50,541 bases of DNA. It comes from Bacillota bacterium. GTDB lineage: Bacteria > Bacillota_I > Bacilli_A > RF39 > UBA660. The position numbers and the translations under genes are program-made. This document shows, piece after piece, positions 1 through 50,541 of the stretch. The first letter of the stretch is position 1; each line of letters opens with the position of its first letter. The stretch spans positions 1-50,541 of the forward strand of contig SVAH01000006.1 of the NCBI GenBank assembly GCA_015059485.1, given 5' to 3'. A model generated the notes under the pieces. That model did no database searches. It was not told the origin of the DNA and saw nothing but the letters and a program-made list of their open reading frames with translations.

Positions 1-19
1 AGTAATATTACAAAAAAGT

Positions 20-89
20 TTTCAATTTCCTTTTTTTTCAGTGAAATTTATTAAAAAATTTAAAAAAATTGGATTTTCATCCAATTTTT
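20..89. repeat. Dispersed intergenic repeat, copy 1
   Basis: This stretch (a TTTCAATTTCC start, a T/A-rich middle, then a hairpin around ATTGGATTTTCATCCAAT) closely matches the segment at about 30029-30084. Both copies lie just past the ends of minus-strand genes. The hairpin part probably acts as a terminator, but similarity extends well beyond the stem, so the copies appear to be a repeated unit. Nothing else is visible in positions 1-166. Confidence 0.5.
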
Positions 90-90
90 A
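62..90 (-). terminator. Rho-independent terminator after alaS
   Basis: An 11-bp stem (64-74 with 79-89) with loop TTTC is flanked by A and T runs, so it can work in either direction. It lies about 80 bases past the alaS stop codon. Confidence 0.65.
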
Positions 91-166
91 TGTACATTAT
101 TCGTAAAGTTTACGTTTTATTAAAAACAAGTATTAATACACTCAGAGCTTGCATTTTTATTTAATC

Positions 167-1903
167 TTATTCTAAAACTGCTTTAATTCTTCTAACACCA
201 GCAGAAGAAGCTTCTTCTTTTTTAATTCTAAAATGTCCTAATTCACTAGTGTTTTTAACATGTGGTCCACCACATAATTCATGGGATACGTTACCAATTG
301 AATAAACTGTAACTATATCTGGGTATTTTTCGATAAACATACATTCAGCACCAGAATCAATTGCTTCTTGTTTAGACATTTCTTTAACTGTAACATCTAG
401 TTTTTCATCTATCCATTTATTTACTAAGTCTTCAACTTGTTTCTTTTCTTCATCTGTTAATTTATGATCACAGTTGAAATCAAATCTTAATCTTTCTGCT
501 GTTATATTAGAACCTCTTTGATGAGTATCTTTATCTACAACCTCTTTAAGTGCTGCATTAAGTAAATGTGTTGCAGTATGATATTTAGTTTCTATTTCAC
601 CATTACCTGCAAGTCCACCTTTAAATTTACCAGCAGATGCAGTTCTTGATAATTCTTGATGTTCTTTAAATTTTTGTTTATAACCTTCAATATCTACATT
701 TAATCCTTTTTCTTTAGCAAGTTCTTCAGTTAACTCAATTGGGAATCCATATGTATCAAATAAATGAAATGCTGTAATACCATCTATATCTTTATCTGAT
801 ACTTTTTCAAATTCTCTTAAACCTTTTTCTAGAGTTCTATTAAATTTAACTTTTTCATTTTTAAGACCTTCTAAAACAACATTTCTATTATCTTTTAATT
901 CTACATAATATATTTCATACATATCCATTAATTTACAAGCAATTTGTTCTTCCCAATTAGAATTAATATCAATATTTAATTTTTTAGCATGTCTTATTGC
1001 ACGTCTAATTAGTCTTCTTAAAATATATCCTTGATCAGTATTAGATGGTTTAATACCAGCTGGATCAGCTAAGATAAATACAGCTGTTCTTAAATGGTCT
1101 GCAATAATTCTAAATGATTTTTCATTACCTTTGTAATCTAATTTAGATATTTCACTAATCAAATCAATTATTGGAGTCCATATAGATGATTCATAATTAT
1201 CATTTACACCTTCTAAAATTGCAGTTGTTCTTTCAACACCCATTCCAGTATCTACATTTTTATTTGGAAGTTCTTCAACTGTTCCATCTGCTTTTTTATT
1301 AAATTGCATAAATACATCATTCCAAATTTCTACCCATCTTTCATCTTCTGGATCAAACTTTTCTGGAATTTCATCATCACTTCTAAAATAGAACATTTCA
1401 CTATCACTACCACATGGTCCAGTTTCTCCAGCTATCCAAAAATTATCTTCAACAGTCATAGCTATTCTACTCTCTGGAATACCAAGTGATTTCCATATTT
1501 CTATACTTTCTTCATCTTTAGGTATCGAATCATTACCAGCAAATACTGTTACAGCAAGTCTTTCAACTGGAATATTTAAAACTTCAGTTAAAAATTCAAA
1601 ACTCCATGTTATTGCTTCTTTTTTAAAATAATCACCTAATGACCAGTTACCTAACATTTCAAAGAATGTATGATGATAAGAATCACCAATAACATCTAAG
1701 TCATTAGTTCTTATACATTTTTGATAATCACATAATCTTGTACCATATGGATGCTTTTGTCCCATTAAATATGGTATTAATGGTTGCATACCAGCTGTAT
1801 TAAATAAAACAGATGGATCATTTTCAGGTACTACTGGTGCACTAGGTATTTGTTTATGTCCTTTACTTACAAAAAAATCTATATATTTATCTTTTAAATT
1901 CAT
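167..1903 (-). CDS. alaS: Alanine--tRNA ligase, short form
   Basis: This enzyme charges tRNA-Ala with alanine in the cytoplasm. The N-terminal class II catalytic domain (SKGHKQIPSAPVVPENDPSV onwards) and tRNA-recognition region are followed by the editing domain, with zinc/substrate-binding motifs HTATH (residues 442-446) and CGGPH (544-548). At 578 residues it ends right after the editing domain. Typical bacterial AlaS is about 870 residues and carries a C-terminal DHHA1/C-Ala part, which is absent here. Short AlaS forms are known in some bacterial lineages, so this is probably natural and not a truncation. The start overlaps the upstream kinase stop as ATGA, and both genes lie behind an alanine T-box. 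Confidence 0.95.
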   Translation of the reverse strand: MNLKDKYIDFFVSKGHKQIPSAPVVPENDPSVLFNTAGMQPLIPYLMGQKHPYGTRLCDYQKCIRTNDLDVIGDSYHHTFFEMLGNWSLGDYFKKEAITWSFEFLTEVLNIPVERLAVTVFAGNDSIPKDEESIEIWKSLGIPESRIAMTVEDNFWIAGETGPCGSDSEMFYFRSDDEIPEKFDPEDERWVEIWNDVFMQFNKKADGTVEELPNKNVDTGMGVERTTAILEGVNDNYESSIWTPIIDLISEISKLDYKGNEKSFRIIADHLRTAVFILADPAGIKPSNTDQGYILRRLIRRAIRHAKKLNIDINSNWEEQIACKLMDMYEIYYVELKDNRNVVLEGLKNEKVKFNRTLEKGLREFEKVSDKDIDGITAFHLFDTYGFPIELTEELAKEKGLNVDIEGYKQKFKEHQELSRTASAGKFKGGLAGNGEIETKYHTATHLLNAALKEVVDKDTHQRGSNITAERLRFDFNCDHKLTDEEKKQVEDLVNKWIDEKLDVTVKEMSKQEAIDSGAECMFIEKYPDIVTVYSIGNVSHELCGGPHVKNTSELGHFRIKKEEASSAGVRRIKAVLE

Positions 1904-2415
1904 TTTATCTCCTCCAAAACTTTTTTTATATTTTCTTTTAAATTTTCATCAAAATTATTTTCAATTATAAAATCAAATTTATCATAATTATCTAAATCTA
2001 ATTCTGTATGATGTTCTTTTTCACTTTCCATCAAATTTCTTTTATTTTTAGTAGAATTAACCCTTATTGAATATACTTTTTCACTACATTTCTCTTTTAT
2101 ATACTCTATTTCATGTGGCAATCTTACATCACTAATTATTACATTTTCAAAATTATTTTTATATACTTCAAAATCTTGTATCAATCTATCAGTTAAAAAG
2201 TTTTCATCGATACTTCTTAGCTTATCTCCCATTCCTTGTAAAAACGTTCGAGGTTTTGTAATATCTCTTCCATCCCAATCAGTAAACTCTAAAGCATATA
2301 GTTTTATATACTTTGAAAATGCTGTAATAACAGTATTTCCTAATTGTTCCTTTATTATTGATGCAACTTCATTTTTACCACTTCCGGCTTTTCCAGATAT
2401 TAAAAATATTTTCAT
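1900..2415 (-). CDS. P-loop kinase, deoxynucleoside monophosphate kinase-like
   Basis: This 171-residue protein starts MKIFLISGKAGSGKNE, a Walker A loop (GKAGSGK, residues 8-14) followed by Asn where Ser/Thr is usual. A later DVRLPHE stretch resembles the switch region of phage-type dNMP kinases and dephospho-CoA-kinase-like folds. The likely role is phosphorylation of a small nucleotide or cofactor, but the substrate cannot be read from the sequence. The ATG at 2415 is preceded by GAAGGAAGG. A longer reading frame to 2460 would run into the T-box terminator and is rejected. It overlaps alaS by 4 bases and is co-transcribed with it. Confidence 0.7.
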   Translation of the reverse strand: MKIFLISGKAGSGKNEVASIIKEQLGNTVITAFSKYIKLYALEFTDWDGRDITKPRTFLQGMGDKLRSIDENFLTDRLIQDFEVYKNNFENVIISDVRLPHEIEYIKEKCSEKVYSIRVNSTKNKRNLMESEKEHHTELDLDNYDKFDFIIENNFDENLKENIKKVLEEIK

Positions 2416-2431
2416 AACATACCTTCCTTCT

Positions 2432-2600
2432 AAAAATAAAAACGCACATCGCCACTCCAAGGAGCAACATGTGCGGTACCATCCTTTTTTTCTCTTAATT
2501 ATTTTAACGACATATTATATGCCTTTTAACCTCCTAAGGTAGCAATACTTATCATAAATTATTAGTTTACACCAACCACTAACTCTCTTTAAATATATTA
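2432..2600 (-). promoter_or_regulatory. T-box riboswitch, alanine (GCU specifier)
   Basis: Read on the minus strand, the leader has a Stem I with GAGAGTTAGTGG and GGTGTAAACTAAT elements and a specifier region with GCT followed by A (within ATTGCTACC). It also has the antiterminator motif GGATGGTACCGC. A strong terminator hairpin follows (GCACATGTTGCTCC pairing with GGAGTGGCGATGTGC), then a T-rich run at 2432-2441. Uncharged tRNA-Ala should stabilise the antiterminator and switch on the kinase-alaS operon. The Ala specifier agrees with the regulated gene. Confidence 0.9.
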
Positions 2601-2612
2601 ATAAGCAATTCC

Positions 2613-3782
2613 TTATTCTTCGGTTAATTCATCTTCATCTAGTTCAAATAAATTAAATTTTTCAGCAACAAAATGATATATAACTTTTAAAAGTGCAATA
2701 ATAGGTGTTGCTAAAATCATACCTACTATACCAAAGAAATGTTCAAAAATCAATAGTCCAATTATAATTGTTACTGGATGTAGTTTCATAGTCTTGCTCA
2801 TAATTAATGGCTGTAATATGAAGTTTTCAACTGTTTGTACTATTAAACATATTACTATTGCTAATATTCCAGTAAATGTTGATTGACTAAATCCGATAAT
2901 AACTGCAGCAATTCCTCCTATATAAGGTCCAACGTATGGAATTAAATCTGTAAGACCACAGAAAAGTCCAAATAAAACGGGAGCTTGAAGTCCAATAATA
3001 GCAAACCCAATTGAATCACATACAAATACCATTGATGCAACAGTTAACGTTCCATTAACGCATTTTCTAACTTCTGTAGAAATATTTTCAATTAATTTTC
3101 CTGCGTCTTTCTTCGCTTTTTCTGGTAATAAGTTAATTAAATGACCTGCAATTGAATCAAAATCAAATAACATATAAAGACCTATAACAAGTCCAAATAC
3201 TATTACAACTAAACTTGAGAAAAAATTTGTAATTATTCCTAAAATTGACTCTGGTAATGATGTTGTAAAATTATTAAACCAACTTTCCAAAGTTGTAAAT
3301 AAATTAGTTTTTACATTGCTTAAATCAATACCATGCATATTATTAATTGATTCAAAGGCTTTATTAGTTGTTTCTTTAACACTATTAAATATAGTTGGTA
3401 AATTACCTATTAAGTCATTTAGCTGTGTATATAATGTTGGAACTAAAACTCGTATAAATATTACTAATACTGTCAAAAATAATGCATATATTAAAAGTGA
3501 TGATGCTATTCTTGGCATACCTTTTTTTTGTAACCATTTAACAGCTGGATTAAATAACCAAGCAATTACAAATCCGATAAATAGCGGTGATATTACTTTT
3601 AATAAAGTCTTAATAAATGTAAAAATTCCCCATTCTTTAAGAAGAATTGAAGCTAAAAATACTATTGCCACAATCATTACAACATATAATAATTTCAAGA
3701 TTCTTTTTGACAATGTTATAACATTGTTTACTTCTTCAACATTTATTTCTTTTTTATTTTTAATTTTTAACATTTTAATCAC
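2613..3782 (-). CDS. AI-2E family transporter (PerM/YtvI type)
   Basis: This 389-residue polytopic membrane protein has the AI-2E/PerM layout: N-terminal helices from about residue 30, a soluble central region (about 110-185), then five to six helices. The C-terminal half contains the family-like GLTDLIPYVGPYIGG and a final HFFGIVGMILATPIIALLK segment. Members export small molecules or ions (autoinducer-2 in E. coli TqsA; Na+/H+ exchange in some Bacillus members); the substrate here is unknown. Two in-frame starts exist (M1 and M4). It ends in an acidic cytoplasmic tail. The T-box begins just downstream of its end. Confidence 0.85.
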   Translation of the reverse strand: MIKMLKIKNKKEINVEEVNNVITLSKRILKLLYVVMIVAIVFLASILLKEWGIFTFIKTLLKVISPLFIGFVIAWLFNPAVKWLQKKGMPRIASSLLIYALFLTVLVIFIRVLVPTLYTQLNDLIGNLPTIFNSVKETTNKAFESINNMHGIDLSNVKTNLFTTLESWFNNFTTSLPESILGIITNFFSSLVVIVFGLVIGLYMLFDFDSIAGHLINLLPEKAKKDAGKLIENISTEVRKCVNGTLTVASMVFVCDSIGFAIIGLQAPVLFGLFCGLTDLIPYVGPYIGGIAAVIIGFSQSTFTGILAIVICLIVQTVENFILQPLIMSKTMKLHPVTIIIGLLIFEHFFGIVGMILATPIIALLKVIYHFVAEKFNLFELDEDELTEE

Positions 3783-3866
3783 CCTTATCTATTTATAATT
3801 ATAAATGTTTTTTTAATAAAAAGAAAAGAAAATATAACCTCATTACATTTTCTTTACATTTTTTTA

Positions 3867-4283
3867 CTATTCTTGTTCTATTTCATAACTTATTGATTTA
3901 GCTTTAGATAAATCAATATCAGTAGTATTTATTATATCTTTTGTTTCATTTGGTTTTAAAATCGAACCAACATAACCAGTTAATTTTGCCATTTCTTTTT
4001 TATTTTCATCTTTAACAATTATTTTTACTGTTTCAACTTTCATATCTTCCTTTGTAGTATTTGTAACTTTTGCACTAAAATTAGTCATCCCATCAATAAC
4101 TTGCATGTTTACATTACTAATTTTTAACCCTTTTACTGTTTGTTCTTTTACTACTTCTTTATCCTTCATTTCTATTTTTACAGGTGTTTCTTTCTTATCT
4201 TCATTTTTCTTTTTAGAGCCACATCCTGTAATAGTTAGTGCTACTAATAATATAGAAAATATTTTAATAAACTTTTTCATCAT
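3867..4283 (-). CDS. Lipoprotein with FxLYD-like domain
   Basis: This is a 138-residue secreted lipoprotein. A hydrophobic signal peptide ends in the lipobox LTITGC with Cys at residue 21, followed by a Lys/Glu-rich spacer. The rest (about 50-138) is a small beta-sandwich-like domain with the pattern KGLKISNVNMQVIDGMTNFS, a TxxTKEDM turn and a closing DIDLSKAKSISYEI. The same domain occurs in the gene directly upstream (4293-4886), so the two are paralogues in one operon. It is probably anchored on the outer face of the membrane. The second ATG (M2) has better spacing from the AGGTGAT ribosome site. The function is not known. Confidence 0.7.
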   Translation of the reverse strand: MMKKFIKIFSILLVALTITGCGSKKKNEDKKETPVKIEMKDKEVVKEQTVKGLKISNVNMQVIDGMTNFSAKVTNTTKEDMKVETVKIIVKDENKKEMAKLTGYVGSILKPNETKDIINTTDIDLSKAKSISYEIEQE

Positions 4284-4292
4284 ATCACCTCT

Positions 4293-4886
4293 CTATGAAA
4301 TAACTTGATATTTAACATTTGTTGCTCTTGAAAAATCCATATCAGAATAATTATTTAATTCAGCTTTTTCACCAGGTTCTAATTCTTTATTTATATACAT
4401 TTCAATAGTTCCAACTTCTTTTTCATTTTCATAAAAAGTTGCTGATACACCATTTACTGGAATTACTTCTTTTGTTAAATTTTCAAGGGTACCTTTATAT
4501 ACTGTCATTCCATTTGTTGTTTCAATTTTAACATCATTAATTTTTAGTCCATTTAATACAGATTCTGATATTACTTCTTTATTAGTATTTTTTATTGTTT
4601 CAGCCTTCGAATCTTTATCTCTATTAATATACCAATAAACTCCAATAATTGCTGCAACAAAAAAAGCTAAAAGAGCTATAACAGCAACAATTTTTTTGAA
4701 ATCAAATTCATTGTTTTTGACATTCATTACATTAATATTTGAAACATCTTCTTTCACATTTTCATTTACTTCTACTTTATCATTTTTAACTTTTTTATTA
4801 GATTTAGTTTCGTTATTTTTTTCTTCTACTACTTCTTCAACTTCTTTTTCTTCAACATTTTCAGTTTTTTCTAAATTTTCATCCAT
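4293..4886 (-). CDS. Membrane-anchored paralogue of the lipoprotein domain
   Basis: The start is set at the ATG at 4886 because GGAGG lies just before it; the in-frame ATG five codons upstream contains that ribosome site. An acidic, Glu/Lys/Asn-rich cytoplasmic segment (about 65 residues) is followed by one membrane helix (IVAVIALLAFFVAAIIGVYW). An external domain follows, starting LNGLKINDVKIETTNGMTVY and ending DMDFSRATNVKYQVIS. That domain matches the downstream lipoprotein. The pair may bind a common wall or membrane partner; the role is unknown. Confidence 0.65.
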   Translation of the reverse strand: MDENLEKTENVEEKEVEEVVEEKNNETKSNKKVKNDKVEVNENVKEDVSNINVMNVKNNEFDFKKIVAVIALLAFFVAAIIGVYWYINRDKDSKAETIKNTNKEVISESVLNGLKINDVKIETTNGMTVYKGTLENLTKEVIPVNGVSATFYENEKEVGTIEMYINKELEPGEKAELNNYSDMDFSRATNVKYQVIS

Positions 4887-4904
4887 GTTAACTTCCTCCA
4901 TATA

Positions 4905-5513
4905 CTATTTTAAATTATAAGTTTCATTTTCTATATTGCTAAATATATTATTATCTTGTGTAACTTCGCCAAATATATTCTCTTGAATCTCTTTTTTTTC
5001 TTCTTTTAATTTTGGCATTTCTGCAACTTTTGGTAATTCAAAAGGAATTGAATTTTGTTCTTCTTTCATTTCAACTGGACTAACTTGATTAGCAGGATTA
5101 ATTTCTTCTTGTACATTATTAGCATCAAATAAACTATCTAAATCCATATTTAAGTTTTTTTCTAACTCATTAATATCATTACTAACTGTTACACTATCTT
5201 CTTTTGGATTATCATCTGATGCAAGATTTTCTTCATTTAGAACAAATGGTTGTTCCATTACATTTTCAGTTTTCTCTATATTTGGTTGAGCAATTTCAGG
5301 GACTTTAATCTCCTTAGTATTTTCATCTACTTCCTTATATTTTTGCTCATTAATTGCAGCTAACTCTAATTTTTTAGTTTCTTCTAATCTCTTATTTTTA
5401 TCTTTTTTTCCAGCAAATAAAACAATTAAAAATAGTATTGATAAAAATATAATTGCTCCTAATAAACTAGGTCCAAAATATTTTTGTTCATATAACTTAT
5501 ATAAAAACTCCAT
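4905..5513 (-). CDS. Single-pass membrane protein with long acidic tail
   Basis: A short N-terminus (MEFLYKLYEQKYFG) leads into one membrane helix (LLGAIIFLSILFLIVLFAG). Then comes a basic stop (KKDKNKR) and about 160 residues of Glu/Asn/Pro-rich, low-complexity sequence, probably disordered in the cytoplasm. It has no recognised domain. It lies 18 bases upstream of the 4293-4886 gene, and the three genes (4905, 4293, 3867) look like one operon. It may be a scaffold or adaptor for envelope proteins, but this is a guess from topology only. Confidence 0.55.
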   Translation of the reverse strand: MEFLYKLYEQKYFGPSLLGAIIFLSILFLIVLFAGKKDKNKRLEETKKLELAAINEQKYKEVDENTKEIKVPEIAQPNIEKTENVMEQPFVLNEENLASDDNPKEDSVTVSNDINELEKNLNMDLDSLFDANNVQEEINPANQVSPVEMKEEQNSIPFELPKVAEMPKLKEEKKEIQENIFGEVTQDNNIFSNIENETYNLK

Positions 5514-5583
5514 GTTTTTACACCACCTTCATATCCTAGTAAAATGATATCATAATCTTAAATCTAAATCAATAAAATTTAAT

Positions 5584-6399
5584 TTATTTATCCATTTTTG
5601 TTATTTTAGTTTTTACTAGAGCATTTTTTAATATAAAAAAACAAATACCTATAGCAAGCTCTATTAATCCAATAATCATTATTATTTTCAAATCAAAAGT
5701 ATTTACTATTTTTTTAAAATCTTCTATTAAAAATATATTAGGAATTACATAAACTAATACAATATATCCTAAAAGGATAATAGTACCATTAACTGAAAGT
5801 GATGTTCCAATGGATGACAAAACTATATCTTTTTGACCAGTTATTAAAATCAATATTATTAAAATAATAAGAATAAAACCAATTAGTATTAATTTAAATT
5901 CATAAGATGTAAAGAAATCATACATTTTAAAATATTTTAATAAATCAACCCCATAATTTTCATCAAGTTTTGATAAACTATTATTTAATTGCTTTTCTAA
6001 TTCTTCTTTAGATTCATTACTCGTAATTTCATTAATATCTATATCTTTGCCTATTAGTTCTTCTAATTCCTTTTCATGATCTACAAAGTAATTGATAATA
6101 CTATCAACAGTTTTTTTACTCACTTTATATCCTTGTGTAGCATCATTTTTAGCATAATCTTTCAAAATATTATTAAATATATCATTAATTTCTTTACTAT
6201 CTATTTTATCAACTATTTCATCTTTATCTTTTATATTGTCATTGCTAGAAACTTCTGTTATGATCATTGTTTTAAATGATGAACCAATTAATTCTTTTTG
6301 AATAACCTCCTTTGTTATTATAGTTACTGTCATAATAGCTATTATAAAAAATAATAAGGTATTTAATATCGCTACAAAAAAGTTTTTTAAAGATTTCAT
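5584..6399 (-). CDS. Four-helix membrane protein of unknown function
   Basis: This 271-residue protein has an N-terminal membrane helix (about residues 8-30) and an extracytoplasmic, charged helical domain (about 35-165, rich in Asp, Lys, Asn). Three membrane helices fill the C-terminal third. No catalytic motif is seen. AAAGAGGTT lies before the ATG. It sits between the polysaccharide kinase gene and the envelope operon at 4-5.5 kb. The family is not recognised. Confidence 0.55.
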   Translation of the reverse strand: MKSLKNFFVAILNTLLFFIIAIMTVTIITKEVIQKELIGSSFKTMIITEVSSNDNIKDKDEIVDKIDSKEINDIFNNILKDYAKNDATQGYKVSKKTVDSIINYFVDHEKELEELIGKDIDINEITSNESKEELEKQLNNSLSKLDENYGVDLLKYFKMYDFFTSYEFKLILIGFILIILIILILITGQKDIVLSSIGTSLSVNGTIILLGYIVLVYVIPNIFLIEDFKKIVNTFDLKIIMIIGLIELAIGICFFILKNALVKTKITKMDK

Positions 6400-6457
6400 T
6401 TTATAACCTCTTTTCTATCATTAACAAAATTATACTTTAAGATTATTTTTTTCACAA

Positions 6458-6484
6458 TAAAAAATTGATACTTAAGTATCAATT
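6458..6484 (-). terminator. Terminator after second cpsD
   Basis: A perfect palindrome at 6463-6484 (AATTGATACTT and its complement) is followed on the minus strand by a T run. It overlaps the stop codon of the kinase gene and ends the cps regulatory cluster. Confidence 0.75.
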
Positions 6485-7154
6485 AGTTTTCTGTATAATA
6501 ACTATAATAGCTATTTTTATCACTTTGAATTTTATTTGCTATTACTCCTGCTATATTAGCTTCAACATTATCAAGAGATTGCTTGCAGCTTTTTAATGCA
6601 TCTATTTTAGTAGATCCAACTGAAGAAACTATAGCTACCTTATCCACTATTGAGGCCATTATTATTGAATCTGTAAGGCCATTAACTGGCGTTCCATCAA
6701 ATATTATATAATCAAATTTATTTTTTAACATAGAAACAATTACTTTACATCTTGCAGATGATAATAACTCTGCTGGATTTGGTGGAACTGTTCCCATAGT
6801 TATAATAGATAAATTATCAAATTCAGTTTTTTTAATATATTTTTTCACATCAACATTTATGTCATCGATTAATAAATCAGAAAAGCCTTTATCGTTTTCC
6901 ACATTAAATATTTTATGTAATCTTCCTTTTCTCATATCACAATCTACAAGCAATATTTTATGACTATTTAAGGCAAAAGTTAATGCCAAATTAGAACTTA
7001 TAAAGCTTTTACCCTCACCTGGAAGAGATGATGTTACAAGTATTGTTTTCATACTTTCATCAACTGCAGAAAATAATAAGTTAGTTCTAACAATTCTAAG
7101 AGTTTCTGCAACATTAGATTTAGGATTATCTTTTACAATTAATTCGCTTTTCAT
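6483..7154 (-). CDS. CpsD/CapB-type tyrosine kinase, copy 2
   Basis: This cytoplasmic BY-kinase autophosphorylates on C-terminal tyrosines and regulates capsule or exopolysaccharide assembly with its membrane partner CpsC. The Walker A motif SSLPGEGKS (about residues 42-50) is followed by Walker A' (VDCDMRKGRLH) and Walker B (IIFDGTPVNGLTD). The tail ends with the tyrosine cluster NSYYSYYTEN. At 223 residues it is full length. It begins 2 bases after the CpsC-like gene, its presumed activator. A second, closely related kinase with a longer tyrosine tail lies at 8644-9342. Confidence 0.88.
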   Translation of the reverse strand: MKSELIVKDNPKSNVAETLRIVRTNLLFSAVDESMKTILVTSSLPGEGKSFISSNLALTFALNSHKILLVDCDMRKGRLHKIFNVENDKGFSDLLIDDINVDVKKYIKKTEFDNLSIITMGTVPPNPAELLSSARCKVIVSMLKNKFDYIIFDGTPVNGLTDSIIMASIVDKVAIVSSVGSTKIDALKSCKQSLDNVEANIAGVIANKIQSDKNSYYSYYTEN

Positions 7155-7156
7155 TA

Positions 7157-7852
7157 CTATCTTTCCTTCCTTTTTTTATTATAGCTAGGTACTCTTCCAA
7201 GTATAGGAAGATTAGTAATTTCTTCTATCTGTTCAACAGTTTTAATCGTTGTATCAAAATAAGCAAGTAAAAATGCTATAACACTACCAAGTATTATTCC
7301 ACATACAAATGCTAATCCAAATTTTTTTAAAAATTCCATATTAGCTGGTTTTGGAGGTATCTCTGCTGAGTCTAACATCGTAACATTTTCAATATTATAT
7401 ATTTTAATTACTTCATCACTAAATATATTAGAAACCTCATTAGCTATTTTTGTCGCTATGCTTGGATTTCTATGTGTTACAGTTATAGATATTATTTCTG
7501 TATCATTAACAGCACTAACCTTAATAATTTTTCCTAATTCTTCTGGCGTCATTTCCAATGACAAAACATCAATTACCTGATTTAAAACTTTTTTTGATTT
7601 TATTATTTCTTGGTATGTACTTACAAGTTGTGAATTAATAGTTAAATCATTAGTTGTTATTCCATCACTAGTATTATTAGATGATGATATACCAGTAAGA
7701 ACTAATGTAGCTGTTGATTTATATATAGGTTTTTCAAAAAAAAGTACATAGCAACTTACAAAAACGCATGTTAAAAACGTTATAAATGCTATTAGTACTA
7801 TTCTTTGTTTAAAACTATTTAATACTCTTTGTAAATCTATTTCTTGATTCAT
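7157..7852 (-). CDS. CpsC/Wzz-type chain-length and kinase-activator protein, copy 2
   Basis: This 231-residue protein has the Wzz/CapA layout. It has an N-terminal helix (about 18-38), an external domain (about 40-170) and a second helix just after the conserved PPKPANMEFLKK proline segment. The short C-terminal cytoplasmic tail (about 200-231, ending PILGRVPSYNKKRKER) should contact and activate CpsD. It lies directly upstream of kinase copy 2. A TATAAT at 7881-7886 upstream may be its own -10 box, although a good -35 is not evident. Confidence 0.85.
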   Translation of the reverse strand: MNQEIDLQRVLNSFKQRIVLIAFITFLTCVFVSCYVLFFEKPIYKSTATLVLTGISSSNNTSDGITTNDLTINSQLVSTYQEIIKSKKVLNQVIDVLSLEMTPEELGKIIKVSAVNDTEIISITVTHRNPSIATKIANEVSNIFSDEVIKIYNIENVTMLDSAEIPPKPANMEFLKKFGLAFVCGIILGSVIAFLLAYFDTTIKTVEQIEEITNLPILGRVPSYNKKRKER

Positions 7853-7909
7853 AATTATTACCTCTTTATTCTTTAACCAAATTATAACATATTATATTAA
7901 ATGTTTCTA

Positions 7910-8644
7910 TTAATTTTTATTTCTATCAACTATATTATTAATTATTTTATCTGGATTTTTAACAGTTAAATCAAATATGTATTCTTCATCTGTTAATTTA
8001 ATTGCTTCTTTTTTTAGTTTGCCTACTCTACCATAATAACTACTTTTAGAGCTATGGATATCACTACCTAATACAAAATATTTTCTTTCTTTTAATAATT
8101 TAATAAATAATCTTTTTGCTTTAGGTCCATACTTTCCACTAAGTGAATCTAAATTTCCCTGAAATAATATTCCCATTTCAAGGTACTTTTCTATCATATC
8201 ATTATCTTTTTGAAATATTTTATACCTTTCTGGATGTGCAAGAACTATTTTGGCACCCTTTAGTATAAGTTCATAAAATATATCCAAATCACAATTTAAT
8301 TTTTCTTCTAAAGGTATTTCTATTAACATATAACTTGAATTATTTAATGTATGTATTTTTCCTTTAATTATCTTAGATAATATATTATCTTGTATAAATA
8401 TTTCATTTCCTAAATAAAGTTTTACATCAATATTTCTTTCTATTAATTCTTTTTCTATTATTTCTAATTTTTCTTTTTTAGTTTTATTATCAGCCGCATA
8501 GAAACTATTATCTATATAATGAGGTGTTGCTATTATTTTAGTATAACCTGCATCCCTCATTTTTTCTATCATAGATATACTTTCTTCTAATGACTTTGAA
8601 CCATCATCTATTTCATTTATTATATGACTATGTACATCTATCAT
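7910..8644 (-). CDS. CpsB/CapC-type tyrosine-protein phosphatase (PHP domain)
   Basis: This manganese-dependent phosphatase removes phosphate from CpsD-type kinases. The PHP metal-binding motifs are visible: MIDVHSHIINEIDDGS at the N-terminus, TPHY (about 41-44), ILAHPERY in the middle and LGSDIHSS near residue 195. It is 244 residues, usual for the family. Its ATG overlaps the stop of kinase copy 1 (TAATG), so CpsC1-CpsD1-CpsB form one transcription unit. It is the only phosphatase present for two kinases. Confidence 0.9.
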   Translation of the reverse strand: MIDVHSHIINEIDDGSKSLEESISMIEKMRDAGYTKIIATPHYIDNSFYAADNKTKKEKLEIIEKELIERNIDVKLYLGNEIFIQDNILSKIIKGKIHTLNNSSYMLIEIPLEEKLNCDLDIFYELILKGAKIVLAHPERYKIFQKDNDMIEKYLEMGILFQGNLDSLSGKYGPKAKRLFIKLLKERKYFVLGSDIHSSKSSYYGRVGKLKKEAIKLTDEEYIFDLTVKNPDKIINNIVDRNKN

Positions 8645-9342
8645 TAATCTTTTGTATAATATCCTCCGTAATAGCCACCATAGTAGCCACCATAATAAGA
8701 ACTTGTATTCTTAATTGGAACTTTATTTAAGATAATACCTGCTATATTTACCTCTAATGCTTTTAAACTTTTTATAGTATTTTCTAAGAATTTCATTTTA
8801 GTATAATTTGAAGATGCTACTACTACTACCTCTTCAACATATTTTGTGAAAACTAATGAATCTGTAAGACCATTAATTGGTGTACCATCAAATATTATAA
8901 TATCAAAATCTTTAGATGCAGCTTTTATAAATTCTGCTGCATTATTACTATCTAGTAATTCTGATGGATTTGGTGGAACTGTTCCACGTGATATAAATGA
9001 TAAATTTTCTATTTTAGTACTTTTTATATAATCTTGATAATTTTTTGAATCATTATCTACTAAAAGATTTGAAAAACCTTTAGTATTAGATACTTTAAAT
9101 ATTTTATGAAGTCTTCCTAATCGTAGATCACTATCTACAAGTAATACTTTTAAATCTTTTTGAGCAAATGATATTGCTAAATTGGCACTTATAAAGCTTT
9201 TTCCTTCACCTTGTACGGAAGATGTTACAAGTATTGTTTTATTTTTCTTTAACTTAAGTGAAAATTGAATGTTAGTTCTTACTACACGAATAGCTTCAGA
9301 TATTGAAGACTTTGGATTTTTCTTTACTATTAACTCGTCCAT
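8644..9342 (-). CDS. CpsD/CapB-type tyrosine kinase, copy 1
   Basis: This 232-residue BY-kinase has Walker A SSVQGEGKS, Walker A' VDSDLRLGRLH and Walker B IIFDGTPINGLTD. The C-terminus is an exceptionally regular tyrosine tail, four YY pairs separated by GG (SSYYGGYYGGYYGGYYTKD), giving eight phosphorylation sites. The tail is encoded by a short in-frame DNA repeat at about 8656-8695, which could change length by slippage. It follows CpsC1 without a gap and overlaps CpsB by one base. Confidence 0.9.
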   Translation of the reverse strand: MDELIVKKNPKSSISEAIRVVRTNIQFSLKLKKNKTILVTSSVQGEGKSFISANLAISFAQKDLKVLLVDSDLRLGRLHKIFKVSNTKGFSNLLVDNDSKNYQDYIKSTKIENLSFISRGTVPPNPSELLDSNNAAEFIKAASKDFDIIIFDGTPINGLTDSLVFTKYVEEVVVVASSNYTKMKFLENTIKSLKALEVNIAGIILNKVPIKNTSSYYGGYYGGYYGGYYTKD

Positions 9343-10052
9343 TACTTTCTCACCTTTCTACTCTTTTTAGCGCTTCTTGTTGTATTATAATTTGGTATTG
9401 CCCCTAAAACAGGTACATCAAATTTATCTTCTAATTGTTCTACAGTTTTGATTGAAGTATCAAAATAATATATTACTGTAATTATTCCAAATGCCACTAC
9501 TAAACCAATAGCAATAAACAAAACAGAAGATTTTAAAATGCTCATATTAGATTTTACTTTTGGAACTCTTGCTGCATCAAGTACACTAACATTTGATACA
9601 TTATAGATATCTTTTACTTCATCACTAAATACTTCAGCTATTTTAGATACTATTTTATATGCTTTTTTAGGATCTTCATCAGATACTGTTATTCTAATAA
9701 CCTCTGTATCTGTAACTGATGAAACTGATACATGTGATGCTAATGTAGATATTTCATAATCTAATCTTAATTCTTTAATAACTTGTGATAAGACTTTTTC
9801 ACTTTTAATTATTTCTTGATAAGTAGTAACTAATTTTTGATTTATAGTTAATTCATTATTATCAATAGATTGTTCTTCATTATTAAGATTAAAACCAGCT
9901 AAAATTAATGTTGTTTTTGATTCATATTTTGGATGTTCTATACCTACTTTATAAACTAAGCCAATTGCAAGTGTTACAAATATAATAATAGCTATATATA
10001 ATATTTTACTTTTATAATAATCTAATAGCTCTTTTAAATTAATTTCTTCCAT
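9342..10052 (-). CDS. CpsC/Wzz-type chain-length and kinase-activator protein, copy 1
   Basis: The start is set at the ATG at 10052, preceded by GAAGGGGAAG. The longer frame to 10136 would run through the promoter. The 236-residue protein starts MEEINLKELLDYYKSK and has a first helix (about 18-38). An external domain follows, then a proline-containing DAARVPKVKSNM linker, a second helix and a basic cytoplasmic tail. It is paralogous to the 7157-7852 protein. It is expected to sit in the membrane, set polymer length and activate kinase copy 1. Confidence 0.87.
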   Translation of the reverse strand: MEEINLKELLDYYKSKILYIAIIIFVTLAIGLVYKVGIEHPKYESKTTLILAGFNLNNEEQSIDNNELTINQKLVTTYQEIIKSEKVLSQVIKELRLDYEISTLASHVSVSSVTDTEVIRITVSDEDPKKAYKIVSKIAEVFSDEVKDIYNVSNVSVLDAARVPKVKSNMSILKSSVLFIAIGLVVAFGIITVIYYFDTSIKTVEQLEDKFDVPVLGAIPNYNTTRSAKKSRKVRK

Positions 10053-10079
10053 ATAAACTTCCCCTTCAAAGTGCTTTTT

Positions 10080-10107
10080 ATTATAGCACTTTTTTGTAAA
10101 TTTACAA
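10080..10107 (-). promoter_or_regulatory. cps promoter with palindromic operator
   Basis: On the minus strand TTGTAA (10102-10107) lies 16 bases before TATAAT (10080-10085). The -35 is the first part of a perfect 14-base palindrome, TTGTAAATTTACAA (10094-10107), a likely repressor site. Around the -10, AAGTGC and GCACTT form a short inverted repeat in the start of the transcript. Confidence 0.65.
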
Positions 10108-10134
10108 GTATTTTTTGACATTTTTCGACACAAC

Positions 10135-10175
10135 AAAAAAGTAAAGTAATCATAAATAAGTCACTTTACTTTTTT
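10135..10175 (-). terminator. Terminator after first vanZ-like gene
   Basis: A 13-bp stem (AAAAAAGTAAAGT with its complement at 10163-10175) has a 15-base loop. It overlaps the stop codon and separates the VanZ gene from the cps promoter. Confidence 0.75.
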
Positions 10176-10613
10176 ATTATAAAATTTAATAATTATTGTT
10201 GCTAGAATACTACCACAAGTGTCAATTATAATATCAAATATTCTTCCTGTTCTATTACTTACAAATAACTGATGAAACTCATCAAAAGAAGCAAACATTA
10301 TACATAAAAGAATTGTATTAAAATATATTAAGTTAATATTTTTATTTATATAAAATAGTAATTTATATATTAAAATGGCTAAAATAAAATATTCTAAAAA
10401 ATGTGCTAATTTTCTAAATGGATAATTAAATTTAACTATTATAAGTTCATTATATACATCTTTATGTGTGATATCTTCATAAAGACATATGAATTTATTT
10501 AATATACCTTTACTTAAACTATTTGAATCAGTCGCATTATTTGATGAAAAAAGAAATATAATTATTAAAAATAAAACAACAAAGATAGAATAAATAATTA
10601 CTTTTTTCTTCAT
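10161..10613 (-). CDS. VanZ family membrane protein, copy 1
   Basis: This 150-residue protein has four membrane helices with the VanZ-like motifs SSNNATDSN after helix 1, KLAHFLEYFILA in helix 2 and SFDEFHQLFVSNRTGRIFDI before the last helix. VanZ proteins contribute to low-level teicoplanin resistance in enterococci, and relatives often accompany polysaccharide loci; the biochemical role is unclear. It is paralogous to the next gene. A promoter (TTGCTA, 17 bases, TATATT) lies directly upstream. Confidence 0.85.
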   Translation of the reverse strand: MKKKVIIYSIFVVLFLIIIFLFSSNNATDSNSLSKGILNKFICLYEDITHKDVYNELIIVKFNYPFRKLAHFLEYFILAILIYKLLFYINKNINLIYFNTILLCIMFASFDEFHQLFVSNRTGRIFDIIIDTCGSILATIIIKFYNKKVK

Positions 10614-10640
10614 ATTATCACTGCCCTTTTTGCATGTCTT

Positions 10641-10669
10641 AATATACTACGAAATATGAATGATAGCAA
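10641..10669 (-). promoter_or_regulatory. Promoter of first vanZ-like gene
   Basis: TTGCTA (10664-10669) and TATATT (10641-10646) are separated by 17 bases on the minus strand. The -35 abuts the stop region of the upstream vanZ-like gene. Confidence 0.5.
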
Positions 10670-11128
10670 CTATTTTTTCATTTTTAGTTTACATATAAAA
10701 TAACTAATTAATATAGATGTTACTCCTCCAGATGTATCTATTAATACATCTTTTATAGATCCAGATCTATTACTTATAAATAACTGATGTATTTCATCAC
10801 TTGATGCATATATAATTATAAATATAATTGTATAAATAATTATACTAGGACTTATATCTATATATTCCTTTAAATAAATGAATACTAATATTGCAAGAGC
10901 AAAATATAAAAAGAAATGAGCACACTTTCTAACAATAAACATATATTTATTAGTTAACTCTATTTTATCTTCTTTTGTTAATTTTTCACTTGTTATAACT
11001 TCAACTATTTTATATAAAAAAGTATCACTAGTCTTTGTAGATTCTCTACCATTTTCATTTGAAAACATAAAGATTAATCCCATCCATACAATTACTAATA
11101 ACAATTTAATTACTTTTCTTTTATTCAT
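10670..11128 (-). CDS. VanZ family membrane protein, copy 2
   Basis: This 152-residue protein has the same four-helix layout and motifs as copy 1: FMFSNENGRES, RKCAHFFLYFALAIL and SSDEIHQLFISNRSGSIKDV. The two genes look like a tandem duplication that has diverged. The ATG at 11128 lies inside the end of the upstream ORF6N frame and has GGGTAG before it. Function beyond family membership is unknown. Confidence 0.85.
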   Translation of the reverse strand: MNKRKVIKLLLVIVWMGLIFMFSNENGRESTKTSDTFLYKIVEVITSEKLTKEDKIELTNKYMFIVRKCAHFFLYFALAILVFIYLKEYIDISPSIIIYTIIFIIIYASSDEIHQLFISNRSGSIKDVLIDTSGGVTSILISYFICKLKMKK

Positions 11129-11498
11129 ATCTATCTACCCATAACAATAATAACATAACTATCAAAAAAACTCTATCTAAATTATTCATATGCTTTTTTC
11201 TAAGCATTGCCACTCCCTGTTCTGTAAAAACTCTAGGATTCATATATTTTCCACCTCGAGTTTCAATACTTTTTTGGTCGCAAATTGCGACTAAAAAATT
11301 TTTGCTTTCTACATCATTTAATCTCCAACTAAATTTTTCTGGAAACTTTTCTTTATTTCTTCTTACAGCTTCATTAATTCTTTTTGTTTCCACATGATAC
11401 AGTTTAGCTAAATCAGAATCTAACATTACTTGTTTTCCTCTTATTTCATAAATCATATTTTCAATTTGTTCTTCATTATTTAATACAATATTGTTCAT
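11121..11498 (-). CDS. ORF6N-domain protein, probably C-terminally truncated
   Basis: The first 90 residues match the ORF6N DNA-binding domain common in phages and mobile elements: IYEIRGKQVMLDSDLAKLY, then RRNKEKFPEKFSWRL and PRVFTEQGVAML. After AML the expected helix (typically a serine-rich SSVLKS-type stretch) is replaced by RKKHMNNLDRVF and a short hydrophobic, Leu-rich end. The 3' part therefore appears to have been lost and the frame now runs into the VanZ gene. It is probably a phage-derived remnant that may still be expressed. GGGGG lies before the ATG. Confidence 0.7.
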   Translation of the reverse strand: MNNIVLNNEEQIENMIYEIRGKQVMLDSDLAKLYHVETKRINEAVRRNKEKFPEKFSWRLNDVESKNFLVAICDQKSIETRGGKYMNPRVFTEQGVAMLRKKHMNNLDRVFLIVMLLLLWVDRYE

Positions 11499-11525
11499 TT
11501 TATAACCCCCAAAAGTTTAATTTTC

Positions 11526-11548
11526 TTACTGCTAACAATAGTATATAA
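11526..11548 (-). promoter_or_regulatory. Leader motif shared with the gene at 39992-41203
   Basis: TTATATACTA, a 4-base gap and TAGCAGTAA lie upstream of the ORF6N gene. Nearly the same sequence lies upstream of the unknown gene ending at 41203 (41226-41247). TATACT can serve as the -10 box. Confidence 0.4.
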
Positions 11549-11581
11549 CGCGAACGTATTTTTGCAAACAATTATATAAAA

Positions 11582-11607
11582 AAACTTTATCATTTTTGAT
11601 AAAGTTT
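11582..11607 (-). terminator. Terminator after DUF2441-like gene
   Basis: An 11-bp stem (AAACTTTATCA with TGATAAAGTTT) has a TTTT loop. It overlaps the stop codon of the 11606-12268 gene. Confidence 0.75.
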
Positions 11608-12268
11608 ATCTTCTAATTTCTTCTACTTTTTCTAGTATTCTAACTCTTCCCTGAATAAGATATTCATCTTGATATAAATTAAAATCTTTTTTTCTTGGAT
11701 TAAAATATCTTGATGCCAATGCATATGATTCTCTATAAGTGCTTTCTTCAAATGGTAATAATTGTTCATTTGTATGAAAAACTTCATCACAAGCATCAAT
11801 TCTATAGATATCAGCATCTATCATACCAATAATATTAGTCCAATAATTTATTCCTTCCTCATTGCATGCATACATAGCATGTAATCTTGATGGTTTATCA
11901 GGAAAATTATCTTTTCTATAATCTTCAACTGACAATTCTCTTTTTAAAAATTGCATATTTAAAATAATTTTTCTCGCTTCTTTTAATGCTTTTATTTTTT
12001 CTTCATTAGTACCATCAGATGTTACTAATACATCTAGTAAATTAACTAAACTAACTTCATTAGTATATTGAGTAAATCCACCATAAGATAATATTTGATT
12101 TAGCATATTAGAACTTATTGGAAATTCACTAACAGGTACTGCTGTTTTAGTATCCATTACTCTTTCAAATAATCTATTATTATATAAACCTTTATTAATT
12201 ATTATTTCTTTATTAGGTTTATACATTCTATCTTTATTACCTAATGTATGAATATGATATAATTCCAT
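11606..12268 (-). CDS. DUF2441-like protein
   Basis: This 220-residue soluble protein starts MELYHIHTLGNKDRMYKPNK and contains AMYACNEEGINYWTNIIG. It ends with a YRESYALASRYF and QGRVRILEKVEEIR segment. These features recall DUF2441 proteins of unknown function, but I am recognising this from memory. No membrane segment or catalytic motif is evident. AGGAAGG precedes the ATG. It stands between the ORF6N remnant and the flippase remnant in what looks like a rearranged part of the polysaccharide locus. Confidence 0.55.
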   Translation of the reverse strand: MELYHIHTLGNKDRMYKPNKEIIINKGLYNNRLFERVMDTKTAVPVSEFPISSNMLNQILSYGGFTQYTNEVSLVNLLDVLVTSDGTNEEKIKALKEARKIILNMQFLKRELSVEDYRKDNFPDKPSRLHAMYACNEEGINYWTNIIGMIDADIYRIDACDEVFHTNEQLLPFEESTYRESYALASRYFNPRKKDFNLYQDEYLIQGRVRILEKVEEIRR

Positions 12269-12271
12269 TTT

Positions 12272-12628
12272 TTACCTTCCTTTCTTTAGTTTTGAGATTA
12301 ATATTTTTGTGTATTTAACATATTCTTTATTTAAACTTATAAAGTATATAATTGATATTAACAAACTAATAATATGTATATATATATTGTTACATATGTA
12401 CATTATTTTACATATTATAAATATTATTGTAAAAATAATTGATTTCAGATAATTCAATTTAAATTTTATATACTTTCTACAATCAATATAACGGTATACA
12501 CTAACACATAAGTATGCTATTAATGTAGATACAACAGCAGTCCATAATCCTATAAACTTTATTAATAATAAGTTTGTTATTAAATTAATAATTGCAGATA
12601 CTATTGTTGTATTAGTGATTTCTTTTGA
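12272..12628 (-). pseudogene. C-terminal remnant of a second flippase
   Basis: Read in one frame from just after a TAA (12629-12631), this encodes about 118 residues, from KEITNTTIVSAIINLITN through LLLIKFIGLWTAVVSTLIAY to KYTKILISKLKKGR. It aligns along its length with the C-terminal quarter of the intact neighbour flippase (KTTLISAVINIVINVLLIKY, IGLFAAAFSTLIAYVIIG, then a closing Lys-rich end). The N-terminal three quarters and a start are missing. It is probably the leftover of a flippase gene replaced by recombination. Confidence 0.8.
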
Positions 12629-12667
12629 TTATAAATTTTTTTATATTGCAAAATATGCAAACAAATT

Positions 12668-14068
12668 TTAACTCTTTTTAACTTTTTTTATGAGGTTAAT
12701 ATAATAATTCATACTGTTCTTATTAAGAATTATTAAACAGAGAATAATTAACAAAATATTAATTACATTTGTAATTATATAATTATACAAATATATTAAA
12801 CTACTAATCAAAAATAATAAAGAATATATCAATATCAACTTAATATTTAGATTAAAATCAATACTTTTTTTACATTTTTTATATCTAAGAAATCCAATAA
12901 TTACATATGCAATTAAAGTTGAAAAAGCAGCAGCAAACAAACCAATGTATTTTATTAATAAAACATTAATTACAATATTTATTACTGCAGATATTAATGT
13001 AGTTTTTGCTATTGTTTTTGTTTCTCCATAAACAACTAATATACTTCCAATTAAAGTTGAAATAATACTATGTATATTTGAATATAACAGTATAGGAATA
13101 TAATTATATGAACTAATATAATCCTTACCTATTGCAATATCAAAAACCAATGGAATGGCAGCAACGATAATTAGAGAAATAGATAAAAATAATTTTATTA
13201 TTTCGTTTCCTAATTTGGAAATATACATACTTGCATCAGGATCGTTTTTATGTGTAATAATTGCTTCTTGCCATGACATATTAAATATTAAAAATATAGA
13301 ATTTAAAATGTTTGAAAATTTACAAGAAATGGAATAAATACCGTTATATGCAACTCCTAAAAAGAAAGAAATAATAGTTCTATCTGAAACATTCACAATC
13401 CACCAAGAGGAAGCATCCAAAATCATAGGAGTTGAATATTTTATAATTTGCTTAGTTTTTGATTCTTTTATTATCTTAAAGTCAAATTTTGGATGTATTT
13501 TTATTAAACAATATGCAATACATACAGCATTAGCAACTGATGAAGCTATTAAAATACTTTTAGCATTCATTTTCATTACAATAATTAATAGCATAGTAAA
13601 TATTAAAAGAGTAATACTTGTAATAATGCAAGCTATTGAATATTCTTTATTCATTTTTAATCCACGTAACATTTGTAAAAAAACAATTGAAGCTGAAGAA
13701 ATTATTAAATTTAACAATACATACCAAAAATAATGGATATGTATAAAGAATGATAACACAACTCCAATAATTAATGATACAAAAGAAGAAATAAGAAATA
13801 ATGAAACTATAATACTTATTATTTTGCCTTTTTCTTCTTCTTTATTTCTATTTTCTGACAGAAATTTTAACCCTGCAACATCCATTCGAATATTTACAAA
13901 AGGAATTAGCAAAGTTATAAAGGTTTGATATAAATCAATTAGACCATAATCAGTTGTTAATAAGTATCTGGTATATATAGGTAGACATAAGAATGAAACT
14001 AATTGAGTTGCAAATTTTCCAAAAAACAAAATTATTGTATTTGATATAAATTCCCTTCCCCTATTCAT
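12668..14068 (-). CDS. Polysaccharide flippase (Wzx/MATE-like)
   Basis: This 466-residue protein has 12 or more membrane helices. It starts MNRGREFISNTIILFFGKF and has a family-like early segment (YTRYLLTTDYGLIDLYQT). It should flip undecaprenyl-linked repeat units to the outer face for polymerisation by the Wzy-like protein (16484-17560). The start overlaps the ATP-grasp gene stop by one base (TAATG), so it is the last gene of the 17560-12668 operon. The tail ends in a basic stretch (INLIKKVKKS). Confidence 0.88.
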   Translation of the reverse strand: MNRGREFISNTIILFFGKFATQLVSFLCLPIYTRYLLTTDYGLIDLYQTFITLLIPFVNIRMDVAGLKFLSENRNKEEEKGKIISIIVSLFLISSFVSLIIGVVLSFFIHIHYFWYVLLNLIISSASIVFLQMLRGLKMNKEYSIACIITSITLLIFTMLLIIVMKMNAKSILIASSVANAVCIAYCLIKIHPKFDFKIIKESKTKQIIKYSTPMILDASSWWIVNVSDRTIISFFLGVAYNGIYSISCKFSNILNSIFLIFNMSWQEAIITHKNDPDASMYISKLGNEIIKLFLSISLIIVAAIPLVFDIAIGKDYISSYNYIPILLYSNIHSIISTLIGSILVVYGETKTIAKTTLISAVINIVINVLLIKYIGLFAAAFSTLIAYVIIGFLRYKKCKKSIDFNLNIKLILIYSLLFLISSLIYLYNYIITNVINILLIILCLIILNKNSMNYYINLIKKVKKS

Positions 14069-15750
14069 TATATAATCTCCTTATGAATACTATGCTTCAT
14101 GAATCTTTTTATTGTAAACCTTTTAATTTTGGTAAATCCTATTTTTTCAAAATTATGCCATGACGGAATATTATACTCGTAAACTACAGAGTATAAATTT
14201 GCTTTTTGTTCTTTTATATAATAATCTATCAACAATTGAATAATAATGCATTGATAATTCTTTCCTCTATACTTTGGATCAACAAAGATATTGCAAAACA
14301 AGTAACTATTTGACTCATTTATTTTTATAAATCGATCCATCGCACCTTTAGATTTAATAATCCCTCTAGCAATAAATCTATCGCCATCTTTGTCTGTTAA
14401 TACTATTCCATGTATATTGTTGTTTTTAAAGGTTTGTTTATATTCTTTTATATTTTCTTGCGAATCATTCAATAAATTTATATTATCAAGTGTTATTTCA
14501 GTTATATTGTATTCTTTTTTTTGTTCAAATAATGATAAATCTTTTTTTTGGGCTTTTAATAAAACTGTTGGTTTTGACTTATGATAAATCTTACCAAAGT
14601 TTGAAAAGAAATTATATAATCCCAAATTATTTAATAATTTGTTGAAAAATAATTTTTTACTTGGAACTTTATCATTTTTATTGAATACAAGTAACATGGA
14701 ACTTCTCTTCTTATCTTTAAAATGTTGCTTTATGCTTATATTTTTATCAATAATCTGATGAATTTCTGCAAGTTCATCCATAACATAATATTCATCTTCT
14801 ATTTTTGGGGATTCAACAAACATATTATTAATACATGATAAATAGTAGTTATAACATAAATATGAATTACTATATAAATAAGTCAACCCACTATTTCTAA
14901 AATTAATTTCATTTAAATAGAATTTATTATCTTTGAAGAAAAATTCCACATCAAACATTCCATTGTAATTCAAATCTTTTATTATTTTTTCAATTTTGTT
15001 TATTTCTTTTTTCATTCTATCATACTTACGAACAATACCAAATGTTAAGCTTCCCCTTTTTAAAGGCCAAATTCTTTCTTTTTGAATGTATCCTGAAATA
15101 GAAATACAGCCATTGTAACAATAACCGGACATATCACATTCATAATCAAAATCAATTAATTCTTGTATTAGCAGTCTTTTATAATTATGAAAATAATAAA
15201 AATCCATCTTATTTAGAAATTCTATTTCATTATTTACAATTGAAATATCTTCTTTTTTTCCATCAATACTTAAAAGAGGCTTTATAATAATAGGCATTTT
15301 TATATTTTTAAGTTTGTGTTTATCTTTATATGGTAATTCTACTATCTCACTTTTAGCCATATTAACATCATATTTTCTAAAAAGTAAAAATTGTTCATAT
15401 TTGTCCATATATTTATTTATATTATTACTTTTACAATTCATATTTTGAACATAAAAATTATTAGTTAGCTTATCAAAATTGCAATCTAAAATAGAAGCTG
15501 CCTTATCTGATGTTGGAATTATTACTGGCTTTTCTTTTTCATTTGAAAAAAGGTCAATAATTGTTAGAATTGCTTCTTCCTCATCTTTACAAATCCAATA
15601 CTTTTCAATGTATTTACTCTTAGTAATTGCAACAAGTTTACTATTCGATATTACAAATAAAAATGGCTTAATCCCGTTTTCACCAAATGCCCTAATTACT
15701 CCAAGAGCATTAGAATGATCCCCACCAATAACTATTACTTTATTCTTCAT
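14068..15750 (-). CDS. ATP-grasp ligase fused to a GNAT acetyltransferase domain
   Basis: This 560-residue protein has an N-terminal ATP-grasp fold of the carboxylate-amine ligase type (about 1-320). It starts VIVIGGDHSNALGVIRAFG and has the lysine segment MPIIIKPLLSIDG and metal-binding acidic motifs (FDVEFFFKDN, LNEINFRNSG). Residues about 410-560 form a GNAT-like domain: NIFVDPKYRGKNYQCIIIQ is the acetyl-CoA loop region and IPSWHNFEKIGF is the final strand-helix. The enzyme may join an amino acid to a sugar acid and acylate it, or vice versa, decorating the polysaccharide. Substrates are inferred only from context. AGGAGC precedes the ATG. Confidence 0.75.
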   Translation of the reverse strand: MKNKVIVIGGDHSNALGVIRAFGENGIKPFLFVISNSKLVAITKSKYIEKYWICKDEEEAILTIIDLFSNEKEKPVIIPTSDKAASILDCNFDKLTNNFYVQNMNCKSNNINKYMDKYEQFLLFRKYDVNMAKSEIVELPYKDKHKLKNIKMPIIIKPLLSIDGKKEDISIVNNEIEFLNKMDFYYFHNYKRLLIQELIDFDYECDMSGYCYNGCISISGYIQKERIWPLKRGSLTFGIVRKYDRMKKEINKIEKIIKDLNYNGMFDVEFFFKDNKFYLNEINFRNSGLTYLYSNSYLCYNYYLSCINNMFVESPKIEDEYYVMDELAEIHQIIDKNISIKQHFKDKKRSSMLLVFNKNDKVPSKKLFFNKLLNNLGLYNFFSNFGKIYHKSKPTVLLKAQKKDLSLFEQKKEYNITEITLDNINLLNDSQENIKEYKQTFKNNNIHGIVLTDKDGDRFIARGIIKSKGAMDRFIKINESNSYLFCNIFVDPKYRGKNYQCIIIQLLIDYYIKEQKANLYSVVYEYNIPSWHNFEKIGFTKIKRFTIKRFMKHSIHKEII

Positions 15751-15760
15751 TATATAGCTC

Positions 15761-16483
15761 CTATCTTTTTGTATTTTTTAATTTTCTATAAAATTTTATT
15801 AAATAGTATAAAAAATAATCTAAAATATTTCTTTTCCTATTTTCGTATTTTTTTATTGTATTAGAAATATCAATATTAAAATATTTGAAATTCTTTTTTA
15901 AAAAATTTTCTAAATAAATAAAGTCACTATCCACCATTTTATTTGGATGATAAACAAATGTATAAATTCCAAATGGTAATATTTTATGAGGAGTGTCAAA
16001 AATATTTGGTAAAAAAACAACTCCATTATCATTATATGGATATAGTGCAACTCCATCAGAGATAAAGTCAAAAAAGGACAAATCTTTACAAACTTTAATT
16101 GTAGTATTATCAAAGGTATGAGCAGGTGCAAAAAAACACGTAGGGATAATGCCATGCTGTTTTAATATTTTGTTTCCATGTTGAATATTATCCCTTTGAT
16201 TTATGTAATCTTTTCCACAATACTCAGTTCTTATTTTACTAGATAAATTATGATTTAGTCCGTGCTGAGCAATAATCCATTTTTTTCGTTCCCAATTATT
16301 AGCATATTTATTCCAAAAATCAGAAATTTTTTTATATTGAAGCAATTCCTCATCTTTACAATCAGGTATAATTCCCACAATTGGTTTAATATTATATTTA
16401 TCTAATAAACTTTCAATTCTATCCCAATTTTTTTTATTCATATTAGGGCAAGCATCATCTAACCTTATAATATATTTAATCAT
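15761..16483 (-). CDS. DUF2334/polysaccharide deacetylase-like protein
   Basis: This 240-residue protein has the (beta/alpha) barrel motifs of carbohydrate esterase family 4-like DUF2334 proteins: IIRLDDACPN at the N-terminus (metal/catalytic Asp pair), IAQHGLNHNL (His motif) and CFFAPAHTFDN. No signal peptide is seen, so it probably acts in the cytoplasm on a lipid-linked or nucleotide-linked sugar. The basic C-terminus (YRKLKNTKR) may contact the membrane. It lies between the Wzy-like and ATP-grasp genes and is translated with them. Confidence 0.72.
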   Translation of the reverse strand: MIKYIIRLDDACPNMNKKNWDRIESLLDKYNIKPIVGIIPDCKDEELLQYKKISDFWNKYANNWERKKWIIAQHGLNHNLSSKIRTEYCGKDYINQRDNIQHGNKILKQHGIIPTCFFAPAHTFDNTTIKVCKDLSFFDFISDGVALYPYNDNGVVFLPNIFDTPHKILPFGIYTFVYHPNKMVDSDFIYLENFLKKNFKYFNIDISNTIKKYENRKRNILDYFLYYLIKFYRKLKNTKR

Positions 16484-17560
16484 TTATATTTCATCCCCTG
16501 TCATTAAAAATCTATTTGAATTAATATACGCTATCATTTGAAAAGTCATGATAACATTAAAGCTTGAAATCATAGCGATATCTTCGGTCAATCCAGCGAT
16601 AGCAAAAGCTATACATATTATCATTATATTTTTATCTGCTGATAATAATTTAAATGTTTTAATGTTATATAACATATATAAAATAAAACCAACAAATCCA
16701 AATCTAATAATAATATTAAAATGATAACTATCTATAACTGCGTTCTCCAGTAAATTCATATTTGGCAAAAATTCAAATAAATAACCATTTTTCATAAAAA
16801 GATAATTGATCGATAATCTATTTGAAAATAATAAATCAAGTGCTTCAATATCACATTTTGAATATAAAACTGCAGAAAAAACAAGAATAAAGAAGCAAAT
16901 CACATCAAAATATGCTGCAATTTTAAAGTTATATTTTGGAAATTTTTTTTTGACAACATATAGAATATATACAATAAGTAGCATAATAAAAGATGTTCTA
17001 CTATACGTTACATAATAAAAAACACTACCCAGAATCAAAAAAATTATATTAAATTTTTTAGGAAAATCATATGCATATATAAAGCAAAAAATTGCACATA
17101 CAATTGCTCCCATTAAAGCGTTAGGATGTATAAATCCCAATGAATATCTAGTTTTATAAATTCCATCTATGTATCTTAAAATATCATTGCTTGGTAAAAT
17201 ATTTAAACGATTTAATAATATTGTAATGATTGTAAAAAATAATATTGAATATCCAAAGGTTTTTGCAATAATTTTAAAATCAGTATCTAAAGAAACAATA
17301 GCAATTAGAACTGGAAACAAAAAATTGGGACTTTTAATAATTAATGATATTATAAGAAGAGGAATCGTAATAAAAAATGTTCTCAATATTTGGCTTTTGG
17401 TAAATTTATTTTTTATTATTATTCCAAGTATGCATAATACTGTTACAACTGGTAACAATTTCATTAAAAAAGTCTCACTAATTTGATAATTTAATAAAAA
17501 TTTAAATAAAACTACAAAAATAATAATTAATTTTGATAAAATACCTTTATTTTTTTTCAT
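16484..17560 (-). CDS. Wzy-like O-antigen/capsule polymerase
   Basis: This 358-residue membrane protein has about ten hydrophobic helices. Its pattern resembles O-antigen polymerases: IHPNALMGAIVCAIF in the middle, then VTYSRTSFIML (the usual SRT motif) and a large extracytoplasmic loop (about 220-265). It probably joins repeat units on the outside of the membrane. A good GAGGAG site precedes the ATG. It lies between the tandem glycosyltransferase and the DUF2334 gene. Wzy proteins are poorly conserved, so assignment rests on topology, the SRT motif and context. Confidence 0.7.
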   Translation of the reverse strand: MKKNKGILSKLIIIFVVLFKFLLNYQISETFLMKLLPVVTVLCILGIIIKNKFTKSQILRTFFITIPLLIISLIIKSPNFLFPVLIAIVSLDTDFKIIAKTFGYSILFFTIITILLNRLNILPSNDILRYIDGIYKTRYSLGFIHPNALMGAIVCAIFCFIYAYDFPKKFNIIFLILGSVFYYVTYSRTSFIMLLIVYILYVVKKKFPKYNFKIAAYFDVICFFILVFSAVLYSKCDIEALDLLFSNRLSINYLFMKNGYLFEFLPNMNLLENAVIDSYHFNIIIRFGFVGFILYMLYNIKTFKLLSADKNIMIICIAFAIAGLTEDIAMISSFNVIMTFQMIAYINSNRFLMTGDEI

Positions 17561-17572
17561 ACTATCTCCTCA

Positions 17573-19714
17573 TTACAATAAACTAAAATAAATATAATCC
17601 ATTGAAGTTATATATTCCTTTTTATTATCATATTTCTTGGCTTGAATAAGACAATTATTTGATTTTTTTAAATAGATATCTTTATTATATAATAATAAAT
17701 TAACTTCATCCACAAATTCTATTTTATTATTACACAATTTTCCACATTTTGCTGTTACAATGCCCCTTAAACCTCCAACATTTGATACGATAGCAGGCAC
17801 ACCTAAGCTTAAAGATTCTAATACTGACAACCCAAAACCTTCCCATTTTGTAACTAATAAAAATAATTTAGATTCTGATAATAATTGATATGGATTTTCT
17901 TTAAATCCACAAAAATCAACATTATTTTCTATTTCTAAGGTCTCACAATATTTTATTATATCTTCACGATATGGTCCATCACCAATCCATACTGATTTTA
18001 TATTATCATTTCTCTGAGATATTTCTTTTATTATATCGCAAAACATATATGGATCTTTTGGCTCATCTAATCTTCCTATACAGCAAATATCATATTTTTT
18101 TTCAGCATTTAATTTAACTAATTTTTTAACATATTCAATAGAAAAAGGATTTGATATACATTTAATCTTATTCTTTATATACTTGGAAAAAACATATTCA
18201 TTTTCAATAGAATTTGATACAGTTAAAATTATTTTCATTTTTTTAGCGCAAAATAAGTAGGATAATGATAAAAAATCTATTTTTTTTATCCAATTAGGAT
18301 TTGCATGCAAATGCGAAATAATTGGAATATTGCTTGTAGATAATGAACATATACAACTTGCTCTATAATCATGAGCATGTATAATTGAAGGTTTTAAAAC
18401 TTTTATCACTTTTTTTATTTCTTTAACATTCATACTATCAATAATATAATATTTAATATTTTTTTTCTTCAATGTATTAATAATAGGGCCTTTCTGAGTC
18501 ACGTAAATAAAATCATATTTTTTTGACAATTCTTCTATTATTTCACAAGCAACCTTTTCTAAACCAGAAAACACTTTAGAATTAACAACATGTAATACTA
18601 CCGGTTTACTAATTTTGATATATCTTTTTTCTAATTTCTTAACTTCTTCATTTATATCAAATCCACATTTAGATACTTGTTCTTTTGTATCATGCTTTTT
18701 ATAATACTTTACATCTTTTAAAATTATATTTGCCCATTCTTTTGCAGTATTGTTCAATGACACAAATTTAGTTGAATCTAGTACTTTAGTTTCTTTAGTC
18801 ATAGCTTCTGATAAGAAACATAAATTTCCATTTGCTTGTGCTTCTACACCAACAACAGGTAATCCTTCATACAAACTAGGAAGTAAAAATACATCCATGG
18901 CGTTATATAATTCATTAACATCTTCTCTTTGTCCTAAAAATATTACAGAATCTTTTAAGCCTAATTTCTTAACTTTTTGTTCTATATATTCTTTAAGTTG
19001 ACCTTGACCAATTAATAATAATTTAGAATCTTTATTTTCTTTATGTAACTCATTAAATATATCTATTAGGAATTCATGATTTTTTTGCTTAACAAATCTT
19101 CCTATATGTCCTATTACTAAAGTATCATTGGAAATCTTGAGTTCTTTTCTTTTTTTCTTTCTTATTTTTTCATCATATTTAAATTTATCTAAATCTATTG
19201 CATTATTTATAACCGTCACTTTGCCTTGATTAAATGTTTTATTTCCAAATAACCATCTTCCAGCATATTCTGAACAAGCAAAGTAATCTGTTGCATATAC
19301 TTTACTAAATGGCTTTAATATATTTTTTATTAATGTTTTCTTCCATTCTTTTTTATTTGCAGTTGAATGTGAATGAGCTATTCTTACTTTTACGCCACAT
19401 TTTTTTGCAATTCTTAATGGAAAAAATGACAATGTATTAATATGTGAATGAACTATTTTATAACCACCATCTATTAATACTTTTTTTAATTCTTTATTAT
19501 ATTTTAATATTTTTTGATATGGAGGTATAAGTATTACTTTTCCACCTAGTTTTTCAATTTCTTCATAAGGTATATTTGTAGAATCTTCATCACATATAAA
19601 ATGGAACTGTATTTTACTTCTATCTATATGTCGATAATAATTCATTACAACTGACTCTACTCCTCCGCCAAGCCATTTTCCAATAATATGTGCTACAATT
19701 ATTTGTTTTTCCAC
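17573..19714 (-). CDS. Tandem glycosyltransferase (two GT4 domains)
   Basis: This 713-residue protein contains two complete GT-B glycosyltransferases of family GT4. Domain 1 (about 1-370) has HIIGKWLGGGVESVVMNYYR, then GHIGRFVKQKNHEFL and LPSLYEGLPVVGVEAQANG. Domain 2 (about 372-713) restarts with VVLHVVNSKVFSGLEKVACE and has CCIGRLDEPKDPYMF and VTKWEGFGLSVLESLSLGVP with the EX7E-type region. One polypeptide may add two successive sugars to the lipid carrier. GTG at 19714 follows GGAGGTGAAGG. A terminator lies just upstream. Confidence 0.88.
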   Translation of the reverse strand: MEKQIIVAHIIGKWLGGGVESVVMNYYRHIDRSKIQFHFICDEDSTNIPYEEIEKLGGKVILIPPYQKILKYNKELKKVLIDGGYKIVHSHINTLSFFPLRIAKKCGVKVRIAHSHSTANKKEWKKTLIKNILKPFSKVYATDYFACSEYAGRWLFGNKTFNQGKVTVINNAIDLDKFKYDEKIRKKKRKELKISNDTLVIGHIGRFVKQKNHEFLIDIFNELHKENKDSKLLLIGQGQLKEYIEQKVKKLGLKDSVIFLGQREDVNELYNAMDVFLLPSLYEGLPVVGVEAQANGNLCFLSEAMTKETKVLDSTKFVSLNNTAKEWANIILKDVKYYKKHDTKEQVSKCGFDINEEVKKLEKRYIKISKPVVLHVVNSKVFSGLEKVACEIIEELSKKYDFIYVTQKGPIINTLKKKNIKYYIIDSMNVKEIKKVIKVLKPSIIHAHDYRASCICSLSTSNIPIISHLHANPNWIKKIDFLSLSYLFCAKKMKIILTVSNSIENEYVFSKYIKNKIKCISNPFSIEYVKKLVKLNAEKKYDICCIGRLDEPKDPYMFCDIIKEISQRNDNIKSVWIGDGPYREDIIKYCETLEIENNVDFCGFKENPYQLLSESKLFLLVTKWEGFGLSVLESLSLGVPAIVSNVGGLRGIVTAKCGKLCNNKIEFVDEVNLLLYNKDIYLKKSNNCLIQAKKYDNKKEYITSMDYIYFSLL

Positions 19715-19734
19715 AAACCTTCACCTCCTTATTA

Positions 19735-19766
19735 TAAAAAACACTACACACAGGTACTGTGTGTAG
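19735..19766 (-). terminator. Terminator between priming transferase and tandem GT gene
   Basis: A perfect 10-bp stem, CTACACACAG / CTGTGTGTAG (19744-19766), with a 3-base loop is followed on the minus strand by TGTTTTTT. The ribosome site of the tandem GT gene begins right after it. Expression of genes downstream must therefore read through the hairpin or start at an internal promoter I could not find. Confidence 0.8.
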
Positions 19767-19802
19767 TAGTTATTATCTGTAATCTTTTGTACCCTCTTAT
19801 TC

Positions 19803-20468
19803 TTATTTAGCCCCATCTTTTTTAAATACAACTAATATTGTTTTTATCATACATTTTAAATCTAATTTAAATCCCATATTTTTAATATAATAATCTTCTA
19901 ATTCTAATCTCTTTTTATATGATGTACAGCTTCTTCCATTTGCTGCCCACCATGATGTTATCCCAGGTCTTACTGATTCATATATTTCATGGTTCCCTTT
20001 ATGTGCATCAAGTTCACCTTCAACAAGTGGTCTTGGCCCAATAAGTGACATATCACCTTTTAATACATTTATAAATTGAGGTATTTCATCTAATGATGTT
20101 TCTCTAAGTACTTTACCAACCTTAGTTATTCTTGGATCATTTGATAACTTTTGATTTTCTTCCCATTCTTTTTTATATTTTTCATCTTTAAGAATTTCTT
20201 TAAGTTTCTTATCAGCATCTGGTACCATAGTTCTAAATTTATACATATATATAAACTTACCATCTTTACCTATTCTCTTTTGCTTATAAAATATACTATT
20301 AGTGTCTTTATTAACTAAAGATACTATTTTAATTATTATTGTTAATGGAATTAACATAATAATACCAATTAAGCCAACAATGATATCAAATAATCTTTTA
20401 AAAAAGTGATAAACTACTTTTTCAATAGATATAAGTTGTGATGATGTAAGTACTCTCTCTTGATTCAT
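19803..20468 (-). CDS. Priming sugar transferase (undecaprenyl-phosphate glycosyl-1-phosphate transferase)
   Basis: This 221-residue protein belongs to the bacterial sugar transferase family, which transfers the first sugar-1-phosphate to undecaprenyl phosphate. One N-terminal hydrophobic segment (FDIIVGLIGIIMLIPLTIII) is followed by the conserved FYKQKRIGKDGKFIYMYKFR region. Then come RETSLDEIPQFINVLKGDMS and LIGPRPLVEGE. The start at 20468 has GGAGG eight bases upstream; an earlier in-frame GTG would overlap that site. It is first in the sugar assembly operon, with its own promoter. Confidence 0.92.
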   Translation of the reverse strand: MNQERVLTSSQLISIEKVVYHFFKRLFDIIVGLIGIIMLIPLTIIIKIVSLVNKDTNSIFYKQKRIGKDGKFIYMYKFRTMVPDADKKLKEILKDEKYKKEWEENQKLSNDPRITKVGKVLRETSLDEIPQFINVLKGDMSLIGPRPLVEGELDAHKGNHEIYESVRPGITSWWAANGRSCTSYKKRLELEDYYIKNMGFKLDLKCMIKTILVVFKKDGAK

Positions 20469-20509
20469 CCTCAATACCTCCACTAAACCCTTTAACCGAA
20501 ATCCACTTT

Positions 20510-20537
20510 ATCATATCATAAATTGACAAAAATTCAA
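20510..20537 (-). promoter_or_regulatory. Promoter of the polysaccharide assembly genes
   Basis: TTGAAT (20532-20537), a 16-base spacer and TATGAT (20510-20515) lie upstream of the priming transferase gene. Confidence 0.5.
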
Positions 20538-20565
20538 CATTTTTTTACATATTTTTTGATAAAAT

Positions 20566-20600
20566 AATAAAAAAAATAAGAGTTTTTAAAATCTCTTATT
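20566..20600 (-). terminator. Terminator after the SPFH gene
   Basis: The stem AATAAGAG / CTCTTATT (20575-20600) is followed by a long T-rich run on the minus strand. It overlaps the SPFH stop codon. Confidence 0.75.
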
Positions 20601-21546
20601 CTTTATCATCTTTTAATGCATCTTTCATTTCTGCACCAAATACATTTCCCATATTCATTCCCATAATAGTAGTTCCAGTTGAATTAGGGTTATTTGCTAA
20701 ATCTTTAATAGCTTCTGCTTTATTAAGTTTAGTATAAATATCTGCTTCTTCGTTACTTGCTGATGTTGCTTTCATCTTAATAGATGTTCTTTCTCTCATA
20801 GACTCTTTAACTTCATCAGGTACATCAAAATTAGATATAACTACTTTAGTTATTTCAATACCTAAATTTTCTAATTTAGAAGAAACACTATAAATTAAAG
20901 CACTACCAAATGAATCTTGTCTAGTTGCAAGTTCATCAAATGATAAATTAGAATTAGCTATTTCTGTATTCATAGATGCCACTACAAAAGGTAAAATAGT
21001 ACTTTCTAAATCACTAACAGTTAATGTATCTCTATTTCCTAATACTTCAGTTAATACATTTACTGGATTAACAACTTTAAAAGCATATGTACCATCACAT
21101 GATATTTCTATTGGACCCCAAGTTGGATCTTTATAAAGAATAGGCTTTTCAGTTTCAAATCTTAAATTTAATTGTTCAGTTAAATTAACATAAAATACTG
21201 ATTGCTTAGTAATTGTATCTCCTTGATAAGCTACTCTTTTCATTGCTTCTAAGAATGTATCTCCAATACCTTTAAATATATTAGTTTGAAATAATGTTGG
21301 AGCACTAGTATCCATAAAATACATACCAGGTTCATATATAATATCTTTAATAGCACCATTATCTACAAATATTGCTGATTCACCAGGTTCTACAAATAAT
21401 CTAGATTGATCTGTTATAACTCCATTTTCAGTAGTAACTCTTTTAACTACTACTCCACTTGAAAATCCCCCACTTTTTATTACTTCTCTAAATTGATCAT
21501 CCATTTGACCATTAAATGATGTTTTAATTGATTTAATAAATCCCAT
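20596..21546 (-). CDS. SPFH/band 7 domain protein without membrane helix
   Basis: This 316-residue protein resembles the YdjI-type cytosolic SPFH family: MGFIKSIKTSFNGQMDDQFR, then a PGESAIFVDNGAIKD strand region and an SPFH core to about 245. A Gly/Met/Asn-rich tail (STGTTIMGMNMGNVFG) follows. No N-terminal membrane segment is present, so it probably assembles on the inner face of the membrane as a scaffold. It is the last gene of the VWA/XpaC/solute-binding operon, 18 bases after the preceding gene. SPFH proteins often organise envelope-stress machinery. Confidence 0.82.
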   Translation of the reverse strand: MGFIKSIKTSFNGQMDDQFREVIKSGGFSSGVVVKRVTTENGVITDQSRLFVEPGESAIFVDNGAIKDIIYEPGMYFMDTSAPTLFQTNIFKGIGDTFLEAMKRVAYQGDTITKQSVFYVNLTEQLNLRFETEKPILYKDPTWGPIEISCDGTYAFKVVNPVNVLTEVLGNRDTLTVSDLESTILPFVVASMNTEIANSNLSFDELATRQDSFGSALIYSVSSKLENLGIEITKVVISNFDVPDEVKESMRERTSIKMKATSASNEEADIYTKLNKAEAIKDLANNPNSTGTTIMGMNMGNVFGAEMKDALKDDKE

Positions 21547-21564
21547 AATAATTACCTCCTAAAT

Positions 21565-22758
21565 TTATTTTAAATAATCAATAATTTGATTATAAACATC
21601 CATTTTTAATCCACTAGTAATACTTGTTATTTCTTGTGGTATACCACTTACATTAACTTTAGAAACATCATAGCTTCCACCAGAAACTCCAACTCTAAAT
21701 CCATATTTAGACCAAGCTATTTGTTGTATATCTTTATTATCAAATGCTTTTAAGTATTTATTACCTTTATCTGTAAATGTTGCAAGACAATGTGAATTCC
21801 ATACTGTAGGTCTTGGATATAATATTACCATTTTATCTTTAACAGAATCATATGCATTTTTATCACTTGTTGCTAAACTAATAATTGATTTTTCATAATC
21901 TACTATCATTGGCTTAGCACCTACACCTTGTTTTAAATACATTTCAAATAAATCAGCTGGTGTATTATTCATATATCCTGATTTAAGATAAAACTCTTTT
22001 AATTTAGGTAAAACTTCATTTACTTTTTCTTCACTCATATCTCCACTGGTCATTATAGATAAAAGTAGTCCATAATATGTAGCCCCTGGAGATGAAGTAA
22101 CTGGATCTGTTGAATATATATTAATTTTTCCATATACTTTAGAAAGTCCAATATCACTCCATGTTTTACCTTCTAATATATAATTTAATAATTTTTCCAT
22201 ATCTGTTATATAGTATATATTATCTTCTTTAGTAACTATTTTTTCTTTTTCAAGAATATCTGCTACTTCTTTCCAACTATAAATTACTATTGGTGTATTA
22301 AGTGTTAGACTACCATTTTTTACATAATATCTATCAGCTTCTTCTTTAGATTTATCTGGTGATAATTTATAATAATCATAAAATCTTTCATCTGATGTAA
22401 ATAAAGCATCATACTTAGAACATGAATCATTATTTACATTCCAATCATATTCAGAAACATTACTATTACCTTCATGTACATATTCACGAACCAAAGGTGC
22501 TGTTACAGTCTTTCCATTACTCCAAGAATCATAAACAACATCTATTTTATAATCTTTTTTTAATATCTTAGCTATTTCTTCATCTGCTAGAAAATCTTCT
22601 TTTCCACCACCTGTTGCTACATAGATAGTATCCATTTTACTATTACCACCATTAAAAAGCATTACTATTACTAATGTAAGTACTATTACACCTGCAACAA
22701 TACCAATACCTATTAATCTTTCTTTACTGCCTTCTTTTTTATTATATTCATTATTCAT
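21565..22758 (-). CDS. Membrane-anchored solute-binding-like protein
   Basis: The start is the ATG at 22758, after AGGTGG; an earlier GTG overlaps that site. The 397-residue protein has one N-terminal membrane helix (about 15-37). An extracytoplasmic domain of the periplasmic-binding type II kind follows, starting MDTIYVATGGGKEDFLADEE and containing TSSPGATYYGLLLSIM and LYPRPTVWNSHCLATF. No lipobox is present. It overlaps the XpaC-like gene by 8 bases. Its binding domain is distantly like that of the VWA fusion in the same operon, suggesting two related sensors or receptors. The ligand is unknown. Confidence 0.65.
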   Translation of the reverse strand: MNNEYNKKEGSKERLIGIGIVAGVIVLTLVIVMLFNGGNSKMDTIYVATGGGKEDFLADEEIAKILKKDYKIDVVYDSWSNGKTVTAPLVREYVHEGNSNVSEYDWNVNNDSCSKYDALFTSDERFYDYYKLSPDKSKEEADRYYVKNGSLTLNTPIVIYSWKEVADILEKEKIVTKEDNIYYITDMEKLLNYILEGKTWSDIGLSKVYGKINIYSTDPVTSSPGATYYGLLLSIMTSGDMSEEKVNEVLPKLKEFYLKSGYMNNTPADLFEMYLKQGVGAKPMIVDYEKSIISLATSDKNAYDSVKDKMVILYPRPTVWNSHCLATFTDKGNKYLKAFDNKDIQQIAWSKYGFRVGVSGGSYDVSKVNVSGIPQEITSITSGLKMDVYNQIIDYLK

Positions 22759-23353
22759 CTTTTCCACCTACTTCCACATTTTCTTTTGTTACACCACTAG
22801 TAGACTCAAACATTTTAATTTCTGTTTCCATATCAAGTACTTTAGCTTCTTGCATATTCTTATATTGTTTATTAAATTCATCTTTTATTTTTTCTATATT
22901 TTTATTTATATCTTTAATAAACTTATTATCTTCTTTAGTTTTTTCTTCTTTCATATTTAAATAATTATATTTATATAATATTTTATAAGTTATATCTAAA
23001 TAATAATCAAAGAAATCAAATACTTGTTCAACTTTCTTAGGCCTTTGACTTAAACTAACAATAATACTATCAGTTAAATCAGTTATTTGTTTCACGTTTT
23101 CTATTATAACACTATTTTTACTTATGTCAGCCTGATTTTGTACTTTAGAAGCCATATAATAATAATCATTAATACTTTTTGTATTAAACTCTCTAATATC
23201 ATCTTTTTGAAATAAAAATATTCCTCCAATATATATAATTATTGTAAGTAGTATACTTATTAAAATATGAACTTGTAAAATAACGTATATTACTATAAAA
23301 AATATAGATGCAAGTATACTAGAATAAATATATCTTTTTTGTATTTGTTTCAT
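22751..23353 (-). CDS. XpaC-like membrane protein
   Basis: This 200-residue protein has two adjacent N-terminal membrane helices (about 8-50). A cytoplasmic helical domain (about 60-175) with FDYYLDITYKILYKYNYLN and DINKNIEKIKDEFNKQY follows, ending in an acidic tail. The layout and motif resemble XpaC (5-bromo-4-chloroindolyl phosphate hydrolysis protein), usually paired with TelA in tellurite/toxic-anion clusters. No telA is seen here. The start overlaps the VWA gene stop by one base (TAATG), indicating coupled translation. Confidence 0.6.
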   Translation of the reverse strand: MKQIQKRYIYSSILASIFFIVIYVILQVHILISILLTIIIYIGGIFLFQKDDIREFNTKSINDYYYMASKVQNQADISKNSVIIENVKQITDLTDSIIVSLSQRPKKVEQVFDFFDYYLDITYKILYKYNYLNMKEEKTKEDNKFIKDINKNIEKIKDEFNKQYKNMQEAKVLDMETEIKMFESTSGVTKENVEVGGKDE

Positions 23354-24945
23354 TAATTATAACTCCTTACTTCTTCAAATGCTTTCTTTAAACCTGATTT
23401 ACCATCAAATATTTTAGCATTTGTAAGTTTAGCTATTTCATCAAGTTGACTATCATCTGCATTACCAAAAGTTATACTATAAATTGGTATATCCTGTCCT
23501 ACTTTTTTATAATAATTACTTAGTGTTCTAAAATCTCCATTATTAGATTGCCCATCTGTCATTAGTATTACTGTTTTAGTATACTCTTCACTATTATCAT
23601 CTTTTAATATTTCTATTGCTTTAGCTGATGGATCATAAATATTAGTACCACCAGTTGTTCCTAAACTATCTACAAATCTTATAAGACCACTAGTATCATT
23701 TCCATAATATGTATTAGTAATATCTTTTACTTTTTCATTAAATGTAATAATAGTTATTTTATCTTTATCTGAAAATTGTAATTTATCTTTCTTTGCTTGT
23801 TCTTGATCTAGAACATAATCCATTGAATTAATTAAATCATTAATACCATCACCATACATACTTCCAGATACATCTAAACAAAATACTACATGTGTTGGTT
23901 TTCTTAGTCCATTTATATATAAGTTAAATGCTTCATCCATTACTTTTTTATTTGGATACTTTAAAGATATTAAATATTCTTCTGTATTAATACCCCACTC
24001 TTTTTTAAATACATTATCATATTTATTAGTTGTCCCACCATACCAACTTCTAAATCCCTTTGAAGCTAATTTTTCTCTAACTTTATTACTTCTTAAATAA
24101 TCTTGCAATAATTTAAATTGTTCTTTTCTATTATCACCTTGATTTCTATTAATAAATGCAAATGGCATATCATTTATAGCCACTCCATCTTTAGGATATA
24201 TTAAATATAATGTTTCTTTATTTTCACTCTCTAATTTTTTATTTAAATCTATTAAAGAACTTTCATAATTTATTACTGCATCATATTTTCCATTAAGAAA
24301 CATTTTTGTTAAATATTCATCATCACCAGATACTCTTTGTACGCCTTTAAAAAATGATTTTAAGTCTTCTATTAATTGCTCATTTTGCAACATTTCAGAT
24401 GTTAATACTTCAGGAGATCCTGCTAAACTATTTAAAAATGCAAAGTATGATGTTGCACCAGTATTTGTTTTAGTTACTGATGTCATAACATAATTAAATT
24501 TTTTATCATTTATTGCTTTTAATATATCTTTGTTATATACTTCATTAGTTGTAAATCCTAATTCTTCTGCTTTACTCTTTTTAATTCCCATTACTACTGG
24601 ATCTATAGCTATAGACTTACTATCAGTTACTAAATAAGAATTTTCTAGCATGTATAACCATGTTGAATTAGATATCCAAACACCATCATATTCTTTTTCA
24701 CCTGAATTTAATATATCAACTATTTCTAAATCTCCATAATGATCTATTTTTAAATCAATTCCTTCTTTTTTTGCATAATCTGTTAAATCTTTATCAAATA
24801 GTTTATTTGAATTACTTGATATTAATCTAAATGTTTTACTTTCTTTATAGTCTACAACTCCTATAATAGTACATATTGCTCCAATTATAAGAATAATTGG
24901 CATTAAAGCTAATATTATACCTACTTTTGTTGAATTATATTTCAT
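23353..24945 (-). CDS. Solute-binding-like domain fused to a VWA domain
   Basis: This 530-residue protein has an N-terminal membrane helix (about 8-30). An extracytoplasmic substrate-binding-like domain (about 38-325) contains YDGVWISNSTWLYML and NTGATSYFAFLNSLAG. A von Willebrand factor A domain (about 350-530) follows. Its metal-ion-dependent adhesion site is intact: DVSGS (358-362), a TTGGTN threonine and MTDGQS. VWA domains bind protein partners through Mg2+, so this could couple ligand sensing to assembly. It is the first gene of a four-gene operon. GGGTGAG precedes the ATG. Confidence 0.75.
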   Translation of the reverse strand: MKYNSTKVGIILALMPIILIIGAICTIIGVVDYKESKTFRLISSNSNKLFDKDLTDYAKKEGIDLKIDHYGDLEIVDILNSGEKEYDGVWISNSTWLYMLENSYLVTDSKSIAIDPVVMGIKKSKAEELGFTTNEVYNKDILKAINDKKFNYVMTSVTKTNTGATSYFAFLNSLAGSPEVLTSEMLQNEQLIEDLKSFFKGVQRVSGDDEYLTKMFLNGKYDAVINYESSLIDLNKKLESENKETLYLIYPKDGVAINDMPFAFINRNQGDNRKEQFKLLQDYLRSNKVREKLASKGFRSWYGGTTNKYDNVFKKEWGINTEEYLISLKYPNKKVMDEAFNLYINGLRKPTHVVFCLDVSGSMYGDGINDLINSMDYVLDQEQAKKDKLQFSDKDKITIITFNEKVKDITNTYYGNDTSGLIRFVDSLGTTGGTNIYDPSAKAIEILKDDNSEEYTKTVILMTDGQSNNGDFRTLSNYYKKVGQDIPIYSITFGNADDSQLDEIAKLTNAKIFDGKSGLKKAFEEVRSYN

Positions 24946-25029
24946 ATACTCACCCTATCTATATTCTTATTATAACATCATATATATTTTTTTTATATAA
25001 TATTTCTACAATAGACATTATTTTTACAA

Positions 25030-25055
25030 GAAAAAAGCCATATTATATAATGGCT
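25030..25055 (-). terminator. Terminator after cysteine-cluster gene
   Basis: The stem AGCCAT / ATGGCT (25036-25055) is followed on the minus strand by a T run. It overlaps the stop codon of the 25054-25674 gene and lies before the VWA operon. Confidence 0.65.
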
Positions 25056-25674
25056 ATTTAATCATTTTTCTAATAAGATTATTTATATTATCTTCACTAA
25101 CATTTAAATCTATTTTTTTATTATAATATTCTTCATATAATTGTTGTAAATATTTTTGATAAATTTCATATTCATATAATGCTTTATCACTATATAAATC
25201 GATATGTTTTTCATATGCTGGATATGTACTTCTATCTTTCAAATTTATAAATAATAAACACTCAGTTGGTCTATATTCCATTGGAAGACGACATCCTTTA
25301 TCATAATCATAAAAACAACAAGAATTATAATATGGATTATAGCTAATTATAGTTTCTTTATCTAATAAACCTCTTGGCCTTATAACCCATTTTTCACCAT
25401 TTAAGAATATACTTATTAAACCAATATTTAGTATTTCTCTCATATAATTTAAATCACTTATATCATAAAAATCATTTGGTGAAAAAAATTTAGGCTTTAA
25501 AGCACAACAATATCCCTTACATTTTTTACATATTTCTTTGTTACATAAAGAACAATAAGGATTTTCACTATCTAGATTTATTTTTTTATTTTCTACTGCC
25601 ATTTCATTATAAGCTTTTACTTTCTTTACTAAATATTCTTTCTTTTTATTCAAATAAATTTCTTCAGTTGTCAT
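25054..25674 (-). CDS. YkgJ-like cysteine cluster protein
   Basis: This 206-residue protein is rich in paired cysteines: YCSLCNKEICKKCKGYCC, then NSCCFYDYDKGCRLPMEYRP and ECLLF. This resembles the CxxCxxxCC ... GCxxYxxRPxxC pattern of YkgJ-type zinc/iron-binding proteins. It is probably a cytoplasmic metal-binding protein with unknown role. The start at 25674 is after a GATGAGG site; two earlier in-frame ATGs overlap that site. It lies 32 bases after the FtsW-type gene. Confidence 0.65.
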   Translation of the reverse strand: MTTEEIYLNKKKEYLVKKVKAYNEMAVENKKINLDSENPYCSLCNKEICKKCKGYCCALKPKFFSPNDFYDISDLNYMREILNIGLISIFLNGEKWVIRPRGLLDKETIISYNPYYNSCCFYDYDKGCRLPMEYRPTECLLFINLKDRSTYPAYEKHIDLYSDKALYEYEIYQKYLQQLYEEYYNKKIDLNVSEDNINNLIRKMIK

Positions 25675-25706
25675 ATACCTCATCCCCATATTAATAATAT
25701 ATTCAA

Positions 25707-26864
25707 TTAAGCTATTTTACTTTCTTGCTTATCTTTAGCTATTTTACTTTCTATAGCAACTCTTTGTACCATAAATAGAAGCATTATTATATTTATTGTA
25801 AAACTACCACCATATGATAAAAGTGGAAGAGGTACTCCAGTTAAAGGTATTACAGCTAAACTACCAAGTAAATTAATAACTAAGTGTAAAAGTATTAAAG
25901 CAAATGTTCCATATGCAAGTATTGCTCCCCTCAAAGTAGCGGCATTTTTAGATACTTTAAGTATTCGATATAGAATTAAAATATATCCAATTATTACTAG
26001 TATTCCCACTACTAATCCAAGCTCTTCTACTATTATTGAAAATATAAAATCAGTATGTGCCTCTGGTAAATATAAATACTTTTGTGTAGAGTTACCTAAT
26101 CCTACTCCAAAAAGGCCACCATTATGCATGGCTATAAACGCATTACATACTTGATATCCTGTATCTTCTTTATATCTAGAACAAGGGGCTTTATAATTAA
26201 ATCTAGCCATTTGTGTTGAGTTAAAAAAATCTGATCCTGAATTAATAAATAATACTGCACCTATAAGTAAGGCTACCCCAGTAAATTTAAATAATTTAAA
26301 TAAATTATTTTTTTCAATTGGAAGAATTAAAAATATCATAAATACTATACCTGCTATTATTACTGCACCACCAAAATCAGGTTGCATAGCTACTAGTATA
26401 AACATTATAAATCCAACTATTACCGGTATTAACGATGTATATAAATTACTTTTTTTCTTTTTTAATTCTCTATTATAAAATACTGCCATATACATAATTA
26501 TTATTGATTTTGCAAATTCTGTTGGTTGTAAATTAAAGAAACCAATTTTATACCAGCTTTGTGCACCATTAGATATTTTTCCATAAACAAATAACCCAGC
26601 TAGTGATGCAATTGCAGCCATTATAAGTATTGGTGTTAAATATTTATATTTTACTGTTGGAAACTTAATTATAAACAATCCCATAGCAACAGATATTAAT
26701 ATAAATATTAATTGTCTTATAAAAAAATAATAAGTAGAAACATTGTATCTTAAAACTGCTGATACTGAAGAAGCACTAAGTATCATAATTAATCCTAGTA
26801 CAGAATATAATATTGTTAGAAATAATAATGGTTTATCCATTTTACTAAATAATGATTCTTTCAT
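25707..26864 (-). CDS. ftsW: FtsW/RodA/SpoVE-type peptidoglycan polymerase
   Basis: This 385-residue SEDS glycosyltransferase has ten predicted helices and polymerises lipid II with a partner class B PBP. Family motifs are present: ISNGAQSWYKIGFFNLQPTE (conserved region after helix 4), GAVIIAGIVF, HNGGLFGVGLGNSTQKYLYL and PEAHTDFIFSIIVEELG. A final helix-4-like LPLLSYGGSFTIN is characteristic. The start at 26864 is the ATG after AGGTGA; an upstream GTG overlaps that site. Which SEDS role applies (division, elongation or sporulation) cannot be decided, so the symbol is tentative. Confidence 0.88.
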   Translation of the reverse strand: MKESLFSKMDKPLLFLTILYSVLGLIMILSASSVSAVLRYNVSTYYFFIRQLIFILISVAMGLFIIKFPTVKYKYLTPILIMAAIASLAGLFVYGKISNGAQSWYKIGFFNLQPTEFAKSIIIMYMAVFYNRELKKKKSNLYTSLIPVIVGFIMFILVAMQPDFGGAVIIAGIVFMIFLILPIEKNNLFKLFKFTGVALLIGAVLFINSGSDFFNSTQMARFNYKAPCSRYKEDTGYQVCNAFIAMHNGGLFGVGLGNSTQKYLYLPEAHTDFIFSIIVEELGLVVGILVIIGYILILYRILKVSKNAATLRGAILAYGTFALILLHLVINLLGSLAVIPLTGVPLPLLSYGGSFTINIIMLLFMVQRVAIESKIAKDKQESKIA

Positions 26865-26938
26865 TCTACTCACCTATAATAATATAATAACATGTATTCT
26901 AAAAAAATTAAAACTTATTTTAAAAAAATAGGAATTTT

Positions 26939-26958
26939 TAATGTCAAAATTGACATTA
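26939..26958. promoter_or_regulatory. Symmetric operator with TTGACA on both strands
   Basis: A perfect 9-bp inverted repeat, TAATGTCAA, two bases, TTGACATTA, lies between the divergent ftsW-type gene and the small plus-strand gene. Each arm holds a TTGACA box that could serve as the -35 of either gene, but the -10 regions are poor (spacing 18-19). Confidence 0.4.
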
Positions 26959-26999
26959 ATCTAATAAACTATATTAGATACATAAAGGAGGTAATAAGT

Positions 27000-27185
27000 A
27001 TGTATTATTATGGAAATAATGGCTTCTATGGTGGAGGTCAACCATACTCTAATCCTTGCTGTAATACAGGGTTTGCAGGATACACAACTGGTTACGGTAT
27101 CGGTGCTGCAATATGGATAGTTTTATTTATCCTTCTAGTTATAATAATCGGTGCTGGCTGGAACTGGGGAAACAACAATAATTAA
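27000..27185 (+). CDS. Small Gly/Tyr-rich YjcZ-like membrane protein
   Basis: This 61-residue protein starts at the ATG at 27000, preceded by an excellent AAAGGAGG. The N-terminal half is Tyr, Gly and Asn-rich (MYYYGNNGFYGGGQPYSNP) with a CC pair. The C-terminal half is a single membrane helix (IWIVLFILLVIIIGAGW). The helix motif resembles YjcZ-family sporulation peptides. It is one of only two plus-strand genes in the window. A longer reading frame upstream has no ribosome site and is not supported. Confidence 0.7.
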   Translation: MYYYGNNGFYGGGQPYSNPCCNTGFAGYTTGYGIGAAIWIVLFILLVIIIGAGWNWGNNNN

Positions 27186-27187
27186 TC

Positions 27188-27219
27188 AAAAAAATATCTC
27201 CTAAGTGAGATATTTTTTT
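27188..27219. terminator. Bidirectional terminator
   Basis: The stem AAAAAAATATCTC / GAGATATTTTTTT (27188-27219) lies between the plus-strand small protein and the minus-strand prepilin gene, ending both. Confidence 0.8.
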
Positions 27220-27712
27220 AACTTCTTAGTGTACCTTGTGATCCACAATTATCTGATGCATTACCACCATCTTCCAAATATGCTTTTGCTGGGTTACCGC
27301 CATCTTTTCCAGTAGCAGTAATATCTTTTACATTTCTACCATTTATCGAATATGTTCCATTAGATAACCAAATTGTATATGTAGTCTCACCAGTGTTTGA
27401 AACTTGAAGTAATACACTTCCATGATCATTTCCACCTTTTTTCTTATCCATATAGCCTTTATTAATTAAATAATCCATAGAATAGCAGTATCCAGTCTCA
27501 CTGTTCCCTGTTGTAAGTCCCCCATTCATAGCATCATCAGAATATGCTGCTTGAGCTATTTTTGCAAACTCTGATGCTTCAGTTACTAATGCATTTCTTC
27601 TTGCTTTGTCCATTGCACTTAATACATTTGGCATTGCAACTAAGATAATAATTGCTAATACTACGATAACAGCTAATAATTCAACTAATGTAAAACCTTT
27701 CTTATTGTTCAT
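27218..27712 (-). CDS. Type IV pilin-like protein, copy 2
   Basis: This 164-residue prepilin has a class III signal peptide, MNNKKGFTLVELLAVIVVLA, with cleavage expected after Gly6 and Glu at mature position 5. The following 40 residues are nearly identical to the upstream copy. The C-terminal globular part (about 80-164) differs and ends with a Gly/Asn-rich segment and CGSQGTLRS. It may be a minor pilin or pseudopilin. No prepilin peptidase, ATPase or platform protein is in the window. It lies 32 bases after copy 1. Confidence 0.88.
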   Translation of the reverse strand: MNNKKGFTLVELLAVIVVLAIIILVAMPNVLSAMDKARRNALVTEASEFAKIAQAAYSDDAMNGGLTTGNSETGYCYSMDYLINKGYMDKKKGGNDHGSVLLQVSNTGETTYTIWLSNGTYSINGRNVKDITATGKDGGNPAKAYLEDGGNASDNCGSQGTLRS

Positions 27713-27743
27713 ATTTTTAAACTTCCTTTCAATTTCTTATATA

Positions 27744-28295
27744 TTAATTACAACCTGAATCTGGATTGCCACTGGTTTTGCTGCAAAACCATTTTGGAGT
27801 GCCATTCGGATTTGAAGTAGATTTTGGTGCTCCAGCTTGAGTTGCACCATTACAGTTGTAATAATTAACACCACTTGTAGCAGCTGTTTTTAAAGAATCT
27901 GCTTTAATACTATTAACCAAACTACCTTCTATGAAATATGAGCCATTTTTTAGCCAAACTTTATAATCAACTTTCCCACTAGAATCTACTGTAAGTAGTA
28001 CACTTCCATCATCATTAGTGCCTGTTTTTTTATCCATATACCCATTTGCAATCAAATATTTCATTGAATAACAATATCCTATTTCACTTGAAGTTGTAAG
28101 TGTTCCATTCATTGCACCATCAGAATATGCTGCTTGAGCTATTTTTGCAAACTCTGATGCTTCAGTTACTAGTGCATTTCTTCTTGCTTTATCCATTGCA
28201 CTCAATACATTTGGCATTGCAACTAAGATAATAATTGCAAGTACTACTATAACCGCTAATAATTCAACTAATGTAAAACCTTTCTTATTGTTCAT
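27744..28295 (-). CDS. Type IV pilin-like protein, copy 1
   Basis: This 183-residue prepilin has the same MNNKKGFTLVELLAVIVVLA leader and first 60 residues as copy 2. Its C-terminal part (about 75-183) is different and richer in Ser, Asn and Cys (YNCNGATQ, NGTPKWFCSK, NPDSGCN). The cysteines may form disulfides outside the cell. The start is at 28295 behind AAAGGAAG; a frame extending to 28316 includes that site. A strong promoter lies upstream. Confidence 0.88.
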   Translation of the reverse strand: MNNKKGFTLVELLAVIVVLAIIILVAMPNVLSAMDKARRNALVTEASEFAKIAQAAYSDGAMNGTLTTSSEIGYCYSMKYLIANGYMDKKTGTNDDGSVLLTVDSSGKVDYKVWLKNGSYFIEGSLVNSIKADSLKTAATSGVNYYNCNGATQAGAPKSTSNPNGTPKWFCSKTSGNPDSGCN

Positions 28296-28344
28296 ATTTT
28301 TTAAACTTCCTTTCATCTAAATCACCTATCTCTATCCTAAATTC

Positions 28345-28373
28345 ATTATACATTCTTTTTTATTATCATGCAA
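28345..28373 (-). promoter_or_regulatory. Promoter of the pilin genes
   Basis: TTGCAT (28368-28373), a 17-base spacer and a perfect TATAAT (28345-28350) on the minus strand, about 50 bases before the pilin start. Confidence 0.7.
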
Positions 28374-28431
28374 GGTATAATAATTTTTTTTGCATTTTTT
28401 TACATTTACTATACATTGTTGTTGCAAAATA

Positions 28432-28454
28432 AAAATAGTATTTCTACTATTTAA
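28432..28454 (-). terminator. Terminator after ylbE-like gene
   Basis: The short stem AAATAGTA / TACTATTT with loop TTTC is followed on the minus strand by TTTATTTT. It overlaps the stop codon. Confidence 0.55.
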
Positions 28455-28668
28455 GGATATTAAGAATACTACTAACAGTATCTATGTTATCTATAACACT
28501 ATTTATTTTATCACTAGTCCTTATTTTGTATTTTTCTTTCATAGCGTTTACAAACTTTTGATAATTAATTGGATTTCTATTCAAATATTTATACCATTCT
28601 GAATTTATTTTTAAATAATTAGACATCTTAGGGTCATTTTCTAATTTCATCCAAATCTCTGTTTTCAT
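28447..28668 (-). CDS. ylbE: YlbE-like protein
   Basis: This 73-residue protein is of the YlbE family known from Bacillus: MKTEIWMKLENDPKMSNYLK, then SEWYKYLNRNPIN and a C-terminal helical segment (DKINSVIDNIDTVSSILNIL). Function is unknown in the family. The ATG overlaps the end of the ylbD-like gene (TAGATG), so translation is coupled. The same gene pair order is found in Bacillus subtilis (ylbD-ylbE). Confidence 0.75.
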   Translation of the reverse strand: MKTEIWMKLENDPKMSNYLKINSEWYKYLNRNPINYQKFVNAMKEKYKIRTSDKINSVIDNIDTVSSILNILK

Positions 28669-29019
28669 CTAATCCTCAAAAAATTTGTTTATTGGTCTTG
28701 GATTTATTGGACCACTAGCTATTTTTGATAATCCTTCTGTTGTTTTTGTTTTTGATGCTAATTCTTGAACTACCCCTATTGCTTTTTGAGCAGTGTTAAT
28801 ATGTTTTTGAATAGAATCTGTATTAATATTACCTAAAATATTAGAAAGATTATTTAAATTTGTTTTATTATTATTTATATATGGACTCCATGCACTATTA
28901 TCTTCTCCATAGATATCATATATTTCATAAAATTTTTGCCATGTCATATCTCCACTTTTAATATAGTTTACTAATTCTGGATGTCCTTTTGCAAATGTTT
29001 TAAAACTATCTTTTGACAT
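28669..29019 (-). CDS. ylbD: YlbD-like putative coat protein
   Basis: This 116-residue protein has the YlbD family signature at its N-terminus: FAKGHPELVNYIKSGDMTWQ, a KFYEIYDIYGED segment and a trailing Trp (SAWSPY). The C-terminal half is a Leu/Asn-rich helical segment. In Bacillus YlbD is annotated as a possible spore coat protein. Whether this organism sporulates cannot be told. AGGTGATATT precedes the ATG. Confidence 0.75.
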   Translation of the reverse strand: MSKDSFKTFAKGHPELVNYIKSGDMTWQKFYEIYDIYGEDNSAWSPYINNNKTNLNNLSNILGNINTDSIQKHINTAQKAIGVVQELASKTKTTEGLSKIASGPINPRPINKFFED

Positions 29020-29075
29020 AATATCACCTATAATATTTTATGAAAAAATAGTTAATATAATACTAAAAGAAACTA

Positions 29076-29927
29076 TTAAATAGTTTCTTTTAGATTCAAT
29101 ATTTCTTCAATTGTTAATTTAGTAATTTTAGATATTTGTTCTACAGGTATATTTAGTTTCAAAGATTCCTTTGCTATTTCTACAGTTGTTTCTTTTGAAC
29201 CTTTTTCAATTCCTTTTTCAATTCCTTGCTCAATTCCTTGTTCAAATCCATCATCAAATTCTGTTTGCATCATCATTCTATTTACTTTTTCTGCATCATA
29301 TTCATCAATAAACTTATCATCCATAGATAACCTCTCCAATTCTTCAACTATCCATCTATCTTTTGCACTTAAATTTTGACTTTTCATTTCTTCAAAACTT
29401 TTGCAATTAAATAGCCATAGCTTTTTTTCAATTTCATTACAGTTATCATAACATAAATCTTTATAATTTGGTAAATATATTTCATATATAAGTAGATCTT
29501 TTAATTCCAAATTATTTTCTTTATCATTTAATATATAATTTGCTTCTCGCAAATTTTTCATATATTCATTTTTATAATTATTAAACATTATTAATGTATT
29601 TTTAGTTTGAATATATTTATTCCCAGTTGTAAATTTTTTACCTGCTATTCTATAAAGATAATATCTTGCTTTTATACTTTGTTTTTTTGATGAGTTATTC
29701 ATTTCTATTACTATGTAATCATTATTATTTTTTAAAAGTAAATCTAGCCTATAATCTTTTTTACTATTTCCAGTACTCAATTCATTATCATATAGTTAAT
29801 ATTCATCTAAATTTACATTTGTTAAATGTAATATCAAATCACTAAACCACTTTCTACCATTTTGTGTTTTAAATAAATATTTAAATGTACTGTCTGATTT
29901 TAAGTCTACAAAATCTAGATTATTCAT
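29076..29927 (-). pseudogene. Rpn/PD-(D/E)XK nuclease family gene with an internal stop
   Basis: One frame runs from ATG 29927 (after GGGGGAAAG) to 29076 and is broken only by a TAA at 29796-29798 (codon 44). Residues before the stop read MNNLDFVDLKSDSTFKYLF ... LTNVNLDEY. After it they continue LYDNELSTGNSKKDYRLDLL, the start of the nuclease core (DLLLKNNNDYIVIEMN). A repeated EQGIEQGIEKGIEKG linker follows, then a C-terminal IPVEQISKITKLTIEEIL helix motif typical of these proteins. The ORF after the stop has only a TTG start. It is probably a decayed Rpn-like gene; readthrough cannot be excluded. Confidence 0.8.
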
Positions 29928-30028
29928 TAACTTTCCCCCTGTTCTTAATTTTTGTAGTTTAATATTTGTTGCTTAATTTTTTTACATTTGAAATTTCTCC
30001 TTTCTACTATATATATACCGATTAAAAA

Positions 30029-30086
30029 TTCAATTTCCTTCTTTTTTGTAAAATTTATAAAAAAAATTGGATTTTCATCCAATTAT
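30029..30086. repeat. Dispersed intergenic repeat, copy 2
   Basis: This matches positions 20-89, including the TTCAATTTCC start and the ATTGGATTTTCATCCAAT hairpin. Between the Rpn-like gene and rpoC there is otherwise only a run of A/T-rich sequence. Confidence 0.5.
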
Positions 30087-30094
30087 ATTTAAAT

Positions 30095-30120
30095 AAAAAA
30101 AGAGACATCTGTCTCTTTTT
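30095..30120 (-). terminator. Terminator of rpoBC
   Basis: The stem AAAAAGAGACA / TGTCTCTTTTT with a 2-base loop (TC) overlaps the rpoC stop codon and is followed by a T run on the minus strand. Confidence 0.8.
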
Positions 30121-33100
30121 ATGCTGCTTCTGCTTCATCATCTAAGAATTGTTCTTCTAAGAATTCTTGAGCATCATCTGCCATAAATTCTTTTTGAAGT
30201 TCCAATTCAACATCACTATATTGTCTAGCACCTGTACCAGCAGGTATTAGTTTACCAATAATAACGTTTTCTTTTAATCCTCTTAAATGATCTATCTTAC
30301 CTTTAACAGCTGCATCTGTTAAAACTCTTGTAGTTTCTTGGAATGATGCTGCAGATAAGAATGAATCTGTTTCTAGAGATGCTTTAGTAATACCTAACAT
30401 AATAGGTCTTCCCTTAGCAGGTACTCCACCTTTTAATATTATAGGTTTATTAGCTTCAGTGAATTCTCTCATTGATACTGATAATCCTTCAACTAAATCT
30501 GTATCTCCAGATTCAAGTATTTGAACTTTATTAATCATTCTTTGTACTATAATTTCAATGTGTTTATCTGAAATATCAACACCTTGTAATTTATATGTAC
30601 TTTGAATTTCTTTTATGATATATTCTTGAGCAGTCAATGGATCTGTTACTGCAAGTAATTCTTTTGGTGAAATAGCACCTTGAGTAAGTTTATCACCTGC
30701 ATTAACTTCTTGTCCTAATTCTACTCTTATTTTCATGTTGTAGTTAGTGATATGTTCACGAGCTTCAACATCGTTTTCAATAACAATTTTATATTTACCA
30801 TTTTGTTCTTCAATAGAAGCAACTTTTCCACTGATTTCAGCGATAGTAGCTTTACCTTTTGGATTTCTAGCTTCAAATAATTCTTCAACTCTTGGAAGAC
30901 CTTGAGTGATATCGTCACCTGATGCAACACCACCTGTATGGAATGTACGCATTGTAAGCTGAGTACCAGGTTCACCAATTGATTGTGCTGCCATAATACC
31001 AACAGCTTCACCAGTTTCTACTAAGTTACCAGTTGCAAGGTTACGTCCATAACATTTTTGACATACACCATTAGCGGCCTTACAAGTAAGAATACTTCTA
31101 ATACTAACTTTCTTAATACCAGCTTTTTCTATCTTAGCAACTATTGGTTCAGTTATCATTTCACCTTTTTCAAGGATTACTTCTTTTGTTTCTGGATTAA
31201 TAATTTTTTGTGCTGAGAAACGTCCTAAAATACGTTCTGCAAGTGGTTCGATTACTGAACCATCTTTGTCATTTAATAAGTCATATACTTCAACACCATT
31301 TATAGATCCACAATCATATTCTTTAACAATTATATCTTGAGCAACATCTACAAGACGTCTTGTTAAATATCCTGAATCGGCAGTACGTAAGGCTGTATCT
31401 GAATCTCCTTTACGAGTACCATGTGTTGCAAAGAAGAATTCTGCTACTGAAAGACCTTCCATAAAGTTTGATTTGATTGGAATTTCTAGTGTAGAACCAT
31501 CTGGCTTAGCCATAAGTCCTCTCATACCAGATAATTGTGAGAAGTTTCCGATTGAACCACGAGCTCCAGAGTTCATCATCATGAATAATGGATTATCATA
31601 GTTTCCATCAGCCATTTCTTGAAGTTCTTCTTCGATTTTAGATTTTGCTTTATTCCAAACTTCAATAACATTATTATAACGTTCTTCTTCAGTTATTAAA
31701 CCACGTTTGAATTGTTTATTAATTTTTTCAACCATTTCATCACTATCAGCAAGTACTTGATGTTTAGTTTTAGATGTTAAGATATCTGCAGCTGATACTG
31801 TTATACCAGCTATAGTAGAATATTTAAATCCTAAATCTTTTAGTTTATCTAGCATTACTGATGTTTCAGTAGTTTTATATCTTTTAAATATTTGAGCTAT
31901 TATTTGACTTAAAGTTTTCTTTATAAATGGTTTTCCAATTTCCATTTTAGCTATTTCTTCAGGAATATTGCTTCCCATTTCTAAGAAATATTTTGTTGGA
32001 GTAATTCCTTCAATATTTTCTTTGCTTCCCTCATTTATATATGGGAATGAATCTGGTAAAATTTCATTGAATATAATCTTACCACAAGTTGTTACTAAAT
32101 ATTTATTCTTTTGGAAATCAGTAAATATTTTATGTTTAAATGAATTTACTGGAAGAGCAATTCTTGTATGAAGAGTTATCTCTTTTCTTTGATATGCCAT
32201 TAATACTTCATTAGTATTTTTATAAACTTTACCTTCATTTTCTTCTCCAGCTTTTTCAATTGTTAAATAACAGTTTCCTAAAACCATGTCTTGTGATGGA
32301 GTAACGATTGGTTTTCCATCTTTAGGACTTAAGATGTTATTAGCACCAAGCATTAATAGTCTTGCTTCTGCTTTTGCTTCTTCAGAAAGTGGTACGTGTA
32401 CAGCCATTTGGTCACCATCAAAGTCTGCATTGAAGGCAGCACATACAAGTGGATGTAGACGAATAGCTTTTCCACCAACTAATTTTGGCTCGAATGCTTG
32501 AATACCAAGTCTATGTAGTGTTGGAGCACGGTTTAACATTACTGGATGTTCTGTTATAACATCTTCAACAATGTCCCATACACATTCATCTCTATTTTCA
32601 ATTAATTTTTTAGCACCTTTAATATTGTGTGCAAGTCCTCTTTCTACTAAACCATGAATAACATGTGGTTTAAATAGTTCAAGAGCCATTTCTTTTGGAA
32701 TACCACATTGATACATTTTTAAGTCTGGTCCAACTACGATAACTGAACGACCTGAGTAGTCAACACGTTTTCCAAGTAAGTTTTGACGGAAACGTCCTTG
32801 TTTACCTTTTAACATACTAGATAGAGATTTTAAAGCTCTATTTCCAGCAGCTGTAACACTTCTTCCACGACGACCATTATCAAATAATGAATCAACTGCT
32901 TCTTGAAGCATACGTTTTTCATTTTGAACTATGATACTTGGTGCACCAAGTTCTAAAAGTTTCTTTAAACGATTATTACGGTTAATTATTCTTCTATATA
33001 AATCATTTAAATCTGATGTTGCAAATCTACCACCATCAAGTTGAATCATTGGTCTTAAATCTGGTGATATAACTGGAAGTACTGTTAACACCATCCATTC

Positions 33101-33769
33101 TGGTCTATTTCCTGATTCTTGGAAGTTAACTAGGCATTCTAATCTCTTAGATAATCTAATTTTCTTTTGACCAGATGCTCCATCTAATTCTTTTCTTAAA
33201 TCTTCAATTTCTTTATCTAAATCTACTTCACAAAGAAGTTCTCTAATTGCTTCAGCTCCCATACCTACTTTGAAATTATTTCCATATTTTTCATAGTAAG
33301 CACGATATTCTTTATCAGATAATGTTTGTTTTTTCTCTAAAGGAGCTTTTCCTGGATCTATAACAACATAACTTACAAAGTAAATTACTTCTTCTAAATC
33401 TCTTGGAGACATATCAAGCACAAGACCCATTTTAGAAGGAATTCCTTTAAAGAACCAAATATGTGAACAAGGAGAAGCAAGTTCAATATGTCCCATACGT
33501 TCACGACGTACTTTTGATGAAGTTACTTCTACTCCACATCTATCACATACTACGTTTTTATAACGAAGTCTTTTATATTTACCACATGAACATTCGTAAT
33601 CTTTTGTAGGTCCAAAGATTTTTTCACAATAAAGTCCATCTCTTTCTGGTTTTAAAGTACGATAATTTATTGTTTCTGGTTTTTTTACTTCTCCATAAGA
33701 CCATTTTAGAATAGTTTCAGGAGAGGCAATTCCTATTCTGATACCATTAAAATTATTAGCTTCCATCAT
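30119..33769 (-). CDS. rpoC: DNA-directed RNA polymerase subunit beta'
   Basis: This 1216-residue subunit forms the active centre with RpoB. The N-terminal zinc-binding motif [20 protein letters not shown] (about 60-80), the active-site Mg2+ motif NADFDGDQM (about 448) and a second zinc cluster [15 protein letters not shown] (about 885) are intact. FNAD and trigger-loop-region residues also look normal. It overlaps rpoB (ATGATG with TGA of rpoB) and ends at a strong terminator. The C-terminus has a short acidic tail (FLDDEAEAA). Confidence 0.98.
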
Positions 33770-36700
33770 AGTAAATCACCCTCTTCCATTTCTTCTTCAT
33801 CGAAATCTATTTCTTCATCTATATCTTCAAACTCTTCATCATTATCAAATTCATCTGAATCTTCTAAGTCTGAATTTTCTTCTTTTACTTCTTCTTTTAC
33901 TTCTTCTTTTACTTCAACATCTAATTGTTCAATTTTTGGTGCACTTTCTTCATCATCTATTTCTTCCATTTCTTTAAAATCTACAAGTTCATTATTTTGA
34001 TTAATTACTTGAATATCTAATCCTAAAGCTTGGAATTCTTTAATTAATACTCTAAATGATTCTGGAACACCAGCTTGATCTATAGTTTTACCTTTTACTA
34101 AAGCTTCATAAACTTTAACACGTCCAACTACGTCATCTGATTTAACTGTTAAAATTTCTTGAAGTACGTGTGCAGCACCATATGCATATAATGCCCAAAC
34201 TTCCATTTCTCCAAATCTTTGTCCACCAAATTGTGCTTTACCACCAAGTGGTTGTTGTGTAACTAATGAATAAGGTCCAGTTGCACGAGCATGTAATTTA
34301 TCATCAACCATGTGATGCAATTTAATCATGTACATAACTCCAACATTTATCTTATTATCAAATGGTTCACCAGTACGTCCATTTATTAATGTTACTTTTC
34401 CATCAAGTGGAATTCCTGCTTCTTCCATTTCTTCATGAATATCATCTATGTTAGCTCCATCAAATACTGGGGTTGCATATTTAACACCTAGGCTTCTACC
34501 AGCCATACCTAAATGTAATTCTAAGATTTGTCCAACGTTCATACGAGATGGAACACCAAGTGGATTTAACATGATATCAACTGGTCTACCATCTGGTAAG
34601 TATGGCATATCTTCTTCTGGTAATACTAGAGATATAACACCTTTATTACCATGACGTCCTGACATCTTATCTCCAACTTGAATCTTACGTTTTTGAATAA
34701 TATATACTCTTATTACTTTAAATACTCCAGATGGAAGTTCATCACTATTTTCTTTAGTATAAACTTTAACATCATGTACGATTCCATCTGCACCATGGTC
34801 TACTCTTAGTGATGTATCTCTTACTTCACGAGTCTTCTCACCAAATATTGCATGTAATAATTTTTCTTCTGAAGTTAATTCTTGAACACCTTTTGGTGTA
34901 ACTTTACCAACTAAGATATCTCCTTCATGTACTTCTGTACCAATTCTAATGATACCTTCGCTATCTAAGTTCTTTCTTGCATCTTCAGATATATTTGGAA
35001 TATCTCTTGTGATTTCTTCTGGTCCAAGTTTTGTATCACGGCATTCAATATCATAATGTTCTAGATGTAGTGATGTATAAACATCATCTTTAACTAATCT
35101 TTCATTTAAGATTACAGCATCTTCATAATTATATCCATTATATGTCATGAATGCTACGATCATATTTTTACCTAAGGCAAGTTCACCATTTTGTGTTGAT
35201 GGTCCATCAGCAATTACTTGTCCCATTTTAATCTTATCACCTTTTTTAACTAAAGGTCTATGATTGATACATGTTGATGCATTACTTCTTTCAAAGTCTG
35301 CAAGATAATATGTATCTTTATTCTTAGCAGTCTTAACTATTATTTTTTTACTATCTACATAATCTACTACTCCATCAGCTTTACTAACAACTGTAGATCC
35401 AGAATAACGAGCAGCTGTTGCTTCAACTCCTGTACCAACAATTGGAGCTTCTGTTGTTAATAGAGGCACTGCTTGACGTTGCATGTTAGCACCCATTAAT
35501 GTTCTATGTCCATCATCGTAATCAAGGAATGGAATACAACTTGTAGTGATTGCAACAATTTGTGCTGGAGAAACGTCTACGTAATTAACATCATTTTTCT
35601 TACACATAACGTTTTCACCATTATATCTAACGATTACTTCATCATCTACTATTTCATTATTATCATTCATCTTAACTGTTGCTTGAGAAATATAGCAATC
35701 TTTTTCTTCATCAGCAGTTAAATATTCAACATCTTTTAATACTTTTCCATCTTCTACTTTATGATATGGTGTCATAATAAATCCATATTCATTTATTTTT
35801 GCATATCCAGCTAAAGATGTAATAAGTCCGATATTTTGTCCTTCTGGTGATTCAATTGGACATATTCTACCATAATGTGATGGGTTAATATCACGAACAT
35901 CCATACCTGCACGTTCACGAGATAAACCACCAGGTCCTAGAGATGATAAACGTCTTTTATCAGTTAACTCAGCAATTGGATTAATTTGATCCATGAATTT
36001 TGATAATTGAGATGAACCAAAGAACTCTTTTAAAACTGCAGTTACTGGTCTAATATTTATAAGTGATTTTGGAGTTACTTGATCAAGTTCTTGAGTAGTC
36101 ATTCTTTCACGTATAACTCTTTCCATACGAGACATACCTACTCTAAATTGTCCTTGGATTAATTCTCCCACTTGTCTTACACGTCTATTTCCTAAGTTAT
36201 CTATTTCATCATCATTTCCAATACCATCCTGTAAATTTAAATAGTAAGAAACTGATGCATAGATATCTGGAATTGTAAGTCTTCTAACTTCTGTTAGTGG
36301 ATCATTACCAATAATTTTAATAGTCTTATCTTCATTATTCTTATCATAAATTAATACTTCTTGAATCATATCATATTCATCTAATTCATCATTTATGATA
36401 GTTTTTTTCATACAAGCTCCATTTACTAAAGCTTCTTTAATTTCAGGTAAGATTTTCTTATCGACAACTGTTCCTTTACTCGCAACTACATTACCATCTT
36501 CATTTTTAATGTCTTGTGCAAGTTTTTGTCCAACTAATCTGTCTACTACATTTAATTTTTTATTAAATTTATAACGACCTACTTTAGCTAAATCATAACG
36601 GAACTTATCAAAGAATCTAACAATTAATTGGTTCTTTGCAGAATCAAGAGTTGCAGGTTCTCCTGGTCTTAATTTTTCAAATATTTCAATTAAAGCTTCA

Positions 36701-37389
36701 TCAGTGTTTTTTGATGTATCTTTTTCTAGAGAATTCATTATATAAACATTTTCTCCAAAAACAGCTTTAATATCTTCATCACTAGATAGACCTAAAGCAC
36801 GTAAGAATGTAGTTATTGGAACTTTTCTTGTTCTATCAATTCTTACATAGAATACATCTCTAGCATCTAGTTCATACTCTAGCCATGTACCTTTATTTGG
36901 AATTACTTCTCCATTAATGATACGACGTCCATTTTTATCAATTTCTTTTTTAAAGTAAACAGATGGACTACGTACTAATTGTGATACGATAACACGTTCT
37001 GCACCATTTATAATAAATGTTCCAGCTTCTGTCATCATTGGCATATCACCTAGGAAAATTTCTTGTTCTTTTACTTCTCCTGTTTCATGAATGAATACTC
37101 TTGCTTGTACCTTTAATGGTGCTGCATAAGTTACCATTCTTTCTTTAGAATCCTTAATTGAATATCTTGGAGCATCAAAAGAATAGTCACCTAAATCAAT
37201 GGTAACATTACCAGTAAAACTTTCTACTGGGAATAAATCTTCAATTACTTCTCCTATACCTTTTTCAAGGAATTCATTAAATGATTTTTTTTGAACTTCC
37301 AATAGATTTGAAAGTTCCATAGTGTTTTTTGATTTTGAGAATGTACGTCTTTCAGTATAATCTCCGAATTTCTTTACTTTATAAGCCAC
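33766..37389 (-). CDS. rpoB: DNA-directed RNA polymerase subunit beta
   Basis: This 1207-residue subunit starts at GTG 37389 after GGGGTGAAATT. The rifampicin-pocket region reads [20 protein letters not shown] followed by [17 protein letters not shown]. The residue equivalent to E. coli His526 is Asp (codon GAT at 35959-35961), a substitution known to give rifampicin resistance. The body is otherwise typical ([16 protein letters not shown], later GRHGNKG). Residues about 1150-1207 form a highly acidic tail with EVKEEVKEE repeats. Confidence 0.98.
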
Positions 37390-37459
37390 AATTTCACCCC
37401 AATATCTAAATATTTTTTAGCTCTTTGCCAAAGAAAAATTAACACGTCACCAATTTATA

Positions 37460-37488
37460 ATTTTATCAGCCAATTTAATTAAAGTCAA
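37460..37488 (-). promoter_or_regulatory. rpoB promoter
   Basis: TTGACT (37483-37488), 17 bases, TAAAAT (37460-37465). The -35 overlaps the last codons of the ybxB-like gene. The roughly 70-base leader contains a small TCTTTG/CAAAGA hairpin (37422-37434). Confidence 0.65.
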
Positions 37489-38072
37489 TACATTTTGGCC
37501 CTAAATATATAAAAACCTTTCGATTTTTCTAAAATATCCAAATTATATGTGTTTTCTAGTTCTTTAGCTATACTTTTGGCCCCTTGATCTTTTCTTATAA
37601 CAAACCAAAGCTCACCATCTATATTTAAAAATTCTTTAGCCTTTAAAAGAATTTCTAAAACAATTTTCTTACCTGCCCTAATTGGCGGATTTGTAACAAT
37701 TACATCGTATTTTTCTTTTACATTTTCATAAATGTTACTTTCAAATGCTTTTGCTTTAACATTATTTTCTTTTATATTCATTTGACATAAATGTATCGCC
37801 CGCTTATTTATATCAATCATATCTACATCATTATTTAAAATTTTTGAAAGTGTTATTCCAATAAAACCATAACCACTTCCAACATCTAACATTTTTTTAT
37901 TTCTTATATTATTATTTATAATTGTTTCTATTAATAGTTTACTTCCATAATCAAGATGGTCCTTAGAAAATACTCCATTATCACTATTAAATACAAATGA
38001 AAAATCACCATTAGAGTATTTAATAGTTCTTATTTCACTTTTTAAATCATTTTCATTTGTAAAATAATGTGC
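37485..38072 (-). CDS. YbxB/RsmC-like methyltransferase (rRNA guanine-N2 type)
   Basis: This 195-residue SAM-dependent methyltransferase begins at TTG 38072 (product AHYFTNEND) after GGTGATTTAC. The in-frame ATG five codons upstream contains that site; either start is possible. FSKDHLDYGSKLLIET is followed by motif I MLDVGSGYGFIGI and catalytic NPPIRAGK (motif IV). Homologues precede rpoB in Bacillus (ybxB). It probably methylates 16S rRNA, although the exact position is inferred from family. Confidence 0.85.
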   Translation of the reverse strand, partial: AHYFTNENDLKSEIRTIKYSNGDFSFVFNSDNGVFSKDHLDYGSKLLIETIINNNIRNKKMLDVGSGYGFIGITLSKILNNDVDMIDINKRAIHLCQMNIKENNVKAKAFESNIYENVKEKYDVIVTNPPIRAGKKIVLEILLKAKEFLNIDGELWFVIRKDQGAKSIAKELENTYNLDILEKSKGFYIFRAKMY

Positions 38073-38149
38073 CAAGTAAATCACCATTCTTTTCTAAGTC
38101 CCCAAGTGCCATTATTATATAATATATAAAATTTTAATGCAATCAAAAA

Positions 38150-38178
38150 ATGTCAAATTTTTCTAAAATTGACACTTT
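38150..38178 (-). terminator. Terminator after the 38202-38522 gene
   Basis: TGTCAAATTT with AAAATTGACA (one mismatch) forms a hairpin followed by a T run on the minus strand. It lies about 28 bases past the stop of the gene. Confidence 0.55.
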
Positions 38179-38201
38179 TTTACTCTTTATAACATTTTTT
38201 A

Positions 38202-38522
38202 CTAGTTTATTTGTTTTTTTAATTTAAAATCTACTGTACACTTTATATTTTTATCATTTCTATTTTCTTTTACAAGTTTCCACATTTCATTATCCCAATA
38301 AGCTAAAATACCATTTTGGCACAAAACACTATTTACTACATAACCACTATCTTTTTTAGGAAAAGAAATATTGCTTTCTTTACCATTTATAGTAAAAGAA
38401 ACTATATTATATTCGTCAGTCCTATTTATATTTTTTTCTTCTTTCATATTTCTATTATATAGACACATGATTAATATAGAAGCTATCATTATTAAAAATA
38501 ATATTTTTTTAGCCTTTTCCAT
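38202..38522 (-). CDS. Small secreted or membrane-anchored protein, unknown
   Basis: This 106-residue protein has an N-terminal hydrophobic segment (KILFLIMIASILIMCL) after MEKA, likely a membrane anchor or signal. The external part has a VSFTINGKESNISFP strand region and two Cys (VVNSVLCQNG, KNIKCTVDF) separated by AYWDNEMWKL. This resembles short beta-domains found in many low-GC gut bacteria. No function is assigned. TAGGTGAGG precedes the ATG. Confidence 0.6.
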   Translation of the reverse strand: MEKAKKILFLIMIASILIMCLYNRNMKEEKNINRTDEYNIVSFTINGKESNISFPKKDSGYVVNSVLCQNGILAYWDNEMWKLVKENRNDKNIKCTVDFKLKKQIN

Positions 38523-38562
38523 AACCTCACCTACCGTAATTCTATCATATTTAGTATAAAAT

Positions 38563-38586
38563 AAAAAGAGGATTTAACCTCTTTTA
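38563..38586 (-). terminator. Terminator after 36-residue microprotein gene
   Basis: AAAAGAGG / CCTCTTTT with loop ATTTAA, overlapping the stop codon of the 38584-38694 gene. Confidence 0.65.
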
Positions 38587-38694
38587 AAAAATAACGCCTC
38601 CTAATATTATGGCAAGTAATATATATAATATTAAGATAATAAATACGTTACTATTTGAGCTTGATTTTGTATTTTCTTTTTTACAGCAACTCAT
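38584..38694 (-). CDS. 36-residue membrane microprotein
   Basis: ATG at 38694 follows AGGAGGTG by about nine bases. The product is MSCCKKENTKSSSNSN followed by a single hydrophobic helix (VFIILILYILLAIILGGVIF). The CC at positions 3-4 and the helix recall YjcZ-like peptides. It has a strong ribosome site, a terminator and a neighbouring peptide gene, which support its being real. It has no longer homolog that I recognise. Confidence 0.65.
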   Translation of the reverse strand: MSCCKKENTKSSSNSNVFIILILYILLAIILGGVIF

Positions 38695-38720
38695 AAAAGA
38701 CACCTCCTATTTATATATGA

Positions 38721-38807
38721 TTAGATAAAGGCCCCTACTATGATTATAAGTAAGATAAACAATACTAGAATTATAGCAGGTCCTAATCCTGAACAATTAT
38801 GATTCAT
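38721..38807 (-). CDS. 28-residue YjcZ-like peptide
   Basis: ATG at 38807 has AAAGGAGG about eight bases upstream. The product starts MNHNCSGLGPAIILVLFILL and ends with a short IIIVGAFI, the core pattern of YjcZ-family peptides (Gly-rich head, then a LVLFILLIIIVGA helix). These are small spore-associated membrane peptides in Bacillus. It forms a two-gene cluster with the 36-residue peptide downstream. Confidence 0.75.
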   Translation of the reverse strand: MNHNCSGLGPAIILVLFILLIIIVGAFI

Positions 38808-38901
38808 AAATCATTCCTCCTTTATTTGTCTTTTCATTTATATTGTATGGTTTATTTTAATTTATGTGATTATTTAAATACCCAGTTTATAGTATTTTTA
38901 A

Positions 38902-38930
38902 TTGTATTTTAATTACTTACTTGCTATAAT
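38902..38930 (+). promoter_or_regulatory. Promoter of the prsA-like gene
   Basis: TTGTAT (38902-38907), 17 bases, TATAAT (38925-38930), 25 bases upstream of the start. Confidence 0.65.
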
Positions 38931-38955
38931 AATATTGTTTAGAAAGGAAGATAAC

Positions 38956-39960
38956 ATGAAGAAGAAAGTATTTTTATTAGGCTTATGCTTAATACTTGCA
39001 ACAGGTTGTGGTAAAATACCTAAATTAAAAAATGGGGAGGAAGCGGTTGTTACATTTAAAGATAATAAAAAAATTAGTGTTGACGATTTATATGAAAAAG
39101 TAAAATCAGACTATGCATTACAAGCATTAATTAGTATGATTGATAAACAAATATTAGAAGATAAATTTAAAGATAGTATAGATGGAGCTAAAACTTATGC
39201 TGAATCTACTATTGATAGTTTAAAACAACAATATGGTGATGACTTACAATCAATGATAGCTCAATATACAGGATTCCAAACAATTGAAGCATATCAAGAT
39301 TCATTATATTTAAATAAGTTACAAGAAACAGCCGTTGAAGAATATGCTAAATCTGAAATAACTGATAAAGAAATTGAAGCTTATTATAAAGATAAAGTTA
39401 TTGGTGATATTGAAGTTAGTCATATTTTAATTACTGCTGATGTTAAAGATGATATGAAAGATGAAGAAAAAACTGCTGCTGAAAATAAAGTCAAAGAAAC
39501 TGCTGATAACTTAATTAAAGAGTTAAAGGGAACTAAAGATGTTAAAGCAAAATTTGAAGAATTAGCTAAAGCCAATTCAAAAGATGAAGCTACTGCATCT
39601 AATGGTGGTTCACTTGGTTTTATTAACTATGGTACTTTGTCAAGTGATTATGATACAATAATTGCTGAAGCCGCTAAAATGAAAGACGGTTCTATTTCTA
39701 CTACTGCTGTTAAAACTGCTTTAGGATACCACATCATTTATAGAAATAGTCAAAAAGATAAATCTTCTTTAAAAGATGTAAAAGATACTATAATTGAAAA
39801 ACTAGCAAAAGATAAAATGTCAACTGATTCTTCTATTAACACAAAGGCAATGCAAGCATTAAGAAAAGAATATAATGTAGAAATTCAAGATAGTGAATTA
39901 AAAAAACAATATTCAAATTATATTCAAAATGCATTAACTAAAGCTCAACAAAGTAATTAA
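38956..39960 (+). CDS. prsA: PrsA-like foldase lipoprotein (parvulin domain)
   Basis: This 334-residue protein starts at ATG 38956 after GAAAGGAAG. The lipobox LILATGC with Cys at residue 18 shows it is a membrane-anchored lipoprotein. The N-terminal helical region (about 20-145) is followed by a parvulin peptidyl-prolyl isomerase domain (IEVSHILITADVKDD, GGSLGFINYGTLS, TALGYHIIYR). A C-terminal helical tail follows. It helps fold exported proteins. An earlier start at 38902 would lie inside the promoter. Confidence 0.9.
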   Translation: MKKKVFLLGLCLILATGCGKIPKLKNGEEAVVTFKDNKKISVDDLYEKVKSDYALQALISMIDKQILEDKFKDSIDGAKTYAESTIDSLKQQYGDDLQSMIAQYTGFQTIEAYQDSLYLNKLQETAVEEYAKSEITDKEIEAYYKDKVIGDIEVSHILITADVKDDMKDEEKTAAENKVKETADNLIKELKGTKDVKAKFEELAKANSKDEATASNGGSLGFINYGTLSSDYDTIIAEAAKMKDGSISTTAVKTALGYHIIYRNSQKDKSSLKDVKDTIIEKLAKDKMSTDSSINTKAMQALRKEYNVEIQDSELKKQYSNYIQNALTKAQQSN

Positions 39961-39992
39961 AAAAAATTGGAATTATTTATTCCAATTTTTTT
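39961..39992. terminator. Bidirectional terminator between prsA and the next gene
   Basis: AATTGGAAT with ATTCCAATT, flanked by A and T runs, serves both the plus-strand prsA-like gene and the minus-strand gene ending at 39992. Confidence 0.8.
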
Positions 39993-41203
39993 TATACCAA
40001 TTTATATGGATTTTTATATTTTAATAATCTGCTTTTATATTCTAAGCTTTGCTCTTTTTGAATAATTTCTGATACATCTATTTGCTTTTTTATATACATT
40101 TTTAAAACTATATCATAAACGTTTGAAATAAATGGTAAATCATTAATTTTCATATATCTAAATATAATATTAATAATATATGGAGTTATTTCAATACCAT
40201 TCATCAATACTTTTTTATTATTATAAGTTTTTTCCGAAATATATACTGTATTAGTTATACTGTTTTGATAAATGTAGTTAACTATTGTACAATATTCGAT
40301 ACTACCTGCTCCATAATTATTGATAATGAAACTTAATAAATACGGAATAAAATTATATTCATATTCTTTAAACGGAACTAACTTATAAAAATCTAAAATA
40401 TTAAATGTAAAGTCATTATTTATTCGATAAACAATTTCATTAATATTAGTTCTTATCTTATTATTTTTGTTTACACTATTATCAAGTAATGTTTGCTCAT
40501 ACTTTTTATATAATCTAATATCTAAAAACTTAATAAGTTCTACACAATAATTAAATATTTTTCCATCAATGTCTAACTTGTTATAAAAATCCGCTTTAGA
40601 TAAACTATCATTGCCTATAAATAATTCTATTACATATTTAGCATAAAGATAATTTTCAGCATATTTATGTTCTTCTAAATCTTTTTGAATTAAATTTCTA
40701 TATAAAACATTTTTCTTCAAATTTGGTTTTGCTTCTAATATTTTAAATTTTTCTACTAGCTTATCAAAATTCAACAATATATTTTTTATTGAATCTAGTC
40801 TTTTATCACCTATTCCATATTTTGTAAATATCAAATAGTCATATCTTAACAAATTAGAATTAGCATATAATTTAAAAATTATCTCTGCTTTAACTTCATC
40901 ACTTTTATCAGAATATAAAGTATTATATATAATTTGTAAGTTTTCTATTTTCTCATTAAAATCTTTTGCACTACATCTATAAAAATCTTTTATATTAAAA
41001 AGACCGTTTAATTTATATAATTCATATATTTTTTTAGCTTTTAATAATTTTTTTCTATTTTTACTAAATTCTACTTTAGAATTAATTAAATCACTATATG
41101 AAACTGTTTTTAATAATTCACTAGAAATTATTGATGTATTTAAATTCATTTCAGATAACTTAATTATTTTGTCTAGCTCACGTTCTGATATATTTCTAGG
41201 CAT
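39992..41203 (-). CDS. Unknown helical protein, 403 residues
   Basis: This is a Lys/Asn/Ile-rich, probably all-helical cytoplasmic protein. It starts MPRNISERELDKIIKLSEMN and shows no membrane segment, signal peptide or catalytic motif. An N-terminal segment of about 30 residues (ISERELDKIIKLSE...SIISSELL) could be a small helix-turn-helix, but this is weak. GAAGGGGG precedes the ATG. It shares a leader motif with the ORF6N gene at 11121-11498. Confidence 0.5.
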   Translation of the reverse strand: MPRNISERELDKIIKLSEMNLNTSIISSELLKTVSYSDLINSKVEFSKNRKKLLKAKKIYELYKLNGLFNIKDFYRCSAKDFNEKIENLQIIYNTLYSDKSDEVKAEIIFKLYANSNLLRYDYLIFTKYGIGDKRLDSIKNILLNFDKLVEKFKILEAKPNLKKNVLYRNLIQKDLEEHKYAENYLYAKYVIELFIGNDSLSKADFYNKLDIDGKIFNYCVELIKFLDIRLYKKYEQTLLDNSVNKNNKIRTNINEIVYRINNDFTFNILDFYKLVPFKEYEYNFIPYLLSFIINNYGAGSIEYCTIVNYIYQNSITNTVYISEKTYNNKKVLMNGIEITPYIINIIFRYMKINDLPFISNVYDIVLKMYIKKQIDVSEIIQKEQSLEYKSRLLKYKNPYKLV

Positions 41204-41225
41204 TATACTAGCCCCCTTCGTTTTT

Positions 41226-41247
41226 TTACTGCTAGATTAGTATATAA
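41226..41247 (-). promoter_or_regulatory. Leader motif shared with the ORF6N gene
   Basis: TTATATACTA, a short gap and TAGCAGTAA occur upstream of this gene, matching the 11526-11548 element with only gap-length and 2-base changes. Confidence 0.4.
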
Positions 41248-41261
41248 TTTTCTGATAAAAA

Positions 41262-42023
41262 TTACAAGTGCTTTTTTAAATCATCAAAATTAAAGCCTTT
41301 AGCTTTCAATTTCATTTTAATTTGAAATTCTAATGCATCACCATCAAATTTTTTTGATAACTTTCTTTTTTGTTTATTATACTCTTTTATGATAATATTT
41401 GGATTGGAAATATTATCATAATCTTTTAATAATAAATTAATCATATTTCTATCATATCCTTCATTAGATATAGATTGTAATATTTTATTTTTAAGAACTA
41501 TTTCACTATAATTTCTATTAGACTGTATCTTTTTATCTATTAGTTTTTTTATTTTTTCTTCCCATATACTATCTTCAATAGTAGATAAATAATCATATAT
41601 ATTTTCTTTTTCTATTCCTAGTAAATGTAATTTGTTTGCAATCTTATGTGGCCCATTTTTTGTAAATTTTATTTGATCATTTACAAAAGCTTTTAAGTAC
41701 TCATTTTCATTTATCAATTTATTTTTTTCTAATTTTTCTATAGTTTCTTTAATTATACTAGCACTAAATTCTTTTTTTTCTAAATATTTATTAATTTCCA
41801 ATTTAGTGTGCATTTTACTGCTTAAATATTTTATTGATAGATAATACGCATCTAAACTACTGTTATATAATATAATCTCATCATACATACTATCTTCTAT
41901 TTTTTTATCTAAAAGTAAATTATACTTTAATATGACATCATCATAAAGTTCTATACTTTTACCATCTTTAAAAAAGATATCATATTTATTATTTTTTTTC
42001 TTTTTAAATGATTTAATATCCAT
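41262..42023 (-). CDS. recX: RecX family regulatory protein
   Basis: This 253-residue protein is made of repeated three-helix modules typical of RecX (LSSKMHTKLEINKYLEKKEF, KLEKNKLINENEYLKAFVND, KNGPHKIANKLHLLGI). RecX binds RecA filaments and inhibits or modulates their recombinase and coprotease activity. The start is the ATG at 42023, with GTGGAG before it. It follows recA by about 40 bases; the hairpin between them may limit its expression. Confidence 0.88.
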   Translation of the reverse strand: MDIKSFKKKKNNKYDIFFKDGKSIELYDDVILKYNLLLDKKIEDSMYDEIILYNSSLDAYYLSIKYLSSKMHTKLEINKYLEKKEFSASIIKETIEKLEKNKLINENEYLKAFVNDQIKFTKNGPHKIANKLHLLGIEKENIYDYLSTIEDSIWEEKIKKLIDKKIQSNRNYSEIVLKNKILQSISNEGYDRNMINLLLKDYDNISNPNIIIKEYNKQKRKLSKKFDGDALEFQIKMKLKAKGFNFDDLKKHL

Positions 42024-42045
42024 ACTATTCTCCACTTTAACTAGC

Positions 42046-42072
42046 GAAAAGTAAGTTATTCACTTACTTTTC
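42046..42072 (-). terminator. Hairpin between recA and recX
   Basis: The 11-bp stem GAAAAGTAAGT / ACTTACTTTTC overlaps the recA stop. The following tract is only partly T-rich, so this may be a weak terminator that attenuates recX. Confidence 0.5.
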
Positions 42073-43083
42073 ATTATTTTCAATAAAACCATAATGTTCT
42101 CTAATTTTATTTTCTAATTCTTCTTTTAATTCTTTATTAGATCTCAATAATGCTTTAACATTTTCTTTGCCTTGTCCAATTTTTTCACCATTATATGAAT
42201 ACCAAGCGCCACTCTTATCAATTATGTTTAATTCACTTGCAATATCCACAATTTCTCCTTCTCTCGAAATACCTTCGCCATACATTATATCAACACATGC
42301 TGTTTTAAAAGGAGGGGCTACTTTATTTTTTACGACTTTAATATTAGTTTTATTTCCTATAATACTATCTCCAACTTTAATAGCTTCACCACGTCTTATA
42401 TCAAGTCTAATCGTTGCATAAAATTTTAATGCTCTTCCACCTGGAGTAGTCTCTGGATTTCCAAACATAACTCCGACTTTTTCTCTTAATTGGTTAATAA
42501 ATATAGCTGTAGTTTTTGTTTTATTAATTGTTCCAGATAATTTTCTTAAAGCTTGTGACATTAATCTAGCTTGTAGTCCAACATGACTATCTCCCATTTC
42601 TCCTTCAATTTCTGCTTGTGGTACTAAAGCTGCAACTGAATCAATTACTACGATACTTACTGCTTCACTCCTAACCAAAGCTTCACAAATTTCTAAAGCT
42701 TGTTCTCCTGTATCTGGTTGAGATAATAAAAGTTCATTTATATTAACTCCTAAAGCTTTTGCATAAACTGGATCAAGTGCATGTTCTGCATCAATAAAAG
42801 CTGCTCTTCCACCAGTCTTTTGAACTTCAGCAATAGCTTGTAATGCAATTGTTGTTTTACCACTTGATTCTGGGCCATATATTTCTATAATTCTTCCTTT
42901 TGGAAATCCTCCAACACCTAATGCAGTATCTAAAGTTAACGAACCTGTAGATGTAACATCTATTTTTACATGCTCATCTCCACCAAGCTTCATTATAGCG
43001 CCTTTTCCAAATTGTTTTTCAATATCTGCCATTACTTGTTCTAATACTTTGTCTTTATCTTTTTCATCTTTAATGCTTTTCAT
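42064..43083 (-). CDS. recA: Recombinase RecA
   Basis: This 339-residue RecA is canonical: Walker [10 protein letters not shown] (about 70), [33 protein letters not shown] and the [20 protein letters not shown] loop. It drives strand exchange and LexA cleavage. The start is the ATG at 43083 after GAGGAG. A longer frame has MRKIETRRK before it, without a ribosome site. It is preceded by a good promoter and a LexA-like box and followed by recX. Confidence 0.97.
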
Positions 43084-43122
43084 TTTTCTCCTCGTTTCTA
43101 TCTTTCTCATGAATACATTTTA

Positions 43123-43151
43123 ATTTTAATATATATTTTTATCTTTGTCAA
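43123..43151 (-). promoter_or_regulatory. recA promoter
   Basis: TTGACA (43146-43151), 17 bases, TAAAAT (43123-43128). Confidence 0.7.
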
Positions 43152-43159
43152 CATTTTTA

Positions 43160-43173
43160 AAAACATTTGTTTG
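43160..43173 (-). promoter_or_regulatory. LexA/SOS-like box upstream of recA
   Basis: CAAACAAATGTTTT resembles the Gram-positive SOS box CGAACRNRYGTTYG with one change in each arm. It ends 8 bases upstream of the -35. Confidence 0.6.
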
Positions 43174-43198
43174 CATTAGCTTTATTCAATAAAAAAGT

Positions 43199-43219
43199 TA
43201 AATTTGCTTAGCAAATTTA
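43199..43219. promoter_or_regulatory. Inverted repeat upstream of recA
   Basis: The perfect 9-bp repeat TAAATTTGC, spacer TTA, GCAAATTTA lies about 25 bases further upstream of the SOS-like box, between recA and pgsA. It could be an operator or a hairpin element. Confidence 0.4.
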
Positions 43220-43274
43220 CCAAAATTTGATCCTAAAAAGCACCATAATTTGAAAAATGTGAAAAATTTAGTCA

Positions 43275-43324
43275 TAAAAAAAATGTATCAACACTTATAC
43301 TTTTTATATAATTATTGATACATT
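43275..43324 (-). terminator. Terminator after pgsA
   Basis: The stem AATGTATCAA / TTGATACATT has a long, partly self-paired loop and is followed by a T run on the minus strand. Confidence 0.7.
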
Positions 43325-43332
43325 CTTAATTA

Positions 43333-43938
43333 TTATCTTTCTTTAAAAATTAAATCTTTAGCATTATAGTAGTATTCACATCCTGAATATACTGATAAAA
43401 CAGTAGCTGTATATATAAGTATCATATCTAATCTAAAACTAAATATTTCAAATGGTAAATTATAGAATAATAATAATGTTAAACCTACCATCATACAAAT
43501 TGTTTTTAATTTTCCAGCTTTAGAAGCCGCTACTACTTTTCCTTTATTACCTGATGCCATTTTTATGGAATCAACAAAAGTATCTCTTGTGATTATTATT
43601 ACTGGAATTGCTATAGGAATAAATCCTTCACATGCTATTATAATTAATAATCCATTAACTAATAACTTATCAGCAATAGCATCCATAACTTTTCCAAAGT
43701 CTGTTACTAAGTTTCTTTTTCGTGCTATATTTCCATCTAAGAAATCAGTAAGTGATGCTATCATAAATACTACACCAGCAATAACATATTTTATATCAAC
43801 AACTATCTTTCCTGCAACTGTATATGTTGGAAATTTAACTCCCAATTCATGCCAAGGTATCATTAAAAAAACTAATAGTACTACAGATAAAACTATTCTT
43901 GTTATTGTTATTTTATTTGGCAAATTCATTTTTTTCAT
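43333..43938 (-). CDS. pgsA: CDP-diacylglycerol--glycerol-3-phosphate 3-phosphatidyltransferase
   Basis: This 201-residue integral membrane enzyme makes phosphatidylglycerophosphate for PG and cardiolipin. The CDP-alcohol phosphotransferase motif is complete, DGNIARKRNLVTDFGKVMDA followed by IAD, in the first third of the protein. The N-terminus MNLPNKITITRIVLS is typical of PgsA, and M4 may be the real start. It lies directly after rodZ, the same order as in Bacillus. Confidence 0.93.
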   Translation of the reverse strand: MKKMNLPNKITITRIVLSVVLLVFLMIPWHELGVKFPTYTVAGKIVVDIKYVIAGVVFMIASLTDFLDGNIARKRNLVTDFGKVMDAIADKLLVNGLLIIIACEGFIPIAIPVIIITRDTFVDSIKMASGNKGKVVAASKAGKLKTICMMVGLTLLLFYNLPFEIFSFRLDMILIYTATVLSVYSGCEYYYNAKDLIFKER

Positions 43939-43944
43939 TTACAA

Positions 43945-44421
43945 TCACTCCTTAACATAACTTATTTCATTTGCAACTGTTGTATTAATAGTAAGTTGTC
44001 TAACAGACCAAAAAACTATTAATAATATTATAATAATTACAATTGTATATACCATAATATAAGTATTATTTTTATGTTTTTTTACTTCCATAGTATATGG
44101 AGATATAACTTTTTCTTCTTTTTCTTTCTCTTTTTCTTTTTGTTTCATTAATTGCTCTATTTTTTTTACAGGAATTTTTGAAGTATATTCAAACATATAT
44201 TCATTAAAGCCATCAATTATTTTTTCACTTTCAAGCCCTAAATACTTTGAATAATTCTTTATATAATCCTTTAAGACATATATATCTTTAAAGCAACCTA
44301 TTTTACCTGCTTCTATGTTTTCAAGTATCTCAACTTTAATATCTAAATCTCTACTTGCTTCTTCGATACTTACCCCTGATGATTCCCTTGTAGTTTTTAA
44401 AATACTACCTATCTCATCCAA
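43945..44421 (-). CDS. rodZ: RodZ-like helix-turn-helix membrane protein
   Basis: This 158-residue protein starts at TTG 44421 (product MDEIGSILKTTRESSGVS) after AAAGGAAGTG. The alternative ATG at 44472 lies inside the RNase P RNA gene. The N-terminal HTH (about 1-70) resembles RodZ, which couples MreB to the wall machinery. A charged KEKEKEK segment and one membrane helix (about 123-145) follow. The usual extracytoplasmic C-terminal domain is nearly absent, leaving about 15 residues. It lies before pgsA. Confidence 0.82.
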   Translation of the reverse strand: MDEIGSILKTTRESSGVSIEEASRDLDIKVEILENIEAGKIGCFKDIYVLKDYIKNYSKYLGLESEKIIDGFNEYMFEYTSKIPVKKIEQLMKQKEKEKEKEEKVISPYTMEVKKHKNNTYIMVYTIVIIIILLIVFWSVRQLTINTTVANEISYVKE

Positions 44422-44452
44422 GTTTTTTTCACTTCCTTTATAATAAAATTTA

Positions 44453-44797
44453 AATAATATCTTATAAGCCATGTTCTGTACTCACAAATGAGCGGCAAAT
44501 ATTTATCTATCATAATTGATCCCTACATTGGTTCATTTTCCTTTGTAAAGCTCCCCTACCAAATTTGGGTTTCTCGCTTGCGGGGTTTACCACGTTCCAC
44601 CTAACTCGTTTCCAAGTTAACTCGTCTCTTTGGCACTTTTATACCTACTATAACCATTTAAGGTTATCTCGGAGCCGTTAGATTTCTCTACCTTAGGTTA
44701 TTTTTTCCCTAAGCACAAACACTACAGTCATCTCAGACTGTGCGAGCATGGACTTTCCTCTACATATAATTTATGCAGCATTTGCCCAGATATTATT
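44453..44797 (-). ncRNA. rnpB: RNase P RNA, type B
   Basis: The minus strand has the diagnostic GAGGAAAGTCCATGCTCGCAC near the 5' end and ACAGAACATGGCTTATAAG at the 3' end. Closing P1 strands are AATAATATCT and AGATATTATT (10 bp). The internal layout, including AAACCC and GGTAGGGGAGC elements, matches Bacillus-type RNase P RNA. It lies between gpsB and rodZ; the 5' end overlaps the gpsB stop by a few bases. The ribozyme matures tRNA 5' ends. Confidence 0.95.
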
Positions 44798-45125
44798 CAT
44801 TTTTACCATATACAACTTTTTCTAATTGACTAATTCTTTTAAGAAGGTCTACGTTATTAGTACTACGTGATACTTGTGTTCCATTATCTGCAGCAGCAAT
44901 AACACTCTTTAGTCTACGTAATTCTTGTTTCAATTTAGAATTTTCTTCTGTAAGCAATTTTATTTCTTTTTCTTGTCTTTTAATATGCCTATTAAATTCA
45001 TTATAATCACTAATTACTCTATCTAAAAATTCATCAACTTCTTGAGGTCTGAAGCCTCTAACATCTATTGTGAAATCTTGTTCTAATATTTCATTAGGTG
45101 TTAATTGAATCTTATTTTCACCCAT
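44793..45125 (-). CDS. gpsB: Cell-division regulator GpsB (DivIVA family)
   Basis: This 110-residue protein starts at ATG 45125 behind AGAAGGTGAATAAA. The DivIVA-like N-terminal motif (LTPNEILEQDFTIDVRGFRP, then QEVDEFLDRVISDY) is followed by a coiled coil and a C-terminal domain (LLKRISQLEKVVYG). GpsB coordinates division and elongation PBPs. It is next to rnpB, as in Bacillus subtilis. Confidence 0.92.
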   Translation of the reverse strand: MGENKIQLTPNEILEQDFTIDVRGFRPQEVDEFLDRVISDYNEFNRHIKRQEKEIKLLTEENSKLKQELRRLKSVIAAADNGTQVSRSTNNVDLLKRISQLEKVVYGKNE

Positions 45126-45209
45126 TTTATTCACCTTCTTACATGAATAATTATAGTAAAAAATTAGCCACTTTGTCAAGAGTAGTTATTATGTAACTTA
45201 TAGTCATAT

Positions 45210-45620
45210 TTAACCATAGGTAACTTCATTTTGGTTAGCTGGTCTTATTGTTATATCTTCTAATAAAACTACATATCCACTTGCTTTATGTTCTTTTATA
45301 AATTTATTTAAAACATCACTTGAACAAGATTTAATCATTTTTGCAGTATTAGGAATTGGTACTAACATATTATAATGATTGCCTTATACTAATTCAAATT
45401 TTTCGTAATAAATAAAAATTTCTTTTACTATACCTTTTAATACAGATATATTTTTCCAATCATCTTCATTAGCATCATAAACATATTCTAATTCTTCAAT
45501 ATTAATTGAAGATATAATATTATTGGCACTAGTAACTAGCCAATTAATTGAATCTCCAATTTTAAATGGAATACCACAGCATTCCATTTGTCATAAATCA
45601 TAAAATACTTTTGTCTTCAT
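45210..45620 (-). pseudogene. Interrupted DUF6578-like gene with two in-frame stops
   Basis: One frame encodes MKTKVFYDL, TGA (45591-45593), QMECCGIPFKIGDSINWLV and onwards, TAA (45384-45386), GNHYNMLVPIPNTAKMI and onwards, ending LLEDITIRPANQNEVTYG. The TGA stands where DUF6578-like proteins have Trp (a WQxECCGxPF motif), which suggests mutation of TGG to TGA. The second stop separates the middle from the C-terminal part. The gene is therefore probably dead; no longer ORF covers it. Confidence 0.7.
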
Positions 45621-45623
45621 AGT

Positions 45624-45735
45624 CTACTTTCTTTCTAAAATACAAACAGTTTCTACATGCCTAGTATGGAGATGACGAACATGTCATTTGAACTCTATTG
45701 TTACATATAAGACCGAGTATTACGAACATATCATA
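45624..45735 (-). repeat. RlmD/RumA 3'-end remnant, copy C
   Basis: The minus strand ends HTRHVETVCILERK followed by a stop (45624-45626), the typical C-terminus of RlmD-type rRNA uracil methyltransferases. Upstream are two GAYATGTTC-like boxes 47 bp apart, the same spacing as in copy B. The remainder of the gene is absent. Confidence 0.7.
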
Positions 45736-45752
45736 ATATCTTAATCTTACGA

Positions 45753-46301
45753 TTACTTATTTTCTTCAAATGATAAATTAGGTTCTTTATCTAAATCGAT
45801 ACCATAAATTTCTTCATATATTCTTTGGACATCTAAAGATGTAGCTTTTTCTTTAGGTATTCCTAATAATTGGAGTGTATTATAGACTTCTTCTTCACTT
45901 ATTCCTTCAATTTCCAAATAAGTTGGTATCTTAGGCCATGTATCTATATCAACTTCCACGCCATTTAAATCATACTTAATTCTTTTATTTTCTTGAATTC
46001 CTCTAGGAGAGTACCCTAATTCACCTAATATTTCATTTGTGGCATTAAAATCACTTACTTCTATTTCAACTTCTCTTGTACCATCAATATTAGATGATTC
46101 TACATTCTTAATTGTAAGAGTAGTTTTTGAGCCATTTGTTCTCAATCGAATCCATTTGCTTGGAACAACTGGTTTAAAATCATAAACATATCTTTTTTGA
46201 AATACATCTTCTATTAATATCGCATTTAACTCTTTTAGTTTTGCTTGTATTTCATCCTTATCGATTTCTAACACTCTAACTTCATATTCAATTCGACTCA
46301 T
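45753..46301 (-). CDS. CYTH domain protein (triphosphate-tunnel type)
   Basis: This 182-residue protein starts at ATG 46301 (MSRIEYEVRVLEIDKDE) after GGAAGTGATATT. The N-terminal EYEVRV pattern, WIRLRTNGSKTTLTIK and VEIEVSDF plus a YLEIEGISEEEV segment are features of CYTH (class IV adenylate cyclase/thiamine triphosphatase-like) enzymes, which act on triphosphates using acidic tunnel residues. The substrate is unknown. It lies between the RlmD-tail copy C and the fic gene. Confidence 0.8.
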   Translation of the reverse strand: MSRIEYEVRVLEIDKDEIQAKLKELNAILIEDVFQKRYVYDFKPVVPSKWIRLRTNGSKTTLTIKNVESSNIDGTREVEIEVSDFNATNEILGELGYSPRGIQENKRIKYDLNGVEVDIDTWPKIPTYLEIEGISEEEVYNTLQLLGIPKEKATSLDVQRIYEEIYGIDLDKEPNLSFEENK

Positions 46302-46364
46302 AATATCACTTCCTACATCCATTATACCACATATCTCCAATATTTAATTACATTGCAAGATTAC

Positions 46365-46391
46365 TAAAAACAGAACACATTTGTGTTCTGT
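46365..46391 (-). terminator. Terminator after fic
   Basis: The perfect 10-bp stem ACAGAACACA / TGTGTTCTGT (46370-46391) with a 2-base loop is followed by TTTTT on the minus strand. Confidence 0.85.
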
Positions 46392-46393
46392 CA

Positions 46394-47389
46394 TTAAATT
46401 TTGTAATACATTTGATTTTTACTTGTTGGTTTGTCTGGAATTGTTAATGAAACAACTCCTTCTTTTATCGCCGGATCAAGATATGTTGATCTTAAAGTTT
46501 CTTTTGATTTAATGCCTAATTTATCCATTATTTCATTTGCAGTCATCGGAACATTATATTCCATAACATTAAGTAGTTTGTTAATATTTATTCCTGTTTC
46601 AGTTATTGGAGTTGAGCTAGTTCTAATTGCTTCATCTAAAACTTTATCAATCATATTCAACATAAATTCAATAAATTCAGTAGACTCTACATTGTGATTG
46701 CAATTATTGATAGCTTTATAGTAATCATCCTGATATTTATGTATTTGTGATTCTATTGGTAAGTATTCAAATATATCCTTCCATTTAGATAATAAAATAT
46801 TTTGCCATAATCTAACTGTTCTACCATTTCCATCTGAAAAAGGATGAATAAATACAAATTCATAATGAAAAATGGATGATAAAATTAATGGGTGAATTTC
46901 ATCATTATTCTTTTTTATCCATTCAAATAACTGTTTCATTAATCCATCAACTTGTTCAGGTGGTGGGCAAACATGAATACAATTACCTTTTTCATCAAAA
47001 ACTCCTTCATTACCTTTTCTAAATTCACCAGATTCTTCAACTGTTAAGTATGTCATAATGCCATGAACTTTTTTTAAATCATTTATAGAATAAACATCAA
47101 CTTTATTAATCATTTCATAAGCATTATATGCATTTTTTACTTCTTGGATTTCTTTTTGAGGTCCTATAACTGTTCTACCAGCTATAACATCTTTTACTTG
47201 TCCTAATGATAATGAGTTTGCTTCAATAGCTAATGATGAGTGAATAGATCTAATTCTATTATTTCTTCTTAATACTGGCATTTTGTTAAAATTAGTATAA
47301 TTATCTAATTTACCAAGCTTTTCCATTATACTAGATACATAATCTAACATTTTATTTGTAATAGTAAATGGAGGTTTATAATCGTTCAT
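46394..47389 (-). CDS. Fic family protein
   Basis: This 331-residue protein starts at ATG 47389 behind AGAGGTGATT. The Fic core motif HPFSDGNGRTVR (182-193) is complete, so AMP transfer (or another nucleotide/phosphate transfer) to a protein hydroxyl is likely. An inhibitory-helix motif of the class II type, SLAIEAN (52-58), lies N-terminal. A C-terminal winged-helix-like segment (TANEIMDKLGIKSKETLRS) suggests DNA binding. A strong promoter and three 11-bp repeats lie upstream. Confidence 0.9.
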   Translation of the reverse strand: MNDYKPPFTITNKMLDYVSSIMEKLGKLDNYTNFNKMPVLRRNNRIRSIHSSLAIEANSLSLGQVKDVIAGRTVIGPQKEIQEVKNAYNAYEMINKVDVYSINDLKKVHGIMTYLTVEESGEFRKGNEGVFDEKGNCIHVCPPPEQVDGLMKQLFEWIKKNNDEIHPLILSSIFHYEFVFIHPFSDGNGRTVRLWQNILLSKWKDIFEYLPIESQIHKYQDDYYKAINNCNHNVESTEFIEFMLNMIDKVLDEAIRTSSTPITETGININKLLNVMEYNVPMTANEIMDKLGIKSKETLRSTYLDPAIKEGVVSLTIPDKPTSKNQMYYKI

Positions 47390-47417
47390 TAAAATCACCT
47401 CTAATTCTTATGTTATT

Positions 47418-47446
47418 ATTATACTACATATATATATTTTTATCAA
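47418..47446 (-). promoter_or_regulatory. fic promoter
   Basis: TTGATA (47441-47446), 17 bases, TATAAT (47418-47423). Confidence 0.75.
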
Positions 47447-47451
47447 TATAT

Positions 47452-47484
47452 CTTGCTTAATTCTTGCTTAATTCTTGCATAATT
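47452..47484 (-). repeat. Three 11-bp direct repeats upstream of fic promoter
   Basis: CTTGCTTAATT twice, then CTTGCATAATT on the plus strand, contiguous and directly before the -35. An 11-bp phase equals one helical turn, fitting cooperative binding of a regulator on one face. Confidence 0.6.
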
Positions 47485-47502
47485 ACAATGTGTTTTTATT
47501 AT

Positions 47503-47538
47503 ATATAAAAACTAGATGATAACAAAATCATCTAGTTT
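47503..47538 (-). terminator. Terminator after the 47596 gene
   Basis: The 12-bp stem AAACTAGATGAT / ATCATCTAGTTT (47509-47538) is followed by a T-rich run on the minus strand. Confidence 0.75.
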
Positions 47539-47595
47539 AAATGTTCGGAAATTCTTAATCTTCAGATTATTTTAGCAAAACATAATTTTTAAATA

Positions 47596-48015
47596 TCACA
47601 ATGTCGAAATAAAACTTAATAATCTATTTTTTTCTTCCGTATTAGTTAAAAAGTATATAGAATTGCTCTCTAATATATCTTTTATAAACTTTTTATCATT
47701 CTTTTCTAATAGTTTATCTACAACATATTTTTGATCTAATTGATTATTTAGTGTACTAAAATCATTACAATAATCTAAGAACCCTAATAACAACTCAATA
47801 TCTCCTTTATCAATAAAAAAATCTATTATTTTATTTCTGTTATAATCCGAGTAAATAGAAACTAAACTTATCAAAGCATATGAATTGTCATCATTAATTA
47901 ATTTTAAAACTAAATCATCAAATTCATCATTAGATAATTTTGTAATTAGTGTATAAAAAGGTCCTTCATTACATTGTTTTATAATTTTTTCCTCTTTATC
48001 AGTATAATTACTCAT
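47596..48015 (-). CDS. Unknown small helical protein
   Basis: This 139-residue, Asn/Asp/Leu-rich soluble protein has repeated helical segments (NDEFDDLVLKLINDDNSYAL, KKFIKDILESNSIYFL). No family is recognised and there is no signal or membrane segment. AAAGGAG precedes the ATG. It lies in the accessory region, between the RlmD-tail copy B and fic. Confidence 0.5.
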   Translation of the reverse strand: MSNYTDKEEKIIKQCNEGPFYTLITKLSNDEFDDLVLKLINDDNSYALISLVSIYSDYNRNKIIDFFIDKGDIELLLGFLDYCNDFSTLNNQLDQKYVVDKLLEKNDKKFIKDILESNSIYFLTNTEEKNRLLSFISTL

Positions 48016-48139
48016 CTTTTAATCTCCTTTAACAAATCATATTTTTTTTGAAAGAATATAGTATATGGAAACATGTCATATACATACTATATAAAAAAAT
48101 TGCGATATTTTTTTGCATTTTTTTCTATTTTTTAATTTT

Positions 48140-48256
48140 TTAGCCAACTAAACGTTCAAGAACCATAACTGTTTCTACATGCCTAGTATGCGGTCAACGA
48201 ACATATCAATTTATCTCCACTGTTACCTATATGTATGCGGATAAAGAACATGTTAC
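48140..48256 (-). repeat. RlmD/RumA 3'-end remnant, copy B
   Basis: The frame ends PHTRHVETVMVLERLVG with a stop (48140-48142). Upstream, the minus strand has GATATGTTC followed by a 5-base insertion (GTTGA) before CCGCATACTAGG, and an ACATGTTC box 47 bp further on. It is homologous to copies A and C. The rest of the gene is absent. Positions 48257-48316 show no further feature. Confidence 0.7.
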
Positions 48257-48316
48257 TCTATTTATATCAACATTATACCACGTATAATTTTTTAGCATCG
48301 TAGTTTTATTTTTTAG

Positions 48317-49315
48317 TTATTTTTCTAAATTATAATTCAACACTTTTGTTAATTTTTTTTCTTGATTATTCTTTACTATTTTTTCTCCAAAATTCATAAA
48401 GAATTCATCTACTTCTTTTACTGTAGTTTTTTCATCAACAGGATATCTTAAAACAACAGTTTTAAATCTACAATGTTCTACATTTAAATCATAATTGTTT
48501 AATGAATTGTTTCCAAATAAGATTACTTTATTCTCATCATAATCTTTTTCACCTGTTTGATAATTTATAGTTAAACCTTCAAGTATTTTTGAATGATCAT
48601 AATCATGTCCCAAAGCCACTTCTCTTGGAACATCTATATATTCATATAATTTAACATAATCATCATCATTCTTAACAGCATCTACAAAGTATTGTTTATT
48701 AGTACTATTTAACCCATTCCAATCTAACATAATCCAGGCATATCCATTACCAATAACCCATTTATCATCATGACCTATATATAACTTGTTTTCATCAACT
48801 GGTTCATCTTTACTTTCAACATTATATCTATTAGCACTAGACATTAAAGTATTAACACCATTAGACGTTAAATATTTACAAGCATTTCTAACTGGTTTTT
48901 CAATACATAATCTTTGCATAACTTCATCATCTAGATTTATTTGCCCATCATATGGAAAAATGTCTATATCCTTCACATATTCACAAGTTTCATTTTTATT
49001 AATAAAATCATTTATGAATTTATCACTATTTGAAACATTTACCAATTTGCCTCTACTAGTAATAAAAATAATTGCATCCCTTATAACTCTATTTAAAGTA
49101 TCTTCTGATAATTCTTTACATACTGAAGAATCTGAAATAAGTGTTATAAATCTATCATCAGCATATAAAACACCATCTTTCTCTATTGTTCTAGTACAAT
49201 AAGGTAATGTATATAAAACACTATGATAATAACCATCTTCATTACATTTTATTATGAATTCTAGAATACCATTTGAAGTATTAATTGTAATTGAACTCTC
49301 ATCATATTTACTCAT
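48317..49315 (-). CDS. Unknown protein, 332 residues
   Basis: This soluble protein is rich in Asp, Asn and Tyr. It starts MSKYDESSITINTSNGILEF and has an N-terminal beta-rich stretch, FPYDGQINLDDEVMQRLC and a C-terminal charged end. No motif, signal or membrane segment is recognised. AAAGGGGG precedes the ATG. It lies between RlmD-tail copies A and B in the accessory region. Confidence 0.5.
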   Translation of the reverse strand: MSKYDESSITINTSNGILEFIIKCNEDGYYHSVLYTLPYCTRTIEKDGVLYADDRFITLISDSSVCKELSEDTLNRVIRDAIIFITSRGKLVNVSNSDKFINDFINKNETCEYVKDIDIFPYDGQINLDDEVMQRLCIEKPVRNACKYLTSNGVNTLMSSANRYNVESKDEPVDENKLYIGHDDKWVIGNGYAWIMLDWNGLNSTNKQYFVDAVKNDDDYVKLYEYIDVPREVALGHDYDHSKILEGLTINYQTGEKDYDENKVILFGNNSLNNYDLNVEHCRFKTVVLRYPVDEKTTVKEVDEFFMNFGEKIVKNNQEKKLTKVLNYNLEK

Positions 49316-49376
49316 AAAAAACCCCCTTTTTTTTAAGTGTTTAATACAATATCACATTATCAAAAAAAAGTCAAAA

Positions 49377-49400
49377 AAAAGATGTCTTTTAAACATCTTT
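49377..49400 (-). terminator. Terminator at RlmD-tail copy A
   Basis: AAAGATGT / ACATCTTT around the stop of the tail, with a T run downstream on the minus strand. Confidence 0.6.
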
Positions 49401-49451
49401 CCTTTCTAAAACCATAACTGTTTCAACATGGTATGTATAAGAAAACATATC
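49389..49451 (-). repeat. RlmD/RumA 3'-end remnant, copy A
   Basis: The frame reads DMFSYTYHVETVMVLERKDV with a stop at 49389-49391, an uninterrupted match to the C-terminal end of RlmD-type methyltransferases. It is cut by a stop just upstream. It is the longest clean coding tail of the three. Confidence 0.7.
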
Positions 49452-49480
49452 TTAATATGATAATTATTATTGATTATTAA

Positions 49481-49762
49481 TTACTCACTATACATATACT
49501 CTATTAATGATGAATCTTCACCTAACTTATTAGCAAAATCATCGCCTAATTTTTCTTTTAAAATCTCAAATTTTCTTATAAAATCATCTAAAGGATATAA
49601 AAACAAATCTAATGATGTTAAGAATAAATCTTTTGCGTAATATATACCATTATTTTCTAGGTATTTTAATATTTTTAACACATTTTCTGAATCTATTTGT
49701 CTAATTAAACTTTCATCAAAATTTTCTTTTAATATTTTAATATCTATTTCATCTAAATTCAT
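49481..49762 (-). CDS. Unknown small helical protein
   Basis: This 93-residue protein starts MNLDEIDIKILKENFDESLI and is predicted to be all helical, with FLYPLDDFIRKFEILKEKLG and DDFANKLGEDSSLIE segments. This recalls helical-repeat proteins such as mTERF repeats, but similarity is only general. It overlaps the upstream repeat protein (ATGA) and is probably co-expressed with it. GGAGG lies before the ATG. Confidence 0.5.
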   Translation of the reverse strand: MNLDEIDIKILKENFDESLIRQIDSENVLKILKYLENNGIYYAKDLFLTSLDLFLYPLDDFIRKFEILKEKLGDDFANKLGEDSSLIEYMYSE

Positions 49763-50541
49763 TTTGATATTCCTCCATTTATTTTTTTTGCATTTTCTTC
49801 ATATGTATATTTTTGAATAAGTTCTTTAATATCTATATTATATTTTTTCTTTAATAATCCCGGTTGCTTTCCAAAAATTGGATTTAACTTGCCATCTATA
49901 ATCAAAGGTAAATTATTTTCTTTCAAGTATTGTATTAATGCATAATTTTGTGAAGGAGAAAATAATAAGAATGATGTATTTAAAAAGCCATCAATATTAT
50001 TTTCTTCAGCCAATCTAAATAATAATTGTAATTTTGAAATCATTGATTTACTCTTAGCTACTATTGAAGAAGTAAGTAAACTTGAATATCTCTTATCATT
50101 CCAACAATCCATTTGCAATAATTCTTGTATCTCTTCTAACTTGGCATGTGCTAATGTTGTTGATGTAAATAATTCTGGATGTTCTTTAAATTCTGGGCTT
50201 TGGATTATCTTTTGTATCTCTTCTAACTTGGCATGTGCTAATGTTTCTGATGTAAATAATTCTGGGTGTTCTTTAAATTCTAGGCTTTGGATTATCTTTT
50301 GTATTTCTTCTAACTTGGCATGTGCTAATGTTTCTGATGTAAACATTTCTGGATGTTCTTTAAATTCTGGGCTTTGAATTATCTTTTGTATCTCTTCTAA
50401 CTTGGCATGTGCTAATGTTTGTGATGTAAATAATTCTAGGTGTTCTTTAAATTCTGGGCTTTGGATTATCTTTTGTATTTCTTCTAACTTGGCATGTGCT
50501 AATGTTTCTGATGTAAATAATTCTGGATGTTCTTTAAATTC
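49759..50541 (-). CDS. Tandem-repeat protein, N-terminus beyond window
   Basis: The frame is open to the window edge, so the start lies outside. Five near-identical 29-residue units fill about 50107-50541, each with an EFKEHPELFTSETLAHAKLE core followed by an EIQKIIQSP end. The fifth deviates at its C-terminus (EIQELLQMD). A unique C-terminal part (about 115 residues) contains SFLLFSPSQNYALIQYLKEN and GKLNPIFGKQPGLLKKKYNI. The units look like paired helices forming a solenoid. No family is recognised; the possible resemblance to mTERF- or TAL-like repeats is only a guess. Confidence 0.7.
   Translation of the reverse strand, partial: EFKEHPELFTSETLAHAKLEEIQKIIQSPEFKEHLELFTSQTLAHAKLEEIQKIIQSPEFKEHPEMFTSETLAHAKLEEIQKIIQSLEFKEHPELFTSETLAHAKLEEIQKIIQSPEFKEHPELFTSTTLAHAKLEEIQELLQMDCWNDKRYSSLLTSSIVAKSKSMISKLQLLFRLAEENNIDGFLNTSFLLFSPSQNYALIQYLKENNLPLIIDGKLNPIFGKQPGLLKKKYNIDIKELIQKYTYEENAKKINGGISK
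50107..50541 (-). repeat. 87-bp tandem repeat array
   Basis: Five in-frame copies of an 87-bp unit, with only scattered substitutions, continuing to the window edge. The near identity at DNA level suggests recent expansion and possible copy-number variation. Confidence 0.85.

Follow-up and report, generated by a model that had tools for sequence, protein, structure and literature searches.

Duplicated rlmD gene ends as probable joints of a mobile gene-cassette array in an uncultured Bacilli genome

The locus behind rlmD in this genome raises the question of why the end of an rRNA methyltransferase gene should recur several times without the rest of the gene, with unrelated small genes in between. 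The original prediction described three such tails on the minus strand and took them for att scars of successive integrations. The window analysed here, a stretch of 50,541 bp, comes from a contig of 76,143 bp in a draft genome of 1.4 Mb (74% complete; genome label G000). The complete rlmD gene is found a short way past the window, at contig 52618-53814 on the minus strand, and encodes 398 aa with the C-terminus ...DMFSYTYHCESITILERR before the stop codon. All three tails were found where they had been placed, each with a stop codon as read from the sequence, but the true number is four, the fourth lying outside the window at contig 51962. The four stand 3' of the intact gene and on its strand, and the 20-nt tail core CATACTAGGCATGTNGAAAC has no further match in the assembly when up to 3 mismatches are allowed. 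Copies B and C were confirmed to have the two RATATGTTC boxes first noted there, which are spaced by about 47 bp, and the fourth copy has them too.

Site A (49389..49451, minus strand) is a hybrid. Its left half (49451-49431) is identical to the genome's own rlmD (21/21 nt), and its right half (49430-49398) agrees at 32/33 nt with the rlmD ends of other array-bearing genera; the stretch 49430-49389 reads ...HVETVMVLERKDV and has its stop codon at 49389. An rlmD-type terminator, AAAGATGTTTAAAAGACATCTTTTTTT (49371..49400, minus strand), follows the tail, and the same block stands behind rlmD in G171, G487 and G501. Site B (48140..48256, minus strand) consists of two RAYATGTTC units, the left half CCGCATACTAGG and the rlmD tail HVETVMVLERLVG with its stop, which at 48181-48140 reads PHTRHVETVMVLERLVG. 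Site C (45624..45735, minus strand) likewise has two RAYATGTTC units, followed by the left half ATACTAGG and the tail HVETVCILERK with its stop (45659-45624).

Comparing the tails with the intact gene of the same genome, as had been suggested, gave a split answer. Only site A has an rlmD-like left half, the other three tails matching the own rlmD at 7-8/21 nt. For the right halves (33 nt from the HVE codons) the rlmD ends of other genera fit better than the own end, which ranks between 9 and 32 of 40 for the tails. A poor rank of the own end is expected if incoming cassettes bring their own in-frame tail and displace the old one. On the same condition the hybrid pattern fits the outcome of a reciprocal exchange at the HVE codons. 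The tails, being in frame and ending in a stop codon, would be in keeping with selection for a working RlmD end. From hybrid site A together with the foreign tails it may be inferred that rlmD exchanged its C-terminus at this target. These comparisons also bear on the idea that the rlmD end was simply duplicated by homologous recombination or replication slippage, with no site-specific enzyme. The tails are indeed direct repeats of small size, and arrays are likely to undergo homologous exchange as a side process; as the main cause, however, duplication is very improbable, as three of the tails have a left half that is not rlmD and the right halves are closer to other genera than to the own gene.

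A second kind of site stands between the cassettes. This site, for which we coin the name attX, is a 22-bp inverted repeat, TCGNAAKATTAAGATATTNCGA. With up to 2 mismatches its pattern gave about 105 matches against 3 for the reversed pattern in 50 genomes, which had partly been picked for having arrays. Among the fetched loci, 82% of 77 attX sites lie at most 45 nt after a stop codon of the same direction, compared with 4.5% of random positions. In an alignment of 88 sites, where the conservation of the centre is imposed by the search pattern, conservation extends to positions 1-3 and 21-22, which are largely complementary. A variant, attX' (TCGNAAAATAGTAATATTNCGA), has the same arms and another centre. 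In G171, G487 and G501 it stands between the rlmD terminator and the promoter-like box that belongs to the next gene; none was found at the rlmD sites of the present genome.

Joints between modules consist of attX after a stop codon, of a block made of a left half, an rlmD tail and a terminator, or of both. In the block type the left half has the form RATATGTTC...CATACTAGG and is followed by the in-frame rlmD tail, the terminator and, in several genomes, attX'. attX is missing from some joints, and there are several types of left half. Where cassettes are shared between genomes, the identity breaks are in many cases no more than about 30 nt from an attX centre, and in some cases 0-12 nt, which is a further point against duplication of the rlmD end without a site-specific enzyme. 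A phage origin was considered and rejected: the core and attX had no match in IMG/VR, and site C had none in phage or plasmid records.

The array extends from rlmD to a conserved block of gpsB, RNase P RNA, rodZ and pgsA. The distance between rlmD and this block is about 7.4 kb here and about 2 kb in the relative G090, where synteny is kept. The modules behind rlmD mostly hold one gene each, with its own promoter-like box and in the direction of rlmD; all features below are on the minus strand. The module nearest rlmD in the window is a two-gene cassette common to G338 (92-93% nt identity), made up of a gene for a 692-aa repeat protein (49759-51837, extending past the window end at 50541) and a 93-aa gene (49481..49762). 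The repeat protein contains near-identical 29-aa repeats (EFKEHPELFTSETLAHAKLEEIQKIIQSP) and has 692 aa in G000 and 633 aa in G338; it is partly N in the contig. Between sites A and B lies a cassette gene of 332 aa (48317..49315) that has no Pfam or PADLOC match. Then follows a 139-aa gene (47596..48015), which in G171 is the first cassette behind rlmD at 95.6% nt identity over 504 bp; this identity stops at an attX-like site with 3 mismatches (47545..47566) after the gene. The next cassette gene is of the Fic family (46394..47398; PADLOC SoFic), and is separated from a CYTH-domain gene (45753..46340) by a terminator and, behind it, a right half-site of attX' type (46350..46370), partly read from the sequence. 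Directly 3' of the CYTH stop codon is an attX with 1 mismatch, TCGTAAGATTAAGATATTATGA (45731..45752). A broken DUF6578-like gene (45384..45587) forms the last module before the conserved block. The class B RNase P RNA (44460-44793 of the window, minus strand) is placed directly behind the array, beside a gpsB/DivIVA-like gene, and was the sole match of an Rfam search. No conjugation genes were seen at the rlmD locus, and the module genes in the window have no Pfam match for an integrase or a conjugation module.

To see how far such arrays extend, we searched the core pattern in 386 genomes of the family and then in 385 of the order, two sets that overlap, setting aside identical core matches in G270 and G493 that are unlike the site. 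Arrays occur in few genomes and genera. Other genera of the family have one to seven tails behind rlmD; an intact rlmD followed by further tails is present in G171, G338, G193, G501 and G487, and in G232, G266 and G300 rlmD and a tail stand close to contig ends. In about 45 rlmD loci scanned with a protein profile of the RlmD C-terminus, extra tails with a full score were located only 3' of rlmD and on the same strand; few other matches passed the low cut-off, and these were clearly weaker (the L079 sequence is reversed). The same scan revealed tails of other types in L022, L027, L030, L059, L079 and L089. Across the arrays the tails are in frame, and their C-termini vary while staying rlmD-like. 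Seven joints lie within about 8 kb of the G338 array, mostly with one gene between them, in the order GNAT, S66-like peptidase, HAM1-like, NUDIX, His-phosphatase plus repeat protein, NUDIX and NUDIX (names assigned by eye from the sequence except where based on Pfam). The genus g38 is variable, as tails are found in G171, G338 and G266 and none was found in G038.

Individual cassettes recur in several genera, where their order differs. Shared cassettes are 82-97% identical across genera, compared with 65-70% for rlmD itself, and a 247-aa GNAT cassette recurs in G171, G338, G487, G478, G310, G501 and G013. Among the array loci there were 88 cross-genome alignments above 80% identity and 200 bp; in many cases these are overlapping matches from a single repeat protein. 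All genomes are drafts in which contigs often end inside these arrays, hence the system is easily missed in draft genomes. Circular cassette forms were not seen in them.

The arrays are not confined to rlmD. attX is also found in arrays at the 5' end of rbgA, where heads of that gene (MNENKTNINW) are repeated, each after a single gene: 7 in G232 (L128, G232:C6) and 11 in the present genome (L170, G000:C4:58000-72000), with further duplicated heads in L223 and L227. A pair of large serine recombinases is located immediately upstream of rbgA in G000:C4 (L031:13808-17046). Besides rlmD and rbgA there are at least two further duplicated gene tails with terminators, and the duplicated ends stand behind attX or before attX'. 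A duplicated end reading ..QAAIKAKKN with its stop, followed by a GACTAG..CTAGTC terminator, precedes attX' in L136, L168, L172 and L174. As ends of other genes are duplicated at attX and attX', rlmD seems to be one of several docking points. Some anchor and gene names come from sequence reading alone.

Which enzyme might move the cassettes? No recombinase was found inside any rlmD array examined, and among relatives of the known recombinases of these genomes the fetched rlmD loci contained only one, a serine recombinase of G060 at a distance of about 6 kb from rlmD. The present genome has three tyrosine recombinases, of which two score as XerD and XerC and the third adjoins a type I restriction locus. 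G171, with three tails, gave two tyrosine recombinases, both of XerC/XerD size, and one fragment of a serine recombinase, with no complete serine recombinase in 93% of the genome. Xer/dif modules, flanked by XerC/XerD sites, may be considered in view of these enzymes of G171; the array sites do not resemble the Firmicutes dif, but the dif of this lineage may be another one. A family of tyrosine integrases with Pfam Phage_integrase and SAM-like N-terminal domains, judged by eye to be Tn916-like, is accompanied by a Mob_Pre relaxase; the pair lies next to attX in G338 and G013 and close to attX' in G493. In two genera the integrase stands alone directly behind secA (G013, L228:2973-4337; G300, L111). 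Further, one clade of serine recombinases occurs on attX-bearing contigs of G000, G171 and G300; its nearest named models are CcrB/CcrC, at 150 bits against a cut-off of 900. We regard the Tn916-like tyrosine integrases (in G013, L228:2973-4337 and 8449-9729) and the CcrB/C-like large serine recombinase (in G300, L216:5484-7115) as candidate enzymes. The latter is weakened as a general attX enzyme, since G013 and G459 have attX and gave no match to PF07508, the serine recombinase domain.

A rival reading is plain accretion, in which ICE/IME or SCC-like elements with a serine integrase would have entered at rlmD one after another and decayed there, leaving attL/attR tails and stray cargo (CIMEs). 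The comparison with streptococcal rum-gene elements was apt in this respect, as in streptococci rumA is a target of ICEs that have a single serine integrase and exchange the C-terminus of RumA, and CTn5 of C. difficile is also found at rumA (PMC4701971); the CcrB/C-like recombinases on array contigs and the resemblance of site A to a classic hybrid junction agree with it as well. Yet the single-gene modules with attX after the stop codon are shared singly between genera with differing order and anchors, neither conjugation genes nor an integrase are present at rlmD, and G171 combines its three tails with the lack of a complete serine recombinase described above. Accretion therefore appears unlikely. 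There is good support for the core of the original prediction, namely that site-specific integration occurred more than once at the 3' end of rlmD: the hybrid site, the foreign tails, the single-gene modules common to genera and the variable content behind rlmD. Its description as scars of decayed ICEs or other conjugative elements is not the best one, because the locus has no conjugation genes or recombinase and its modules are mostly single genes.

We suggest instead that the rlmD tails are probably joints of a mobile gene-cassette array. The presence of a second site, attX, just after stop codons points to an integron-like array with several anchor genes. With somewhat less assurance, and on balance, we favour a non-integron system spreading in this uncultured Bacilli order, in which single-gene cassettes with a 22-bp duplex-type attX after the stop are captured at housekeeping anchors (the rlmD 3' end, the rbgA 5' end and at least two more) and carry replacement anchor ends. 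A site-specific recombinase, encoded elsewhere in the genome or provided by another element, would act at the centre of attX and attX' and move single cassettes. Its other point of action would be the HVE codons of rlmD, which in the cassette come immediately after CATACTAGG, and there it would insert units; each incoming unit would give rlmD a new functional C-terminus and push the old tail to the far end, hence tails would accumulate. This two-level reading, attX exchange plus docking at rlmD, is an inference.

We found no account of such arrays in the open-access literature, subscription papers and preprints being outside this scope. The rumA ICEs and CTn5 share with them the target gene, near its 3' end, and the exchange of the RumA/RlmD C-terminus. 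Those are large conjugative elements in one copy with an integrase gene at the junction (PMC4701971), whereas here there are multiple tails, single-gene modules, no junction integrase and a preserved rlmD frame; no integrase overlapping the junction was found at the fetched rlmD loci, and no conjugation module among the module genes of the window. ICEs with tyrosine integrases are known to target the 5' end of rbgA (PMC4701971), which is duplicated in the second array that it anchors (G232, G000:C4); the ICEs are one large conjugative element, in contrast to the 7-11 rbgA heads between single genes. SCC, with its Ccr recombinases at rlmH, also accretes at the end of an rRNA methyltransferase gene, and the array-linked serine recombinase is nearest CcrB/CcrC, but its scores are far under the Ccr cut-offs, the rlmD arrays have no ccr genes at the target gene, and their modules are single genes with attX.

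The closest likeness is to integrons and CALIN, integrons having been reported in several phyla including Firmicutes (PMC8618304). Shared are the tandem single-gene cassettes in one orientation with one recombination site directly after each stop, cassettes that cross genera, an integrase that is often absent, and a content of GNAT, NUDIX and unknown genes. Nevertheless, a genuine integron or CALIN, having IntI and attC sites, is highly unlikely. No IntI-type integrase was found beside the array, and the tyrosine recombinases of this genome and of the attX arrays fall below the cut-offs, none of them being at rlmD; the non-Xer ones tested score 26-57 bits against integron-integrase cut-offs of 265-435, and Xer-type recombinases reach 155 bits but fit XerC/XerD models far better. 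In a folding test of the four rlmD sites three of four folded no better than shuffles, with z-scores of +1.2 to +1.6 in three and about -2 in one. Neither does attX fit the attC core GTTRRRY. As neither the integrase nor hairpin sites were found, we do not class the arrays as an integron. They differ further in that their sites are 22-bp inverted repeats of apparently duplex layout rather than folded attC hairpins, their cassettes have their own promoter-like box and often a terminator, and the arrays are attached to housekeeping genes instead of intI-attI. Integrons are the known bacterial means of stocking and shuffling single-gene cassettes; this family of uncultured Bacilli with small genomes appears to do likewise with another site and probably another enzyme, conserved gene ends serving as docking points. 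If true, this would be a second cassette economy, and it would explain why gene content varies behind rlmD and rbgA.
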